Of a stretch of DNA of 64,000 bases, positions 1 to 64,000 are shown in pieces; positions within the stretch are counted from its first letter, which is position 1, and each line of letters begins with the position of its first letter. The notes beneath the pieces were generated by a model, which saw only the letters and a list, made by a program, of their open reading frames with translations, did no database searches and was not told where the DNA came from. The stretch is from positions 1 to 64,000 of the forward strand of contig JBDRZP010000003.1 of the NCBI GenBank assembly GCA_039804025.1. Direction: 5' to 3'. Both the position numbers and the translations under genes were made by a program. The DNA comes from a candidate division WOR-3 bacterium. GTDB lineage: Bacteria > Hydrothermota > Hydrothermia > Hydrothermales > JAJRUZ01.

Positions 1-965
1 AGACCTGAATACTTCATCATACCCATAATTCCAGCATAAAAGGGAAACTGGATTATTATTCCTGTTGATGCTTTTACTGAATTAAAAGTGGCTTTTAAAT
101 AAGAATATGGTGAAAAATGTAAAAAGAGGCCAGCAAAAAGAAATATAAAATTCAAAGTATTTAAATTTAAGGAAAATTCACCCTTTTTTATAATGTAAAA
201 GATGTTAATTAAAAAGATTAAAAAGAAAATCAAAGGGAAAATAAAAGAATTCTCGAGAATATTCAAAAAGAAGGGAAAAGTCTTTTTATCCTCTTCTTTT
301 TCTTCAAGTTCAGGAATTTCGCATTCAATTTTAATTTTGGATAAAAGAAATATAAAAAGAGGTAAAAAACTAACAAAAAGGAACCAAAGCAAAATATTTT
401 GTATGGAAAAGATAGTTTTAGAAATATTTATAACTCCTATTTTACTTTCAAGGAAGTGTCCCTTTGTTGCACAGGTTAATGGAGCACTGCCTGATAATCC
501 TCCGTGCCAGACTAAAAGTCCTGTATAAGCAGAAGCACATAAAAGAGGGTAATTTATATACTTATTTCTTTCTTTAAAGGATTTTCCTATTTCCTTTACA
601 AGAAGTGCTGAAGCAATAAGGGATAAACCCCAGTTGAAAAAAGCAAGAATCATTGAAAAAATTGAAGTAAAAACAATAAAAAATTCTTGACTTAAATTTA
701 AAGAGCTAATTTTTTTAATAATTCTTTTTAAAAGCGGTGATTCTGCTAAAGCACCCCCTGTAACAAGAATTAAAACCATTTGCATTGAAAAGGATAAAAG
801 TTCCCAAAAGGAATTCCCCCAGTAATAAATCATGTCAATAATAGAATTCTCTGTAAGGAAAGCCCCTAAAAGAATTGTAATAATTGTCAGAATCAAAACA
901 AAAATGAAGGGGTCAGGGTAAAATTTTTCAAAAAATAAAAAATAATATTTAAAAAACTTTTTCAT
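1..965 (-). CDS. atoE: Short-chain fatty acid transporter, AtoE family (3' end outside window)
   Basis: This is an inner-membrane carrier of the AtoE family, which takes up short-chain fatty acids such as acetoacetate or butyrate. I translated it from an ATG at 965. The N-terminus carries YPDPFIFVLILT, followed by GGALAESPLLKR, then the family signature VWHGGLSGSAPLTCATKG, and near the edge QFPFYAGIMGMMKYSGL. Several hydrophobic segments are evident. About 321 residues are visible; the family is about 440, so the C-terminal quarter lies off the left edge. The start overlaps the end of the upstream methyltransferase gene by 17 bp, so translation is probably coupled. The short plus-strand frame at 202-528 is antisense to this gene and was discarded. 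Confidence 0.88.
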   Translation of the reverse strand, partial: MKKFFKYYFLFFEKFYPDPFIFVLILTIITILLGAFLTENSIIDMIYYWGNSFWELLSFSMQMVLILVTGGALAESPLLKRIIKKISSLNLSQEFFIVFTSIFSMILAFFNWGLSLIASALLVKEIGKSFKERNKYINYPLLCASAYTGLLVWHGGLSGSAPLTCATKGHFLESKIGVINISKTIFSIQNILLWFLFVSFLPLFIFLLSKIKIECEIPELEEKEEDKKTFPFFLNILENSFIFPLIFFLIFLINIFYIIKKGEFSLNLNTLNFIFLFAGLFLHFSPYSYLKATFNSVKASTGIIIQFPFYAGIMGMMKYSG

Positions 966-1812
966 TTTTTATAGCAATAAATCTTGTTTCAAATGGATAA
1001 AACCTGAAAATTTTTAAAATTTTTTTTAATAACAATTTTTTTGAAGGCCTCATTTCTTCATCAAAAATGAAATTTTTTTTATAAATCTTAAAACCTGCTT
1101 TTTTTATTAATTTTTCAAGTTCAAAAAATTTAATAAAATTCAATTCTAAAAGAAAACTTTCAAGAAAAGGAATATCTTCCCATTTTTTATTTATTCTTTT
1201 TAAACCCTTTCTGTAAAAAAAATTTTTTATTAAAAACTTTGATAAATTTTTAGGTAAAAAAGGTATTAAAGGAACTTTAAAATGGGGTTCAAAGGGGAAA
1301 AAATAGTTAGGTATTGAAAGATATAAAATGCCGCCTATTTTTAATACTCTATTTACCTCTTTAAGAAAATTAAAGCTATCCCTAATGTGTTCAAGTGTGT
1401 GAGTACAAATAACAATATCAAAGGATTTATTTTTAAAGGGTAAAGCAAAACCATTACCTATAAGGGGTTTTATATTACTTTCTGCAAGTTTCTTTTTTAA
1501 ATTAACAACATAAACAAAATCTTTTTCAATATCTAAGGAAAAAACTTTTGCTTTTTTTTCTTCAAGTAAAAAAGAAATGTGGCCAAAGCCACATCCTAAA
1601 TCAAGAATTTTTTTATTTTTTAAAGAAAATTCACTATCTAAAAAGTTAACAAAAAAAGTATAATCTATTTTCAAATCAGATTTTGATTTTAGATATTTCT
1701 CCTTTTCACCTTTTTCCCAATTAGGCATTGAGAGTTTCATCCAGTCCTCATTTTTTTCAGTAATCTCTTTAATTTTCTGATAAATTTTTTCTTTTAGATA
1801 ATCATTATTCAT
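949..1812 (-). CDS. Class I SAM-dependent methyltransferase
   Basis: This 287-residue methyltransferase has a Rossmann fold of the Methyltransf_11 type. Motif I, LDLGCGFGHISFLLEE, lies near residues 70-85. An acidic strand end, FSLDIEKD, follows, and the post-motif CTHTLEHIRDSFNFLKEVNR with KIGG lies near residues 135-160. The C-terminal 100 residues are rich in Phe and Lys and may bind a lipid-linked or sugar substrate, but nothing identifies it. It overlaps the FemAB-like gene upstream by 4 bp and the transporter gene downstream by 17 bp, so it belongs to the 5,036-to-1 operon. Its setting beside NeuC and acyltransferases suggests modification of a cell-surface glycan (inference). Confidence 0.85.
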   Translation of the reverse strand: MNNDYLKEKIYQKIKEITEKNEDWMKLSMPNWEKGEKEKYLKSKSDLKIDYTFFVNFLDSEFSLKNKKILDLGCGFGHISFLLEEKKAKVFSLDIEKDFVYVVNLKKKLAESNIKPLIGNGFALPFKNKSFDIVICTHTLEHIRDSFNFLKEVNRVLKIGGILYLSIPNYFFPFEPHFKVPLIPFLPKNLSKFLIKNFFYRKGLKRINKKWEDIPFLESFLLELNFIKFFELEKLIKKAGFKIYKKNFIFDEEMRPSKKLLLKKILKIFRFYPFETRFIAIKNEKVF

Positions 1813-2813
1813 AGAGGAGCTCTATAGAGGGGAAAGAAAAACTCATCTTTTATAGGTCCCATTTTTTTTCTTTCTTCAACCAGTTCATTATAAACTTTTT
1901 CGTTATGAATTACACCGTAAACATAGTATGGAAGATGCCAGTTTGAAAATCCTGATTTGAATAAAAAAAGTTCATCCTCTCCTTTCATTCCTCCACCAAG
2001 ATGCATTATTTCAAAACCTTTTTCTTTTGCAAATTTAATTGCTTCATAAATTATGATACGGTTTCCTCCATAGTTTCTATAATTAAAATTTGAACCAGTA
2101 AGAAAATAGTGGAAAAATTTATTATAACTTAAAAAAAGCGAGGAAGAAATGGGGATTTCCTTTAAAAAAGCAATAAATATATAGGCATTTTCAAAACTTG
2201 AAACTAATTCTTTTATTAACCATAAAGGAAAAAAATAGAAATCCCTTGCATTTTTTCTTCTCATCGTTTCAATGTAAAGGGTATAGAAAATTTCTATATC
2301 CCTATCTTCTCTCGATATTTTTACTTCAACCCCCTCTTTTATTGCCCTTTTTATTCTTGCTCTGTGATCCCTTCTTAAATTTTTTACAATCTTTTCAAAT
2401 TTCTCTCTTAAGTCAATAAAAACACTGAAAGTAACAAAATTGGTAATAAAATTCTCCTGAATCAAAGATTTATCGAAAAAATAGGGGTGAAGCCTTCCAA
2501 ATTCAGCTACAATTTTATTATCCAAAAGAAAAATTTTTAATTCCTTATAAAATTCTTTTGTAAGTGAATGCTTATCTTGTGATTCTACAAGCAAACCTCC
2601 ACAACCGTAAGGAGTTGATATATCAAAAAAATTGTTAGACTTTATTTTTCGCTTAATAAAAGGAGAAAAAACTTTTCCTTTATCATTTTCATAATAAAAA
2701 AACAAGGGCTCACCATCTTCGTATTTTGAAAAAATTTCAATATATTTTGGAGTGTAAAATATATCAGGCAAAGAAATGTTATGAAAATTCTTACCTTCAA
2801 AGATTTGAAGCAT
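1809..2813 (-). CDS. FemAB-like / GNAT-fold acyltransferase, copy 1
   Basis: This 334-residue protein resembles the FemAB-related GNAT-fold transferases, which attach amino acids or acyl groups to peptidoglycan or surface sugars. Visible family traits are NLRRDHRARIKRAIKEGVEV near residues 143-162, an aromatic core with FFHYFLTGSNFNYRNYGGN, and the strand LGGGMKGEDELFLFKSGFS near the C-terminus. The gene is a paralogue of the next gene upstream: both share the N-terminal TPYGCGG / SPYGACG element and the C-terminal LGGG...FK.GFS block. The substrate cannot be told from the sequence. The intergenic gap to the second copy is about 43 bp. Confidence 0.75.
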   Translation of the reverse strand: MLQIFEGKNFHNISLPDIFYTPKYIEIFSKYEDGEPLFFYYENDKGKVFSPFIKRKIKSNNFFDISTPYGCGGLLVESQDKHSLTKEFYKELKIFLLDNKIVAEFGRLHPYFFDKSLIQENFITNFVTFSVFIDLREKFEKIVKNLRRDHRARIKRAIKEGVEVKISREDRDIEIFYTLYIETMRRKNARDFYFFPLWLIKELVSSFENAYIFIAFLKEIPISSSLFLSYNKFFHYFLTGSNFNYRNYGGNRIIIYEAIKFAKEKGFEIMHLGGGMKGEDELFLFKSGFSNWHLPYYVYGVIHNEKVYNELVEERKKMGPIKDEFFFPLYRAPL

Positions 2814-2856
2814 GTTAAGATTTTAACAGAAATTAATTTTTCTTATCAATTTTTAA

Positions 2857-3885
2857 TTATATATCCCTATACTGGGGAAAGAGTGTGGGCATATCTTTAT
2901 AATCCTTATATTTTATGAATTCAAATGTAAGTTCTTTGTAAACATCAGGGAAATAAATTTTTTTTGAAATTATATAATTTTTTTCTTTTTTAGAAAAACC
3001 TCTTTTAAAATCCAATAAAGAGTCCGGCTTTCCTCTTCCTCCTCCAAGGGAAAAATATTTAAATTTTTTAAAATTTTCCTTTATAAAACACCAGAAAAGA
3101 AAATGAGTAGAACCTTTAGTTTTATAGCCTTCTTCACTTAACCCACCTAAAAAATAATGGGAAAAAATGTTATATTTTAAAAATAAACCAGAGGACAAAA
3201 TATTTTTATCTTTAAAAATGAAATAAAAAGAAGAAAAATCTTTTGTGCTAATTTTTTTAAAAAATTCAAAAGGGAAAAAATGCCTTCTTTCTCCCTGTTT
3301 TACTTTTAAAGTATTTATATAAACATCATAAAAAATTTTTATATCTTCAATTTTATTTGATATTAGAAATTCAAAATTATTTTTTTCAGCAAACCTTATA
3401 TTTCTTCTTACATTTTCATTAAAACTTTTAAAAATACTTTCAGTATCATTAAATTCAGAGAAATCAATGTATACTAAAGGAGATATTACTAAAAGTTCAT
3501 AATAATCACTTAAAGGAATATGATTTTCAATTAAGGGATGAAATCTAACAAATTCTGAAACAGTTTTTGTATCGGTAAAATAATCCCTTAACTTCTTAAA
3601 AATTTTTCTAACATCACCTTTAAAAAGAGGTCCACAAGCACCATAAGGGGAAGTTATATCAGAATAATCCCTGTATTTATCAGGAACATAAGGTAAATTA
3701 GTGAAAGATCTTCTAATATAGGGATAAAAAAATCTTAAAGATTCATCTTCATAATATATTGCTTCAACTCTTCCAGGTTCTATTATTGTATTTATCTCCA
3801 AAAAGTCATAAGTAAAAAAGGTATCAGTATTTTCAAAATTTTTAAGAATATTCTCCCATTCCTCTTTTGTGTTAATTACTCTCAT
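2857..3885 (-). CDS. FemAB-like / GNAT-fold acyltransferase, copy 2
   Basis: This 342-residue protein is the second member of a tandem pair of FemAB-like transferases. It shows NVRRNIRFAEKNNFEF (residues about 170-185), FSHYFLGGLSEEGYKTKGST in the core, and FSLGGGRGKPDSLLDFKRGF near the end. The two copies are clearly diverged, so they may act on different acceptors or successively on one glycan. It overlaps the NeuC-like gene upstream by 4 bp (its ATG lies within the last codons), so it is translated from the same mRNA. The function is inferred from fold and neighbourhood only. Confidence 0.75.
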   Translation of the reverse strand: MRVINTKEEWENILKNFENTDTFFTYDFLEINTIIEPGRVEAIYYEDESLRFFYPYIRRSFTNLPYVPDKYRDYSDITSPYGACGPLFKGDVRKIFKKLRDYFTDTKTVSEFVRFHPLIENHIPLSDYYELLVISPLVYIDFSEFNDTESIFKSFNENVRRNIRFAEKNNFEFLISNKIEDIKIFYDVYINTLKVKQGERRHFFPFEFFKKISTKDFSSFYFIFKDKNILSSGLFLKYNIFSHYFLGGLSEEGYKTKGSTHFLFWCFIKENFKKFKYFSLGGGRGKPDSLLDFKRGFSKKEKNYIISKKIYFPDVYKELTFEFIKYKDYKDMPTLFPQYRDI

Positions 3886-5036
3886 TCAATATTTAGTTTT
3901 TTATTAAAAATCTCTTTCTTTGTATAATTTTTAAAAAAATTTATTATAACCTTTTTAATTATCAAATCACCCCTTATTCTTTTAAAGGGTAAAGGAATAA
4001 ATTTAGGTAATTTACCCTTTAAAATCTTTTCTATTGAGTCTTCAATTTCCTCTAATTTTAAAGCATTATAAATGTAACCTCCCCTTTCCCTTAATTCTGT
4101 TCTTCTCCCTACAGTAATAACAGGAATTTTAAATAGACATGCTTCATAAAGGGCACTTGATGAGTTTCCTATCATAAATTTTGCATTTTTCATTAAAGAA
4201 ATAAATTCTCTATAGGGTAAATTATCAATTAAAATAAAATTTCCTCTCTGAGCTTCACTAAAAAGAAAATTTCTCATTTCCCTTCCCCCTGGATCATTGT
4301 TTGGAGAAATAGCTACAAAGGGTAAATTAAATTTAAAAAGGACTTTAAGGATAATTCTAAGTTCCTCCAAGGATTTTTCCTTTTCAAAGGGAAAGGGATG
4401 ATGGATTAAAAGAACATATTCTTTTTCCTTTAATAAATTATATTTATTTTTTAAAATTTTATAATCAGGAATCTCTTTAAAATCAAGAGAATAAATTCCA
4501 AGATTTCCCACTACGAAAATTCTTCTTTTATCCTCTCCCATTTTAATTAGATTTTTTTTACTATTTATAGTAGCAGGGAAATGAATATGAGCAAGTTTTG
4601 AAATACAGTGTCTTATATATGTATCAGGCAACATAAAGGAAGTATTATCTCCACCATGGATATGGGCAAGAGGAACCATTAAAAAATTTGCTGAAAGAGC
4701 AGCAGCAAGAACTTCAATCCTATCTCCTAAAACAAAAACTATGTCAGGTTTTAAAATTTTAAATACATGGGTAAACTGGATAATTCCATTTCCAAGAGAA
4801 ATAGGGAAGACTTCATTAAGATCAGAATCTAAATGGAAGGGAACTTCATAATCTATATTAAAACCATCATTAATTATATCATTTTTTGTTAAGCCAAAAA
4901 AGGGTGAAAGGTGAGAACCTGTAACAACAAGTTTAAAATCAAACTCAGGAGAATCTTTAAAAGTTTTCAAAACAGGGTATAAAAGCCCGTATTCAGCCCT
5001 CGAACCTGTTATGAAAACTGTTTTTATTTTTTTCAT
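3882..5036 (-). CDS. neuC: UDP-N-acetylglucosamine 2-epimerase, hydrolysing (NeuC type)
   Basis: This 384-residue enzyme belongs to the NeuC branch of UDP-HexNAc 2-epimerases, which convert UDP-GlcNAc (or a UDP-diacetylbacillosamine relative) into a ManNAc-type sugar plus UDP, feeding sialic or legionaminic acid synthesis. Evidence is the N-terminal TGSRAEYGLLYPVL, the VLGDRIEVLAAAL strand, LAHIHGGD (the NeuC form, unlike the AHVEAGLRS of WecB), and MIGNSSSALYEA for UDP binding near the C-terminus. Length fits the family. It is the first gene of the leftward operon and diverges from the V-ATPase gene across 65 bp. No NeuB or CMP-transferase is in this window, so the end product is unknown. 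Confidence 0.87.
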   Translation of the reverse strand: MKKIKTVFITGSRAEYGLLYPVLKTFKDSPEFDFKLVVTGSHLSPFFGLTKNDIINDGFNIDYEVPFHLDSDLNEVFPISLGNGIIQFTHVFKILKPDIVFVLGDRIEVLAAALSANFLMVPLAHIHGGDNTSFMLPDTYIRHCISKLAHIHFPATINSKKNLIKMGEDKRRIFVVGNLGIYSLDFKEIPDYKILKNKYNLLKEKEYVLLIHHPFPFEKEKSLEELRIILKVLFKFNLPFVAISPNNDPGGREMRNFLFSEAQRGNFILIDNLPYREFISLMKNAKFMIGNSSSALYEACLFKIPVITVGRRTELRERGGYIYNALKLEEIEDSIEKILKGKLPKFIPLPFKRIRGDLIIKKVIINFFKNYTKKEIFNKKLNIE

Positions 5037-5101
5037 ATTTTTTATTATAATTAAAACTTAAAAAATTATTAAAAACAATTTTATACCATAAGGAGGAAAA
5101 A

Positions 5102-6511
5102 ATGGAAAAACTTTCTACAAAAGAATATCAGACAGTCTCTTATATATCAGGTCCTCTATTATTTCTTGAAGGGGCGAAAGATTTTTCCTATGCAGCACTT
5201 GTAGAAATAATAATGCCAGATGGAACGAAAAGAAAGGGACAGGTTCTTGAAGTATCTGAAAAATACGCTGTAATTCAGGTTCTTGAAGGAACACTTGGAC
5301 TTGATGTGGCTTCAACTAAGGTAAGATTTCTGGAAGATCAGGTTCATATAGGTGTTTCAAGAGAACTTATAGGAAGGATTTTTAACGGAAGAGGTGAGCC
5401 AATAGATGGACTCCCTGCTCCAACACCTGAAAAAAGATTACCGATAGTAGGTGCTGCTATAAATCCAATTGCAAGGGATAAACCTTCTGACTTTATTCAG
5501 ACTGGAATTTCTGCAATTGATGGATTCAATACTTTAGTGAGAGGACAAAAATTACCAATCTTTTCAGGGGCAGGACTCCCCGCAAATGAAATAGCAGCAA
5601 TGATAATGAAGTATGCAAAAGTAAGAGGAGAAGGGGAGGAATTCTTGATAATTTTTGCAGCAATGGGTTTAACTTCAAGGGAATATGCATATTTTATGAA
5701 GGAATTTAAAGAAAGTGGAGCACTCGGTAGAATAGTTGCTTTTGTCAATCTTGCTGATGACCCTGCAGTAGAAAGACTTTTAACCCCAAGATTTGCTCTT
5801 ACAGTTGCAGAATATTTTGCCTTTGAACTTGATTACCACGTTCTTGTGATTTTATCTGATATGACAAATTACTGTGAAGCTTTAAGAGAAATTGGAGCAG
5901 CAAGAGAAGAAGTTCCAGGAAGAAGAGGTTACCCAGGGTATATGTATACAGACCTTGCAACTTTGTATGAAAGAACAGGAAGAATAAGGGGTAAAAAGGG
6001 GTCAATAACTCAGATACCAATTTTAACAATGCCAGATGATGACATCACTCATCCAATTCCTGACCTTACAGGTTATATTACAGAAGGTCAGATTGTTTTA
6101 TCAAGAGAACTTCACAGAAAGGGGATATTTCCTCCAATTGATATTTTGATGAGTTTATCAAGACTTATGAACCTGGGAATTGGTGAAGGGAAGACTCAAC
6201 CCTATCACAGGGAATGGAAAGACCAGCTTTATGCTTGTTATGCAAGGGGAAGAGATTTAAGAAGGCTTGTTGCTATTATCGGAGAAGATGCTTTAAGTGA
6301 AATGGATAAAAAATATTTAAAACTAGCTGATGAATTTGAAAATGTTATGTTGAATCAAAGAGATAAAGAAAGGTCAATTGAGGAAACTTTTGAAATAGGA
6401 TGGAATTTAATGGGAATGTTACCCAAAACAGAACTCTCTAAAATTAAAAGAAAATATCTTGAGGAATTTTATAAACAATGGATACCACAGCAAGCAAAAG
6501 AAGCCTATTAA
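5102..6511 (+). CDS. atpB: V/A-type ATP synthase subunit B
   Basis: This 469-residue protein is the non-catalytic nucleotide-binding B subunit of the V1/A1 head. It has the N-terminal beta-barrel ([16 protein letters not shown]), [14 protein letters not shown], and the degenerate P-loop [15 protein letters not shown] in place of a Walker A Lys, which separates B from the catalytic A subunit. [14 protein letters not shown] and the C-terminal helical domain complete it. A strong Shine-Dalgarno AGGAGG at 5,091-5,096 sets the ATG at 5,102. Subunits A, D, E, I and K are absent from the window: the gene stands alone before glutamate dehydrogenase, which is unusual because V-ATPase genes are normally clustered. 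Confidence 0.95.
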
Positions 6512-7779
6512 AAGGTATTGAAAAAGACGAAATCTGGGGGCCAGTTTTTAAAATGGTCGCCCAGCAGGTGGAAAAGGCGTTTTATACTGGTAATCTGAAC
6601 GAAAAATATTTTGAAACAATTCTTGAACCTGAAAGAGTTTTAAGAGTCTCTATACCTGTTGTAATGGATAATGGGGAAATTAAATGTTTTGCAGGTTACA
6701 GAGTTCAGCATTCAACAGCAAGAGGACCTGCAAAGGGTGGTATAAGATATCATCCTGATGTGACTCTTGATGAAATAGCAGCTCTTTCAGCCTGGATGAG
6801 TTTTAAAAATGCACTTGTTAATATACCATTCGGAGGTGGTAAAGGAGGAATAAAAGTTGACCCTTCAAAACTCTCTCATGGAGAGTTAATAAGATTGACA
6901 AGGAGATACACATCAGGGATTTTACCATTAATAGGACCATATAGAGATGTCCCTGCTCCTGATGTTAATACAAATGATATGATAATGGATGTTATTATGG
7001 ATACTTATTCTATGTTTCAGGGTTTTACAACACCCAGTATAGTAACAGGAAAATCTGTTTCTCTTGGTGGTTCTGTAGGAAGAAGGGAAGCCACAGGGAA
7101 GGGAGTTTTTTTTGTTACAAAAGAATTTTTGAAAATAAAAAATAAAGACTTGGAAAAACAAAAAATTGCAATTCAGGGTTTTGGAAATGTAGGTTCTGTT
7201 GCAGCTTTATCTTTTTATGATGCTGGTGCAAAGGTGTGTGCTGTAACTGATGTTTCAGGGGGTCTTTTTAATAAAAATGGACTAAACATCCAAAAAATTT
7301 TGAAATTGATACAAGAAAAAAAATTTTTAAAGGAAATAAAAGGTGAAGGTGATTTTATAGAAAATAAAGATCTCTTTGAGCTGGATGTAGATATACTTGT
7401 TCCTGCTGCTCTTGAAAGACAGATAACTGAAAAAAATGCTGAAAAAATAAAAGCCTTTTTAATAGTTGAGGGTGCGAATGGACCTACAACTCCTGAGGCA
7501 GAGAAAATTCTTCTGGATAAAGGAATTTACATAATTCCTGACATTCTCGCTAATGCAGGTGGTGTTATTGTTTCTTATTTTGAATGGGTTCAGGATTTAC
7601 AGTATTATTTCTGGAAAGAAAAAGAAATTTTTGAAAAACTCGAGGAAATTTTGATAAATGCTTTAAAAGAAGTTATCAAGAAATCTGAAGAATTAAAAAC
7701 TGATTTGAGAACTTCAGCTCTTATAATAGGTTTATCAAGAATAATAGATGCAATAGAAAGGAGGGGAATTTTCCCATAA
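6478..7779 (+). CDS. gdhA: Glutamate dehydrogenase (Glu/Leu/Phe/Val dehydrogenase family)
   Basis: This enzyme interconverts glutamate and 2-oxoglutarate with NAD(P). Diagnostic parts are [20 protein letters not shown], the catalytic-lysine region [39 protein letters not shown] and the dinucleotide fold [11 protein letters not shown]. The C-terminus has [11 protein letters not shown] and [12 protein letters not shown]. The ATG at 6,478 overlaps the V-ATPase B gene by 34 bp and has GAGGA about 12 nt upstream; a second ATG at 6,553 would also leave the catalytic domains whole. At 433 residues it matches the hexameric small GDHs common in thermophiles. The next gene overlaps its stop codon. Confidence 0.93.
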
Positions 7780-8690
7780 AAAAAGTAAGTGTATTAATAC
7801 CAGGTTACAACGAAGCAGAAAATATTGATGATTTAATAAAAGAGATTGAAGATTTTATAAATAAATTTAACTTAAAAGACTGGGAATTTATATATATAGA
7901 TGATGGATCCACTGATAACACAAGAGAAAAAATAAAACCTTACCTAAAGGAAAAAAATTATCTAAAATTTGTTTCCTATAGAAGAAATATGGGAAAAACT
8001 TATGCTTTGCAAAAGGGAATGGAATTAGCAGAAGGTGAAATATTTATAATTTTTGATGCTGACCTTCAGTTTACTTTTGAAGATGCTAAAAGGCTCGTTG
8101 ATAAAATTGAAGAAGGATTTGACATAGTTTGTGGTAAAAAAACTGGAAAATATAATAAAAAAATTGTTTCTTTTTTCTATAATAATCTAACGAGACTTCT
8201 TTTTAATGTCCCTGCTACTGATATGAACTCTATTAAAGCAATAAGAAGGAAAGTTTTAGAAGAAGTTCCTTTAAGAAAGGATTGGCATCGTTATATTGTT
8301 GTATGGGGATGGGAATATGGATTTTCTGTTACTGAAATTAAAGTCACTTTAAGACCAAGAAGGCATGGGAAGAGTAAGTACAGAGGTTTAAAGAGAATTT
8401 TAATAGGCTTTCTTGACCTTATTGCTGTAAAAATTCAAATTTCTTTTATGAGAAAACCAATGTTACTTTTTGGCACTCTTGGAATTTTTTCCTTTATTAC
8501 AGGACTAATAGGTGCTATGATTGGAATTTATTTAAAATATTATATCCATAAAAAAGTGAGACTTATTTCAATAATTTTCCTTTTAGCTCTCTTTTCCCTG
8601 CTTGGGCTTTTATTTTTTGTGGTTGGTTTTCTTGGTGAGGCTATAGCTGGAATTTATGATAGGCTTGATAGATTAGAAAGAAAAAAATGA
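7776..8690 (+). CDS. GT2 glycosyltransferase with C-terminal membrane anchor (non-standard start)
   Basis: This family 2 glycosyltransferase resembles polyprenyl-phosphate mannosyl/glucosyl transferases (DPM1/GtrB type). From the start it reads [19 protein letters not shown], then FIYIDDGSTDNT, YRRNMGKTYALQKG and FDADLQ (the DXD-like site). Two hydrophobic helices near residues 235-290 anchor it in the membrane. The frame is open back to 7,704 but contains no ATG, GTG or TTG before residue 72. A Shine-Dalgarno AGGAGG at 7,759-7,764 precedes an ATA at 7,776 that overlaps the gdhA stop codon, so I place the start there. Starting at 7,989 would delete the UDP/GDP-binding half, so the longer form is surely the real protein. 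Confidence 0.82.
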   Translation: MKKVSVLIPGYNEAENIDDLIKEIEDFINKFNLKDWEFIYIDDGSTDNTREKIKPYLKEKNYLKFVSYRRNMGKTYALQKGMELAEGEIFIIFDADLQFTFEDAKRLVDKIEEGFDIVCGKKTGKYNKKIVSFFYNNLTRLLFNVPATDMNSIKAIRRKVLEEVPLRKDWHRYIVVWGWEYGFSVTEIKVTLRPRRHGKSKYRGLKRILIGFLDLIAVKIQISFMRKPMLLFGTLGIFSFITGLIGAMIGIYLKYYIHKKVRLISIIFLLALFSLLGLLFFVVGFLGEAIAGIYDRLDRLERKK

Positions 8691-9655
8691 GAATTCTTAT
8701 AACCGGTGCAGGCGGTTTTATTGGGAGTCATTTAGTGGAGCATTTGAGTAAAAAATTCAAAATTTTTGCCTTTTTAAGATATAATTCTCAGGGTGATATT
8801 CAAAATCTTAAGTTTTTAAATAAAGAAAATTTTAAAAATATAGAAATAGTTTTTGGTGATTTAAGAGCAAGAGAGGAAATTGAAAAGGTTATTAAAAAAG
8901 TAAACCTTGTTATAAATCTTGCAGCAAATATATCTGTTAAAAGGTCCTTTGAAAATCCTGAAGAAGTTTTTTTCAATAATACTTTAATAACTTTTAATAT
9001 TTTAAATGCCTTAAAAAAAAATAAAATCCCCTTGATTCATTTTTCAACCTCAGAAGTATATGGAAATCCAGAAAAGTTACCAGTTAAAGAAAAAGATAGT
9101 AAAAATGCCTTATCACCTTATGCTGCCTCAAAAATTGCTTGTGATGAGCTTGTAAAGTCAATATGTAATTATGAAAATATTCCCTTTTTAATTTTAAGAC
9201 CCTTTAATACTTATGGGCCAAGACAATCAATAAGATCAGTTATTCCATGGATAATATATGAAATACTGAACTCAAAAGTAATAAAAATTGGAAATTTAAA
9301 CACAAAAAGGGATTTTCTTTATGTTAAGGATCTTGCTAAAATAATTGAAAAATTGATTGAAAAGGAATACTTTAAAGGTGAAGAAGTAAATATATGTTCT
9401 GGAAGATCTTATTCTGTTGGGGAAATAATTAAGTTTTTGTTTGAAATATCAGGAATAGAAAAGAAAATAAAAGAATTAGAAGTAAGAAAAAGACCTTTTA
9501 AAAATGAAATTATGGAATTGAGAGGGGATAACAGTAAGATATGCAAAATATTGGGTGAGATTAACTTAACAAATTTCAAGGAAGGGCTTAAGGGAACTTT
9601 TGAATTTTATAAAAAAACTGGATTTGAATCCCCTTCAAATTTCAGTTTACTTTGA
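8687..9655 (+). CDS. NAD-dependent sugar-nucleotide epimerase/dehydratase (LegB-like)
   Basis: This 322-residue extended SDR has the Rossmann motif ITGAGGFIGSHLVEHL at the N-terminus, FSTSEVYGNP and the catalytic YAASK (Tyr-X3-Lys) near residue 150. LRPFNTYGPRQSIRSVIP and GNLNTKRDFLYVKDL are closest, from memory, to the LegB group of UDP-GlcNAc 4,6-dehydratases used for legionaminic acid and similar sugars. A relationship to that pathway would fit the NeuC homologue at 3,882, but the exact reaction is not proven by sequence. It overlaps the GT2 gene upstream by 4 bp and the GT9 gene downstream by 4 bp, forming one translational unit. Confidence 0.82.
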   Translation: MRILITGAGGFIGSHLVEHLSKKFKIFAFLRYNSQGDIQNLKFLNKENFKNIEIVFGDLRAREEIEKVIKKVNLVINLAANISVKRSFENPEEVFFNNTLITFNILNALKKNKIPLIHFSTSEVYGNPEKLPVKEKDSKNALSPYAASKIACDELVKSICNYENIPFLILRPFNTYGPRQSIRSVIPWIIYEILNSKVIKIGNLNTKRDFLYVKDLAKIIEKLIEKEYFKGEEVNICSGRSYSVGEIIKFLFEISGIEKKIKELEVRKRPFKNEIMELRGDNSKICKILGEINLTNFKEGLKGTFEFYKKTGFESPSNFSLL

Positions 9656-10548
9656 AAATTTTAATATTAAGATTTTCCTCAGGTGGAGACTTAATTCTTT
9701 TAACAGGAATTATAGATAAACTTTTAAAGAAAAACATTGATGTTTTTTTAGTAATAAAGAAAAAGTTTAAAAATATTTTTGATGGGTTTGAAAATTTAAA
9801 AATTTTAGAACTGGAAAAGGAAGAAGAAATTTTAAAGCAAAGTTTCGACTATGCTTTTGATTTACAGAAAAACTTAAGGAGTTTCTTTTTAATGAAAAAA
9901 ATAAAAGCGAAAAAAAAATTATATGCAAATAAAAGAAGTTTAAGAAGAAGATTATATTTATTTTTCAGGTTTCCTTTAAAAGAAAAATCCTTTATAAAAA
10001 TATTCTCTGAACCTTTAGAAAAAATTTTTAATGAAGATTTTTATGTTAGACCCATATTGAAGGGGGAAAAAGAGTTTAAAGGATTGCCGGAAAAATATAT
10101 TTTAATTGCTCCTTTTTCATCTAAAGGAAAAAAAAACTTAAAAGATAAAACTTTAAAAAAAATACTTGAAATTAAAAGTAAGGAAAATTTCTGTGTTATT
10201 GTAGGTGATGAAAAAAGTAAAAAAGAAAATTTACCTTTCATAAATGATAAAATTATTGATTTAAGGGGTAAAACTGATTTAAATGAATTGTTTTATATAG
10301 TAAAAAATTCTTCTTTTGTTATAACAGTTGACTCAATGGTCTCACATATAGCAAGTGCTTATAAAAAAAGTGGTATAGTTTTTTTTGGACCCACTACTTT
10401 TCTTTACGGATTCAGACCCTATGGTGATGAATTAAAAATTATTTACAATAAAACTTTCTGCTCACCCTGCTCTCTACACGGGGAGGGAATATGTTTATTT
10501 AATAAACGTTGTTATAATTTAAGAATTTTTAATAATTTTATTTTTTAA
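9652..10548 (+). CDS. Glycosyltransferase family 9 (heptosyltransferase-like)
   Basis: This 298-residue protein starts with TTG at 9,652, overlapping the previous stop codon. The N-terminus MKILILRFSSGGDLILLTGI is the GT9 signature (family members begin ILI.R...GD.iL..P). The C-terminal domain has YILIAPFSSKGKKNL and FVITVDSMVSHIASAYKKSG, the nucleotide-sugar site, then FFGPTTFLYGFRPYG. It probably adds heptose or another sugar to a lipopolysaccharide-like core. Its length is slightly short for the family (usually 320-350). A pair of Cys residues (CSPCSLHGEGIC) near the C-terminus resembles the cysteine cluster of other GT9 enzymes. It is the last gene before a hairpin terminator. Confidence 0.85.
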   Translation: MKILILRFSSGGDLILLTGIIDKLLKKNIDVFLVIKKKFKNIFDGFENLKILELEKEEEILKQSFDYAFDLQKNLRSFFLMKKIKAKKKLYANKRSLRRRLYLFFRFPLKEKSFIKIFSEPLEKIFNEDFYVRPILKGEKEFKGLPEKYILIAPFSSKGKKNLKDKTLKKILEIKSKENFCVIVGDEKSKKENLPFINDKIIDLRGKTDLNELFYIVKNSSFVITVDSMVSHIASAYKKSGIVFFGPTTFLYGFRPYGDELKIIYNKTFCSPCSLHGEGICLFNKRCYNLRIFNNFIF

Positions 10549-10579
10549 AAAAAGGGGGGTAATCCCCCCCCTTACCTAT
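10549..10579. terminator. Bidirectional G6/C6 hairpin terminator
   Basis: Just after the GT9 stop, six G residues (10,554-10,559) and a TAAT loop are followed by a run of C residues, giving a perfect 6-bp GC stem. Read leftward, the stem is followed by seven T residues, a textbook intrinsic terminator for the outer-membrane gene at 10,583. Read rightward, it is followed by a weaker T-rich stretch. It separates two convergent transcription units. Confidence 0.85.
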
Positions 10580-10582
10580 TTT

Positions 10583-11131
10583 TTATAGTTTTAAAAGATA
10601 CTTAAAACCAAAACTTAAATACTGACCACTTCCATTATCCCAGAATATATGATTATACAAAAATGAAAGTTCAAAGTTATTTTTTATTATAAAGCCTCCA
10701 CCAAGAACTAAACCAAGATCAGTTTCAGAATCTGATACCGAAACACCTCCAGAAGATGCTTTTGCAGTTTGCATATTAAAACCTAAACCTCCTCCAAAAT
10801 AAATTGATAAATTTGGGTTTTGAAGAGGAGGATACACGGTGAGCATACCACCCAAAGAGAAATTATTGAAACTTGACTTTACCTCTATCACAGTATCATA
10901 AACAGGAACTGAAATTGTTTTTTCAGTAAATATGTTATAATCGATAAGTCCCAATATACCAAGTTGAGGAATAAATTTATACCCAAAATCTCCACCAAAT
11001 TTGAATCCGAAACCTGCTGCATCAGAAAGGTCACCCATGGGAATATTAAAACCTCCACCAAAACCGATTCTCATCTCCTGGGCACTAAGTATTCCCAGAA
11101 GAAAAATCATTACTGTGATATATTTTTTCAT
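10583..11131 (-). CDS. Small outer-membrane beta-barrel protein, copy A
   Basis: This 182-residue protein has a Sec signal peptide (MKKYITVMIFLLGILSAQ, cleavage near residue 18) followed by alternating aromatic/polar strands rich in Gly: MRIGFGGGFNIPMGD, AGFGFKFGGDFGYKF, IYFGGGLGFNM, LGLVLGGGFIIKN and LSFGFKYLLKL. This is the pattern of an eight-strand OmpA/OmpX-type barrel. No peptidoglycan-binding domain follows, so it is the barrel alone. It is the third of three barrel genes transcribed leftward. A tRNA T-arm-like 14-mer lies in its leader, shared with the gene upstream. No specific function can be assigned. Confidence 0.75.
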   Translation of the reverse strand: MKKYITVMIFLLGILSAQEMRIGFGGGFNIPMGDLSDAAGFGFKFGGDFGYKFIPQLGILGLIDYNIFTEKTISVPVYDTVIEVKSSFNNFSLGGMLTVYPPLQNPNLSIYFGGGLGFNMQTAKASSGGVSVSDSETDLGLVLGGGFIIKNNFELSFLYNHIFWDNGSGQYLSFGFKYLLKL

Positions 11132-11149
11132 TTTATAATTTTTTTTAAT

Positions 11150-11163
11150 AGGGATTTGAACCC
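11150..11163 (-). repeat. 14-bp leader repeat, copy 1 (T-arm-like)
   Basis: The 14-mer GGGTTCAAATCCCT (minus strand) lies about 20 nt upstream of the start of the barrel gene at 11,131. An identical copy lies at 12,057-12,070 upstream of the next barrel gene. GGG/CCC can pair around a 7-nt loop, just like a tRNA T-arm. No tRNA body surrounds it. It could be a protein or RNA signal in both leaders; chance is not excluded. Confidence 0.45.
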
Positions 11164-11185
11164 AAAAAGCTTTAAATTAAAATAA

Positions 11186-12034
11186 TTAAAATCTTATTTT
11201 ACCACCTAAAGTAAAGCCCAATCTTGTTACAAAATCATTTTTACCCATTAAAGAAATTCCGTAAGGTAAGTATTCATCAACAACTGCTCCTTTGATAAAG
11301 AAAGAAAATGGCATAGCAGGAGGATTTATTGTAACATAAGGTATCAAAGAAAAATGATTTCCATCAGTATCCTGAATTTCATTACCTTCAACTTTTTGAG
11401 CTGTTCTCATTCTGTAAATTAACTCAAGTCCAGCTTCACCAATTGCGAATTTATATCCACCCTTTGCAAAAAAGGCAAAATAATCACCATTATCTATTTT
11501 AACTGTCTGGAAACCAGGCTGTGGAAAAGGAACAAATATTTTTGTCTCACCTTCAAGTGTAAGGAAATAATATATACCTGCAGAAAGAGAAAACATTGGA
11601 TTTGGTAAAGTGCCGGTTAAATTGATCATAATAGCATTCTGTTCATCTGTATTTGGAATCTTATTGGTATCCATTTCAGGTCCCAAATCCATAAGAAAAC
11701 CAAGTTTCCCCTTAAAGAAAGGACCTTTGGCACCAAGGAACAATACTAAATTCTGAAGTGCAAAACCACTTGAAACTGAATTTCCCTGGTCAGGGGAAAA
11801 TTTATGCTGAGATAATCTTAAATCTCCACCTCCAAAAAGTGTTAGAGTAGGGAATTTGTAAAAATCATATGAACCTCCAAGATAGATGTTCATTATACTG
11901 GAAGAACCCCCTATATCATGAGCATTTCCGTCTTTATCGTATCCCTGGGAAGCACTTCCGTATCCGAGATTGAGCCACGCCTCTCCCCCTGCAAATAGGG
12001 GAAGTGCTATTAGTAGGGCTATTAATTTTTTCAT
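11186..12034 (-). CDS. Outer-membrane beta-barrel protein, copy B
   Basis: This 282-residue protein begins with a signal peptide (MKKLIALLIALPLFAGG) and continues as Gly/aromatic beta strands (AWLNLGYGSASQGYD, IYLGGSYDFYKFPTL, LFGGGDLRLSQHKF). The last residue is Phe (GFTLGGKIRF), the usual BamA recognition end of outer-membrane barrels. Its size would fit about 12 strands. A Shine-Dalgarno TTAGGAG lies about 8 nt upstream of the ATG. It is preceded by the second copy of the T-arm-like repeat. It belongs to a three-gene barrel cluster; no transport or adhesion function is identifiable. Confidence 0.78.
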   Translation of the reverse strand: MKKLIALLIALPLFAGGEAWLNLGYGSASQGYDKDGNAHDIGGSSSIMNIYLGGSYDFYKFPTLTLFGGGDLRLSQHKFSPDQGNSVSSGFALQNLVLFLGAKGPFFKGKLGFLMDLGPEMDTNKIPNTDEQNAIMINLTGTLPNPMFSLSAGIYYFLTLEGETKIFVPFPQPGFQTVKIDNGDYFAFFAKGGYKFAIGEAGLELIYRMRTAQKVEGNEIQDTDGNHFSLIPYVTINPPAMPFSFFIKGAVVDEYLPYGISLMGKNDFVTRLGFTLGGKIRF

Positions 12035-12056
12035 ATAATTACTCCTAAAAAATTTA

Positions 12057-12070
12057 AGGGATTTGAACCC
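12057..12070 (-). repeat. 14-bp leader repeat, copy 2 (T-arm-like)
   Basis: This is an exact second copy of GGGTTCAAATCCCT, in the 39-bp gap between two barrel genes and about 25 nt upstream of the start at 12,034. Same orientation and similar distance to the start codon as copy 1. Confidence 0.45.
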
Positions 12071-12073
12071 ACA

Positions 12074-12574
12074 TTATTCGTTAACAGGTATCCTGTATTT
12101 TAAACCAAAACTTAAAAAACTTGTATTTTTTACACTTGTTAAAATGTTATTATAAGAAAAATTAAAATCAAGAAGCGAAATATAAAAACCTGTTCCAATT
12201 CCAAAACCAATTTTTCTCTGTGATAAAACATCTTGTTTTAAGTTATAAATACCTGAACTTATTCTTAAATAAGGAGAAAAAGGTTTTTTAAAACTGAAAG
12301 GAACATATTCAAACCCAATATTAAAATCAAATAAATTAAATCCTTTATAATCTTTTTGTGGAATAAAATAAGAATAATCAGATGATAAAGATAAACATAA
12401 GATATGATAAATCCTCAATCTGTAAGATAGATCAAATCCAAAACCAGCATTGGATACTTTAGCAAACTCTTGGAGAGGAACATTACCCTTTAGAAGACTT
12501 AAAGAAACCTCATGAATAAAATTTGAGGCAAAAAGTGAAGAGCTTAAAATAAAAAACAAAAATTTTTTCATCAT
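12074..12574 (-). CDS. Small outer-membrane beta-barrel protein, copy C
   Basis: This 166-residue protein has a signal peptide (MMKKFLFFILSSSLFAS) and alternating strands such as AGFGFDLSYRLRIYH, FDFNIGFEYVPFSF, YLRISSGIYNL and IGFGIGTGFYISLLDFNFSY. The near-terminal strand FLSFGLKYRIPV closes the barrel. It is the smallest of the three barrels and is first in the leftward unit, behind a plausible promoter at 12,580-12,609. The three proteins share style but little obvious sequence, so they are probably distant members of the same eight-strand barrel superfamily. No function is assigned. Confidence 0.72.
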   Translation of the reverse strand: MMKKFLFFILSSSLFASNFIHEVSLSLLKGNVPLQEFAKVSNAGFGFDLSYRLRIYHILCLSLSSDYSYFIPQKDYKGFNLFDFNIGFEYVPFSFKKPFSPYLRISSGIYNLKQDVLSQRKIGFGIGTGFYISLLDFNFSYNNILTSVKNTSFLSFGLKYRIPVNE

Positions 12575-12579
12575 AGTTT

Positions 12580-12609
12580 ATCTTAATACAATAAAATTAT
12601 TTTTTTCAA
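12580..12609 (-). promoter_or_regulatory. Probable sigma-70 promoter for the barrel cluster
   Basis: On the minus strand, TTGAAA (12,609-12,604) is followed after 18 nt by TAAGAT (12,585-12,580), directly upstream of the gene starting at 12,574. The spacing to the start is very short, so the leader would be nearly absent. Moderate match only. Confidence 0.35.
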
Positions 12610-12675
12610 ATGAAGGAGTGTCTACTACAAAATGTTTCTGCATTTTGTTTTTTCCATAAATATACCGCAAACAAA

Positions 12676-13044
12676 TTATCTAATGAATTTTAGAAAAGTA
12701 AAAAATATTAAAGTCATAACACTTATTTGTCCTACCCAGAATATAAACATCCATTTTATTATGTTTGCATAACTCTTTGAAATTTCAACTCTTAATTTCC
12801 CTGTTTCTTCAATTATCCTTTTATCAATTCTTGCAGTTTCTTCAGTTATCCTTTTATCAAATCTAGCAATATCTTCGGCTCTTAATTTATTAATCTCCTC
12901 TGTCAATCTCCTTTCATATCTTTCAGTTTGTAACTCAATTAAATCAATTTTCAGTTTTTCATTAGAAGCATTTAAAAGTTCAATTAATGCATCAACCCCA
13001 TCTTCTCCAAGTTTTTCCCTTAATACTTTTGGAATAGTTATTAT
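12676..13044 (-). CDS. Coiled-coil protein with C-terminal membrane helix (DUF1640-like), start uncertain
   Basis: The C-terminal part has four heptad-like repeats of the form RIDKRIIEET (residues about 60-95), then KWMFIFWVGQISVMTLIFF, a membrane helix ending FTFLKFIR. This arrangement is that of DUF1640-like proteins. A TTG at 12,906 opens a 76-residue frame, but its Shine-Dalgarno is too close. The same frame continues upstream with ITIPKVLREKLGEDGVDALI, which looks like a genuine N-terminus; homologues, as I recall them, begin with M(I)TIPK. There ATA codons stand where ATG would be expected (13,044 and 13,041). Either an AUA start, a T-run indel joining it to the ATG at 13,103, or decay would explain this. 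Confidence 0.5.
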   Translation of the reverse strand: MITIPKVLREKLGEDGVDALIELLNASNEKLKIDLIELQTERYERRLTEEINKLRAEDIARFDKRITEETARIDKRIIEETGKLRVEISKSYANIIKWMFIFWVGQISVMTLIFFTFLKFIR

Positions 13045-13280
13045 TTTAATAATTAAAATTATAAAGAAAAATCCGAAAAACTCAAATAGGATGTAAAAGA
13101 CATAACAATACTGAATTTTTATGGTGAATAAGATTCTTAGGAGCGCCTTCTAAAAAATCTTCTTGTATAGCACACTCCAACTTAATTTAAAAAATATCTT
13201 TTGTAATCTTGAAAGGGTCTTTTCAGGATATTTTTAAGAAAAAGAATAAGTTGGGTATGCCCTGAAGAATTTTCCTTTTA
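13045..13280 (-). other. 16S trailer and untranslated region
   Basis: This stretch is downstream of the 16S rRNA 3' end. It holds the trailer half of the processing stem (13,251-13,268) and A+T-rich sequence. No tRNA, 23S or 5S gene is visible. The frame of the coiled-coil gene stays open to about 13,147 but has no standard start codon in it. Confidence 0.6.
13251..13268 (-). repeat. 16S processing stem, trailer half
   Basis: TTGGGTATGCCCTGAAGA is perfectly complementary to 14,864-14,881 over 18 bp. The two halves bracket the 16S gene and would form the long precursor stem cut by RNase III. Confidence 0.85.
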
Positions 13281-14834
<1,554 letters not shown>

Positions 14835-14863
14835 AAAATAATTTTCAAATTTAAAATTTCATC

Positions 14864-14881
14864 TCTTCAGGGCATACCCAA
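14864..14881 (-). repeat. 16S processing stem, leader half
   Basis: Exact 18-bp complement of 13,251-13,268, about 30 nt upstream of the mature 16S 5' end. It supports processing of an isolated 16S precursor by RNase III. Confidence 0.85.
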
Positions 14882-14913
14882 CCCAATTTTCAAATACCAA
14901 AATTATATATAAT

Positions 14914-14942
14914 ATTATAACTCAAAAAAAATTTTTTTTCAA
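14914..14942 (-). promoter_or_regulatory. 16S rRNA promoter
   Basis: On the minus strand, TTGAAA (14,942-14,937), a 17-nt spacer and TATAAT (14,919-14,914) form a near-consensus housekeeping promoter. The spacer includes an A8T8 tract, and transcription would begin near 14,907, before the leader half of the processing stem. Confidence 0.85.
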
Positions 14943-14998
14943 GTCCATTTTCCCCTTAAACTAACCTGAAATAATTATAAAATAAAATTTTCACAATT

Positions 14999-15652
14999 TC
15001 AAACTTTTTCTTTCAAACTTTTAACAAAAATCTTCTCAGCAATGTCTCTATCAACCGATATTACACTTTCATCCAGTTCTATCATAAATAAAGGCCTTTT
15101 CTTTAAAACCTTTACTATTACCCCTGGCATTAAACCTAAACTAACAAGCTTATGTAAAATTCTCCTATCATCAGTATCAATAGAAATAACTTTAACAAAT
15201 TCTCCTTCCTCCACATAAGTTAAAGGTAAATGAATGGGTTTTATAGTATTAAACTTCTTTTCACCACAGCATTTACCACGAGGTATAGGCTTTCCATGAG
15301 GACAAAATCTTGGATGCCCAAATAATGAACAAATTCTATCCGTCGCTTCTTCATTTAAAATGTGCTCCAAACGACAAGCAGCTTCACTGGAATAATTATT
15401 ATTAACTTCCACAAGCTCATAAAAAAGCCACTCAGCAAGTCTTAATCTCCTTATAATATCCAATGCCGCATGTTTCCCTCTCTCAGTAAAAACCCATTTT
15501 CCATTTTCTCTTTTTACAAACCCTAATTTCATTAATTCCTCATAATCCCTTTCCTCAATTTTATACTTTATAACAGGGTAAAATTCTTCTTCACTCCACC
15601 CTTCCTCTTTTAACCACAAAAGCTTTAATGCTTCCTCTATCCTTATTTCCAT
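14999..15652 (-). CDS. DtxR/MntR-family metal-dependent repressor with C-terminal FeoA domain
   Basis: This 217-residue protein has an N-terminal winged-helix domain (EEALKLLWLKEEGWSEEEF... FTERGKHAALDIIRR), a metal-binding dimerisation domain (CRLEHILNEEATDRICSLFG, with HPRFCPHGKPIP and a CC pair) and a C-terminal FeoA/SH3-like domain (LPLTYVEEGEFVKVISI ... LVSLGLMPGVIVKVL). It probably senses Fe(II) or Mn(II) and represses the feo operon. No separate feoA gene is present, so its FeoA domain may have a double role. It overlaps the zinc-ribbon gene by 10 bp and is the third gene of the feo unit. Confidence 0.85.
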   Translation of the reverse strand: MEIRIEEALKLLWLKEEGWSEEEFYPVIKYKIEERDYEELMKLGFVKRENGKWVFTERGKHAALDIIRRLRLAEWLFYELVEVNNNYSSEAACRLEHILNEEATDRICSLFGHPRFCPHGKPIPRGKCCGEKKFNTIKPIHLPLTYVEEGEFVKVISIDTDDRRILHKLVSLGLMPGVIVKVLKKRPLFMIELDESVISVDRDIAEKIFVKSLKEKV

Positions 15653-15855
15653 TTCAATTTCCTTAAAATTTTACTTAAAAAATTCTCAATTTTAACATCC
15701 GAAAATACAACATTTTCGTAAAAACAATAAGGACACCTTGCAAATTTACATGAATTTTTAAAAATATTATAGGGACATTTCAAACATACCCTATTTTCAT
15801 AGTCTGGCACAAAAGTGTTTCCACACATATTACATTTTACCTTTAAACCGGCCAT
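15643..15855 (-). CDS. Small zinc-ribbon protein in the feo operon
   Basis: This 70-residue protein carries CNMC near the N-terminus, then CLKCPYN and CKFARCPYC, giving several Cys pairs that could hold one or two metal ions. The C-terminus is basic (SKILRKLKWK). It lies between feoB and the DtxR-like regulator and overlaps both, so all three are made from one mRNA. A role as a metal-dependent partner of FeoB or the regulator is an inference from position. The ATG at 15,855 is inside the end of feoB. Confidence 0.7.
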   Translation of the reverse strand: MAGLKVKCNMCGNTFVPDYENRVCLKCPYNIFKNSCKFARCPYCFYENVVFSDVKIENFLSKILRKLKWK

Positions 15856-17807
15856 TTTGCAAGAATCATCCTTACTAAAAAACCTGCTGTTATAGCATAA
15901 ATTATAACAAAAACTGAAATATAAAAAGCCACTTTTAAACCCCTCTCCTTTATTATAACTAAAAAATTAGCTATGCATGGCATAAAGAGGGTAATTGTAA
16001 CTGTACTTACAATCACTTGAGCAGCACTTAATAGCCCTTTTTCTTTTAACATAAGAAATCCTGCTGCCCCATAATCCCTTCTTAAAAAACCCATTATAAA
16101 ACCAACAGCTGATTCCTTCGGTAAACCAAGAATATTTGTAACCACTGGTCTAAATAATTCTTCAAAAAAATTAAGTATATGAGATAAATCAAGTATAAAA
16201 AGAAGAAAAGTTCCTATAATGAAAATTGGAATTACCTCCTTTAAATACCACTCTACTCTTGCTATTGTTTTATAAAATATATTTCTTAGACTTGGAATCC
16301 TTAATGGAGGAATTTCCATTATAAAAAATGATTTCTCTCCCCTTATCACCTGAGAAGAAAGGAAACCAACAATAATCATACTTACTAATATTGTAACTCC
16401 CCAGATTATAAGTGCTGAAAAAGATATAGAAGATGTCAAAGCAAATATTACTCCCATCTGAGCAGAACATGGAACAGCAAGTGCAAGTAAAAGTGTAACA
16501 ATAATTTTTTCCTTTTTTGTTTCAAGAGTTCTTGTTGTTATAGTTGCCATTGTGTCACAACCAAGTCCAAGAATCAAAGGTAGAATTGCTCTCCCAGAAA
16601 GACCTATTTTTTTAAAAAAATTATTCAACAAAAAAGCAAGCCTCGGGAAATATCCTGAATCCTCAAGTATTCCAAAAGCAATAAAAAAAGTTAAAACAAC
16701 AGGGAAAATTATAGCAAAACCATAAGTTAAAGCCATCGTAAAAATTCCAAATTCTCCAACAAAAAGATCTTTTATTAAAAAAGGAACAGGAAGTAAATTA
16801 AAAAGCTTTATAAGAAAGGGATTTATAATTTCCCCGAATAACTTGTTTTCAAGCAAATCTACAAGAAAACCTGCACCAAAAACACCAACAAATAAATGAA
16901 GTAAATATAAAGTTATCACAATGAATATAAATCCTCCTACAGGATGTATCATAAAATTATGGAGTAAATCGCTTACTATGTTTTTGTAAATTACTTCTCC
17001 TTTCTTCATTACAAGAGAAACAATTTTTTCAATATTTTTATTTATATCAGAAATGATATAAAATTCAACAGGTTCATAAAGAGAATTTTCAAAATTTTCC
17101 CTTATCTTTAGTACATATTTATAATCTTCCTCCTTTAACTTATTCTTCAAAAGGTTTTCAACATCCTCAAACCTTGCAAGAAAAAGATGTATAATACCTT
17201 CTTTCTTTTCAATTACACCTTCAAGTTTTTTCTCTATTTTTTTAAAAATTTCAAAAATTCTCTTTTCAGGTTTAAAATCAAAATAGGGTATGGAAGCCTT
17301 TTCTAAATTTAAAAAAAGCTCCCTTATACCCTTTCCATGGATTGCAACAGTTTTTACAACAGGTATTTTTAGTTCATTGCTCAATTTCTTTTCATCTATC
17401 TCAATACCTCTTAACTTTGCTTCATCTGTCATATTTAAAACTAAAACTGTCTTAAACTTAAATAAAGAAACTTGATACAGAAGAACTAAGGCTCTTTTAA
17501 GATTTTTTGAATCCGCAACTAATATCACAATATCCGGATTTTCTTCAAGCAAAATTCTCACAGTCACCCTCTCATCCTCTGTTCTTGGCAGTAAACTCTG
17601 AACACCTGGTGAATCTATCACATAAACATCCTTATTACCCTTTAAAAAACCACCCGAAATTTCAACAGTTGTACCTGGATAATTGGAAACAGTTACATAC
17701 TTTCCTGTAAGATGATTGAATATCACAGATTTTCCAACATTAGGATTTCCAACAATAACTATTTTTTTTACAGGAGACTTAATAAGAGTATTAAAATGTC
17801 TATGCAT
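15843..17807 (-). CDS. feoB: Ferrous iron transport protein FeoB
   Basis: This 654-residue inner-membrane transporter takes up Fe(II). The N-terminal G domain has IVGNPNVGKSVIFNHLTG (G1), SNYPGTTVEISGG (G2 region), DSPGVQSLLP (G3) and LNMTDE (G4, NxxD). A helical spacer follows (residues about 160-260). The membrane domain holds two Gate motifs, including LILGLGCDTMATITTRTLE and ALAVPCSAQMGVIFAL, and ends with a further membrane helix. Length is slightly short of the common 700-770. It is the first gene of the operon. Its translation overlaps the zinc-ribbon gene. No Fur or DtxR operator could be identified by eye. Confidence 0.95.
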   Translation of the reverse strand: MHRHFNTLIKSPVKKIVIVGNPNVGKSVIFNHLTGKYVTVSNYPGTTVEISGGFLKGNKDVYVIDSPGVQSLLPRTEDERVTVRILLEENPDIVILVADSKNLKRALVLLYQVSLFKFKTVLVLNMTDEAKLRGIEIDEKKLSNELKIPVVKTVAIHGKGIRELFLNLEKASIPYFDFKPEKRIFEIFKKIEKKLEGVIEKKEGIIHLFLARFEDVENLLKNKLKEEDYKYVLKIRENFENSLYEPVEFYIISDINKNIEKIVSLVMKKGEVIYKNIVSDLLHNFMIHPVGGFIFIVITLYLLHLFVGVFGAGFLVDLLENKLFGEIINPFLIKLFNLLPVPFLIKDLFVGEFGIFTMALTYGFAIIFPVVLTFFIAFGILEDSGYFPRLAFLLNNFFKKIGLSGRAILPLILGLGCDTMATITTRTLETKKEKIIVTLLLALAVPCSAQMGVIFALTSSISFSALIIWGVTILVSMIIVGFLSSQVIRGEKSFFIMEIPPLRIPSLRNIFYKTIARVEWYLKEVIPIFIIGTFLLFILDLSHILNFFEELFRPVVTNILGLPKESAVGFIMGFLRRDYGAAGFLMLKEKGLLSAAQVIVSTVTITLFMPCIANFLVIIKERGLKVAFYISVFVIIYAITAGFLVRMILAKWPV

Positions 17808-17844
17808 AATTTAATTTACTATAAATTTTTAAAAAATTCAAATT

Positions 17845-18621
17845 TTATATGCCTTTAAAAATCTTCAATAACAAGTTATAGGCGTGTATATTTCCTGCTA
17901 TTATATTTCCTGTTTTTAGATGATTCCTTTTACCCTCCATATCACTTGTTTTTCCTCCTGCTTCTTCAACAATTAAAACCCCGGCAAAGATATCCCAAGG
18001 CGAAAGTCCAAATTCAAAAAAACCATCGTATCTTCCGCATGCTACATAGGCAAGGTCTTGAGATGCTGAACCAGGTCTCCTTAAGTCATCTGAACTTTCA
18101 AAAACTTCTTTAAATTTTCTATAATACAAATCCCAGTATTCCCTCCTTCTGAATGGAAAACCTGTTCCTATTATAAATCCCTTTCTTTTCCTTGATACAT
18201 GTATCCTTTTCCCATTTAAATAGGCACCCTTATTTTTTATTGCATAGAAAAGCTCATTTAAAAGGGGAATATAGATGAGCCCTACAAAAGGTTCACTCTC
18301 TTTTACATACGCAATTGAAAAGGAAAAAAAGGGTAATTTCTGAATAAAATTTCTCGTTCCATCAAGGGGGTCACATATAAACATTTCTTCAACATTTTTT
18401 CCACCCATCTCTTCACCTAAAAAAGGAATATTTTTAAATTTTTTTGAAAGAATTTTTTTAACTTCCTCTTCCACTTTAAAATCCACCTCAGAAACATAAT
18501 CTCTTTCCATTTTTTCTTTATATTTCAAACTATTTTTTCTATATTCTCTTATAAGAATATCACCTGCCTTCAGGGCACATTTTTTAAATTCTTCAAGAAT
18601 TTCTTCGTAAATTTTTCTCAT
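17845..18621 (-). CDS. suhB: Inositol monophosphatase family protein
   Basis: This 258-residue enzyme of the IMPase/FBPase/CysQ superfamily hydrolyses inositol, fructose-1,6- or nucleotide phosphates. It shows FLGEEMGG (metal-site Glu near residue 68), the signature CDPLDGTRNFIQ (residues about 84-95) and SPWDIFAGVLIVEEAGGKTSD near the end. These supply the magnesium ligands. Sequence alone cannot separate IMPase from fructose-1,6-bisphosphatase activity, which thermophile members often combine. It lies 1 bp after the mannose-1-phosphate guanylyltransferase gene, so it may work on sugar phosphates in the same route. Confidence 0.87.
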   Translation of the reverse strand: MRKIYEEILEEFKKCALKAGDILIREYRKNSLKYKEKMERDYVSEVDFKVEEEVKKILSKKFKNIPFLGEEMGGKNVEEMFICDPLDGTRNFIQKLPFFSFSIAYVKESEPFVGLIYIPLLNELFYAIKNKGAYLNGKRIHVSRKRKGFIIGTGFPFRRREYWDLYYRKFKEVFESSDDLRRPGSASQDLAYVACGRYDGFFEFGLSPWDIFAGVLIVEEAGGKTSDMEGKRNHLKTGNIIAGNIHAYNLLLKIFKGI

Positions 18622-18622
18622 T

Positions 18623-19660
18623 TTAAAAATACTTCTTGGACATTATTTTTTTAAGTTCTTTCAAAAGCTCCTTTATTTTCTGAGATTCATATTTAGGAAA
18701 AACAAGTATAATATCACCTGAATCAATAAAAGCAAGGTTTTCAATTTTATAAAATATAACCTTTTTTTCCTTTGAAAAAACTATATTATTTTTTGAATCA
18801 AGAAAAATTGGATTACCCTTAAAAGTATTACCCTCATTATCCCTCGGTAAAACATTTTCAAAGGAAAGGAAAGAACCAAGGTCTTCCCACCCAAAATCTG
18901 ATGGAATAGAGTTCAATCTATTTGTTTTTTCTAAAACACCATAATCTATTGAAGTTTCAGGAATCATTTCAAAAAATTTTTTTACCTTTTTGTTTTCAAG
19001 ATATTTCAAAAGTTCATAAATTGAAGGATTTGCCTCTTTTAATATATTAAAAAAGCCCTCAGCCTTAAAGATAAAAATTCCTGAATTCCACATAAAATTT
19101 CCTCTTTTTAAATAATTTAAAGCCTTCTCCTTATCTGGTTTCTCATGAAATCTTAAAACTTCCCTTATTTCCAGGTTATCCTCTCTATAAAGAGAATTAC
19201 CAAGCTCTATATAGCCATAACCTGTTTCAGGTCTATTAGGTTTTATTCCAAAAGTAATAATAGAGTCTTTAACATTTTTAAAGGCAAAATTTACTATCTT
19301 GTTAAAAATTTTTTCATCTTTTATTATATGGTCAGCAGGAAATATACCTATAACAGCATCCTTTGATTTTTTATATATATAAAAAGTGCTGTAAATACAT
19401 GTAGCAAGGGTATTTTTTGGAAATGGTTCTTTTAAAATTTTAACACCCGGTAGATATTTTTTAGTAATATTTGCAAGATAAGAAGGAACTATTACAATTA
19501 TATTTTTTTCAGGAACTATTTTTTTTAATCTATTATAGGTAAGATTTATAAGAGGTTTATCAAGTATTTCAATAAAAGGTTTTGGCTTTTTTTCTCTTGA
19601 AAGTGGCCACAACCTTTCACCTTTTCCACCAGCCATAATTACCGCAAAGAAATTCTCCAT
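18623..19660 (-). CDS. manC: Mannose-1-phosphate guanylyltransferase
   Basis: This 345-residue enzyme makes GDP-mannose from GTP and mannose-1-phosphate. It opens with the nucleotidyltransferase signature FAVIMAGGKGERLWPLSRE and KPKPFIEI. Then come IGIFPADHIIKDE, NRPETGYGYIELG and FMWNSGIFIFKAEGF, all typical of ManC. TSIDYGVLEKTN and DFGWEDLGSF mark the sugar-binding part. The phosphomannose isomerase half found in longer bifunctional homologues is missing, so this is the monofunctional form. GDP-mannose would serve the surface-glycan genes elsewhere in the window. Confidence 0.92.
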   Translation of the reverse strand: MENFFAVIMAGGKGERLWPLSREKKPKPFIEILDKPLINLTYNRLKKIVPEKNIIVIVPSYLANITKKYLPGVKILKEPFPKNTLATCIYSTFYIYKKSKDAVIGIFPADHIIKDEKIFNKIVNFAFKNVKDSIITFGIKPNRPETGYGYIELGNSLYREDNLEIREVLRFHEKPDKEKALNYLKRGNFMWNSGIFIFKAEGFFNILKEANPSIYELLKYLENKKVKKFFEMIPETSIDYGVLEKTNRLNSIPSDFGWEDLGSFLSFENVLPRDNEGNTFKGNPIFLDSKNNIVFSKEKKVIFYKIENLAFIDSGDIILVFPKYESQKIKELLKELKKIMSKKYF

Positions 19661-20380
19661 TTAAAAACCCTCCTTTAAAATATAATCCCTAAATTTTTGT
19701 GCATCTTCCCACATATATATATTATTAAACAAAACAAAAACTTCTCCTTTAATACTTTCTATTATTTTTTTAATTTCTTCAAAATCTGCTTCATTAAATT
19801 TGTATTTATACATTTTTCTTCCATGCAACCTTAAATAAATAGGGGAAGTCTCAACAATTACTTCCTGATGGAAAGGATCAACTGCCTGAAAAATTTTACA
19901 TTCTTCAAATATTCTTTTAAGAGTATTTTTATTCCAATTTCCTCTTGCTTCCCAGAAAAACAGTAAGCCATCTTTATTTTTAAAAAAATTTTTAATATTT
20001 TTTATATTCTCTTCTGTTTCACTAAAAGAAGAAGGAGTTTGAAATACTATACCCTTTGCATTACAGATTTCAGCAAATCTTTTTATATCAAGCCACGCTT
20101 TTTCTACTTCTTCTGTATTTTTAAAAAAACCATAATTTCCCCTTTCACCGTAATCTTTTTTTGACCTTTTGTAAGTAGGAGAAGAAGCCGGATGGGTTAT
20201 ATGCTGGGGTGCCTTTAAAAAAAGATGAAAATCTTTTAAATTTTCTATTTTTTTTCTCAAATTTAAAGCCTTTTTCTCTCCTGGCACAGTATAAAAGGTC
20301 TCCTGAATTTCACAGGTATTAAAAAAATCAAAATAGTTTTTCCTTGAGGGAGAAGCACATAACCCTATGTAAATCTTCAT
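19661..20380 (-). CDS. DUF72 (YecE-like) TIM-barrel protein
   Basis: This 239-residue protein belongs to the DUF72 family, whose members form a TIM barrel and have no established reaction. It shows the start MKIYIGLCASPSRKNYFDFF, then LRKKIENLKDFHLFLKAPQH, GIVFQTPSSF, FFWEARGNWNKN and the late LRLHGRKMYKYKF, which contains the conserved RLHG element. It lies between a symporter and the manC gene, adjoining the latter with no gap. Length is typical. I assign the family and not a function. Confidence 0.85.
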   Translation of the reverse strand: MKIYIGLCASPSRKNYFDFFNTCEIQETFYTVPGEKKALNLRKKIENLKDFHLFLKAPQHITHPASSPTYKRSKKDYGERGNYGFFKNTEEVEKAWLDIKRFAEICNAKGIVFQTPSSFSETEENIKNIKNFFKNKDGLLFFWEARGNWNKNTLKRIFEECKIFQAVDPFHQEVIVETSPIYLRLHGRKMYKYKFNEADFEEIKKIIESIKGEVFVLFNNIYMWEDAQKFRDYILKEGF

Positions 20381-20386
20381 AAAAAA

Positions 20387-21835
20387 TTAAGGCTCTTTAT
20401 CTTTAAAAACTCTGCTTATAAGAAAACCAAGTAATAAACTTATTAAAAAGGCTGGAAAAAGTTCATAGAGGTATTTTGTCAATTTAAAAACATCCTTCCA
20501 TAATATAGTAACAAGAGGACCTGTTATAAGACAGGATATTGCTCCAAACCTATTGAATTTTTTATCATAAAGGGAAAGAATTATTACTGGTGAAAAGGCA
20601 GCACCAAGCGCACTCCAGGCATATAAAACAAACCTGTAAATAAACCTGACCTCTATTAAAGCCAAGAAAATAGCAATTAGAGAAAGAATAAGTATTAAAA
20701 ATCTCGTTCCCCAAACAAGAAATTTTTGCCCTGGTCTTTTACCCTTAAAAGCAAGAAAAAGGTCATTTATTAAAGTTGTTGATGAATACATTAATTGAGA
20801 ATCCGCAGTGGACATAATAGCAGCAGTTACAGCAGAAAGAATAATACCTGCAAGCACAGGATGTAAAAAGGAACTTGTAAATAAAGGTAAAATCTTTTCA
20901 GGATCGGAAGGGAGAGATAATCTCCCCATCTCAACCAGGACTCTACCTGCTATTCCAAGAGTACAGGCACCAAAGTAAGATAAAATTGCCCAGGATATAG
21001 CAATGAAACCCGCCCTTTTACCTTCTTCTTCATCTTTTACTGTAAAATACCTTATGATTACATGGGGCATACCAGGATAACCAAAAGCAATTCCAATTGC
21101 CTCACCTACTAAAAAACCAAGAATAAAAAGAGAGAAATTTTGAGGTCCCCAGAGCTGTGTAAGACTTATTTCAGATGCTTTTTTCAGAAACTCTAATGGT
21201 CCTCCAGAAATAAATATTGCTATAACAGGAAAGATAACAAGGACAAAAACCATTAAAAGCCCTTGTAAAAGGTCAGTATAGGATACAGCTGCATAACCCC
21301 CCATAATAACATAAATTGCAATAATAAAAGCACCTATAAAAACACCAGTTTTGTAACTTGTAAGTCCCATTCCTTCCAGCTGTTTACCAGAACCTGTAAA
21401 TTGTGCAACAACATAAGCAGTCATAAATAAGACAATAATAAGACTTGATAAAACTCTGAAAATGTGACTCTTATCCTTTAATTTATACTCAATATAATCG
21501 GAAATTGTGACACTTTTATATAGATCCGTTTCTCTTTTTAATTTTGAAATTATAAACAAAGCATTGAACCAGTAACCGAGAATTCCCCCAAGAGCAATCC
21601 AGTATGAACCAAAACCATGAACAAAACCGTAACCGGATAGACCTAAAATTAACCATGCACTTTCAGCAGAAGCTGAAGCAGAAATAGCTGTAACCCATTT
21701 ACCAAGATTTTTTCCTGCAACTACAAAATCTTCATAGGTTTTTGAATATTTTTTCTCTCCTATAAAACCAATTGTTATTAAGAGAATAAGATAAAATACA
21801 AAGGTTATCCAGATAGCAAATTGAGAAGCATTCAT
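20387..21835 (-). CDS. Sodium:solute symporter (SSS family, PutP-like)
   Basis: This 482-residue inner-membrane protein has about 13 hydrophobic segments. Family traits are VAGKNLGKWVTAISASASAE in TM2, GYPGMPHVIIRYF in the middle and MSTADSQLMYSSTTLINDLF, which holds the Na+ site serines. It most resembles proline transporters, but the substrate cannot be fixed by sequence. A Shine-Dalgarno AAGGGG lies about 7 nt before the ATG. Its start codon overlaps the stop codon of a 34-residue membrane protein gene, so the two are probably made in step. Confidence 0.9.
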   Translation of the reverse strand: MNASQFAIWITFVFYLILLITIGFIGEKKYSKTYEDFVVAGKNLGKWVTAISASASAESAWLILGLSGYGFVHGFGSYWIALGGILGYWFNALFIISKLKRETDLYKSVTISDYIEYKLKDKSHIFRVLSSLIIVLFMTAYVVAQFTGSGKQLEGMGLTSYKTGVFIGAFIIAIYVIMGGYAAVSYTDLLQGLLMVFVLVIFPVIAIFISGGPLEFLKKASEISLTQLWGPQNFSLFILGFLVGEAIGIAFGYPGMPHVIIRYFTVKDEEEGKRAGFIAISWAILSYFGACTLGIAGRVLVEMGRLSLPSDPEKILPLFTSSFLHPVLAGIILSAVTAAIMSTADSQLMYSSTTLINDLFLAFKGKRPGQKFLVWGTRFLILILSLIAIFLALIEVRFIYRFVLYAWSALGAAFSPVIILSLYDKKFNRFGAISCLITGPLVTILWKDVFKLTKYLYELFPAFLISLLLGFLISRVFKDKEP

Positions 21836-21936
21836 TTTTTATCCCCTTTTACATATCTTAATACCGAATACCACATTAAAAAAGTTGGAATTATTATAAA
21901 AATTAAAAATAAAATTAAATCCTTTAACAATTTCAT
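21832..21936 (-). CDS. 34-residue single-helix membrane protein upstream of the symporter
   Basis: The frame starts at an ATG at 21,936 and reads MKLLKDLILFLIFIIIPTFL, followed by MWYSVLRYVKGDKK. It has one membrane helix (residues about 6-26) and a positively charged tail. Its TGA overlaps the symporter ATG (ATGA), a pattern of translational coupling. Many SSS-family symporter genes have such a small membrane gene next to them, so it is probably an accessory protein. Its leader has no clear Shine-Dalgarno, which lowers confidence. Confidence 0.6.
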   Translation of the reverse strand: MKLLKDLILFLIFIIIPTFLMWYSVLRYVKGDKK

Positions 21937-21968
21937 AAATATTTTATAAGAAAATTAAAGAAGAATTT

Positions 21969-22559
21969 TCAAGTGCTTAAAAAACGTAAAATAATATCAT
22001 CAAGAATCTTTTCTAATTCTTTCTTATTAACACTCTCAATAAAAACTATATCTTTTTCATCTGGTTTCTCGTATTTTTCCTTTTGTTTTAAATAAATTTC
22101 CCATCTCCCGTCAGAAACATCTCCCTTCCTCTTTGAAAGTCTTTCCTTTATTAAATCAGGTGGCGTTTCTACCCAAAGAATCAAAAGCTTAACATTTAAT
22201 TCTTTTGAAACTTCCCTTAATTTATCCCTCTTATTCTTATCAAGGAAACTTGCATCAAGAATAACATTTTTAGATTCTCTTAAATATCTTTTAGTCCTTT
22301 TAAACATTTCCTTATAAACTTTCTCTGTCATTTCTTTGCTATAAATTCCCTTTTCAAAATCTTCATAAACATGTTGATTTAAATTTATTCCGGAAATTTC
22401 TTTTCTGATAACATCTGACCTTAAAACTACGCAATCAATTTTTTTACTTATTACATTTGCAACAAAAGATTTTCCAGCGCCTGTAAAACCACTTACAGCT
22501 ATAATAAAAGGTTTATTCTTTTTTAATTTGGATTTCTTTAATTTTTTTCCTTCTTTCAT
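21969..22559 (-). CDS. P-loop kinase (AAA_33 / COG0645-like)
   Basis: This 196-residue protein has a Walker A motif in IIAVSGFTGAGKSFVANVI (residues about 18-36) and a kinase-like VVLRSDVIRKEISG. The segment VILDASFLDKNKRDKLREVS fits the predicted-kinase family found alone or fused to aminoglycoside phosphotransferase-like domains. It probably phosphorylates a small molecule or RNA end; the substrate is unknown. The N-terminal 15 residues are Lys-rich. Its start lies 47 bp inside the thioesterase gene upstream, which is a long overlap, so the start might be later. Confidence 0.75.
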   Translation of the reverse strand: MKEGKKLKKSKLKKNKPFIIAVSGFTGAGKSFVANVISKKIDCVVLRSDVIRKEISGINLNQHVYEDFEKGIYSKEMTEKVYKEMFKRTKRYLRESKNVILDASFLDKNKRDKLREVSKELNVKLLILWVETPPDLIKERLSKRKGDVSDGRWEIYLKQKEKYEKPDEKDIVFIESVNKKELEKILDDIILRFLST

Positions 22560-23472
22560 CTCTTATCTTTTTCCTCAAGATTGCACCTTCAAGAATTTTT
22601 TGAATTTCATATTCAGGTAACTTTTTTAGATTTCCTTTCTCATCAAGATGAACAAAAACCATATAGGAACTAACCACATGTCTAAACTCTCCCTTTTCAG
22701 GATTCTCAGCAAAAACCTTTACAAGAATTTCTAAACTTGTATTAAATACTGATGTTATATAAGCCTCCATATTTAAAATTTCTCCTATATAAGCAGGGGC
22801 AAGAAAATCCATTTCATCAACAGATGCTGTAACACATATTCCCTTTGCATACTTTCTCGCAAGGATAGCAGCAAGCTCATCCATAACCATTAATACTTTC
22901 CCTCCATAGGCTCTTTTTAAAAAAAGTGTATCTTCAGGAAAAATAACTCTGTGAGCAGTTATTGACCACTTAGTCTCTAAAGTGCTAAACTCTGGTGGAT
23001 TTTTTTTAAACTCTAAAATTCTCTTTTTCCTTCTCTCTCTTCTTTCAATTGCCATTTTGTAAATTTTTTCTTCCTCTTCATTTTCAGGGTAAACTTTTCT
23101 ATCAATTATTCTTTTATTACCCTCACTATCAAGTGCTACAAAAGATAGGTTTGATATACATGCAAGTTCTTCTTTGTCATATCTCCCTGAAAAAACATTA
23201 ACACCTATCTCAATTGAAGTATTACCAACATATTCAACAAAAGATTCAAAAAGTAAAATATCTCCGATTTTAACAGGTTTAATAAAATCAATTGAATCCA
23301 TTGAGCCAATTACGCAGGGACCTTTTGTAAATTTAGTAGCAAGAAGAGTACCTGCATCAAGTATCCATCTCATCATATAACCACCATATAAACTTCCTAT
23401 TGAATTAGCATGCTCGGGAAAAACTACCCTTATATACTCGGATTTTGTTTTACCAATAGATACTTTTTCCAA
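22513..23472 (-). CDS. Double-hotdog acyl-CoA thioesterase
   Basis: This 319-residue protein has two hotdog domains in tandem, like the acyl-CoA hydrolases of the BACH type. Each half has the family pattern: VVFPEHANSIGSLYGGYMMRW (about residues 17-37) and VIFPEDTLFLKRAYGGKVLM (about 177-196), followed by a strand such as DSIDFIKPVKIGDILLFES or DEMDFLAPAYIGEILNMEA. Catalytic acidic residues sit in the helix after each signature. It hydrolyses acyl-CoA to free acid and CoA. It begins 1 bp after pyrF. Confidence 0.85.
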   Translation of the reverse strand: MEKVSIGKTKSEYIRVVFPEHANSIGSLYGGYMMRWILDAGTLLATKFTKGPCVIGSMDSIDFIKPVKIGDILLFESFVEYVGNTSIEIGVNVFSGRYDKEELACISNLSFVALDSEGNKRIIDRKVYPENEEEEKIYKMAIERRERRKKRILEFKKNPPEFSTLETKWSITAHRVIFPEDTLFLKRAYGGKVLMVMDELAAILARKYAKGICVTASVDEMDFLAPAYIGEILNMEAYITSVFNTSLEILVKVFAENPEKGEFRHVVSSYMVFVHLDEKGNLKKLPEYEIQKILEGAILRKKIRDERRKKIKEIQIKKE

Positions 23473-23473
23473 T

Positions 23474-24169
23474 TTAACCTATCTCTTCTAAATACCTTTT
23501 TAACTTCTCAAGAGGATTATCAGAATGGGTAATAGGTCTTCCAACAACTAAAAAATCTGCTCCTTTTTCCTTCGCCTTTCTTGGTGTAATTATCCTTTCC
23601 TGATCAAAAGGTAAATCTTCTTCAAGCCTTATTCCGGGAACAACCGTTATAAATTCCTTACCACAAAGATTTTTTACAATCTCTATCTCTTCACCCGAAA
23701 CTACAACTCCATCAAGTCCAGCAGATTTTGCGAGCCTTACTAAGGTCACTATCTCTTCATCCATTGTCTTTCTCGCATCTGATACATCCTTTAATGTTGC
23801 CTCAGACATGCTTGTAAGAATTGTAACCCCTATAAGTAAGGGTCTTTTTCCCTTTTCAACTTCCCATAAAGTTTTACAAGCTGATTCAAGCATCTCAAAA
23901 CCACCAAGAGTATGAAGAGTTATCATATCTACACCCAATTCATTTATTTCCTTTATTGCAAGAGAAACAACAGAAGGAATATCAAAGAGTTTAAGATCAA
24001 GAAAAACTTTTGCCCCTTTTTCCTTGAGCTCTTTCACAAATTTATTACCTGCGTTTATATAAAGGGGGTATCCAATTTTAAACCATTTAACAAGGGGAAA
24101 AAGTGCACTCACCCATTTTTCAGCAATATCTTTTTTATTCGTATTAAGGGCAATTATTATTTCTGTCAA
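23474..24169 (-). CDS. pyrF: Orotidine 5'-phosphate decarboxylase
   Basis: This 231-residue TIM-barrel enzyme makes UMP from OMP. It has the start IIALNTNKKDIAEKWV, the catalytic element KVFLDLKLFDIPSVVSLAI (Asp-x-Lys-x-x-Asp), VTILTSM, and a phosphate-binding end TPRKAKEKGADFLVVGRPIT. Length is normal. It overlaps pyrD by 4 bp, so pyrK, pyrD and pyrF form one unit, the last steps of de novo pyrimidine synthesis. Confidence 0.95.
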   Translation of the reverse strand: MTEIIIALNTNKKDIAEKWVSALFPLVKWFKIGYPLYINAGNKFVKELKEKGAKVFLDLKLFDIPSVVSLAIKEINELGVDMITLHTLGGFEMLESACKTLWEVEKGKRPLLIGVTILTSMSEATLKDVSDARKTMDEEIVTLVRLAKSAGLDGVVVSGEEIEIVKNLCGKEFITVVPGIRLEEDLPFDQERIITPRKAKEKGADFLVVGRPITHSDNPLEKLKRYLEEIG

Positions 24170-25107
24170 GGTTTTTCCTCCCTTATTTTTCTTATTTGCA
24201 TACAGCCTATTATTTCTTTAATATCATTAATTTTATGTCTTCTCATATACTCTTCTGTATCCTTTATTATTTTATTTATTATTCCAGGCTCCACAAAAAG
24301 CATACTTCCTATCTGACAGGCTCTCGCACCTGCCATTAAAAATTCAAGAGCTGATTTATAATCATAAATTCCACCAATACCTATAATTGGAATTTTCACC
24401 TCATGATAAACTCTGTAAACAATATAAAGTGCAATTGGATGAATACAAGGTCCAGAAAGACCGGCAACTCCCCTTGGAATTACAAACTCTCTTCTTTCCA
24501 CATCAATAGCCATCCCCATTATTGTATTAATGAGAGAGAGTCCATCAGCACCTTTTTTTTCGCACTCCTTTGCAATATCAATAATATTAACAAAATTAGG
24601 AGCAAGCTTTACAAAAACAGGACCAGCTTTAAATTTATTTTTTACAATTTCAACAATTCTTCCTGCACTTTTTTTGTTCTGCCCAAATTCCATACCACCT
24701 TTATCAACATTAGGACAGGATAAATTAAGTTCAATAGCATGAACACAGGCTCTATCCAACTCCTCTGCTAAAAATTCAAACTCCTCTTCTTTTTCACCAA
24801 AGACATTCACAATAACAGGTATATCAAGTTTTTTCAAAAGAGGCCATTTTTCATTTATAAATCTTTCTATACCCACATTTTCAAGCCCAATTGAATTGAG
24901 TAAGCCACAGGGTACCTCAGCAATTCTCTCAGGTGGATTTCCTGCTCTTTCCTTAATACTTATCCCCTTTGTGACAATTGCTCCAAATTCCTTTATATTT
25001 ATAGCCTCTGTATGATAAATAAGTTCTGTACCATAAGCAAATGTTCCTGAAGCAGGCATAAATGGATTTTTTAACTTTAAACCTGCAAGGTTAACTTCTA
25101 AATTCAT
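24166..25107 (-). CDS. pyrD: Dihydroorotate dehydrogenase, class 1B catalytic subunit
   Basis: This 313-residue flavoenzyme oxidises dihydroorotate to orotate. Traits are LKNPFMPASGTFAYG at the N-terminus, NSIGLENVGIERFI, the NLSCPNVDKGG segment with the active-site Cys position in class 1B enzymes, FVKLAPNFVNII, and the FMN site PIIGIGGIYDYKSALEFLMAGA. It pairs with the electron-transfer subunit PyrK encoded directly upstream, which marks it as the NAD-linked form. The genes overlap by 4 bp. A C-terminal tail carries IKEIIGCMQIRKI. Confidence 0.95.
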   Translation of the reverse strand: MNLEVNLAGLKLKNPFMPASGTFAYGTELIYHTEAINIKEFGAIVTKGISIKERAGNPPERIAEVPCGLLNSIGLENVGIERFINEKWPLLKKLDIPVIVNVFGEKEEEFEFLAEELDRACVHAIELNLSCPNVDKGGMEFGQNKKSAGRIVEIVKNKFKAGPVFVKLAPNFVNIIDIAKECEKKGADGLSLINTIMGMAIDVERREFVIPRGVAGLSGPCIHPIALYIVYRVYHEVKIPIIGIGGIYDYKSALEFLMAGARACQIGSMLFVEPGIINKIIKDTEEYMRRHKINDIKEIIGCMQIRKIREEKP

Positions 25108-25889
25108 ATTTCTATTTCAGAAAGTTTAAATAGTGGACCTTCTGTACAGGTTCTTAAATAATTATTAGAGCTTTTGCTTTTAACAGCACAACCCATACAT
25201 ATTCCAAAACCACAAGCCATAGTGCCTTCCATTGAAACATATGTTCTTTCAGGTGGTAAAAATTTAAAAGCCCTTAACATAGGAAGTGGCCCACAAATTA
25301 TAAACATCGATTTTTCTAAAATTATATATCTATCTTCTATAAGTTCCTTAACAAAATCCGTAACAAGTCCTTTAAAACCAAACGATCCATCTTCGGTGCA
25401 TATAAATACATTATCTGTAATTTCCTGAATCCTTGAGTACAGGTATTCATTCGGAGCTGTTTTTAATCCATAAATAATCTTAAAAGAACTTAAAGAATAA
25501 TACTTTGCATAAAACATAAGTGGTGCTATACCTGTTCCACCTCCAATTAGAATTATTTCAAGATCAGAAGGTGGGTCTGGAAAAGGTTTACCGAGTGGCC
25601 CAATAAGATCTATTTTTCCTCTTTTCCTTTCATAAAGCAATCTTGAACCCGAACCTAAAACCTTTATTAAAAATTCAATAACGTCATCCTCAGCATTCCA
25701 TACACTGTAGGGTCTTCTGATAAAAGGATGAAGAGAATTCTGAACTTTAATATTAACAAATTGACCTGGTTTTACCCTTTTTGCAATTTCCTCTGCTGAA
25801 ATTAATAGCTGAAACATTCCATCGCCTAAGTCTATATTGTTTAAAATCTCACCCTCAATTTTTTTCAAGTAAATTTCTCGAGATAACAT
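25104..25889 (-). CDS. pyrK: Dihydroorotate dehydrogenase electron-transfer subunit
   Basis: This 261-residue iron-sulfur flavoprotein passes electrons from PyrD to NAD+. The FAD domain contains PGQFVNIKVQNSLHPFIRRP and the NAD domain IILIGGGTGIAPLMFYAKYY. The C-terminal 2Fe-2S site is MACGFGICMGCAVKS followed by a final Cys in RTCTEG. The ATG at 25,889 lies 35 bp inside the preceding TPR gene. It is co-directional with pyrD and pyrF. Confidence 0.94.
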   Translation of the reverse strand: MLSREIYLKKIEGEILNNIDLGDGMFQLLISAEEIAKRVKPGQFVNIKVQNSLHPFIRRPYSVWNAEDDVIEFLIKVLGSGSRLLYERKRGKIDLIGPLGKPFPDPPSDLEIILIGGGTGIAPLMFYAKYYSLSSFKIIYGLKTAPNEYLYSRIQEITDNVFICTEDGSFGFKGLVTDFVKELIEDRYIILEKSMFIICGPLPMLRAFKFLPPERTYVSMEGTMACGFGICMGCAVKSKSSNNYLRTCTEGPLFKLSEIEI

Positions 25890-27129
25890 AATAAAAACTC
25901 CCTTTATATTTTTCTTCTAAAATCTTATAAAATTCATTAGTTTTCATTTCATCTTTTAAAAAGTTTTTGTAAATAAATATAATAAGGTATAAAACCCGTG
26001 GAATTTCTCTATCTTCTGAAAAATTTTTTACATACTCTTCAAAAAGTTTTAAAGCTTTTTTATATAATCCAAGGTCAATATAATAGGATTCAGCAATTTT
26101 AAGCATTTCCTCCTTCAATTTATTTCCTTCTAAATCCTTTAACTTTTCTTCATTTTCAATCAAATTTAACCATACACCTGACTTTACTCCGTAATTTGTT
26201 GAAGGAGAAAATTTCTTAATTTCAGACAATATATCTTTCAAAGGAATTAAGCTATCCTCTTCAAAGTAAATCTTGGCAAGTTCAAATCCAATTTCCTGTT
26301 TTTTAATATAATCTTCCCCCTTTAACATAAAATTTTTGAAAAGTCTCTTCAATTCAGAAATATTATTCTCTTTCATGTAAATTTCCTGAAGAATTTTTAA
26401 TACCTCATAATTTTTATTTTCAGAATCAAAATTTTTTAAAATCTCCTTTGCTTTTTCAAAATCTCCCTTTTCCTTGTATGCCTCAGCAAGTAAAATAGAT
26501 AAATCTTTATTTTTTTCCAGATCCTTAATAAAACGCATAGCTGAATCCACCATCCCTATCTTTAAAGCAGAACGAACATAAATAGGTATTGCTCTTTCCT
26601 TTAAAGAAGAATTAGATATTACCTTCCTTGAATAGTAAAGTGAAGAGTCATATTCTTCGCTTATTTCAAAATATTTTGATTTATAAAAATAAAATTTAGG
26701 ACTTTCTTTTTTTGGATAAAGAGAAAGAACAAAAAGAGAATTTTCAAGGTCTTTTTTTTGGAAAAGATAATTTAAAAGAGAATCACAAAAAATAAATGTA
26801 AAAAAACTTTTTGGAAAAAATCTTTGAAGTTCTTCATACTTTTTAATTGCATTTGATTTTTCATCTATTCTTATGTAAATCATACCTGAATAAAAAATAG
26901 CATCATCAAAAAATGGAGAATCAGGAAAATATTTTATAATTCTTAAAAACTTTTCAAGGGACTTATCATATAAAGTTTTAATCTCCTGAGTCAAGTTTTT
27001 TTTATTTTGAAAGAATCTTTTTTCTGCATCTCTGTAATATTTTTTGGCATTATAATATGTATTAAAATAACTCCTGAAAAAAGCACAAGAAGATAAAATC
27101 AAAAAAAGAAAAATTAAATTCTTAAACAA
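25855..27129 (-). CDS. TPR lipoprotein, BamD/YbgF-like
   Basis: I place the start at TTG 27,129, two bases after the tldD stop; the frame also opens at 27,153. From there MFKNLIFLFLILSSC is a clean lipoprotein signal, with Cys 15 as the likely lipid attachment. The rest is made of TPR-like helical pairs (YDKSLEKFLRIIKYFPDSPF, DAIFYSGMIYIRI, AEAYKEKGDFEKAKEIL). This arrangement resembles BamD-like outer-membrane assembly lipoproteins, but BamD is shorter (about 245 residues) than these 424, so a different periplasmic scaffold is equally possible. It sits in the pyr/tldD unit. Confidence 0.72.
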   Translation of the reverse strand: MFKNLIFLFLILSSCAFFRSYFNTYYNAKKYYRDAEKRFFQNKKNLTQEIKTLYDKSLEKFLRIIKYFPDSPFFDDAIFYSGMIYIRIDEKSNAIKKYEELQRFFPKSFFTFIFCDSLLNYLFQKKDLENSLFVLSLYPKKESPKFYFYKSKYFEISEEYDSSLYYSRKVISNSSLKERAIPIYVRSALKIGMVDSAMRFIKDLEKNKDLSILLAEAYKEKGDFEKAKEILKNFDSENKNYEVLKILQEIYMKENNISELKRLFKNFMLKGEDYIKKQEIGFELAKIYFEEDSLIPLKDILSEIKKFSPSTNYGVKSGVWLNLIENEEKLKDLEGNKLKEEMLKIAESYYIDLGLYKKALKLFEEYVKNFSEDREIPRVLYLIIFIYKNFLKDEMKTNEFYKILEEKYKGSFYYVISRNLLEKN

Positions 27130-27133
27130 ATAA

Positions 27134-28576
27134 TTATGTAGATCCAGACCCAAACTTTACTTTTCTAAACCTTGCAGGAGGAGAAGCATGACCTACATGC
27201 ATAGATTGACCCGGTTCACCCTTTCCACAGGTTAAAAGCCCATAAAGAATTTGATCTTTCCCTATACCATCACAGGAATTCCAGAAATCTGGTGTTATAC
27301 CATAATAAAGGGGGTCTCTCACAATTTCTCCGGTTAATTTCCCGTTCTTTATTCTGTAACCTATTTCACAGGCAAACTGGAAATTAAGCCTTTTTTCATC
27401 AATACTCCATGATTTATTAACATCAATTAAAAAACCATCTTTAATATCAGAAATAAGCTCTTCCAATGTTTTATCACCTGGTTCAAGGTTTATATTTGTC
27501 ATCCTCACTATTGGAATCCTGTTCCAACTTGAAGCCCTTGCAGCACCAGAAGACTCTGAATTAATATGAATTGCAGTATCCCTTGATGAAAGATATCCTG
27601 AAAGAACACCTTCCTTAATTAAATAAATTTTTTTTGCCCTTGTTCCTTCATCATCAAAACCAAATGTGCCAAGCCCTTTCGGATAAGTAGCATCTGCTGT
27701 GATATTTACAATTGGAGAAGCATATCTAAATTTAAAAAGTTTATCAAGTGTAGCAAAACTCGTTCCTGCATAAGAAGCCTCATAACCTAAAACTCTATCC
27801 AGTTCTGTAGCGTGACCTACTGACTCATGAATTTGAAGAACCATCTGACCAGGCATAATTACAAGATCAAACTCACCTTCTGGAGCTGGTGGAGCAGTAA
27901 GTAATTTATCAGCCTCTTCTACTATTTTGAAAGCATTCTCTTTAAACATCCCTTTATCTATGACCTCAAATCCTCCCTGTAAATAGTTACCACCATGACT
28001 TTCTGGATAAGATCGTACCTCAAGAATTCCATCCTTAAAGGTATAGACTGAATAACCTCCTCCTGAATGATAAATTACCTGGTGTATATCGTGACCTTCA
28101 GTGGAAGCAAAATATTTATTTTCTCTAAAAAATCTTAAAACACAGTTTCTCAAAACAGCATACTTAGAATTTTTTAATATCTCATCTATCTCAAATAAGA
28201 ATTTTAATTTTTCATCGAGAGGAACCTTAAAGGGGTCAATTTCAACAAAAGAAAAATAATTACCTTTTGAAGGTTCTTCCCTTACCAGTTTATATCCAAA
28301 GGAATTATATTTACTGGAAGCATCACATAATTTTTTTGCAAGTTTTACAGTTTCAAAAATTTTTTCTTTACTAAAATCATTTGAAGCTGCAAAACCCATT
28401 CCTCCATTATGAAAAATTCTTATTCCGTATCCTCTATCTTCATCCCTCGCAAAAATTTCAAGGTTTCCGTTTCTTAAAGAAATAAATTCAGATTCCTTTT
28501 CAACAATCCTTATTTCTCCATAGGAAACTTTCAAAATTTCAAAGATATTTAAAGCCTCATTTATAATTTCTCTCAT
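27134..28576 (-). CDS. tldD: TldD-family metalloprotease
   Basis: This 480-residue protein belongs to the TldD/TldE (PmbA) family. It has the zinc motif HESVGH in LQIHESVGHATELDRVLGYE (His-Glu-x3-His, about residues 253-258), which identifies the catalytic TldD type. The N-terminal FISLRNGNLEIFARDEDRGY and a C-terminal CGKGEPGQSMHVGHASPP are also typical. TldD normally works with a TldE partner to trim unfolded peptides or antibiotic precursors. No TldE gene or peptide precursor is visible in this window. A tRNA-Ala gene lies immediately upstream. Confidence 0.93.
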   Translation of the reverse strand: MREIINEALNIFEILKVSYGEIRIVEKESEFISLRNGNLEIFARDEDRGYGIRIFHNGGMGFAASNDFSKEKIFETVKLAKKLCDASSKYNSFGYKLVREEPSKGNYFSFVEIDPFKVPLDEKLKFLFEIDEILKNSKYAVLRNCVLRFFRENKYFASTEGHDIHQVIYHSGGGYSVYTFKDGILEVRSYPESHGGNYLQGGFEVIDKGMFKENAFKIVEEADKLLTAPPAPEGEFDLVIMPGQMVLQIHESVGHATELDRVLGYEASYAGTSFATLDKLFKFRYASPIVNITADATYPKGLGTFGFDDEGTRAKKIYLIKEGVLSGYLSSRDTAIHINSESSGAARASSWNRIPIVRMTNINLEPGDKTLEELISDIKDGFLIDVNKSWSIDEKRLNFQFACEIGYRIKNGKLTGEIVRDPLYYGITPDFWNSCDGIGKDQILYGLLTCGKGEPGQSMHVGHASPPARFRKVKFGSGST

Positions 28577-28590
28577 TTAAAAAATTTTTA

Positions 28591-28663
28591 TGGAGCCGAG
28601 GGGACTTGAACCCCTGACCTTCGGAGTGCGATTCCGACGCTCTCCCACCTGAGCTACGGCCCC
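28591..28663 (-). tRNA. tRNA-Ala (CGC)
   Basis: The 73-nt cloverleaf starts GGGGCCG and ends CGGCTCC plus discriminator A. The anticodon loop ATCGCAC gives CGC (codon GCG). The G3:U70 wobble pair, the alanine identity element, is present. The 3' CCA is not encoded. A TATAAT box at 28,678-28,673 lies a few bases upstream. Confidence 0.95.
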
Positions 28664-28689
28664 TTGTCTATTATTATAAGACAAAAGTC

Positions 28690-29961
28690 TTAACTGAAAG
28701 TAAAATAAATCAAAAGAACTTCAAATAAAACCCTTAATCTTGCATCTCCAAGAATACCAGTTGAGAAAATTAAAGGAAATAAAATAAATATTAAAAGAAA
28801 ACTATCTCTAAAATTTTTTAATAATTTCTTAAAAAATAAAATAAGAAGTAAAATATGGAAAAAAATTGAAAATAAGAGTATAAAAATTCCCTTTAATCCT
28901 AAAAAAATTATTCTTTCTTTAAAAATTTTTTCTATACCTTTTAAAATTTTTCCCTTAAGAAATAAACCAAAAAATTCCTGTTGAACCCCTCTAAGAATAT
29001 CCTTACCTGAAAAATAAACTATAAGAGGTTTCAATGAAATAGGTGAAAAAAGTGTATTAAAAGAAAATATAAAATGGGAAATTAAAAATTCTGGAAAGGT
29101 TCTTTTAAGTTCTTTTAAAGAAATTTTTATCATCCCATAATAAATATCTCCTTCATTAAAATTTTCTCCCAGTTCCTTTAAAAGTTCATCACTCATCTTT
29201 TCCCTTGCTTCACTAAAAGAAATTTTATCTTTTAAAGAAACAGAAAAAGGAACATAATAAGAAAAAAAATTAACAGGGATAACACTTGAAAAACCTAAAA
29301 ATCCCAAATTTTTATAAACAATTAAAACCCAAACAAAAGAAATTGCTAAAGGGAAAATTAATATAAAAAAGGCTCTTTTAAATTCCCTTATAATAAGAAA
29401 ATACATAAATAAAAATAATGGCAACAAAAGGGCAACAGGTTTTATATAAGGGAGGAGAGAAAGAATTAAAATAGAAAAAAGAAAACGGTTTTCCTTTAAA
29501 AAAATATAAAGAAAATAAAGAAAAAAACCAAAGAAAAAATCAGCTGTTGGTAAAAGAGAATGAAAATTCAAATTAGGTGAAAGAATAAAAAAAATTGAAA
29601 ATAAATAAAAACTTTTCTTTTTCATTTTTTTATAAGAAAAAATCAGCAAAATTATAGAAAGAATAACATTGATAACAAAATTAGTTAAAGGAGATTTATT
29701 TAATTTATAAAAAATTGAGAGAAAAAAAGGAAAAAGAGGAGTTCTATAAGTCTCAAATTTTCCATTTCTTGTAAAACCTTTTCCCTCGGATAAATTTAGT
29801 GCAAGCTCATGATATTCTTTTGCATCTGAAACTGATTCAAGAATTCTTCTTGGCTCGTTCAAACCTTCAAGAATGTAAAAAATTCTTGTTATTAAAAGAA
29901 AAAAAATTATAAGAAAAAGAGTAAATCTATAAGTCAGGATAATTTTCTTTATTCTTAACAC
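28690..29961 (-). CDS. GT-C fold membrane glycosyltransferase (ArnT/PMT-like)
   Basis: This 423-residue protein has about ten membrane helices. The first large loop holds RRILESVSDAKEYHELAL, with an Asp in the position used as catalytic base by GT-C enzymes, then EGKGFTRNGKFETYRTPLFP. The late loop has GDARLRVLFEVL, similar to the end motif of dolichyl-phosphate-mannose transferases. It probably transfers a sugar from polyprenyl phosphate to a protein or lipid; the acceptor is unknown. It overlaps thyX by 35 bp, which is long. The C-terminus is only about 30 bp from the tRNA-Ala gene. Confidence 0.7.
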   Translation of the reverse strand: MLRIKKIILTYRFTLFLIIFFLLITRIFYILEGLNEPRRILESVSDAKEYHELALNLSEGKGFTRNGKFETYRTPLFPFFLSIFYKLNKSPLTNFVINVILSIILLIFSYKKMKKKSFYLFSIFFILSPNLNFHSLLPTADFFFGFFLYFLYIFLKENRFLFSILILSLLPYIKPVALLLPLFLFMYFLIIREFKRAFFILIFPLAISFVWVLIVYKNLGFLGFSSVIPVNFFSYYVPFSVSLKDKISFSEAREKMSDELLKELGENFNEGDIYYGMIKISLKELKRTFPEFLISHFIFSFNTLFSPISLKPLIVYFSGKDILRGVQQEFFGLFLKGKILKGIEKIFKERIIFLGLKGIFILLFSIFFHILLLILFFKKLLKNFRDSFLLIFILFPLIFSTGILGDARLRVLFEVLLIYFTFS

Positions 29962-30610
29962 AGTATTTTAAAAAAGCCTCATATGTCCAGGGCATTTTTT
30001 CTTTGAAAATTTCTAAAATACATTTTGCATATTCCCTTATTTCATATTGAGCATGAATATCAAGTCTTAACCTCAAAAAATTCATCAAGCTCCTCGCATT
30101 AACTGTCCAGTAAAACTGCGTATAAGTTGAAAGAGGACATACAATCCTTGCAATTTCCCTTGCTACACCTCTCTCAAGAAGTTCTCTATAAACTTCAAAG
30201 GATTTTTCAAAAATATCTTGCATCTTTTTCAATAGCTCCTTTTCCTCCTCAATATCACCAAATTCACTCATCTGTTTATCTTTTTTTGATTGAACCCTTA
30301 ACTTTTCTGGTAAATAATATTCATCCTTGTATTCAGTATATCTACCTGAAATTTCATTATAAGAACCCCATCTATGCCTGAACCATTGCCTTGCAACAAA
30401 TATTGGACACTTCACATGAAATTTAAAAACCGAATGCTCAAAGGGGGTCATATGCTCATTTTCCATTAAATAAAATAAAAGCTTTTTATCCTTTTCTTCT
30501 CCTTTTAAACCCGAACCATAAGAAACCCTCGCAGATTGGACAACAGAATTATCACCTCCCATAAATTCAACAAGGCGTAAAAAACCTTTATCAAGAACTT
30601 TAAATTCCAT
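29927..30610 (-). CDS. thyX: FAD-dependent thymidylate synthase
   Basis: This 227-residue enzyme makes dTMP from dUMP with methylene-tetrahydrofolate, FAD and NADPH. The signature FRHRWGSYNEISGRYTEY (RHRxxSxxExSxRY, residues about 78-95) is intact. Also visible are GGDNSVVQSARVSYGSG and SLMNFLRLRLDIHAQYEIRE, which line the dUMP and FAD pockets. ThyX in place of ThyA is usual in anaerobes and thermophiles. It follows gmhA with a 10-bp gap. Confidence 0.95.
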   Translation of the reverse strand: MEFKVLDKGFLRLVEFMGGDNSVVQSARVSYGSGLKGEEKDKKLLFYLMENEHMTPFEHSVFKFHVKCPIFVARQWFRHRWGSYNEISGRYTEYKDEYYLPEKLRVQSKKDKQMSEFGDIEEEKELLKKMQDIFEKSFEVYRELLERGVAREIARIVCPLSTYTQFYWTVNARSLMNFLRLRLDIHAQYEIREYAKCILEIFKEKMPWTYEAFLKYCVKNKENYPDL

Positions 30611-30620
30611 TGTTAAATAG

Positions 30621-31199
30621 TTATTTTGCTCTATTTATTACTTCTTTTTCAATTAAAAAGGCAAAAATATGGAGTATCAATTCATGAACTTCCTGTATCC
30701 TTGGAGTTGAATTTGAAGGAACATTTATTAATACATCGCAAATCTCATGAACCGGTGGATTTTTATCTCCTGTAAGATAAATTATCTTTATTCCCATCTC
30801 CTTTGCCTTTTTACAGGCTCTGTTAACATTCTCTGATTTTCCTGATGTTGATATTGCTATTAAAGAATCACCTTCTCTTCCTAAAGCCTCTATCTGTCTT
30901 GAAAAAACATTTTCAAAACCTATGTCATTAGAAATTGCTGTAAGAGATGATGTATCAGTGGTTAGTGCAATTGCTGCAAGTCCCTTTCTTTTTTCAACCC
31001 TATATTTTCCAACAAGTTCAGCAGCAAAGTGTTGGGCTTGAGCAGCTGAACCTCCATTTCCACATATTAAAATCTTTCCACCACTTAATAGAGTTTGATT
31101 TAGAATTTTTACTGCCTCATTTATTAAGGTGGCAGAGTTTAAAATCTTTTTTTTAATTTCAATTGATTCTTCAATTTCGGATAAAATAAGGTCTATCAT
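30621..31199 (-). CDS. gmhA: Phosphoheptose isomerase
   Basis: This 192-residue SIS-domain protein converts sedoheptulose-7-phosphate to glycero-manno-heptose-7-phosphate, the first step to the ADP- or GDP-heptose of LPS or S-layer glycans. Evidence is ILICGNGGSAAQAQHFAAEL (residues about 42-61), ALTTDTSSLTAISNDIGFE, LIAISTSGKSENVNRA and RIQEVHELILHIFAFLIEK with the catalytic His. With the GT9 enzyme at 9,652 it supports heptose in a surface polymer. It is preceded by the MidA-like gene. Confidence 0.94.
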   Translation of the reverse strand: MIDLILSEIEESIEIKKKILNSATLINEAVKILNQTLLSGGKILICGNGGSAAQAQHFAAELVGKYRVEKRKGLAAIALTTDTSSLTAISNDIGFENVFSRQIEALGREGDSLIAISTSGKSENVNRACKKAKEMGIKIIYLTGDKNPPVHEICDVLINVPSNSTPRIQEVHELILHIFAFLIEKEVINRAK

Positions 31200-31215
31200 T
31201 TTAAAAAAAGTAATT

Positions 31216-32205
31216 TTAAGGATTTGAACCTCTTAAAATAAAAACCTTAAAAATTTCTCCCATGGCTTCGGGATTAATCAAGTAATTTAATTGACTGATT
31301 AGTTTAAGTCTTTCTTTACTCTCAAGAATTCTTTCATATTCAAAAATTTCCTCTAAATAATCTTTCAAAAAATCACTTAATTTTTTAATCTCAATAATTT
31401 CATAGCCTGAAAGTTCAAATTTTTTCTTTAAAAAATCAATATTTAAAGTCCTTGTTATATCCTTTTCACCCATTTCATCATAAAAATTATAGGAAACAGA
31501 ATGTTTTTTAAAAGCCCTTGCTGTTCCTTTTCCTTTTTTTATAATCTCATTCAAACTTTCTGCGTAATCTAAAAAAATTAAAAAAGAATCCTTAATTTTA
31601 TCTTTAATTTCCTTTAAAAAAATTATAATATCATCTGAATATTCAAAAACAGAATTATCAGGTATTTTATCCATAAAGTAATCTAAAAAATTGTCATCAT
31701 ACCTTCTAAGGATTTCTTTTTTATTTTCAAGGTCAACCATGATTTCAAATATTTTACCACTCATTTTAACAAATCTTCTGAAAGGAAAAGCATCTAAAAC
31801 TTCTATAATTATTATAAAACCCTTAAAATTTTTTATTTCTTTTAAAGAATCAAGAAAAATTACCTCTTTTAAATTTTTAAGTCTCTCTCTTGCAACTCTT
31901 AAAAGATTTTTTGAAGGTTCATAAAAAAAATATTTAATTTTCTTCATAATTTTCAAAAAATTTTCACAGAATACTCCCTCACCACCACCTATTTCTAAAA
32001 TTTCGTAAGTATTAAGTTCTTTCCCTTTTTCTTCTATGAATTTTTTAAGGGATAGAATTAAGGGTAAGGAAAAATTTGAAGGTGTTACAAAATCACCCCT
32101 TTCACCTGTCAAAAATTCTTTTTTTGTATAGAAACCTTTTTCACCATAAAGAGCTTCTTTCATAAAATCTTTAAAGGAAATTACCTTTCCTTTAATTCTC
32201 TCCAT
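31216..32205 (-). CDS. SAM-dependent methyltransferase, MidA/NDUFAF7-like
   Basis: This 329-residue protein belongs to the COG1565 group, whose eukaryotic member NDUFAF7 methylates an arginine of a respiratory complex I subunit. It has FMKEALYGEKGFYTKKEFLT and GERGDFVTPS at the N-terminus (family signature) and the SAM motif YEILEIGGGEGVFCENFLKI near residues 43-62. IIIEVLDAFPFRRFV corresponds to the acidic loop. It may methylate a protein, but a bacterial target is not established. It overlaps the MBL-fold gene by 25 bp. Confidence 0.82.
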   Translation of the reverse strand: MERIKGKVISFKDFMKEALYGEKGFYTKKEFLTGERGDFVTPSNFSLPLILSLKKFIEEKGKELNTYEILEIGGGEGVFCENFLKIMKKIKYFFYEPSKNLLRVARERLKNLKEVIFLDSLKEIKNFKGFIIIIEVLDAFPFRRFVKMSGKIFEIMVDLENKKEILRRYDDNFLDYFMDKIPDNSVFEYSDDIIIFLKEIKDKIKDSFLIFLDYAESLNEIIKKGKGTARAFKKHSVSYNFYDEMGEKDITRTLNIDFLKKKFELSGYEIIEIKKLSDFLKDYLEEIFEYERILESKERLKLISQLNYLINPEAMGEIFKVFILRGSNP

Positions 32206-32828
32206 ATAAAATCCTTTGCTTTTTTCAATTCAAATGATGTGAAGGAAGGACCATGCCCGGGATAAAACCTTCCTTCAAGTTCAAATAAAATTTCAAGAGT
32301 TTTCTTCAAAATTTTTTTATCCTCAACAAATAAAGAAATCCTTGGTCTTTTTAAAAAAGGGTTGGGACCAATCAGTGTGTCACCAATAAAGTAATTATTT
32401 TCTATTTTAAAAGTAACAGAACCGTATGTGTGTCCTGGTGTTTCAATTATATAAATACCATTTAAATCTTTTAAATTATCCCTTTCAAAAACTTCAAAGT
32501 CAGCAAATCTTTTTAAAAAATTTAAACTAAAATAAACTATGTTTGAATAAAAAGTGCCCTTTGATGGTGGAAGATGAATGATTTTATTTTTTACAAATTC
32601 ATAATCCCTCTCATGTATAAAAATTTTTGTCCCATTTTTTTGCAAAAAGCTTGCATTTCCAATGTGATCCCAGTGACCATGTGTTATAAGTAAATAATCC
32701 AATTTTTCTTTAAGAGAATTTATTTTTCTTCTTTCAAATGGTGAACCTGAATCTATAAGTATTTTTTTTTCATTAAATTCTACTAAGTAAAAAACAGAAT
32801 AAAAGGAAGAAATTCTTTTAATTTTCAA
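32181..32828 (-). CDS. MBL-fold metallohydrolase
   Basis: This 215-residue protein has the metallo-beta-lactamase fold. The motif LLITHGHWDHIGNASFL (HxHxDH variant HGHWDH, residues about 48-64) binds two metals. IETPGHTYGSVTFKI (the second His), YFIGDTLIGPN (the bridging Asp) and FYPGHGPSF (the last His) complete the active site. It is of the small glyoxalase II-like type, and its substrate is unknown. It is 1 bp from the roadblock-like gene, so it is probably transcribed with the chemosensory operon. Confidence 0.85.
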   Translation of the reverse strand: MKIKRISSFYSVFYLVEFNEKKILIDSGSPFERRKINSLKEKLDYLLITHGHWDHIGNASFLQKNGTKIFIHERDYEFVKNKIIHLPPSKGTFYSNIVYFSLNFLKRFADFEVFERDNLKDLNGIYIIETPGHTYGSVTFKIENNYFIGDTLIGPNPFLKRPRISLFVEDKKILKKTLEILFELEGRFYPGHGPSFTSFELKKAKDFIWRELKER

Positions 32829-32829
32829 T

Positions 32830-33168
32830 TTAAAGATCTATAAATCTTTGATGATAAATTCTTAAAAGCCCCAGGTTTACAGATTTTCTCGCAAAGGTAA
32901 TAAGGAAGCCTTTAAATTTGGGAGGGTTCTTCGACAATATAACAACCTTTTCCTTGGTAAAAATATATAAAATTGTTCTATTATCTTTATTATAACTCTT
33001 AAAGAAATTAATAAGGTCTCTTCTATCCTGGGGCGAAATATTAAAAGAAACTTCCTCATAAATTGAATTACCATTTTCATCTGTCACAATAATTCCATTA
33101 ACATCAGGATTTCTTAACATTTCTTTTAAATAAAAAAAACCTTTCTTACCTTTTGTTATTCCTTCCAT
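32830..33168 (-). CDS. Roadblock/LC7-like small protein
   Basis: This 112-residue protein matches the roadblock fold pattern: an N-terminal helix, then NPDVNGIIVTDENGNSIYEE (two strands joined by a DENG turn), a helix, TILYIFTKEKVVILSKN, and a final helix NLGLLRIYHQRFIDL. MglB, a roadblock protein, regulates the small GTPase MglA in type IV pilus polarity. It overlaps the preceding gene by 13 bp. A role with the che genes upstream is inferred from the conserved direction and spacing. No MglA-like GTPase is in the window. Confidence 0.6.
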   Translation of the reverse strand: MEGITKGKKGFFYLKEMLRNPDVNGIIVTDENGNSIYEEVSFNISPQDRRDLINFFKSYNKDNRTILYIFTKEKVVILSKNPPKFKGFLITFARKSVNLGLLRIYHQRFIDL

Positions 33169-33743
33169 TTGAGCTTTTTAACTATCCATCTTAATGTAAC
33201 AAAATTTGTATTTTCCTTAAAAATAAGAAATTTCCATTTACCATTTCCCTTGAAACCTACTTCTGGTAAATCCTTTTCAACAATTATTTCTCTCGGTTCC
33301 CCGATGCCCCATTTTTTAAAGTAAGTTTCAACAACTGTCACAAAGGGTAAAAGTTCATCATCTTCTCTTATTTCTTCCAGCTCATCAATACCTTTCAAAA
33401 ATTCAAATAACTCTTCCTTTTGCTCAGATGGTTTAATTTCTTCTTTTCTTTCAATCTCTTTTTTTTCTTCAAGTTTAATTTTAACTTCCTCAATTATCTT
33501 TTCTCCTTTCCTTTCCCTTATTTCTTTTAATTTTTCTCTCAAATAATTTACTTTTTCATTATCTTTCTGAAGTTCTGCGATTTTTATCCAAAGGGAAAGA
33601 GCTCTTTCAGATAAGGGGCTTGACCTTAAATAATCCTTCAAAAGAGTTTCAGCTTCAATAATTAAGTTGTGTTCAATATACTCCTCAACAAGTTCAAGAA
33701 GCAAGCTGGACCTCGGATCATAAAAAAGTTTTTCTTCTTTCAT
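33156..33743 (-). CDS. Hypothetical protein with helical N-terminus and charged linker
   Basis: I do not recognise this 195-residue protein. Residues about 8-75 look like TPR-type helices (LELVEEYIEHNLIIEAETLL, LSERALSLWIKIAELQ). A strongly charged linker follows (IIEEVKIKLEEKKEIERKEE). The C-terminal 60 residues are mixed alpha/beta (FVTVVETYFKKWGIGE, GFKGNGKWKFLIFKE). The gene overlaps both neighbours (4 bp with the PATAN gene, 13 bp with the roadblock gene), so it is a fixed member of this operon. It could be an adaptor between the TPR proteins and the roadblock protein (inference). Confidence 0.6.
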   Translation of the reverse strand: MKEEKLFYDPRSSLLLELVEEYIEHNLIIEAETLLKDYLRSSPLSERALSLWIKIAELQKDNEKVNYLREKLKEIRERKGEKIIEEVKIKLEEKKEIERKEEIKPSEQKEELFEFLKGIDELEEIREDDELLPFVTVVETYFKKWGIGEPREIIVEKDLPEVGFKGNGKWKFLIFKENTNFVTLRWIVKKLKWKE

Positions 33744-34864
33744 ATTAAGAGTTTTCTCTTATCAATTTCTAAAAGTAAGGTTCTTAGAAGGGACAAAAGT
33801 CTATCAATTCTTTCCTTTAAGTCAGGAGTTGAATATTCATAAGCTTTTTCCCATGCTTTAAGTGCTCCCTGAAGGTCTCCGAATTTAACTCTTACAAAAC
33901 CCATACCATAGTAACCTAAGGGGTTATGTGGATCCCTTCTTATTACCTGATAATACTCCTGTGATGCAAGTCTATAATTTTTTAAAAGAAAATATAGATC
34001 AGCAAGAAGAAGGTGAGCCATTATAAAATCAGGATAAAGGGAAAGAGCTTTACTCAAAAAAGCTTCGGCCTCTAAATATTTACCCTTTTTTATCATATCC
34101 CTTGCTTTTAAAAAAAGCTCTTCTGCCTCTCTTTTTGCTTTTTCCTCAAGAGCTTTATCCACTTCCTTAAATTCTATAATACCCCTTTCATGTAATCTTA
34201 TTATCTCCTTTGCTACTTCAATAGAAGGCAATCTAAATTCTTCCATAATATCCTCAATTTTTCTCCTTCCATCTACCAAGGAAAGTATTTTCCATTCAAG
34301 AGGAGAAAGATCAAGATGAGAGGCACCTTCATTAATCCATTTTTCTGATAAAACTGGAACAAGGGAATAGGAGGGTATTTTTTTTGAAATTTCTTCCCAT
34401 TCATCAAGTCTTCTTGAACTTTCAAGCAAAATATCCTGAATATCAAAAGAAAAGGGGTCGGGCAAAACTTCTCCTTCATCTTTTATTTCATCAAACCTAA
34501 ATTCTCCTTTTTTCCAGGAAAGAATTTCAAACATTCTTGTTTCATTAGACATTCTTAAAATTTTTATAATTGGGGAAAGATCTTTAATTTTTTCATAGGC
34601 AATTTTTAAAATTTCTTTCTCATTAAATTTTAAATCTTCCTGTAAATCTTTCAAAAGACCTGACTGTTTTATTTTTGTATATAAGAAATCATCACCAACT
34701 ATTGTTATAAGCTGTAAATTACCTCTCTTTAAAATAATCTCTGCAGAATTTTTCTCCTTTTTAAGTTCATTTATAGCTTTAATCTTACCTGTTTTTCTGT
34801 TCATAGCAAGTATCTGCAAAAAATCAATAAGGGAAAGTTCTTCAAGTTTACCTTCAATTGGCAT
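33740..34864 (-). CDS. PATAN-domain (DUF4388) protein with TPR repeats
   Basis: This 374-residue protein starts with the PATAN/DUF4388 fold: MPIEGKLEELSLIDFLQILA and NRKTGKIKAIN, up to FRFDEIKDEGEVLPDPFSFD. A winged-helix-like segment follows (LSPLEWKILSLVDGRRKIEDIM, residues about 185-235), then TPR repeats (AEAFLSKALSLYPDFIMAHL, SQEYYQVIRRDPHNPLGYYG). In cyanobacteria, PATAN response regulators act on type IV pilus motility. Here no receiver domain is fused. It overlaps the 807-residue TPR gene by 1 bp. Together with CheA it may form the input or output of the pathway (inference). Confidence 0.7.
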   Translation of the reverse strand: MPIEGKLEELSLIDFLQILAMNRKTGKIKAINELKKEKNSAEIILKRGNLQLITIVGDDFLYTKIKQSGLLKDLQEDLKFNEKEILKIAYEKIKDLSPIIKILRMSNETRMFEILSWKKGEFRFDEIKDEGEVLPDPFSFDIQDILLESSRRLDEWEEISKKIPSYSLVPVLSEKWINEGASHLDLSPLEWKILSLVDGRRKIEDIMEEFRLPSIEVAKEIIRLHERGIIEFKEVDKALEEKAKREAEELFLKARDMIKKGKYLEAEAFLSKALSLYPDFIMAHLLLADLYFLLKNYRLASQEYYQVIRRDPHNPLGYYGMGFVRVKFGDLQGALKAWEKAYEYSTPDLKERIDRLLSLLRTLLLEIDKRKLLI

Positions 34865-37287
34865 TAAATTCTCACCTCCTTTTCAAGCATTTTTAACCAT
34901 TTTAATGCAAGTGCTGAGTATTCCTTTGCTTTTTTTGCAAGAGGTGAATTCTCGGAAAGCCTCACAACTTTAGTCCATTCTTCAATTGCTTTTGCATACT
35001 TTCCAATTAAAGCATAGCATACCCCGAAATAGAAATGCAATTCTTCTTTTAAAAAGAAATCCTTTTGTAAGGATTTAAAAAGCTCTATAGCTTCCTTATA
35101 TTTACCCTTTGCTGTAAGATCAATGGCAATTAGAAGGTCAGCATATTTATTAAATCCCTCTTTCTTTAAAATTTCTACTTTATTTCTAAAATTTTCTTCA
35201 TCTTTTAATTTTAAAGAACATCTCGCATATGCATAAAGTGCCTCCTTATTTTTACTATCTTCTTTAATGATTTTTTCATACTCTTTTCTTGCCTCTTCGT
35301 ATCTTTCCAGTTTTTCAAGCAATTCACCAAACCACATTATTATCTTAGTATCAGGTTTAGATTTTTTTAATACCCTTTTTAACACTTCCAAGGCTTCATT
35401 CAATTCACCCTTTCTTTCCTTTATTTTTGCCTTTAAAAGCAAAACATCAATGTACTCTTTATCTTTTTTTATAATCTTATCTAATTCTTCTTCTGCCCTA
35501 TCATATCTTTTTGTTCTGTAAAATACATGGGCAAGATGTAATCTTATTCTATCGTCTTCTTTTTCTTTAAGTAATTTAAAATAAAAATTCTCTGCATTTT
35601 CATAAAAACCAAGATTTTCATAAGCAAGAGCAAGTAAATAAAGAATCTCCTTATCCTCAGGATATTTTTTATTAAGGGGAAGGAGTAATTTAAGAGCATT
35701 TTCAAAATCCCTATTCTTTAAAAGAATTTTTACCTTTTTTAACTCAAGAAACTTATCGCCTTCAAATTCTTCAACCTCTTTAGAAGGGAAAATTCTTGAT
35801 TCAACAGGTCTTGGGGAACCTTCAATAGCAAAAAGATATTGGAATACATTTGCCTTTTCTTCTTCCTTAAAACTAACATCTTCACCGTTTATTTTTGAAA
35901 GCAAAAAGGCAGCATAGGAAAAATCAGGTTCTATTCTTAAAGCCTCTCTCAAAAGTTCTTTTGCTTTGTCTTTTTCTCCAATCTCATTAAGTATTTTTGC
36001 ATAAAGAGTAAGATAAAATGGGTTCTCCTTTTCAATTTCATTAATTTCTTTAAGATACTGAAGGGCTTTTTCCAAATTATTCTCTTCAATTGCTATGAGA
36101 GATAGATTATAAAGTGGAACTATAAAACCTGGCTCAATTTCATAGGATCTCTGAAAATATTCTTTGGCTTTTTCTCTATTTTCATTTGCTATTATACAGG
36201 CTAAATTATTTAAAGCATAAGGATAATTCTTTATCCCTTCAAAAATTTTTCTTGCTTTTTCTGTATCTCCCCTTCTCGAAAGAGCTATTGCGTACATATT
36301 CCATGTATGAAAGTCCTTTTCTTTAATTTCTTCTATTAAAGAAATAGCTCTATCCCAATTCTCTTCAAGCAGAAAAATCTCAGCCTCTATCTTCTTTAAT
36401 TCGGGTCTTGTATCATCCATTTTCTTTAGTTCTTCAAGAATATTCTTTGCTTCCCTCAAGAAGAGTTTGTTTTTGTATGCTTCAAGAAGATTAAGTCTTG
36501 ATTCAAAAGGATCTGCTTTTATCTCAATTATTCCTATGGATTCCTGTAATAATTCCTCAATAGATGGAGCTTCTTCATCTATACCAAGTGCTCCTTGAAC
36601 TTTTGATATTCTGGGATCAAGTTCTTTTGCCTTTATAGCTTCTTCTAAGGCTTCTTCTAAATATCCTTTTTCTCCAAGGGCAAAGGAAAGATAAAGATGG
36701 GCTTTTGCATTGTTTGGGTCTTTTTCGATTACTTCTCTTAGAACTTTTATTGCTGAGTCATAATTTCCCTGATTATATAAAACTTCTCCCAGATCAAGTT
36801 TAATATCTAAATCTTCTGGTAGAATTCTTTGCGCTCTTCTAATTGCTGCAATTGCCTCTGGAAATTTTCCCATCTTCTTGTAACATCTTATCACCCCTTT
36901 AATTGCTTCCTTATTTTTTGAATCTCTTAGCAAAACCTCTCTATACTCCCTCAAAGCATGTGAGTATTTTGCTAATTGGTAAAGGGTCTTTGCATATTCA
37001 AGCCTTGCATTAATATCCTCAGGATTTTGTTCTACTTTCCTAAAATATTTATCAATAAGATCTTCTTTTTTCTTGGTTTTTTTTAAAATTATTTCAAGAT
37101 TGATTCTTGCTATATTAAAATCTGGATCAATATCAAGAGCTTTTTTAAGCTCATTAATAGCCTCATCAAATAAGCCTCTGTTGAAATAAACTACCGCAAG
37201 ATTGTTATGAGCTGCTGGATCAAAGGGATCAATCTTTGTAGCAAAAGACTTCAAAATTCTAATCTCTTCCTGAGTAGGAGATCTCAT
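34864..37287 (-). CDS. Large TPR protein of the chemosensory operon
   Basis: This 807-residue protein is almost wholly tetratricopeptide repeats, at least a dozen, for example PFDPAAHNNLAVVYFNRGLF, INELKKALDIDPDFN, NPEDINARLEYAKTLY, DPNNAKAHLYLSFALGEKGY and LLALAYENLGFYENAENFY. There is no signal peptide or membrane helix, so it is cytoplasmic, and it is probably a scaffold that binds several partners. Its gene overlaps cheC (4 bp) upstream and the PATAN gene downstream. TPR scaffolds of this size are rare in che operons. Its ligand is unknown. Confidence 0.8.
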   Translation of the reverse strand: MRSPTQEEIRILKSFATKIDPFDPAAHNNLAVVYFNRGLFDEAINELKKALDIDPDFNIARINLEIILKKTKKKEDLIDKYFRKVEQNPEDINARLEYAKTLYQLAKYSHALREYREVLLRDSKNKEAIKGVIRCYKKMGKFPEAIAAIRRAQRILPEDLDIKLDLGEVLYNQGNYDSAIKVLREVIEKDPNNAKAHLYLSFALGEKGYLEEALEEAIKAKELDPRISKVQGALGIDEEAPSIEELLQESIGIIEIKADPFESRLNLLEAYKNKLFLREAKNILEELKKMDDTRPELKKIEAEIFLLEENWDRAISLIEEIKEKDFHTWNMYAIALSRRGDTEKARKIFEGIKNYPYALNNLACIIANENREKAKEYFQRSYEIEPGFIVPLYNLSLIAIEENNLEKALQYLKEINEIEKENPFYLTLYAKILNEIGEKDKAKELLREALRIEPDFSYAAFLLSKINGEDVSFKEEEKANVFQYLFAIEGSPRPVESRIFPSKEVEEFEGDKFLELKKVKILLKNRDFENALKLLLPLNKKYPEDKEILYLLALAYENLGFYENAENFYFKLLKEKEDDRIRLHLAHVFYRTKRYDRAEEELDKIIKKDKEYIDVLLLKAKIKERKGELNEALEVLKRVLKKSKPDTKIIMWFGELLEKLERYEEARKEYEKIIKEDSKNKEALYAYARCSLKLKDEENFRNKVEILKKEGFNKYADLLIAIDLTAKGKYKEAIELFKSLQKDFFLKEELHFYFGVCYALIGKYAKAIEEWTKVVRLSENSPLAKKAKEYSALALKWLKMLEKEVRI

Positions 37288-37892
37288 TCAAAAAAGGATT
37301 TTAATTTTTCCTGAATTATACCAATTGCGTGTTCATCAGGTAAAAAGAAAAATGCTATCTTTATTTCTATCCCATTTTCTATTTTCAAAATTGACTTTAT
37401 GCATAAAGCAAAACCTCTTTCTGCCTCAATCTGAAGAAAAGCATCTGAAAGAATAGCCCTTATATTATCATTCTTTAAAAAGGGTACCGTAGGTAGGGCT
37501 AAAAGTCCAAGAAAATCTGATAAGGCTGTCATATATGCTCCTGTGATAATATTCCCCACTTCCTTTAAAGCAGATTCTTCCTGTTCATTAATTTCAGAAA
37601 CCCTTTCTCTCATTAAAAGGGATAAAAGGGAAATAGCTTCTTCTTTTGAAAGTAAAAGGAGAGTAAGTCCGGTAAGATCTCCTAAAAAATAAAGAAGAAT
37701 TCCAATGGCTTCTTCATCAGTCTTACCTGCAACTTTTTCAAAAACGGTTCCCATATCACCTATAAAAACCTCAGGTACACTCATCATTACCTTTCTGTTT
37801 ATAAGACCAGAAAGTGCGGTGGCTGCATGACCGCAACCAATATTTGCTACTTCCCTTAAGCCATCAATACCAAAAATTCCTTCTTCTTTCAT
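37284..37892 (-). CDS. cheC: CheC-type CheY-P phosphatase
   Basis: This 202-residue protein has two copies of the CheC active-site motif (D/S-x3-E-x2-N): DGLREVANIGCGHAATALS near residues 10-28 and SALKEVGNIITGAYMTALSD near residues 105-124. Each helix is followed by a Pro (SVPE, ALPTVP). CheC removes phosphate from CheY and normally acts with the deamidase CheD, which is not visible here. The gene begins 1 bp after the cheA stop codon and overlaps the TPR gene, so its dose should match that of CheA. Confidence 0.9.
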   Translation of the reverse strand: MKEEGIFGIDGLREVANIGCGHAATALSGLINRKVMMSVPEVFIGDMGTVFEKVAGKTDEEAIGILLYFLGDLTGLTLLLLSKEEAISLLSLLMRERVSEINEQEESALKEVGNIITGAYMTALSDFLGLLALPTVPFLKNDNIRAILSDAFLQIEAERGFALCIKSILKIENGIEIKIAFFFLPDEHAIGIIQEKLKSFFE

Positions 37893-37893
37893 T

Positions 37894-39684
37894 TTAATTC
37901 TCCATAAATTTTGAAGGGTCTATAATAATTGATGGGGTTCCATCCCACAAAATTGTTCCCCCTGAGACATAGGGTATTCTCATAATATAAATATCAAGAG
38001 ATTTTACTACTACATCCATCTGAGAAATAACTTTATCCACTATTAAAAGAGCCCTTTTTCTATCACTTTCTATCAAAAGAGCTGAAAACTTCTCTTTTTT
38101 TGAACCATTCAATTTTAATTTCCTTGACATCCAGATGCATGGTAGAACTTCATCTCTTATTAACATATAATCTCTGCCCATAATTTTCTTTATATCTCTC
38201 TCACTTCCCTCTATTATTTCCTGAATAAAAACAAGGGGTATAACGAATCTGTTACCTGCTACATCAACAACCACACCTCTTGTTATAGCAAGAGAAAGAG
38301 GTAATTTTAGTTTTATAGTAGTACCCTTCATATATTCACTTTCAATTTCCATAAAACCACCCATCCTCGTTATAAACTGTTTAACCACATCCAACCCCAC
38401 CCCTCTGCCAGAAATCATTGTAGTATCCTCTTTTGTTGAAAAACCAGGAATTGTTATAAGTTCAAAAACCTCTTTGTCAGTTAAAACCTTTGCCTTTTCC
38501 TCTGAAATCAAACCTTTTTCAATGGCTCTTTTAATAACCTTATTTTTATCAACACCCCTTCCATCATCTTTTATATAAATTGTCACTGAATTTTTTTCCC
38601 TTTCAAGTTTTATATAAATTATGCCTTTCCTACTTTTTCCAAATTTTAATCTTTCCTCAGGGAGCTCAATTCCGTGGTCAAGAGAATTTCTAATTATATG
38701 AAGAAGCGGTTCTCTCATCTCCTCAAGTAAAGCTCTATCAAGTTCAATATCCCCCCCCTCTATTAAAAGTTCTGCTTCTTTTCCCATTTCTTTTGCTTTA
38801 TCTCTCACAAATCTTTTAAATCTCTCAAGAATCTGAAAAGCAGGAATTAGTCTTATTGACATAACATCATCCTGAAGATAGGAAATAAGTCTTTCAAGAT
38901 TTTCCATATTGTCCTGTATTTCCCTATCTTCTATTTGTCTTAATTTTGAAAACAACCTTTCCTTAGCAATAACTATTTCTCCCAACCTATCCATTATTGT
39001 ATCAAGTTTCTCCGATTTAACTCTAATTTCTTCAAGAGGTTTAATTTCAAATTCTTTTTCTTCTAACTTTATTTCCTTTTTTTCTTCAATAAAATAATGC
39101 TCTATATCTTCAAAACTCTCAACCACCTCCACAATTTCTTCTTTTTCCCTTTCAGTCTCAAGTGTTATCTTAAGTAAATTACTAACATTTTCTTTTATTA
39201 TATCATCTTCACTTGGTTCTGAAAAAAGTATATTAAATTTCTCCTTAAATTTCCTTAAAATAACAAGCATTCTCGCAGCAATAAGAGGTGTTTGAGGATC
39301 AATATATATTTCTACATCATAGAACTTTTTGGATTTGTCTTTTTCTTTTAAAGATTTTAACTCATCAAAACTAAAAGACCCCTTTTCTTCAATCATCATC
39401 TTTAAAGCATCCAATGCTTTAAAAAGAAAATCAAAATCCAGCTCTTTCTTTTTGCCTTTTCTTAAATCATCAAATTCATCTTCAAGTCTGTGACAAAAAT
39501 TTTCTATATTCTTTTTCTCAACAGCTGCTGCCATTCCTTTTAAAGTGTGCGCAAGTCTAAAAATCTCATTTAATAGCTTTTCTGAATCAGGTTTTTTTTC
39601 AAGCTCAAGTATATTTTTCTCTAAATTTGTCAATATCTCCTCTGCCTCACTTTTAAAAAGTTCAAGATATTTTTTTTCTATCAT
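37894..39684 (-). CDS. cheA: Chemotaxis histidine kinase CheA
   Basis: This 596-residue kinase has the five-part CheA layout. The Hpt domain holds the phosphorylation site His 46 in FRLAHTLKGMAAAVEKK. A P2-like linker follows (residues about 120-200), then the dimer helices (SEKLDTIMDRLGEIVIAKE). The ATPase has the N box LHIIRNSLDHGIELPEERL and GRGVGLDVVKQFI. The C-terminal CheW-like domain starts TRGVVVDVAGNRFVIPL. It would phosphorylate the CheY next to it. Its ATG overlaps the cheY stop (4 bp). No MCP receptor gene occurs in the window. Confidence 0.96.
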   Translation of the reverse strand: MIEKKYLELFKSEAEEILTNLEKNILELEKKPDSEKLLNEIFRLAHTLKGMAAAVEKKNIENFCHRLEDEFDDLRKGKKKELDFDFLFKALDALKMMIEEKGSFSFDELKSLKEKDKSKKFYDVEIYIDPQTPLIAARMLVILRKFKEKFNILFSEPSEDDIIKENVSNLLKITLETEREKEEIVEVVESFEDIEHYFIEEKKEIKLEEKEFEIKPLEEIRVKSEKLDTIMDRLGEIVIAKERLFSKLRQIEDREIQDNMENLERLISYLQDDVMSIRLIPAFQILERFKRFVRDKAKEMGKEAELLIEGGDIELDRALLEEMREPLLHIIRNSLDHGIELPEERLKFGKSRKGIIYIKLEREKNSVTIYIKDDGRGVDKNKVIKRAIEKGLISEEKAKVLTDKEVFELITIPGFSTKEDTTMISGRGVGLDVVKQFITRMGGFMEIESEYMKGTTIKLKLPLSLAITRGVVVDVAGNRFVIPLVFIQEIIEGSERDIKKIMGRDYMLIRDEVLPCIWMSRKLKLNGSKKEKFSALLIESDRKRALLIVDKVISQMDVVVKSLDIYIMRIPYVSGGTILWDGTPSIIIDPSKFMEN

Positions 39685-40049
39685 TTTGACTTTATGACTC
39701 TTTCAACAGCTTCAAGGACCCTAGCGGGCTGGAAAGGTTTTACTATGTAGTCCTTAGCTCCAGCCTGAATAGCTTCAAGAACAAGGGGTTGTTGTCCCAT
39801 AGCAGATACCATTATTATTTTTGCATGAGGATCAAAAGATATTATTTCTCTAACTGCGTCTATTCCACTTTTATCAGGCATGACTATATCCATTGTCACA
39901 ATATCAGGTTTAAGTTCCCTATAAAGTCTTACAGCCTCTTCACCATTTGAAGCCTCTCCACATATTTCATAACCACCCTTTTTTAATATATCTGCAAGAA
40001 GTTTCCTCATAAATTGTGCATCATCTACTATTAATACTCTCGGATTCAT
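39681..40049 (-). CDS. cheY: Response regulator CheY
   Basis: This 122-residue single receiver domain has the acidic pair Asp 9-Asp 10 (VLIVDDAQFMRKLL), the phospho-acceptor Asp 54 in DIVTMDIVMPDKSG, a Ser in IIMVSAMGQQPLV and the Lys in AKDYIVKPFQPARVL. No output domain is fused, so it must act by binding a partner. With no flagellar genes nearby, that partner is probably a type IV pilus regulator or motor (inference). It lies between cheW and cheA. Confidence 0.95.
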   Translation of the reverse strand: MNPRVLIVDDAQFMRKLLADILKKGGYEICGEASNGEEAVRLYRELKPDIVTMDIVMPDKSGIDAVREIISFDPHAKIIMVSAMGQQPLVLEAIQAGAKDYIVKPFQPARVLEAVERVIKSK

Positions 40050-40060
40050 TAAGTTTTCCC

Positions 40061-40507
40061 CTATTTAAAATGGATTTGAACCTCACCGGGAATCTTTTTT
40101 GGATCTATTATTAAAAATTTTCTCTTCTCAAGAACAGCTTGACCTTTTAAAAGGGACCTATCTATATCTTTTTTTAGATTTTCTGGAATTTCACCCATTT
40201 TAATCTCTTCACATTCAAAAACTCCTAAAATTGTATCCACTTCACAAGCATAAACTCTTTTAGGCTCAGGAGAAAGTATAATAAAAAACTTTTCTTTACC
40301 TTCTCCATTTTCTTCAATGTTCATTCTTTTCTTTAAATCAAAAAGAGGTATAACATTACCCCTTAAGTTAAAAATTCCTTTAAAATGTGGTGGAGAAAGT
40401 GGAACAGGAACAACTGGTTTTGGTTCTGAAATTTCAAGAACATTTTCCATAAGAAAAGAAAATTCCTTTTCAGAAATTCTAAAAGCAATTATTTGTTTTT
40501 TTTCCAT
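40061..40507 (-). CDS. cheW: Coupling protein CheW
   Basis: This 148-residue SH3-like coupling protein links receptors to CheA. It shows FRISEKEFSFLMENVLEISE, PHFKGIFNLRGNVIPLFDLK (the core CheW motif with NLRG...P..DL) and VDTILGVFECEEIK. It is the first core gene of the che operon, only 19 bp behind the cas6 stop codon. Receptor binding implies an MCP encoded elsewhere. Confidence 0.92.
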   Translation of the reverse strand: MEKKQIIAFRISEKEFSFLMENVLEISEPKPVVPVPLSPPHFKGIFNLRGNVIPLFDLKKRMNIEENGEGKEKFFIILSPEPKRVYACEVDTILGVFECEEIKMGEIPENLKKDIDRSLLKGQAVLEKRKFLIIDPKKIPGEVQIHFK

Positions 40508-40526
40508 TAATGAATTATAAAATCAA

Positions 40527-41261
40527 TCAGCTTGTTTTTTCCACCATTCCGAAACCCATTGAAGTTTTTTCTCCCAGTCCAGAATCCATTATAAATCTTA
40601 AAACCTGAATGTTACCCCTTAAATTCAAAGTAGCCATATACCCTTTAACTTTTATGTTTTTAATGGAGTAAAGCTTTGACTTATACGATTCACACATTAT
40701 TTCTATATCATAATCTGAAAGCCTTTCCCCTGTAAAACATTCAAATTTATCCTTTATTATTTCTTTTAATTTATGGTAAAAATGCTCGGTTTCAGGAGAA
40801 AGATAAATTGAAAAACTTTTATTCCCCTCTTTTTTGCTCTGAGATACAACAAGAGGAGAAAGTGTTTTAGCTTTTAATTCATTATTAATTTCGCTTATTT
40901 CAAATATCTTTGTTTTTAAAACAGGAAGATTATAGCAAAGGAGTTTCAAAAAACCTTCTTTTTTTAAAACACTTTCAAGAATTTCAATAAAAACTGAATC
41001 TGGTGAAGAAAGTATAAAAGTTAAAGGACCTATCATTAATATATAATCCTTTTCAAAAGAAATTTTTTGAGGAAAAAGAGGAGAAAAGGAAAAAAGTTTA
41101 AAATTTTTATTCTTATAACTCCATCCTTTTGAATGAATATTGTATGAAAATTTTAAACTATATTTGCTTAAAAGATAATAGATAGAAGAAGCAAGAAAAT
41201 AATTATATGACCAGGGAATCTTATATTCTTTATCTTCACCAACCAGAAGCTTCAGCCTCAA
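40527..41261 (-). CDS. cas6: CRISPR-associated endoribonuclease Cas6 (orphan)
   Basis: This is a 244-residue Cas6-family RNase of the I-A/III-B-like type, which cuts CRISPR repeat RNA. The first ferredoxin-like half has PWSYNYFLASSIYYLLSKY, then IHSKGWSYKNKNFKLFSFS with the catalytic His (residue 43) and a nearby Lys. The last part has MATLNLRGNIQVLRFIMDSG followed by the glycine-rich loop GLGEKTSMGFGM, a hallmark of the family. The annotated frame begins at 41,303 inside tRNA-Arg, so I chose the TTG at 41,261, 15 bp after the tRNA. No array or other cas gene is visible, and cheW follows at 19 bp. Confidence 0.9.
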   Translation of the reverse strand: MRLKLLVGEDKEYKIPWSYNYFLASSIYYLLSKYSLKFSYNIHSKGWSYKNKNFKLFSFSPLFPQKISFEKDYILMIGPLTFILSSPDSVFIEILESVLKKEGFLKLLCYNLPVLKTKIFEISEINNELKAKTLSPLVVSQSKKEGNKSFSIYLSPETEHFYHKLKEIIKDKFECFTGERLSDYDIEIMCESYKSKLYSIKNIKVKGYMATLNLRGNIQVLRFIMDSGLGEKTSMGFGMVEKTS

Positions 41262-41276
41262 ATTCTTTCTTTTATA

Positions 41277-41350
41277 CGCCCCCGGCAGGACTTGAACCCG
41301 CAACCACCGGATTAGAAATCCGATGCTCTATCCAGTTGAGCTACGGGGGC
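41277..41350 (-). tRNA. tRNA-Arg (UCU)
   Basis: The 74-nt cloverleaf begins GCCCCCG and ends CGGGGGC with discriminator G. The anticodon loop TTTCTAA gives TCT (codon AGA). The T-arm is GCGGGTTCAAGTCCTGC. CCA is not encoded. It is transcribed from the promoter at 41,392-41,364, and cas6 begins 15 bp behind its 3' end. Confidence 0.96.
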
Positions 41351-41363
41351 AGTATATTTATAA

Positions 41364-41392
41364 ATTATAAAATTTTACAAATTAAATTTCAA
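41364..41392 (-). promoter_or_regulatory. Promoter of tRNA-Arg and probably the cas6-che operon
   Basis: On the minus strand, TTGAAA (41,392-41,387), a 17-nt spacer and TATAAT (41,369-41,364) form a near-consensus sigma-70 promoter. The predicted start is near 41,357, only a few bases before the mature tRNA 5' end. No second promoter is evident between the tRNA and cas6, so readthrough into cas6 and the che genes is likely. Confidence 0.82.
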
Positions 41393-41402
41393 TTTTTTAA
41401 AC

Positions 41403-41431
41403 TTGACAAATTAATGATTTTTATTTATAAT
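41403..41431 (+). promoter_or_regulatory. Promoter of the pilC-pilS-pilR-polX unit
   Basis: TTGACA (41,403-41,408), a 17-nt spacer and TATAAT (41,426-41,431) make a perfect sigma-70 consensus promoter. It is divergent from the tRNA-Arg promoter, with the two -35 boxes only 10 bp apart. The leader before pilC is about 36 nt. Confidence 0.88.
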
Positions 41432-41473
41432 ATTTAAAAAGGTTCTAATCCTATATAAATTTAAAAATAAGAT

Positions 41474-42700
41474 ATGCCAACTTTTGTATGGAAAGGAAGA
41501 ACCCCTGAAGGAAGAGCAGTTGAAGGAGAGATGTCAGCGGATTCACAGCAGGAAGTAATTTCAGCTTTAAGAAAAAGAAATATCATACCAATTTCTGTAA
41601 ATATTAAAGAAAAAAAGAAATTACCCTCTCTTGAAGACCTTTTTCCAGCAAAAATAAAAGTTGATGAAATGGCCATGTTTACAAAACAGTTTGCAACAAT
41701 GTTGGAAGCTGGTCTCCCTTTAATGGATGCTTTAAACACTCTTTATATTCAGACTAAAAATAGAACACTTAAAAAAACAATAGGAAAAATTGCAGAAGAC
41801 CTTGAAGGTGGTTATACTCTTGCAGATTCTATGAGAAAACATAAAAAAGTCTTCTCTGACCTCTATGTTAATATGGTAGAAGCAGGAGAAAAAGGTGGTG
41901 CTTTAGGTGAGATACTCATACGTCTTGCTGAATACCTTGAAAAAACTGCTGATTTGCAGAGAAAAATTAAAGGTGCAATGGTTTACCCTGTTATAGTTTT
42001 AGTTGTAGCCATTGCAGCAACAGTAGCCCTGCTTGTATTTGTTATTCCAACCTTTGCTAATCTTTATGAAGGCTTTGGTGCAGAACTTCCCTTTCTCACA
42101 AAGATGGTTATTGGACTTTCCAATTTTGTTAAAAAATTTATTTTATTAATCATTTTATTTATTGTTGCAATTGTTGTGGGATTAAGAATGTGGTATGGAA
42201 CAGATCCAGGAAAGGAAGTTATAGATAGAATTTTGTTAAAATTTCCTATAATCGGTAACCTTATTCACAAACAGGCACTTTCAAGATTTTCAAGAACCCT
42301 TTCCACACTTTTAAGAAGTGGTGTTCCCTTAATAGACTCAATGGACATAACATCCAAAACAACTGGAAACAGAGTTGTCCAGCATGCCTTAGAAAGAGCA
42401 AGAAATTCAATAAGAGAAGGATCAACAATTTCTTCACCCTTACAAAAATCAGGAATATTTCCTCCACTTGTTGTCCAGATGGTACACATAGGAGAGCAAT
42501 CCGGAAATCTTGATGAAATGTTATTAAAAGTATCTGAGTTCTATGATAAAGAAGTGGATGCAGCTGTGGATGCCCTTACATCAGCGCTTGAACCTCTAAT
42601 TATGGTGGTACTTGGCGGGGTTGTGGGAACCATGGTTATAGCCATGTATTTACCTATATTCAAACTTATACCAACTTTAATGCAAAGCCTTTCTAAATAA
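41474..42700 (+). CDS. pilC: Type IV pilus inner-membrane platform protein PilC (GspF family)
   Basis: This 408-residue platform protein of type IV pili or type II secretion carries two GspF domains. The first has AMFTKQFATMLEAGLPLMDA and VNMVEAGEKGGALGEILIRL. The second has SRFSRTLSTLLRSGVPLIDS and VQMVHIGEQSGNLDEMLLKV. Three membrane segments lie between and after these. It begins MPTFVWKGRTPEGRAVEGEM, the usual start. It directs pilin assembly or retraction with the PilB/PilT motors, which are not encoded here. It is followed by the pilSR pair, which often controls pilin expression. Confidence 0.95.
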   Translation: MPTFVWKGRTPEGRAVEGEMSADSQQEVISALRKRNIIPISVNIKEKKKLPSLEDLFPAKIKVDEMAMFTKQFATMLEAGLPLMDALNTLYIQTKNRTLKKTIGKIAEDLEGGYTLADSMRKHKKVFSDLYVNMVEAGEKGGALGEILIRLAEYLEKTADLQRKIKGAMVYPVIVLVVAIAATVALLVFVIPTFANLYEGFGAELPFLTKMVIGLSNFVKKFILLIILFIVAIVVGLRMWYGTDPGKEVIDRILLKFPIIGNLIHKQALSRFSRTLSTLLRSGVPLIDSMDITSKTTGNRVVQHALERARNSIREGSTISSPLQKSGIFPPLVVQMVHIGEQSGNLDEMLLKVSEFYDKEVDAAVDALTSALEPLIMVVLGGVVGTMVIAMYLPIFKLIPTLMQSLSK

Positions 42701-42721
42701 GAAAAGAGAAAATAAAAGAGA

Positions 42722-44146
42722 TTGATAACAAAAAAATATGATTATCTTTTAAGATTAAGTTTATTAACAAGACCTTTTATTGTATTTTTTTCTCTTTTTA
42801 TAAGTTATTATTTTTTAAGAGAAATTTTTGAAATATCAATTTTACCTTTTATCTTTATATTTTTATCTTCAGTAGTTCTTTCTCTTCTTTTTTATTATTC
42901 ATCAAAAAAAGGAATAAAATCACCAATTATTTATCTCCTTGCTGATACTTTTCTCATAATAGGAATAATGCATTTTACAGGAGGTCCTGAAAGTGTATTT
43001 TCAATTCTTTTCTTTCTTGTAATAATAACTTCATCCCTTTATCTTGAAAAAGAAAAATACTTTTATTTTTCAGTATTTTTACTTCTTTTATACAACTTAT
43101 TTTTATTTTTATGGACCAAAGGAATAATAAAAAACCCTTTTGAGCTTGAATTTAAAACTGAAGAAACTTTATTAAGAGGTTATATCACAACATTATCCTT
43201 ACTTATAGCCTCTTCACTATCTTACATTCTATCTGAAAGAGCAAGAAGGGGAGAAAAGGAAGCTGAAAAGACTGATATCCTTGCAAGAGAAATACTTAGA
43301 AACCTTGGAGAAATTGTAATAGTTAAAAATGAAAAAGGAGAAACAATTTTCAAAAACTCAGAAATTCCTGATTTGCTTTTAAATAATAAAAATATAAAAG
43401 AATTTACCTATGACGGGAAACAGTATTCTTTGAATTATTCATCTTTTGATTTATTTAAAGAAAAATTTGAAATTTTTGTTTTAAGGGATATTACAAAGGA
43501 AAGAGAAATAGAACAAATTTTAAAGCAGAAAGAGAAGGAAAAATTTTTAACAGAACTTTCCCATGGACTTGCTCATGAAATAAGAAATCCTCTGACAGCG
43601 ATTCAGGGTGCTATAACCACCCTTTTAAAAGTAAAAGATGAAGATAAGAAGAAGCGTCTCATTGAACTTATTAAGAAGGAAATTGAAAGACTTGATTTAA
43701 TTGTTAAAGCCTTTCACGATTATGCAAAAATTAAAAAAATAAAAAAGGAAAAAATATATTTAAAGAGTTTTATAAAAAGCTTAGCTTCAGAATTTGGAAT
43801 AGAAAATATAGAATTTAAAAATGAGAAAGATTATATAGAAGCAGAACCCTATTTAATTCAAATAGCTATCCAGAACCTCATAAGAAATGCTATTGAGGCT
43901 GTAAATGGAAATAGGGAAAAGGTAAAAGTTAAATTAATAGAAAATAAAATAGTTATAGAAGATAAAGGGGAGGGAATACCTGAAGAAGAACTGGAAAAAG
44001 TTAAATATCCATTTTATACAACAAAACCCGGCGGGCTTGGAATGGGTTTACCTCTTACTGAAAGAATTTGTGAATTACATGGTTTTAAACTTATTCTTAA
44101 AAGTGAAAAAGGTAAAGGAACAGAAGCAATAATTGAACTTGTATGA
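42722..44146 (+). CDS. pilS: Sensor histidine kinase PilS-like
   Basis: This 474-residue kinase starts with TTG at 42,722. It has about six N-terminal membrane helices (residues 15-165), a PAS-like segment (VIVKNEKGETIFKNSEIPD), the dimerisation helix with His in LSHGLAHEIRNPLTAIQGAI, and an ATPase domain with LIRNAIEAVNGN (N box), IEDKGEGIPEEEL and GGLGMGLPLTERICELHGF. The H box matches the PilS/NtrB type. It pairs with the sigma-54 regulator whose gene overlaps its end by 4 bp. In other bacteria PilS senses pilin level in the membrane. Confidence 0.9.
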   Translation: MITKKYDYLLRLSLLTRPFIVFFSLFISYYFLREIFEISILPFIFIFLSSVVLSLLFYYSSKKGIKSPIIYLLADTFLIIGIMHFTGGPESVFSILFFLVIITSSLYLEKEKYFYFSVFLLLLYNLFLFLWTKGIIKNPFELEFKTEETLLRGYITTLSLLIASSLSYILSERARRGEKEAEKTDILAREILRNLGEIVIVKNEKGETIFKNSEIPDLLLNNKNIKEFTYDGKQYSLNYSSFDLFKEKFEIFVLRDITKEREIEQILKQKEKEKFLTELSHGLAHEIRNPLTAIQGAITTLLKVKDEDKKKRLIELIKKEIERLDLIVKAFHDYAKIKKIKKEKIYLKSFIKSLASEFGIENIEFKNEKDYIEAEPYLIQIAIQNLIRNAIEAVNGNREKVKVKLIENKIVIEDKGEGIPEEELEKVKYPFYTTKPGGLGMGLPLTERICELHGFKLILKSEKGKGTEAIIELV

Positions 44147-45408
44147 AAAGGAAGATTCTTATTATAGATGATGAGAAATCAATTTTAGAGTGGATAAAAA
44201 TTGCCCTGGAAGATAAATATAAAGTTCTAACTACAACCAATCCAGAACTGGCTTTGAGTAAAATAAAAGAGGAAAAACCTGACCTTATTATAACAGATAT
44301 TAAAATGCCAGGAATTTCAGGATTTGAAATTTTAGAGGAAGCAAAAAAAATTAATTTTAATATACCAGTTATAATGATAACAGCTTACGCGTCCCTTGAA
44401 TCTGTTATTGAAGCCTTCAGAAAAGGAGCTTCAGATTATCTAATAAAACCTTTCTCAGAAGAAGAACTAATTTATAGGATTGAAAAATACTTACCTTTCA
44501 TAAAAGAAGATAAAGAATTTATCGCAGTTGATGAAAAAACACTTGAAATAAAAAAACTCGCCTTAAAGGCTTCCTATTCTGATGTTCCTGTTTTTTTATA
44601 TGGTGAAAGTGGAGTAGGAAAAGAAGTAGTTGCAAGATTCATTCATAAAAATTCAAATAGAAAAGATAAAAATTTCGTAGCAGTAAACTGTGCAGCCCTA
44701 CCTTCTGAACTCCTTGAATCAGAACTTTTCGGGTATAAAAAGGGAGCATTTACCGGTGCATTTAAAGATAAAAAAGGACTTTTAGAAATAGCTGATGGTG
44801 GAACTATTTTTCTTGATGAAATTTCAGAAATGCCTTTCAATCTTCAAAGCAAATTATTGAGAGTAATAGAAACAAAAGAAATAATACCCATAGGTTCTCT
44901 TGAACCAAAAAAAATAGATATAAAAATCATAAGTGCTACAAATAAAGAACCGAAAGAGGCAATTAAAGAAGGTAAATTAAGGGAAGATTTATATTACAGA
45001 TTATCAACCTTTCCTATATACATTCCGCCTCTAAGAGAAAGGAAAAAGGATATACCAGCTTTAACTCAATACTTTCTTAAAAACTTATCAAAGAAAATGA
45101 AAAAAGAGTTTGTCCTTGATGATGAGGTACTTAAGATTTTAATGGAATATGAGTGGAGGGGAAATGTGAGGGAATTGGAAAATGTTATTGAAAGAGCCTG
45201 TATTATATGCGATGGTTTTATTATTAAAAAAGAACATTTACCCTTTGAAATTGTTGAAAAATCTGAAACTCAAAGGAGTTTAAAAGAACTTGAAGAAAAA
45301 ATGATACTTAAAACCCTTGAAGAATTTAACGGAAATGTTAAGAAAGCAGCTCAAAAGCTGGGGTTGCATCCCTCAACAATTTACAGAAAATTAAAAAAAA
45401 TTAAATAA
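44143..45408 (+). CDS. pilR: Sigma-54-dependent response regulator PilR-like
   Basis: This 421-residue regulator has a receiver domain (ILIIDDEKSILEWI, phospho-acceptor Asp in LIITDIKMPGISGFE), an AAA+ domain with LYGESGVGKEVVARFIH (Walker A), ELFGYKKGAFTGAFKDKKG (the GAFTGA sigma-54 contact) and GGTIFLDEI (Walker B), and a C-terminal Fis-type helix-turn-helix (VKKAAQKLGLHPSTIYRKLK). It would activate sigma-54 promoters, in PilR's case that of the pilin gene. No clear -24/-12 site was found in this window, so the target lies elsewhere. Confidence 0.93.
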   Translation: MKRKILIIDDEKSILEWIKIALEDKYKVLTTTNPELALSKIKEEKPDLIITDIKMPGISGFEILEEAKKINFNIPVIMITAYASLESVIEAFRKGASDYLIKPFSEEELIYRIEKYLPFIKEDKEFIAVDEKTLEIKKLALKASYSDVPVFLYGESGVGKEVVARFIHKNSNRKDKNFVAVNCAALPSELLESELFGYKKGAFTGAFKDKKGLLEIADGGTIFLDEISEMPFNLQSKLLRVIETKEIIPIGSLEPKKIDIKIISATNKEPKEAIKEGKLREDLYYRLSTFPIYIPPLRERKKDIPALTQYFLKNLSKKMKKEFVLDDEVLKILMEYEWRGNVRELENVIERACIICDGFIIKKEHLPFEIVEKSETQRSLKELEEKMILKTLEEFNGNVKKAAQKLGLHPSTIYRKLKKIK

Positions 45409-45413
45409 GAAAA

Positions 45414-47117
45414 ATGGAGAATAACGAGAAATTAGCAAAAATATTTAACAGGATGGCTGATGCTCTTGAATTCTTAGGTGAGATCCCCTTTAAAATTCAG
45501 GCTTACAGAAAAGCTGCAAGAACTCTTGAGAATCTTGATAAGGATATATCAGAAATAGAGGACTTTCAGAAACTACCCGGAATAGGAGAAGGTATAGCAA
45601 AAAAAATAAAGGAATTTCTTGAAACTGGCAAAATAAGTAAAGCTGAAGAAATTTTCTCAAAAATACCTGAAGGAATTCTGGATCTAATGCAGATACCCAA
45701 TCTTGGTCCAAAAACTTTAGCTCTTTTGAATAAGGAATTTGGTGTTAGGGATTTGGAAACTTTAAAACAAGCCCTTGGTAACCCAAGAATAAAAACTCTC
45801 TTCGGAATGGGTGAAAAAAAGGTAGAAAATATTAAAAAAGGAATAGAACTTTTCTTAAAGAGTAAAGAAAGATATCTTCTGGGAGAAGTTTACCCGATAG
45901 TAAATTCCCTTGTTAGTTTCTTAAAAGAAAATAAAAATGCTCTTATGGTTATACCTGCCGGTTCTTTCAGAAGATTCAAGGAAACAGTGGGGGATGTTGA
46001 TATCCTTGTGACAACAAAAACTGAAGTTGATCTATCTGAATATATTACCCAATTCCCTAAAATTGAAAAAATTCACGCTATGGGACCTACAAAAACCTCC
46101 TTTGTTTTAAAAAATGGATTGCAGGTGGATATAAGGGTTATTCCATCAGAATCAATGGGTGCTGCAATGCAATATTTTACAGGCTCAAAACAGCACAATA
46201 TCCATTTAAGAACCATAGCAAAAAGTTTCGGATTAAAAATAAGTGAATACGGAGTATTTAAAGGAGATAAGTTTATAGCAGGAAGAACAGAGGAAGAAGT
46301 TTATGGAACTTTGAAAATGCAATGGATTCCACCTGAAATAAGGGAAGATGAAGGTGAAATTGAGCTTGCCTTAAAAGGTGAAATTCCTGAACTTATCGAA
46401 TTCAGTGATATTAAAGGTGATCTCCATGTTCATTCTGATTACTCTGATGGTCAATCTAAAATTCTTGAAATAAAAGAAGAAGCAAAGAAAAGGGGTTATA
46501 AGTATGTAGCAATATGCGACCACAGTCAGTCAGCAAAATATGCAAAGGGTTTAAATATTGAAAAACTGATGAAAAAAAAGGAAGAAATTAAAAAATTGAA
46601 TGAGAAAGGTGATTATCCTTATTTGATCTTTGGAGCAGAAGTGGATATATTACCTGATGGGAAACTTGATTATCCTGATGAAGTTTTAAAAGAGATAGAT
46701 TATGTAGTTGTATCTATCCACACTGGTTTTAAAAAAGATAATACAGAAAGAATAATTAAAGCTTTTGAAAATCCTTATGTTCATGCATTTTCCCATCCAA
46801 CAGGAAGGCTTATAGGTTCAAGGGAACCTTATGAAGCTAACTGGGATGAAGTTTTTAAAAAGGCAGGGGAAAAGAATATTTGGATGGAAATAAACTCTTA
46901 TTATGAGAGGCTTGATCTTTCTCCTCCTTTGATTAAAAAAGCAAAAAAATATGGAATAAAATTTGTTATTGGAACCGATTCCCATCACTATAACCAGATG
47001 TGGATGATTGAGCTCGGTGTAGGAACAGCAAGAAGGGGTTGGCTTACTGCTAAGGATGTTATTAATACAAGAGATTTAGAAGAATTACTTGAATTATTAA
47101 AAACAAAAAAAACTTAA
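45414..47117 (+). CDS. polX: DNA polymerase X family with PHP domain
   Basis: This 567-residue protein joins a Pol beta-like polymerase to a PHP exonuclease domain. The N-terminal helix-hairpin-helix part has FQKLPGIGEGIAKKIKEFLE and IPNLGPKTLALLNKEFGV. The nucleotidyl site is AGSFRRFKETVGDVDILV (residues about 180-200). The PHP domain has KGDLHVHSDYSDGQSKILEI, ICDHSQSAKYAKGLN and GTDSHH, with His and Asp metal ligands. It repairs gaps during base excision. Its end meets the peptidase gene on the other strand with a 4-bp overlap. Confidence 0.95.
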   Translation: MENNEKLAKIFNRMADALEFLGEIPFKIQAYRKAARTLENLDKDISEIEDFQKLPGIGEGIAKKIKEFLETGKISKAEEIFSKIPEGILDLMQIPNLGPKTLALLNKEFGVRDLETLKQALGNPRIKTLFGMGEKKVENIKKGIELFLKSKERYLLGEVYPIVNSLVSFLKENKNALMVIPAGSFRRFKETVGDVDILVTTKTEVDLSEYITQFPKIEKIHAMGPTKTSFVLKNGLQVDIRVIPSESMGAAMQYFTGSKQHNIHLRTIAKSFGLKISEYGVFKGDKFIAGRTEEEVYGTLKMQWIPPEIREDEGEIELALKGEIPELIEFSDIKGDLHVHSDYSDGQSKILEIKEEAKKRGYKYVAICDHSQSAKYAKGLNIEKLMKKKEEIKKLNEKGDYPYLIFGAEVDILPDGKLDYPDEVLKEIDYVVVSIHTGFKKDNTERIIKAFENPYVHAFSHPTGRLIGSREPYEANWDEVFKKAGEKNIWMEINSYYERLDLSPPLIKKAKKYGIKFVIGTDSHHYNQMWMIELGVGTARRGWLTAKDVINTRDLEELLELLKTKKT

Positions 47118-47974
47118 TCAGAATTATTTAAGAATTCAATAAAACTTTTTATACCTTTAAAAACCTCAAAAAGTTTATCATAATTTAAAGTATCTGGTAA
47201 ATCAAATTCTGAGTGATAAAAGGGATTTCTTAAAAAGGCAGTATCAGTTATTAAAAGTGCCTTAATATTTCTTTTCCAGAAAGGATAATGGTCAGAGAAA
47301 TTCATTTCAGGAATTATTGGAGGGAAAGCAAGATACTCTACATTTAGTTCTGTTTTTTCTTTAAAAATTTTAACAATTTTATTCATATAATTTCTTGATT
47401 TTAAATTACTGACAATGCCTATAAAATTTGCTTTATCAGGATAAAAGAAATTCAAAGGAAAGGGATACCTTTGAGAATTTTTCTCTTCAGAGTAATAACC
47501 CAATGATTCAAGTGATATCATAAGTTCAACCTTTTCTTTATTTTTAATAATTTCCTTAACATAAACTTCTGATCCCATAAGAGGGGAATTAAAAAAAGGT
47601 GGCTCCTCGTTGGGGAAAAATAAAAACCTTATATCCTTTTTAAATTCCATATGTGAAAAATATTTTATTATTTCAATTAAAACAGAAACAGCACTTGCAT
47701 TATCATCAGCACCTTTTGAACCATATACACTATCATAATGTGCACCTATTATAAAAATTTTTTTAGAAAAAGCATTTTTTTTAACTTCAATAATAAAAAC
47801 ATCACAACCATAGGATTTATAATTAATTTCCCTTATATCAAAATTTAAATTTTTGATGTTTTCTATAATGTAATCTTTAGCTTTTATATAATTTTTATAT
47901 TTAAAAACATTTCTCTCTCCAATTTCACCTGCAAGAACTTCTACATGAATTTTTAAAATTTCCTTTAGATTAAT
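47114..47974 (-). CDS. M28-family zinc aminopeptidase (non-standard start)
   Basis: The frame runs from 47,974 and has all M28 metal ligands: IIGAHYDSVYGSKGADDN (His and Asp), NEEPPF (two Glu), SLESLGYY (Glu) and FSDHYPFW (His). The N-terminus LKEILKIHVEVLAGEIGE fits the family. An ATG at 47,650 would give only 178 residues and lose the first zinc ligands, so it is not the true start. The frame has no ATG, GTG or TTG before that. ATT at 47,974, 47,959 or 47,950 are candidates. The last has an AAAGGA about 9 nt upstream. It overlaps the ADH gene's stop. Confidence 0.8.
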   Translation of the reverse strand: MNLKEILKIHVEVLAGEIGERNVFKYKNYIKAKDYIIENIKNLNFDIREINYKSYGCDVFIIEVKKNAFSKKIFIIGAHYDSVYGSKGADDNASAVSVLIEIIKYFSHMEFKKDIRFLFFPNEEPPFFNSPLMGSEVYVKEIIKNKEKVELMISLESLGYYSEEKNSQRYPFPLNFFYPDKANFIGIVSNLKSRNYMNKIVKIFKEKTELNVEYLAFPPIIPEMNFSDHYPFWKRNIKALLITDTAFLRNPFYHSEFDLPDTLNYDKLFEVFKGIKSFIEFLNNSD

Positions 47975-49131
47975 GTTTTTTCAAATATTTCAAAGAAATC
48001 CCTTTCTTCAATTTTTTCAGGGAAAAACTTTGGAAATTTTTCTGAAAGAAAATTGTATTCTTTCCAGAATAACTCAATATCCCTTTTTTCTATTCCATAC
48101 TTTTTAAAATTTCTCGGCAAATTTATTTCCTTATAAAACTTATCCATATAATCAATTATTTCATCAAAATCCGGATTTTCTTTTTCCATTATAAAGGAAA
48201 AAAGCTCCTTTATATTATCTTTTCTTTTTTTAAAACTGTAATTTAACCATGGAATTAAAAGTATAGCAAGACCTGCTGGATGAGGAACATTGTCATAAAA
48301 ACCAGACACAATATGCTCAAGCCAGTGCATTTCATGATAACCCCCTATTCCCCTTGTTGCTACTCCTGAAAGAGCAAGACTTGCTAAAAGATGCATATTC
48401 TCCCTTGCTTTAATATCTTCAGGATTTTTTATTAATGTTTTTATAGATTCAATTACCTTTTTTATGTAAAATTTTGCAACCCCCTTTATAAGGACGCCTT
48501 CTTCTTTTGAGGTAACAAAAGGCTCTAAGATATGGGTTATTATATCAATTGAACAAAGAGCAAGATAATCTATATCAAGAGTTTTAGATAGAATTGGATC
48601 AACAATTGAAAATTTCGGGAATATTTTTTCATCAAAAATACCCCATTTTCTTTTTTCATCAATATTTGTAATAATTGCTGAAGAATTAATTTCTGAACCA
48701 GTAGCTGGAGTTGTTGGAATAAGACATGTAGGGAGTGTTTCCTTTTCCGGACTCTTTTGAAGCATTGTATAATCCCATATTTTACCTTCGTTTGTAGCAA
48801 TTATAGAGATTGCCTTAACCGCATCCATGACACTTCCACCTCCAAAACCTAAAAGAGCATTTATTTTGCTTTCTTTTGCAATTAACCTCGCCTCTTCAAT
48901 TTCATAAGTTTTAGGATTTGGGGATACTTTATCATAGTGAATAAACTCAATTTTAAGTAAGTTACAAATTTCCATTATTTTATCAAGAAATCCATACCTT
49001 TTTGCGAAGTTTTTTCCTGTTACAATTAAAATTCTATTTCCAAGTAAAGGTAAAACTTCTACTAATTTTTTTTCTAAAGAACCTGTTCCAAAGCTGTATT
49101 TTACAGGTAAAAAAAGATTAAAGGGTTTCAA
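47965..49131 (-). CDS. Iron-containing alcohol dehydrogenase
   Basis: This 388-residue group III (Fe-dependent) alcohol dehydrogenase reduces aldehydes or ketones with NAD(P)H. It has the NAD site GFGGGSVMDAVKAIS, the substrate/metal region LIPTTPATGSEINSSAIIT and two His in GYHEMHWLEHIVSG, where iron is bound. The best match by eye is butanol-dehydrogenase-like enzymes. It could dispose of reducing power in fermentation. It lies 1 bp after glmS. Its stop codon sits in the start region of the peptidase gene. Confidence 0.88.
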   Translation of the reverse strand: MKPFNLFLPVKYSFGTGSLEKKLVEVLPLLGNRILIVTGKNFAKRYGFLDKIMEICNLLKIEFIHYDKVSPNPKTYEIEEARLIAKESKINALLGFGGGSVMDAVKAISIIATNEGKIWDYTMLQKSPEKETLPTCLIPTTPATGSEINSSAIITNIDEKRKWGIFDEKIFPKFSIVDPILSKTLDIDYLALCSIDIITHILEPFVTSKEEGVLIKGVAKFYIKKVIESIKTLIKNPEDIKARENMHLLASLALSGVATRGIGGYHEMHWLEHIVSGFYDNVPHPAGLAILLIPWLNYSFKKRKDNIKELFSFIMEKENPDFDEIIDYMDKFYKEINLPRNFKKYGIEKRDIELFWKEYNFLSEKFPKFFPEKIEERDFFEIFEKTLI

Positions 49132-49132
49132 A

Positions 49133-50953
49133 CTATTCTACAGTTACACTTTTAGCAAGATTTCTTGGTTTATCAACATCACAGCCGCGTAAAAGAGCTA
49201 CATGATAGGCAAAAAGCTGAAGGGGAATTATGGCAATAAGAGGTTGAAGCAAATAAATGGTATCTGGAATTGATATAAAATCCTTTGATAATTCCTTTAG
49301 AAAATTATCGCCAAATGTTCCTATAGATATAATTGGTGCTTCCCTTGCTTTAACTTCCTCTATATTTGAAATCATTTTATCATAAAGTTCATTTTTGGGC
49401 GAAATGGCAACAACCGGAAAATCTTTATCTAAAAGGGCTATTGGACCGTGTTTCATTTCACCAGCAGCATAACCTGTAGCATGTATATATGAAATTTCTT
49501 TTAATTTTAAAGCACCTTCAAGAGCAGTGGGATAAAGCAATCCTCTACCAAGAAACATCATATTCCTAACACTATAATACTTCTTTGCCAGTTCTGAAAT
49601 CTCATCTTCCCTACCAAGAATAAATCTCATCTTATCAGGAATTTTTTTTAGTTCATTTATTATTTCTTTAAATTCCTTTTTATCAACTGTCCCTTTTAAA
49701 AGCCCAATTTCAAGGGTTATTGCAAGAAGATAAAAAAGCTCTGAAGTGTATGCTTTTGTGGAAGCTACTCCAATTTCAGGGCCTGCATTCAAATAAACTC
49801 TGAAATCTGATTCTCTATCTATTGTGCTGTTTTTAACATTTACAAGGGATAATACTGGAATTGAAAGCTCTTTAGCTTTTCTGAGACCTGCAAGAGTATC
49901 TGCAGTCTCTCCTGACTGAGAAATGCTTATACAGATTGCATTTTTATTGGAAAAAAGCTCTTTATATCTGAATTCAGAGGAAAGTTCACACTCGGTAAAG
50001 GATTTTACAAAACTTTGAAATAAGTATTTACCATAAAGTCCTGCATGATAACTTGTTCCAGCTGCCTGGATTATTATGTGATTAGCCTTTAAAAGAGCAT
50101 TTTTAGCACCATTTGATAACACAGAAATATTATCATTTTCATCTATAACCCTCATCAGATTTTCTTCAATAACTCTTGGTTGTTCGTGAATTTCTTTAAG
50201 CATATAATGAGGGTATCCTCTTTTCTCAATCATATCCTCTTTCCACTCCACATATGTAGCTCTCCTTTTTTTCCTTTCACCACTAAAATCGTAAAATTCT
50301 ACCTTATCCTCTTTCAAAACAACTATCTCACCGTCTCCCATTGTAACTATCCTTCTTGTATGAGACAAAATTGCAGGTATATCTGAAGCAATTATATTTT
50401 CGTTTTTACCAATACCAACTATTAAAGGGGAACCCATTCTCACTCCTATAATCTTGTCAGGATGAAATTTATTTATAATAGCAAGAGCAAAGGAACCTTT
50501 AAGTTTATTAACTGTTTTTAAAACACTTTCAAAAAAATTCCCTTCATAATATTCTTCAAGAAGATGGGCTATAACTTCAGTATCAGTATCAGATGTAAAT
50601 CTATGTTTTTTTTCGAGTTTCTTTTTTAATTCTCTAAAATTTTCAATAATTCCATTATGAACAACTGCAAAAATTCTTTTACAATCCACATGGGGATGAG
50701 CATTTTCATCTGTTGGCTTTCCATGGGTTGCCCATCTCGTGTGTCCTATAGCTATTTTGGAGGGAATAGGTAAACCATTTAAAAGTTTTGAAAGCTCACT
50801 TATTCTTCCTGCTTTTTTTCTTATAAATAGCTCTCCATTTACTATGCTTGCAAAACCTGCTGAATCATAACCTCTATATTCTAATTTTTCTAAACCTACT
50901 ATAATTACACTATCTACATCTTTATTACCAATATATCCAACAATTCCACACAT
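49133..50953 (-). CDS. glmS: Glutamine-fructose-6-phosphate aminotransferase
   Basis: This 606-residue enzyme makes glucosamine-6-phosphate from fructose-6-phosphate and glutamine. The N-terminal amidotransferase begins MCGIVGYIGNKDVDS with the nucleophile Cys 2 and has IGHTRWATHGKPTDENAHPH. The isomerase part has two SIS domains (IQAAGTSYHAGLYGKYL, ISISQSGETADTLAGLRKAK) and ends CDVDKPRNLAKSVTVE, the usual C-terminus. Its ATG follows pilP directly, in the place pilQ often takes. Confidence 0.97.
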   Translation of the reverse strand: MCGIVGYIGNKDVDSVIIVGLEKLEYRGYDSAGFASIVNGELFIRKKAGRISELSKLLNGLPIPSKIAIGHTRWATHGKPTDENAHPHVDCKRIFAVVHNGIIENFRELKKKLEKKHRFTSDTDTEVIAHLLEEYYEGNFFESVLKTVNKLKGSFALAIINKFHPDKIIGVRMGSPLIVGIGKNENIIASDIPAILSHTRRIVTMGDGEIVVLKEDKVEFYDFSGERKKRRATYVEWKEDMIEKRGYPHYMLKEIHEQPRVIEENLMRVIDENDNISVLSNGAKNALLKANHIIIQAAGTSYHAGLYGKYLFQSFVKSFTECELSSEFRYKELFSNKNAICISISQSGETADTLAGLRKAKELSIPVLSLVNVKNSTIDRESDFRVYLNAGPEIGVASTKAYTSELFYLLAITLEIGLLKGTVDKKEFKEIINELKKIPDKMRFILGREDEISELAKKYYSVRNMMFLGRGLLYPTALEGALKLKEISYIHATGYAAGEMKHGPIALLDKDFPVVAISPKNELYDKMISNIEEVKAREAPIISIGTFGDNFLKELSKDFISIPDTIYLLQPLIAIIPLQLFAYHVALLRGCDVDKPRNLAKSVTVE

Positions 50954-51424
50954 TTATTGAATTTTCTCTCTCTTTAATTCATACTTCACTGTTATAGGAA
51001 CACCATAGGCAGTTATCTCCACAATTACCTCTTTATCTCTAATATCCTTCACATAACCATTCCTTACAGCATCTCCCTGCCTTATTGTATAACTTCTTCC
51101 ATCAGGAGCTTCAAAAAGGGCAACATTACCTTTTGGTCCTTTCATTATTCCAACTAACTTAAGATTAGAAAGATCAACAACCTCTTCCTGAGTTCTTTTA
51201 TACCCTTTTCCTACAAGAGAAAGGAAAGGATCCCTTCTGTTTCCAGGATCATAGTTATATCCCTTGGGCAAAAGTTCCTCTTTTAACTTAACTGTGTCTA
51301 TTTCTTGGCCAAGGACAAACCCAGGTTTTGGAGATTCCTTTGTGACATCCACTTTCTTTGGTTTTTCCTTTTTGCAACCAGTTATAAACATAATCATAAA
51401 TATTAAAAGAATACCCCTTTTCAT
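50954..51424 (-). CDS. pilP: Type IV pilus lipoprotein PilP
   Basis: This 156-residue lipoprotein has a signal peptide ending in the lipobox ITGC (Cys 17) in MKRGILLIFMIMFITGCKKE. The C-terminal beta domain has DPGNRRDPFLSL, LSNLKLVGIMKGPKGNVALF and IRQGDAVRNGYV, the PilP pattern. It links the PilNO dimer in the inner membrane to the PilQ secretin. It is the last pil gene before glmS, and no pilQ follows. The stop and the glmS start are adjacent. Confidence 0.88.
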   Translation of the reverse strand: MKRGILLIFMIMFITGCKKEKPKKVDVTKESPKPGFVLGQEIDTVKLKEELLPKGYNYDPGNRRDPFLSLVGKGYKRTQEEVVDLSNLKLVGIMKGPKGNVALFEAPDGRSYTIRQGDAVRNGYVKDIRDKEVIVEITAYGVPITVKYELKREKIQ

Positions 51425-51427
51425 CTT

Positions 51428-52018
51428 CTACCTCCTTTTTGGTCTTACAGGTTTAGTTTCAGCAGGTGCTACAGCCCCCCCAACTGTAGAAACAGTATAA
51501 AATTTAGCAACAAAAGAGGCCTCACAACTTCTGTCCTGAGATTTGGATTGATTTATCTTTATCCCTTCAACTGTTACAAGCCTTGATAAAGTGGAAAGTT
51601 CAGAAATAAAATTTACAAGATTATGAAAATTAGAAATCACTTCAAGAGAATAAGGAAGTTCTGTATATTCACCCTTAGAAACAGGGGGATTCCTTGAAAG
51701 TTTCACAATTTTTACATCATTTTGAGTCCCCCTCTGTTGAAGCAGGGTTATAACTTCCTCAGGTTTTTCTTCTGGAGGTAAAAGTTTAAGTGCCTTTTCC
51801 CATAAATACTGAAGTTTTTTAATTTCAATCTCCAACTCCGGGAGCCTTGCCGCAGCTATACGAGCTGTTTGAAGTTCTTTTGAAATTTTTGAATATTTAG
51901 CTTCAAGATTTTTAATCTGAGTTTTCATCTTATTGTATATTAGAAAGTGATAAATTATAAATATTAGAACTCCAATTCCTGCAGTTATTAAAAAATATCT
52001 TAATTTATTATCCATCAT
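51428..52018 (-). CDS. pilO: Type IV pilus assembly protein PilO
   Basis: This 196-residue protein has one N-terminal membrane helix (ITAGIGVLIFIIYHFLI, residues about 12-28), a coiled coil (IKNLEAKYSKISKELQTARI) and a ferredoxin-like periplasmic domain with LLQQRGTQNDVKIVKLSR. It pairs with PilN in the inner-membrane alignment complex. It overlaps pilN by 4 bp. The C-terminal tail is basic (VRPKRR). Confidence 0.9.
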   Translation of the reverse strand: MMDNKLRYFLITAGIGVLIFIIYHFLIYNKMKTQIKNLEAKYSKISKELQTARIAAARLPELEIEIKKLQYLWEKALKLLPPEEKPEEVITLLQQRGTQNDVKIVKLSRNPPVSKGEYTELPYSLEVISNFHNLVNFISELSTLSRLVTVEGIKINQSKSQDRSCEASFVAKFYTVSTVGGAVAPAETKPVRPKRR

Positions 52019-52608
52019 TTTACCTCCTCTTCAGTAACTAAACCCACTGAAGGTTTAACAGGAATTTGCATAGTAAAAGTCAAATATTCAGTTTCTTCTT
52101 CTTTTTTAACATCAATCTTTTCCAGTATTACATTTTCACCAAAAAGTGGAGAAGATTTTATATTCTGAATAAAATCAGCAATAAATAAGTTAGAAAAAGA
52201 AGCTCCTTCAATCTTTATTAAATTTCCTGTGTGGGAAAAGGAAATAATCCATACATATTGAGGAAGAGCTTTAGAAAATTCATCAAGAATCATAACCTCA
52301 GTGTTTATACTTGAAAGTAGCCTCTTAGCAATATTTACTTTATTTTCAAAATCTCTTTTTTTTGTTTCCAGTTCATTAACCTTTTTTTGAACCTCCCTCA
52401 GAGCAACAAGTTCTGTGCTATCCCTTTTTATTTGACTTTTTAAACCGGAAATTTTAACCCTTGAAGCAGAAAAAGAAAAGAATGCCCATAGAACAGAAAT
52501 TGTGAGTATAAGAGTTCCCGCAATTTCGTATATCCCTATAGGGGGTAGTGTTATTTTAAATTTTTTTTCTACTTTTTCTTCTGGTGGTAATAAATTTATT
52601 TTAATCAT
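52015..52608 (-). CDS. pilN: Type IV pilus assembly protein PilN
   Basis: This 197-residue protein begins with INLLPPEEKVEKKF, the PilM-binding segment of PilN (consensus INLLP). A single membrane helix (GTLILTISVLWAFFSF, residues about 32-47), a coiled coil and a periplasmic domain follow. It forms a heterodimer with PilO. The gene overlaps pilM and pilO by 4 bp each. Confidence 0.93.
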   Translation of the reverse strand: MIKINLLPPEEKVEKKFKITLPPIGIYEIAGTLILTISVLWAFFSFSASRVKISGLKSQIKRDSTELVALREVQKKVNELETKKRDFENKVNIAKRLLSSINTEVMILDEFSKALPQYVWIISFSHTGNLIKIEGASFSNLFIADFIQNIKSSPLFGENVILEKIDVKKEEETEYLTFTMQIPVKPSVGLVTEEEVK

Positions 52609-53645
52609 AATATCCCCCTTAAAGATAAACCCAAAGATGGAGCAAATATAGCTCCAATTACCTCTTTTGAGCCCAATTCAAGAAAAGATTCAGGAAGATC
52701 TATTCTTTCAAAAGGGTTTAATCTTTCAACTTTTACTCCGAGAGCTTCTGATAAGTTTTGAGTGAATTCAGGAATTAAAGTGCCACCTCCTGATACATAA
52801 ATCACATCAGGTGCTTCTTTTTTCTCTATGTAAGCAAAAGTTCTTCTTGTTTCTTCTGCAATGCTTGTAACATAATCTCTATAAACCTCAAAAGTAACAG
52901 CAGAGGTTGTTTCTTTTTCACCTTTTATTATTAAGAGGCTATCTGAATAGGAAAGATCAAGCCTTTCCTGCATTAAATTTATAAGATTTCTTACACTTGT
53001 TCTTATATCCCTAATCAAGTAAGGACCGGTATTTGCAAAATAAAATACAGTGGAAAAACTCTTTCCAATATGTAGTATCCCCTTTATAGCACTACTTTTT
53101 GCAACTTCAGGATAATTGAACTCAAATAAATTATAAAGTGCTAAAACACTAACATCCAGAATTTTGGGTGTAAAACCTGCGGATTTTAAAACATGAACAT
53201 AATCCGTAATAGCCTCATTTCTGGCTGCAACTAACAAAACCTCAATTTCGGTTTCACTTACATCAGGATCCACAATATCTCCATCAACTGATATTTCCGT
53301 TGGGTCAACACCAAAGTACTGTTCTGCCTGCCATTTTATTTGCTCTTTTATCTCCTCTGGAGGCAATTTATCCATTTTTATCCTTTTTATATTAATTGCC
53401 CTTGGATTAGGAATAAATGTAGCTACATTTTTAATGGCTGGCTTTTTTTCCTGAATATATCTCTGTAAAACATCAATAACAGTGTCTCTTTCAATTATTT
53501 CACCTTCTGCTACTACCTCCTCAGGCAAGTCAGCTTTCCAGATTTCCTTAACTTTAACATTTTCTTTTGAACCTTCAAGGAGGGATATCCTCACTCCAGA
53601 GGAACCCACATCAATACCAAGTAAACCTCTTTTTTTACCGAGCAT
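52605..53645 (-). CDS. pilM: Type IV pilus assembly ATPase-like protein PilM
   Basis: This 346-residue actin-like protein binds PilN in the cytoplasm. It shows the phosphate loops LLGIDVGSSGVRISLLEGS (residues about 8-26) and ILHIGKSFSTVFYFANTGPY, and the late nucleotide loop DVIYVSGGGTLIPEFTQNLS. It starts the operon pilMNOP-glmS-ADH-peptidase. Its leader contains a promoter (53,720-53,692) and a short TGAAC/GTTCA hairpin. Confidence 0.95.
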   Translation of the reverse strand: MLGKKRGLLGIDVGSSGVRISLLEGSKENVKVKEIWKADLPEEVVAEGEIIERDTVIDVLQRYIQEKKPAIKNVATFIPNPRAINIKRIKMDKLPPEEIKEQIKWQAEQYFGVDPTEISVDGDIVDPDVSETEIEVLLVAARNEAITDYVHVLKSAGFTPKILDVSVLALYNLFEFNYPEVAKSSAIKGILHIGKSFSTVFYFANTGPYLIRDIRTSVRNLINLMQERLDLSYSDSLLIIKGEKETTSAVTFEVYRDYVTSIAEETRRTFAYIEKKEAPDVIYVSGGGTLIPEFTQNLSEALGVKVERLNPFERIDLPESFLELGSKEVIGAIFAPSLGLSLRGIL

Positions 53646-53691
53646 AAAAAATATTTATTTTTAAAGAATTGAACTTTTTGTTCATTTTTTC

Positions 53692-53720
53692 ATTATAATA
53701 TAAGATATAAAAAAAGTCAA
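53692..53720 (-). promoter_or_regulatory. Promoter of the pilMNOP operon
   Basis: On the minus strand, TTGACT (53,720-53,715), 17 nt and TATAAT (53,697-53,692) are close to consensus. The start point is near 53,685, with a leader of about 40 nt. The divergent band-7 gene has only a weaker candidate (TTGAAC at 53,669, 19-nt spacing). Confidence 0.82.
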
Positions 53721-53738
53721 TAAAAAAGAGGACAAAAA

Positions 53739-54689
53739 ATGATAGAACTTTTACTTTTAATTATAATTATATGGGTTTTTCTTTACCTCATATATAGATT
53801 TGCCTTTAAAGTAGTATTAACAGAAAAACGAGGTGAAATTATACCTGTTAGAAAAATTGAAATAACCCCACAACTTATACTCATTGTTTTGTCCCTTGTT
53901 ATTCTACTTTATATAATTTCCAGTTTTAGAGAAGTTCCTATAGGACACGCACTTTTAACCTTCAATATTTTTACAAAAAAATACGGAATAAAAACTGAAG
54001 GACTGCAGTTTGTTCCAAGATTTTTTTATAAAACACACCTATATAATATAAGAAGACAGGAATATACAATGACAGCAAGAAAGGGTGAAGGTGAAAAAAA
54101 GAATATAGATGACTCTCTATGGTCACCTACAAAAGAAGGACTTGAGGTAGGACTTGACCTTACATGCTGGTTTAGAATACCTGTAGAAAATGTAATAAAG
54201 ATACATAGAGAAATAGGACCTGACTATAACGAAAAAGTAATTAGGCCTGCAATAAGATCAGAGGTAAGGCATATTATTTCCTCCTATTCAGTAACAGAAA
54301 TTTATTCTTCAAAAAGAGAAGAAATTCAAAAGGAAATCGAAAAAAAAGTTAAAGAAAGGCTTGAAAGGGATGGATTTCTGATTGAAGCAGTTATTTTAAG
54401 GGATGTTCATTTTACACCGGATTTTGCAAAGGCAATTGAGGAGAAACAGATAGCCCAACAGGAAGCAGAAAGAATGGAATATCTTCTTGAAAAGGAAAAA
54501 AAGGAAGCAGAGAGAAAAAAAATTGAAGCAAAAGGTAAAGCAGAGGCTATAAGAATTATAAGCGAAGAACTTAAGAAAAATCCGATGTATATAAATTATC
54601 TATATGTAGATAAACTTTCTGATAAGGTCAAGGTAGTTATATCAGATAAGGGAACAATTTTGAATTTGCAATCTCTGGATGAAAAATAA
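53739..54689 (+). CDS. SPFH/Band-7 (prohibitin-like) membrane protein
   Basis: This 316-residue protein has two hydrophobic segments near the N-terminus (residues about 3-22 and 46-64) followed by a band-7 domain (FREVPIGHALLTFNIFTKKY, GLEVGLDLTCWFRIPVENV, AIRSEVRHIISSYSVTEIYS). A coiled coil (IEEKQIAQQEAERMEYLLEK) follows with a Lys/Glu-rich stretch. Prohibitin-like proteins form ring scaffolds on the membrane and affect membrane-bound proteases. It begins a rightward operon and overlaps the biotin carrier gene by 11 bp. Confidence 0.9.
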   Translation: MIELLLLIIIIWVFLYLIYRFAFKVVLTEKRGEIIPVRKIEITPQLILIVLSLVILLYIISSFREVPIGHALLTFNIFTKKYGIKTEGLQFVPRFFYKTHLYNIRRQEYTMTARKGEGEKKNIDDSLWSPTKEGLEVGLDLTCWFRIPVENVIKIHREIGPDYNEKVIRPAIRSEVRHIISSYSVTEIYSSKREEIQKEIEKKVKERLERDGFLIEAVILRDVHFTPDFAKAIEEKQIAQQEAERMEYLLEKEKKEAERKKIEAKGKAEAIRIISEELKKNPMYINYLYVDKLSDKVKVVISDKGTILNLQSLDEK

Positions 54690-55068
54690 AATTTTAGATC
54701 TGCCAGGAACACCTTTAAAAATAATAATAAAAAATAATAAATTCTTAACCTTTTATATTGAGTATAAAGGCAACAAAGCCTTTGTTTATTCACCTTACGG
54801 AAATTTTCTTCTTGAGAAAAAAATAAAAGAAACTTTAAAAGAAAAAAGAGAAGATAATTCAAGGATTATTTCTCCTATGTCAGGGAAAATAGTAAAAGTA
54901 TTTAAAAGAGAAAAGGAAAAAGTAAATATAGATGAACCCCTTTGCATAATAGAAGCAATGAAAATGCAAAACGAGATAAGATCAAAAAAAGAGGGAATAA
55001 TCATAAAATCTTTCGCAGAAGAAGAAAAAATTATTAAAAAAGGTGAACTGCTTTTTATTATTGAATGA
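54679..55068 (+). CDS. Biotin carboxyl carrier protein
   Basis: This 129-residue protein ends in a biotinyl domain with the biotinylation motif IIEAMKMQNEI (target Lys in MKM) and ISPMSGKIVKVFKREKEKV before it. The N-terminal half is a short unassigned beta region. Because methylmalonyl-CoA mutase follows, it is probably the carrier of propionyl-CoA carboxylase or methylmalonyl-CoA decarboxylase; the carboxylase subunits are not in the window. Overlaps with both neighbours show one operon. Confidence 0.92.
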   Translation: MKNKILDLPGTPLKIIIKNNKFLTFYIEYKGNKAFVYSPYGNFLLEKKIKETLKEKREDNSRIISPMSGKIVKVFKREKEKVNIDEPLCIIEAMKMQNEIRSKKEGIIIKSFAEEEKIIKKGELLFIIE

Positions 55069-56603
55069 AGGATAAAAAATATTATACAAAAGAGGATCTT
55101 TCGGAATATAACTTTTTAGAAGGAGATTTAGAGCCAGGTAAGTATCCTTTCACAAGAGCTATATATAAGGAAATGTATTCTCAAAAACTATGGACAATGA
55201 GACAGTATACAGGTTTTGGAACTCCCGAAGAAACAAATGAAAGGTTTAAAAAGATGATAAAGGAGGGGCAAACAGGGCTTTCTTTGGCTTTTGATTTACC
55301 TACTCAATTGGGTTTTGATCCAGACCATGAGCTTTCAAAGGGAGAAGTAGGAAGAGTTGGGGTATCTGTATGGAGTTCAGAATCAATGGAGAGAGTCTTA
55401 AAGGATATAGAAATTGATAAAATTTCTCTCTCTATGACAATTAATGCAACAGCAGGAATTCTTTTAGCATTTTACCTTTCAATTGCAGATGAAAGAAAAG
55501 TTCCATGGGATAAATTAAGGGGTACAATTCAAAATGATATTTTGAAGGAATTTGCTGCAAGAGGAAATTACATTTATCCTGTTAAGGAATCCTTAAAACT
55601 TTCCCTTGATGTTATGGAGTTTTCTCTTAAAAATGTTTCAAATTTTTATCCTGTTTCAGTAAGTGGTTACCATTACAGAGAAAAGGGAGCAAATGCAATT
55701 CAGGAAATAGCTTTTACCATTTCTGATGCAATTGAATATGTAAAAGGTCTTGTTGAAAGAGGTATTGATCCTGAAATTATAGGTAAAAGAATAACATTTT
55801 TCTTTTCTGCCCATAGTAATTTTTTTGAAGAAATTGCAAAATTCAGAGCAGCGAGAAGGGTATGGGCTCAAATAATGAAAGAAAAGTTCAAAGTAAAAGA
55901 TGAAAAAGCAATGCATTTAAGATTTCACACACAAACAGCAGGTTCAACACTTCAGGCTCAAGACCCTCTTTTAAACATAATAAGGGTTTCATATCAAGCT
56001 CTATCAGCGGTATTAGGAGGGACTCAGAGCTTACATACAAACAGTTTTGATGAAGCATTATCCCTTCCAACAGAGGAATCAGCTCTTGTTGCTCTAAGAA
56101 CTCAACAGATTCTTGCTTATGAAACAGGAATTCCTGAAGTTACAGATCCTCTTGGAGGGTCGTATTATGTGGAAAAATTAACGAGAGAAATTGAAAAAGA
56201 AACTTTTAAGTTATTAAATGAAATAGAAGAAAAGGGAGGAGCTGCTGAGTGTATAGAAAAAGGATTATTTCAAAAGTGGATAGAAGAAAATGCTTACAAA
56301 GAACAAAAAGAAATTGAAGAAGGAATTAAAAAAATCGTAGCCGTTAATATTTTCAAAAAGGAAAAAGAAGAAAAAGTTAAAATATTTAGGATAAAGAATA
56401 AGGGAGAAAAGGAAGAAATAAAAAGAATAAGGGAATTTAAGAAAAAAAGGGATAAAAGTAAAGTAGAAGAGGCTCTTTTTGCGTTGAGGGAAGGTGCTTT
56501 AAGGGGAGAAAACCTTATGAATTATATAATTAATTGTGTTAAGTCAAAATGCACACTTGGTGAAATCTCTTATGAACTTGAAAAAATCTGGAAGAGGGTC
56601 TGA
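55065..56603 (+). CDS. Methylmalonyl-CoA mutase, catalytic chain without B12 domain
   Basis: This 512-residue TIM-barrel subunit interconverts methylmalonyl-CoA and succinyl-CoA. It has MRQYTGFGTPEETNERFKKM, GQTGLSLAFDLPTQLGFDPD, SMTINATAGILLAFYLS, VSGYHYREKGANAIQEIAFT and LHTNSFDEALSLPTEESALV. These are conserved across acyl-CoA mutases. The cobalamin-binding domain is absent, as in two-subunit mutases, so a separate B12 chain must exist elsewhere. Its start overlaps the biotin carrier stop by 4 bp. Confidence 0.94.
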   Translation: MKDKKYYTKEDLSEYNFLEGDLEPGKYPFTRAIYKEMYSQKLWTMRQYTGFGTPEETNERFKKMIKEGQTGLSLAFDLPTQLGFDPDHELSKGEVGRVGVSVWSSESMERVLKDIEIDKISLSMTINATAGILLAFYLSIADERKVPWDKLRGTIQNDILKEFAARGNYIYPVKESLKLSLDVMEFSLKNVSNFYPVSVSGYHYREKGANAIQEIAFTISDAIEYVKGLVERGIDPEIIGKRITFFFSAHSNFFEEIAKFRAARRVWAQIMKEKFKVKDEKAMHLRFHTQTAGSTLQAQDPLLNIIRVSYQALSAVLGGTQSLHTNSFDEALSLPTEESALVALRTQQILAYETGIPEVTDPLGGSYYVEKLTREIEKETFKLLNEIEEKGGAAECIEKGLFQKWIEENAYKEQKEIEEGIKKIVAVNIFKKEKEEKVKIFRIKNKGEKEEIKRIREFKKKRDKSKVEEALFALREGALRGENLMNYIINCVKSKCTLGEISYELEKIWKRV

Positions 56604-56628
56604 ATCCCTTTTAAAAAACAATTTAAAA

Positions 56629-57810
56629 ATGAAAGAAAAAAAATTTGAAACAATCTGTGTTCATAATAAAAAAATCAATTATAAATTAAGAGATATATCA
56701 GTTCCCATACATCTTTCCTCAACCTTTTATTTTGAATCTGCTGAAGAAGGAGGAAAGCTTTTTGAAGGAGAAAAAGAAGGTTTTATTTACACTCGTCTTT
56801 CGAATCCAACAATAAAAATTCTTGAAGAAACACTTAAAGAACTTGAGAAGGGAGAAAGGGCTCTTGCTTTTTCTTCTGGCATGGGTGCAATATCAGCTCT
56901 TATTTTCTCTCTCTTAAATCAAGGTGATAAGGTTATATACTCGGACCCCATATATGGGGGAACTTTTGCCTTATTCAAAAGACTTGAAAAAAAAGGATTA
57001 TTCACCTTTAAAGGTATACACGCCAAAAGATTTACTGAAAAATTAAAAAAAGAAATTGACAAAAAAACAAAACTTGTATACATAGAAACACCTACAAATC
57101 CTACTCTTGATATTATTGATATAGAGGAAACTGCAAAAATTGCAAAGGAAAAGGGAGTAATTCTTGCTGTAGATAATACTTTTGCAACTCCCTATCACCA
57201 GAGACCACTTGAACTGGGTGCAGATGTTGTTATACATTCTCTCACAAAATATTTAGGTGGTCATACAGATTTAATAGGTGGTGCCCTTATTGGTAAAAAA
57301 GAAATAATTGAGGAAATTGATAAGGAAGAAAAAGCTCATATAGGAGCCTGTATATCACCCTTTAACGCATGGCTAACCCTAAGGGGTATTAAAACCCTCG
57401 CAGTAAGGATGAAAGTTCATTCTGAAAATGCCCTGAATTTAGCAAAATTTTTAAGCGAACATCCAAAAGTAGAAAAGGTTTTTTATCCAGGCCTTCCTGA
57501 CTTTGAAATGTATAAAATAGCCAAAAAACAGATGAAAAATGGTTTTTCAGGTATGCTATCATTTATACATAAAAATGGAAAAGAGGGGGCTATGAAATTT
57601 ATTAATTCTTTGAATCTCTGTGTAAAAGCAGTAAGCTTAGGAGCAGTTGAAACCCTCGTAGAACATCCAGCTTCAATGACTCATTCTACAATGAATGAGG
57701 AAGAACTTTTAAAAGCAGGAATACATCCTGGACTTATTCGAATTTCAGTTGGAATTGAAAATATTGAGGATATAATAATGGACATAGAAAATGCTTTAAG
57801 GAAATCATGA
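56629..57810 (+). CDS. Cys/Met-metabolism PLP-dependent enzyme (gamma-lyase/synthase type)
   Basis: This 393-residue enzyme belongs to the fold-type I trans-sulfuration family (MetB, MetC, methionine gamma-lyase, O-acetylhomoserine sulfhydrylase). The frame opens at 56,536, but MKEKKFETICVHN at 56,629 is the normal N-terminus. Features are YTRLSNPTIKILEETLKELE, ALAFSSGMGAISALI, YIETPTNPTLDIID and the PLP Lys in VIHSLTKYLGGHTDLIGGAL. The C-terminus has TLVEHPASMTHSTMNEEE. Members differ subtly, so the reaction is undecided; gamma-elimination to 2-oxobutyrate would feed propionyl-CoA into the mutase route (inference). Confidence 0.85.
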   Translation: MKEKKFETICVHNKKINYKLRDISVPIHLSSTFYFESAEEGGKLFEGEKEGFIYTRLSNPTIKILEETLKELEKGERALAFSSGMGAISALIFSLLNQGDKVIYSDPIYGGTFALFKRLEKKGLFTFKGIHAKRFTEKLKKEIDKKTKLVYIETPTNPTLDIIDIEETAKIAKEKGVILAVDNTFATPYHQRPLELGADVVIHSLTKYLGGHTDLIGGALIGKKEIIEEIDKEEKAHIGACISPFNAWLTLRGIKTLAVRMKVHSENALNLAKFLSEHPKVEKVFYPGLPDFEMYKIAKKQMKNGFSGMLSFIHKNGKEGAMKFINSLNLCVKAVSLGAVETLVEHPASMTHSTMNEEELLKAGIHPGLIRISVGIENIEDIIMDIENALRKS

Positions 57811-58940
57811 GAGAAGATAGGATCTGCGTTATTGGTGCTGGTATTGCTGGGATAATGACTTCTTATTTTCTTGATAAGTTTGGTGCTAAAAGAATTACTA
57901 TTTTTGATAGAGAGGTTCTTGCTTCTGGAACAACTGGTAAAAGTGCAGGTATCGTTGTTACCCATCTTTTTGATGAAATAGACATTGAATTATCAAAGAG
58001 AACAATAAAAATTCTTGAAGATATAAATAAAAAAAGTAAATTTAAATTTTTAAAAAAATATTATACAGTAACAGGTATTCAGGATGAGGATAAAAAGACT
58101 ATACTTGAAAATTTATTAAGAAAAAAATTTGTTGAATTTGATAGTTTTTCTCTTGATGAACTAAAAAAATTTTATCCTGTTTTTAAAGAAGAAAAATACT
58201 ATATTATTTCTAAGGATGGTCTTTATGTGGATGTAGGTGAGTTATTGTATTCAATTTATTCTTATTTAAAAAATAAAAACCATGAATTTAAATTTTTTTA
58301 TGAAATAAAGGGATTTGAGATAAAAAATGGCAAGGTAAATGCACTTATTACCAAAAGAGGAAAATTTTATTTTGATAAATATATACTTACAACAGGTATA
58401 TGGAGTAAAGAAATACTAAAAAGAGAAGGAATAAATATACCAGTGAAACCTTATAGAACACAATCTGTTATTTTAGAATTAAAAGAAGAGATTGATTTGC
58501 CTATATATAATGACATTCAACACGGTATTTATTTTAGGAAAGAATTAAAAAAAGAAATCTTACTTGGTGATGGAACTGAAAGAAAGGAGCAGGATATTAA
58601 TAATTTCAAAACTTTTAATGATGAAAGTTTCCTTTTCAGTGTTTCAGAAAAATTACCCCAAATTATACAGGGTGCAGAAGAATTTGGGATAAAAGGAGGA
58701 TGGGCATACCTCTGTCTTGCTACACCTGACAGAAAACCCATTGTTTCAAAAATTAAAGATATTGAAAATTTTTATATATTCTGTGGTTTTAATGGACTTG
58801 GTATAATGAGATCACCAGCACTTTCTGAAATCCTTGCAGAATGTGTGCTTGAAAATCTTCCTCTTCCGGGGGAATTCAGCCTAAAGAGGTTTGATGGTAT
58901 AAATGATTTTGAAATAAAAGAAGGTTTTTATCCTGAATGA
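57807..58940 (+). CDS. FAD-dependent oxidoreductase (DAO family)
   Basis: This 377-residue flavoprotein has the dinucleotide motif CVIGAGIAGIMTSYFLDKFG, TTGKSAGIVVTHL after it, and a C-terminal FAD site (NFYIFCGFNGLGIMRSPALS). It resembles the sarcosine oxidase/glycine oxidase/D-amino-acid dehydrogenase family. Its substrate is unknown; an amino acid or amine is likely. The ATG overlaps the stop of the PLP enzyme gene by 4 bp, suggesting related amino-acid catabolism. Confidence 0.87.
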   Translation: MREDRICVIGAGIAGIMTSYFLDKFGAKRITIFDREVLASGTTGKSAGIVVTHLFDEIDIELSKRTIKILEDINKKSKFKFLKKYYTVTGIQDEDKKTILENLLRKKFVEFDSFSLDELKKFYPVFKEEKYYIISKDGLYVDVGELLYSIYSYLKNKNHEFKFFYEIKGFEIKNGKVNALITKRGKFYFDKYILTTGIWSKEILKREGINIPVKPYRTQSVILELKEEIDLPIYNDIQHGIYFRKELKKEILLGDGTERKEQDINNFKTFNDESFLFSVSEKLPQIIQGAEEFGIKGGWAYLCLATPDRKPIVSKIKDIENFYIFCGFNGLGIMRSPALSEILAECVLENLPLPGEFSLKRFDGINDFEIKEGFYPE

Positions 58941-60022
58941 AGAAGATACTTTTTGCTACTCATTCTCCTTATTATATAGGTGGAGAAAAAAGTATGTTGG
59001 ATGTTTTGAAAGGTATAAAGAGCTACTTTAATGTTGCTCTTTTGGCTCCTGAGGGTGAGTTATATGAAATTGCTAAAAAGGAAGGAATAAAAATTTATAA
59101 ATTGCCCTTTAAAGATTCTTTGATATGGAAAACAAAAAGAAAATTTTTTTTACCCTTATTTAAAAGTGAATTTCCAAAAATTTTAAAGGGATTAAATAAA
59201 ATTGTTAAGGATTATAATCCCGATATTATTTATACTCATTCAATGAAAATGCATTTATTTTTCTCCCTTTTCTTTTTAAAAAAGAAAAAAAAACTTGTAT
59301 GGCATTTCAGGGACATACCAGAAGAGAGTTCAAAATTTATATTTAAATTTTTTTCAATTTTTCCTGACAGAATAATTGCTATTTCTGAAGGTGTTAAAAG
59401 ATTTTTCCCTATTAAAAGGAAAATTAGAGTTGTTTACAATGGCATAAAAATACCTGAAAAGATTGAGGAAAATAATATAAAAAAGAAAAAGTTTACAATA
59501 CTGAGTGTTGGGAACATCCAGTACTGGAAAGCACAGGATCTAATAATTGAATGTGCCAAAAGGTTAAAAGATTTTGATTTCTGGATTATTGGTGATGCAA
59601 TTCATCCAGGTGAAAAGAAATTTAAAGATAAAATAATCAAAAAAATAAAGGAAGAAAAAATTGAAAATGTTATTTTATGGGGAAAAAGGGATGATGTTTT
59701 TTCCTTTTATAAAGAATGTGATGTTTTTTTACATATTCCGAGGGCAAGAGAAGGATTTGGAAGAGTTATCGTTGAAGCAATGGCGATGAAAAAACCTGTC
59801 ATAGCTTCAAATGTGGCAGCTTTACCTGAAATTGTAAACGATGCAGGTTTTCTTGTAAGAAATGGAGATTTAGATGATATATGCAGTAAAATTCTTTTAT
59901 ATTATAATGATGAAAATTTAAGAAAAGAAATGGGGGAAAGGGGATTTATAAGGTACAAAAATTTATTTACACCTGAAAGGATGATAGAAGGGGTTTTAAA
60001 ATGTCTGAAAGAAATTATTTAA
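58937..60022 (+). CDS. Glycosyltransferase family 4
   Basis: This 361-residue GT-B enzyme has YIGGEKSMLDVLKGIKSY at the N-terminus and the C-terminal donor domain LSVGNIQYWKAQDLIIECAK, VFLHIPRAREGFGRVIVEAM (the ExFGxxxxEA-like motif) and KPVIASNVAALPEIVNDAG. It transfers a sugar to a growing glycan on the inner side of the membrane. It lies directly upstream of two polymerase/ligase-like proteins (22-bp overlap), so it belongs to surface-polysaccharide synthesis. Confidence 0.92.
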   Translation: MKKILFATHSPYYIGGEKSMLDVLKGIKSYFNVALLAPEGELYEIAKKEGIKIYKLPFKDSLIWKTKRKFFLPLFKSEFPKILKGLNKIVKDYNPDIIYTHSMKMHLFFSLFFLKKKKKLVWHFRDIPEESSKFIFKFFSIFPDRIIAISEGVKRFFPIKRKIRVVYNGIKIPEKIEENNIKKKKFTILSVGNIQYWKAQDLIIECAKRLKDFDFWIIGDAIHPGEKKFKDKIIKKIKEEKIENVILWGKRDDVFSFYKECDVFLHIPRAREGFGRVIVEAMAMKKPVIASNVAALPEIVNDAGFLVRNGDLDDICSKILLYYNDENLRKEMGERGFIRYKNLFTPERMIEGVLKCLKEII

Positions 60023-61422
60023 AATATATTTATCAAATATTTTTAATTACTTTTTTAGGTTTTATATTTGTTTACTATTCCGGTAAATCTATTGCAACGG
60101 GAAATATAAGGGTGCCTCTTTTTCTTTTTCTTTCTTTTTTATCAATAGCCTTAGCTACTTCTATAAAAACCGGAACATATTATCTATTTATTTACATAGT
60201 GTTTATGGCCTTTTTAAAAAGATTTTTATTTTCCTTTCAGGGTTTTACTTTTTACGACCCTACCTATTTAATTCCTGATATTGTGATCATTACCATGTTT
60301 CTTGTTGTATGGAATAAGCACAGAGAAAAAATTATCTATGCTATTAAAAATAGTTTTACCTTCAAGGTTTTACTTTTTCTTCAGATTATCTTTTTTTTAG
60401 AAATATTTAACCCTCTTCAGGGAAACTTAATGGTTGGAATAGCAGGTTCAAAGTTTCTTCTTATTCCATCACTTCTATGTTATATAAGTTTTGGTATCGA
60501 TAGAAAAACCCTAAAGAATCTACTAAAAATGCTCACCTGGCTTGGTGTTATTTCTTCTCTTTACGCAATCTATCAGTTCCATAAGGGTTTTTTTGAATTT
60601 GAAATACTCTGGGCAAAAAATGCAGGAATGGTTTCACTTTTCTTAGGTCAAAAATTGAGACCCTTTTCTTTTTTTCCGAGCCCTGGAGAGCTATCAGGTT
60701 TTTTAATGACAGCTTCGCTTATTGAATTAGCCATGAGCAACTTATCCCCGGGAATAATTTTAACCTTTCTTAAACTTATCATTTATGGTATAGCATCCTT
60801 TTATACTAATATAAGAGCAGGACCATTTATTTTTCTATTTCTTTTCCCATTAATTTTAGCCTTTAAAATTACTAAAAAAACTCTTGCTACTTTATCTTTA
60901 TATTACTTTATTTTATTTGGAATTATAACTTTTATTTCAGGTATATCTCTTTCTGAATTGAGTTTAAATTTAAAGGGTGTGAATCCAGTTTATACTGAGC
61001 ATTTTTTTCAAGGTATTATTGACCCAACTCAGAAAGGTTCCTCTTTTGTTCATAGATTAAATTTATGGAAAAATGCTATTATATATATGTTTAGAAATCC
61101 TATCGGACATGGTATAGGTGTTTCAACTTTAGCAGCCAACAGGTTTGGTGGACCTCCCATGCATGTGGAAAGCACATTTATTTCAATGATTTATTCTTGT
61201 GGAATTTTTGGTTTTTTGAGTTTAATGTTTTTAACACTATATACGATTTTTAAGGGTTTTATAACACTTTCTCATAAATATGATAAAATAGTTCTTGCGG
61301 TATGGATCGGTTTTGTCTCAATATTTATGGGTCAGTGGATAGTCACCTACTTTCAGGGAGCCTTTTTCTGGCTTTCAATGGGAATACTTTTAAGATGGAT
61401 AGATTTAAAGGAAGAACTTTAA
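60001..61422 (+). CDS. O-antigen ligase/polymerase-like membrane protein, copy 1
   Basis: This 473-residue protein has about twelve membrane helices and the large periplasmic loop typical of O-antigen ligases and polymerases. Conserved bits shared with the next protein are FNPLQGNLMVGIAGSKFLLI, a loop ending QKLRPFSFFPSPGELSGF, and RLNLWKNAIIYMFRNPIGHG, followed by VESTFISMIYSCGIFGF. Ligases join glycan to lipid; polymerases build chains. Sequence does not decide between them. It is in frame overlap with copy 2. Confidence 0.82.
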   Translation: MSERNYLKYIYQIFLITFLGFIFVYYSGKSIATGNIRVPLFLFLSFLSIALATSIKTGTYYLFIYIVFMAFLKRFLFSFQGFTFYDPTYLIPDIVIITMFLVVWNKHREKIIYAIKNSFTFKVLLFLQIIFFLEIFNPLQGNLMVGIAGSKFLLIPSLLCYISFGIDRKTLKNLLKMLTWLGVISSLYAIYQFHKGFFEFEILWAKNAGMVSLFLGQKLRPFSFFPSPGELSGFLMTASLIELAMSNLSPGIILTFLKLIIYGIASFYTNIRAGPFIFLFLFPLILAFKITKKTLATLSLYYFILFGIITFISGISLSELSLNLKGVNPVYTEHFFQGIIDPTQKGSSFVHRLNLWKNAIIYMFRNPIGHGIGVSTLAANRFGGPPMHVESTFISMIYSCGIFGFLSLMFLTLYTIFKGFITLSHKYDKIVLAVWIGFVSIFMGQWIVTYFQGAFFWLSMGILLRWIDLKEEL

Positions 61423-62873
61423 GATTAGTTTATCCAATTTTAATCATTATTTTATTTTTTTTATCTTTAATTGAAATAATTTTTTTATTAAATTTAAGAA
61501 TAAGGGAATTTTTATTTATTTTTTTTCTTTTTATCGGCATAGTTTTAATTATTTTAAATAATGAATTTGCCTTTTTTTATATACTTACTTACCTTCTTTT
61601 TATGCCTTTTTTAAGAAGAGTTTTACTTTTATATGAGAAATACTCACCAATTGAACTTTTATATCTTGTTCCTGATATTCTGATTCTCTTCCAGTTCAGC
61701 TATATTTTCCTTTCAAAAATTGAAAATTTCAAAAAAATTCTTTCCTATAATGAATTTAAAGTTTTATTTTTCTTACAGATTTTGATGTTTCTTGAAATAT
61801 TCAATCCAATCCAGGGACCTTTAATTGTAGGTTTTGGTGGTGCAAAATTTCTTTTAATTCCTTCCCTTTTAGCCTATATTGCTTTTTTTAACAAAGATAT
61901 ATATTTTAAAAAAATAAAAAATTTCATTATATACGTTGGAATAATTTCCCTTTTTTATGCTTATTTACAGGTTGAAAAAAGTTATTTTTCCTTTGAAAAA
62001 ACATGGCTTATAAATGTTAAGGCCGAATATGGATCGCTCTTTGAGTTTTTCAATTCAAAAGTAAGACCCTTTTCTTTTTTTTCAAGTGTATCAGAGTTCG
62101 GACAATTCATGGCAGTATCCTCTGTATTATCTCTCTTTTTTCTCAAAACTAAAATAAAATTCTTACTTTTCTTTCTTTTCATTTTCGGAATATACATTTC
62201 AGGGGTAAGGTCATCTTTTTACATGATTTTCTTTTCAATTATTTTTTATTTAATTTTTAAAAGGACAAAAAACTACAGGAAATTGTTAAATGTTTTTTTA
62301 TTAATATTTATTTCTTATGTTATTTTAGTAAACATAATTAATCTGCCTGACATTGACACAGGGACCCTTCAGGGTAGATTTTTACAGGGAATTTTTGACC
62401 CTTTAAGAAGGGGATCATCTTTCCTTATCAGGTTAAACGCATGGATTGGTTTTTTAATTAATGCCATAACTGTAAGACCCTTTGGTTCAGGACTCGGAAT
62501 CATAACAATGGCATCCCGAAGGTTTTACATCCCGGGTCCTACTGTTGAATCTACTTTTTTTGGAATGTTTGTTGCCTGTGGATTCTTGGGTGGTTTTTTA
62601 CTCTTTTATCTTGTAATTTCAATAATTTTTAAAAGTATAAAAAGTCAAAAAGAAATAAAAGAAAAAATATCATTACCCCTCATTTTAATGATTTCAATTT
62701 CCATAGGACAGCTTTTAACTCAATACCTTATAGGAGCAATTTTCTGGAGTTCTATTGGGTTATGGGTAAAAAATTTCTACGGGAATAAACACGATAGATA
62801 TAAAGATAATTATTTTGAAAAAGAAGAATATGTTCTGGAAAAACCTTTAAAACAGAATCAGCGTAAACTTTGA
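61395..62873 (+). CDS. O-antigen ligase/polymerase-like membrane protein, copy 2
   Basis: This second copy has 492 residues from the ATG at 61,395 (MDRFKGRTLRLVYP). The frame opens at 61,302, but that part overlaps copy 1 heavily. It has the same marks: FNPIQGPLIVGFGGAKFLLI, VRPFSFFSSVSEFGQFMAVS, RLNAWIGFLINAITVRPFGS and VESTFFGMFVACGFLGG. The two genes look like an old tandem duplication that has diverged; they may act on different lipids. Its 3' end overlaps the oppositely oriented GT-C gene by 122 bp. Confidence 0.82.
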   Translation: MDRFKGRTLRLVYPILIIILFFLSLIEIIFLLNLRIREFLFIFFLFIGIVLIILNNEFAFFYILTYLLFMPFLRRVLLLYEKYSPIELLYLVPDILILFQFSYIFLSKIENFKKILSYNEFKVLFFLQILMFLEIFNPIQGPLIVGFGGAKFLLIPSLLAYIAFFNKDIYFKKIKNFIIYVGIISLFYAYLQVEKSYFSFEKTWLINVKAEYGSLFEFFNSKVRPFSFFSSVSEFGQFMAVSSVLSLFFLKTKIKFLLFFLFIFGIYISGVRSSFYMIFFSIIFYLIFKRTKNYRKLLNVFLLIFISYVILVNIINLPDIDTGTLQGRFLQGIFDPLRRGSSFLIRLNAWIGFLINAITVRPFGSGLGIITMASRRFYIPGPTVESTFFGMFVACGFLGGFLLFYLVISIIFKSIKSQKEIKEKISLPLILMISISIGQLLTQYLIGAIFWSSIGLWVKNFYGNKHDRYKDNYFEKEEYVLEKPLKQNQRKL

Positions 62874-64000
62874 TAAAAGAAAGATTTTTTTCTCCTGATT
62901 TTAAAGTGTATACGAGAACAAAAGATTCAGGAAAAACTTTTATATTCTTAATATTCTCATAAAAAGTAAAACTTTTCCAGTCTGTAAAATGCACGATTTC
63001 TCTTTTACCCCATATTGGTAAAAGAAGTTTTGTAATTTCAAAATGAGTTACAAGAAGGTCTTTTTCTTCTGTATATTTATATACAAGCTCTTTTGTTTCT
63101 TTAAAGATTTTTAAATAAAAATTATGTTTTTTCATAATTAAACAAGAAGAAAATAAACCTGAAAGAAAAAAAAGAATAAAGAAAATTTTTTTCAATTTTT
63201 CCTTAAAGAGATTTTGCAAAAAAAAGGAATATCCTATTATAAGGAAAATCAAAAAGGGGAAAAGGTATCTTATACCTATAACTGAGGACAAAATCAGATT
63301 CCCTTCTACTTTATCATGATATATGTAAAGAAGATAAAGAAAAATAGCTGGTAAAAATCCTATAAGTAAATTTCTTAATATTTTTATTTTCAAAATTCCT
63401 AAAAGACCAAAAATTAAAAGCAAAGGATAATTCAAATTTAAATAAACAAAGTAATCTTTAAAATTTTTAAAGAAATAAATTAAAGAAAATTTAAAATCAG
63501 GATGGTACCTGCCGTATATAAAATAAAGGTATATAAAAATAAAAAATATAGAAATAAATGTAGATAAGATATAAAAAATTAAATTTATTTTTCTTCTCTT
63601 TTTGAAAGAGTCATAAATAAAAACAAAGGAATAAAATAAATTAGGGGGTTTTAAAAGAACAAAAAGAAAATTTGTAATATAAGAAATATATTTTTCTTTA
63701 AAATGAAAATAAAAAGTAAGCAAAAATAAGAAAGAATTATAAAAATCTGGCATAACTGTTCTTGAATACAAAATAAAAGAAGGATGAAATAGATACAAAA
63801 GGGAAAATAAGGGATCTATATTTAAAAAAACTAATATTTTATATAAAATAAAAAAAGAAAAAAGATGAATTAAAAAAGAAACAAAAAAAATAAAGTAAAA
63901 ATTAATTTTTAAAGGCAAAGATAAAAATATAAGGGGATAAAAGGGTGGATACTTTGAGACATTACCTATTCTACCTTCATGAATTCCCATTCCCCTTACC
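62752..64000 (-). CDS. GT-C fold membrane protein (5' end outside window)
   Basis: At least 415 residues of a membrane protein are visible, with ten or so helices. The N-terminal part reads VRGMGIHEGRIGNVSKYPPF, a loop with a Tyr-Pro-Pro element seen in GT-C mannosyltransferases, and continues off the right edge, so the first Met at 63,990 is not necessarily the start. LLKPPNLFYSFVFIYDSFKK and FPESFVLVYTLKSGEKN are later landmarks. It may transfer sugars from polyprenyl phosphate. Its end overlaps the ligase-like gene on the other strand by 122 bp. Confidence 0.72.
   Translation of the reverse strand, partial: VRGMGIHEGRIGNVSKYPPFYPLIFLSLPLKINFYFIFFVSFLIHLFSFFILYKILVFLNIDPLFSLLYLFHPSFILYSRTVMPDFYNSFLFLLTFYFHFKEKYISYITNFLFVLLKPPNLFYSFVFIYDSFKKRRKINLIFYILSTFISIFFIFIYLYFIYGRYHPDFKFSLIYFFKNFKDYFVYLNLNYPLLLIFGLLGILKIKILRNLLIGFLPAIFLYLLYIYHDKVEGNLILSSVIGIRYLFPFLIFLIIGYSFFLQNLFKEKLKKIFFILFFLSGLFSSCLIMKKHNFYLKIFKETKELVYKYTEEKDLLVTHFEITKLLLPIWGKREIVHFTDWKSFTFYENIKNIKVFPESFVLVYTLKSGEKNLSFIKVYADSVLKVFPEHILLFQNNYLYIYRVYSRRNFLPITQ

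Follow-up and report, generated by a model that had tools for sequence, protein, structure and literature searches.

The occurrence of a cas6 gene immediately ahead of a chemosensory operon, in a 64-kb stretch of DNA (hereafter the window) that contains no CRISPR array, raises the question of what this protein does and on which RNA it acts. The answer that we favor, from a comparison of the source genome (G000) with four relatives of the same order (G001 to G004), is that this Cas6 (the orphan) became detached early in the order and was retained as an endoribonuclease that cuts a cellular RNA independently of CRISPR, a reading to which we assign a probability of roughly 0.55. A bolder form, in which Cas6 would be a core CRISPR-independent cellular RNase in the whole order, acting on a conserved non-CRISPR RNA of its own, is put forward tentatively, at slightly less than even odds.

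The orphan matched both Cas6 family profiles above their curated cut-offs, with 98.7 bits (E 5.6e-28) for Pfam PF01881 (Cas_Cas6_C, cut-off 23) and 113.4 bits for NCBIfam TIGR01877 (cut-off 58.65), and its best match in PADLOC was the Cas6b model (159 bits). The ORF finder gave a longer frame, which extends into a tRNA-Arg gene; the start at position 41261 is conserved instead, and the orthologs have their start codon at the equivalent residue, namely TTG (G002 and G001), GTG (G003) or ATG (G004). The sequence-only reading, which had described a Cas6 of normal length with a His43 region and a glycine-rich loop, is borne out by a product of 244 residues containing H43 and the motif GLGEKTSMGFG. 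In plasmid and viral collections, the Cas6 matches to the orphan were distant only. The gene and its surroundings are arranged as follows:

41364..41392, minus strand: promoter-like site TTGAAA-17-TATAAT (consensus match only), directly upstream of tRNA-Arg
41276..41351, minus strand: tRNA-Arg (TCT), ending 15 nt before cas6; upstream of cas6 also in G001, G002 and G003
40527..41261, minus strand: cas6 ortholog, 244 aa, TTG start, predicted catalytic Y28/H43/K55, G-rich loop at residues 228-238
40061..40507, minus strand: cheW, 19 nt downstream of cas6
39681..40049, minus strand: cheY-like receiver protein
37894..39684, minus strand: cheA, with Hpt, P2, H-kinase_dim, HATPase and CheW domains
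37284..37892, minus strand: cheC/cheX-like phosphatase
34864..37287, minus strand: large TPR protein
33740..34864, minus strand: DUF4388 and TPR protein
29927..33743, minus strand: remaining co-directional block (two unknown genes, a metallo-beta-lactamase fold protein, a SAM methyltransferase, a SIS-domain protein and Thy1), in the same order in G003

Approximately 13 genes, down to position 28690, run in the same direction as cas6 and overlap or are separated by tiny gaps, in agreement with the earlier description of a cas6 lying 19 bp before cheW and followed by ten or more co-directional, overlapping genes. That description also placed cas6 at the head of the operon; cas6 does adjoin cheW, but the unit is headed by the tRNA-Arg gene. 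Because the tRNA is preceded by a promoter-like site and no terminator-like site was found between tRNA-Arg and cas6, the tRNA, cas6 and che genes likely form a single transcript, as judged from these signals; promoter-like sites are similarly placed before the tRNA in G001 and G003. A search of the window against Rfam returned only tRNAs and a 16S rRNA, with no structured RNA near cas6 besides the tRNA. The 16S rRNA gene is complete (13282-14834, minus strand), and no 23S or 5S match was found in the 64 kb, which represents an unlinked rRNA arrangement.

The predicted catalytic residues Y28, H43 and K55 correspond in the alignment to the Tyr, His and Lys of Pyrococcus furiosus Cas6 and are invariant in all five orthologs, as is the loop GLGEKTSMGFG on the C-terminal side, except at residue 229. 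A lysine at position 50 is also invariant in the five orphans and rare among the CRISPR-linked Cas6 set, and the orphan loop GEKTSMGFG differs from the loops of local CRISPR Cas6 proteins, which are mostly GSKNSQGFG-like. The AlphaFold model (pLDDT 88.5) has the Cas6 (RAMP) fold: its top Foldseek matches were all Cas6 or Cas6-related, with TM values of ~0.8-0.86 to 5yi6, PH0350, the P. furiosus Cas6-related protein and PfCas6. Given the conservation of Y28/H43/K55, their alignment with PfCas6 and the match of the model to Cas6 structures, the orphan is likely to be catalytically active.

As for the CRISPR content of the source genome, no other cas gene was found on the cas6 contig when the whole genome was searched for Cas1, RAMP and two families of Cas7, the genome's CRISPR repeat does not recur in the window, either whole or in part, and neither adjacent cas genes nor an array was found in the window or near the orthologs in the stretches read. 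The earlier statement that the 64 kb hold no CRISPR repeats and no other cas gene is thus upheld, and the gene is an orphan locally but not genome-wide: other contigs of G000 carry at least three cas1 genes (one truncated at the end of its contig), four further Cas6 matches (one a contig-end fragment) and two arrays, as counted by a search for clustered GAAAC/TTGAAA patterns that could miss repeats ending otherwise. The CRISPR repeats of this genome are GTTTTGAGCCTACCTATGAGGGATTGAAAC and GTTTAAATTCCTCTTTGGGTGACTGAAAC. On contigs C40 and C28, each array-bearing locus includes a cas6 of its own, next to cas1 and effector genes. The Cas6 of the complete type I-B locus on C28 (L005:13503-14258), which clades with those of G015 and G024, shows a gap at the catalytic His43 column, so that the orphan may help in trans at this locus. 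Two further candidate arrays (G000:C7:29213-30294 and G000:C17:38351-39615) were rejected, being instead in-phase repeats of ~126 bases in likely repetitive protein genes.

An ortholog of the orphan was found in all five sampled genomes of the order, at 394-456 bits, compared to 126 bits for the best other Cas6 in the 40 class genomes searched. Identity to the G000 protein is 98% in G002, 67% in G001 and 58% in G003, which belongs to another genus. The order tRNA-Arg, cas6, cheW, cheY, cheA is kept in these four genomes, representing two genera of one family; the adjacency of cas6 and cheW, which the sequence-only reading would have discounted if confined to a single genome, is therefore conserved among relatives. 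In G003, conservation extends from the equivalent of position 28690 up to the tRNA, past which the gene content differs. In G004 (Candidatus Hydrothermus pacificus, of another family), the ortholog has 44% identity and heads an hsp20-lon operon: it has its own promoter-like site and no tRNA upstream, overlaps hsp20 by 4 nt, and hsp20 is followed by lon and then by a gene of the dihydrodipicolinate synthase family. Linkage to che genes, found in four of the five genomes but not in G004, is thus not a general property of the orphan, which is kept while the partner operon changes between families. Because the partner operon differs in this way (che versus hsp20-lon), a chemosensory-specific substrate is not supported, and the earlier suggestion of an RNA linked to the che operon is weakened.

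The five orphans grouped together (support 97/96) in a phylogeny of 36 Cas6 proteins, branching in the order of kinship. The comparison with the genome's other Cas6 proteins that had been proposed earlier placed the orphans in a clade of their own, whose sister group is not the pair of CRISPR-linked Cas6 proteins from these genomes (G000_C40/G003_C58). The GEKTSMGFG loop is common to the orphans and to the Cas6 of Methanothermococcus and of a spirochaete, with weak deeper grouping (81/62). Nei-Gojobori dN/dS of the orphan was 0.078 between G000 and G002 and 0.131 between G000 and G001, with neighbouring genes in a similar range and dS near saturation for wider pairs. The orphan Cas6 is vertically inherited in the order and under purifying selection.

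Compared to the orphan, present in five of five genomes, CRISPR content is patchy, a pattern that is drawn from five genomes, with incomplete MAGs among them and arrays identified by pattern only. Arrays were detected in three genomes (G000, G002 and G003), and the pattern search found none in the incomplete MAGs G001 and G004. G003 has one type I-B locus (C58), which includes its own cas6 as well as a long array. G002 has an array at one contig end, cas3/Cmr1 at another and no cas1 in its assembly; as its CRISPR cas6 may be unassembled, this genome cannot decide the matter. G001 harbors a decayed type I-B locus (L122:6212-9519), with cas6 and cas8b broken and cas7 still open, as well as a Cmr1 gene near a contig end, and no cas1 was found in it. 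In G004, profile searches for Cas1, RAMP, DevR/Cas7 and Cas_Cas7 gave no match. However, a CRISPR locus could be missing from this genome (JdFR-72), since it is an incomplete MAG, 91.5% complete according to PMC5369317 and 95% in the present listing, and CRISPR loci in these genomes lie on short contigs or at contig ends. Two other candidates in G004 were rejected, namely a second Cas6 (14 bits, below the cut-off, in a frame without visible Cas6 features) and an excess of TTGAAA triples, which are scattered across contigs and not clustered. The combination of patchy CRISPR content and a universal orphan favors a CRISPR-independent role. The sequence-only reading had left the choice between processing in trans and recruitment to another RNA; persistence in G004, where no cas gene or array was detected, favors recruitment, short of proof.

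The main rival explanation casts the orphan as a spare copy resident in the genome, maturing crRNAs in trans for arrays and effectors located elsewhere, of which type III-B Cmr modules are an example. Such trans-processing is a reasonable default, given that the majority of type III systems depend on a Cas6 provided in trans (PMC12669027). Cmr modules often lack their own Cas6, arrays exist in three of the genomes, Cmr1 genes lie at contig ends in G001 and G002, the I-B cas6 of G001 is broken, the C28 Cas6 is gapped at His43, and the orphan retains its catalytic residues. However, the search for a full CRISPR-Cas locus without its own Cas6, which had been named earlier as a finding that would speak against recruitment, showed that the complete loci (C40 and C28 in G000, C58 in G003) each carry cas6. 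In addition, no array was found in G001 and no CRISPR component in G004, CRISPR is patchy while the orphan is universal, and the orphan loop is unlike those of the local CRISPR Cas6 proteins. On balance, we regard this explanation as less likely than the favored one.

Autoregulation, in which the orphan would bind or cut the tRNA-Arg-cas6-cheW transcript, for instance on the 3' side of the tRNA, and thereby set the supply of chemosensory proteins, appears improbable. It draws on the tight packing of tRNA, cas6 and cheW in four genomes, on the promoter-like site before the tRNA in G000, G001 and G003, and on the lack of a terminator-like site between tRNA and cas6, but the G004 cas6 stands before hsp20-lon with no upstream tRNA, and Rfam revealed no structured RNA near cas6 except the tRNA. 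A wider candidate form, in which the orphan cuts its own message generally, would fit both families. Finally, CRISPR loci do decay in this group, as exemplified by the broken I-B cas6 and cas8b of G001, and the orphan might be no more than what is left of a lost CRISPR locus, decaying and retained by chance. This is hardly credible for a gene with an intact frame, invariant catalytic residues and a dN/dS of 0.08-0.13, as the selection test contradicts it, and the orphans are monophyletic and retained in every sampled genome of the order.

According to the favored reading, a Cas6 detached from CRISPR and retained for a cellular RNA, separation from any CRISPR locus would have preceded the divergence of the five sampled genomes, and selection would have kept the protein as a sequence-specific, metal-independent endoribonuclease. 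The gene would be transcribed from the tRNA promoter, and cleavage would follow the usual Cas6 chemistry, in which attack by the 2'-OH yields products ending in a 2',3'-cyclic phosphate and a 5'-OH; each bound RNA would probably be cut once. The substrate would be a cellular RNA that is not specific to chemosensory functions.

Compared to CRISPR-linked Cas6 proteins (PF01881, TIGR01877; P. furiosus Cas6, 3i4h/3pkm; 5yi6), the orphan has the same fold (TM ~0.8), length, G-rich loop and catalytic Y/H/K, but it has no array or cas neighbours, resides in tRNA-che or hsp20-lon operons, forms its own clade and carries the invariant Lys50. Among its closest folds (TM 0.84-0.86) are Pyrococcus PF0393, which we take to be the locus name of the P. 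furiosus Cas6-related protein, and PH0350 (PDB 3ufc, 3qjj, 3qjl), whose PDB titles refer to a Cas6-related gene and to a RAMP protein binding different RNA substrates. Both are presumably non-catalytic, and PH0350 lacks, in a profile alignment, the His and Tyr residues retained by the orphan. A further Cas6-like gene outside CRISPR was observed in a Spirochaetota MAG (L099:8001-8798, JAKPDD010000023.1), with no array in the 16.8-kb stretch; it follows tRNA-dihydrouridine synthase and pseudouridine synthase genes, precedes a ferritin-like gene, and has L, G and N in place of the catalytic Y, H and K.

Stand-alone Cas6 proteins acting in trans are common for type III systems (PMC12669027) and, like the orphan, are encoded away from effector loci, in their case the ones that they serve; the orphan, however, persists in G004, a genome with neither an array nor an effector detected. 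Exaptation of Cas components to non-defence roles, including the myxobacterial dev operon, involves whole or reduced systems (PMC8730458), and a lone catalytic Cas6 is absent from the exapted cases in the part of that source considered here. In the open-licence literature, we came across no description of a solitary Cas6 that retains its active site and serves as a housekeeping gene. The host is heat-loving, and the thermophilic relatives and the small size of the orphan should ease its purification and testing. The orphan differs from the dev operon and similar cases in being a lone Cas6 and not a whole or reduced system; if our reading is correct, it would be a sequence-specific RNase with a cellular target and a case for what Cas6/RAMP RNA processors can become.
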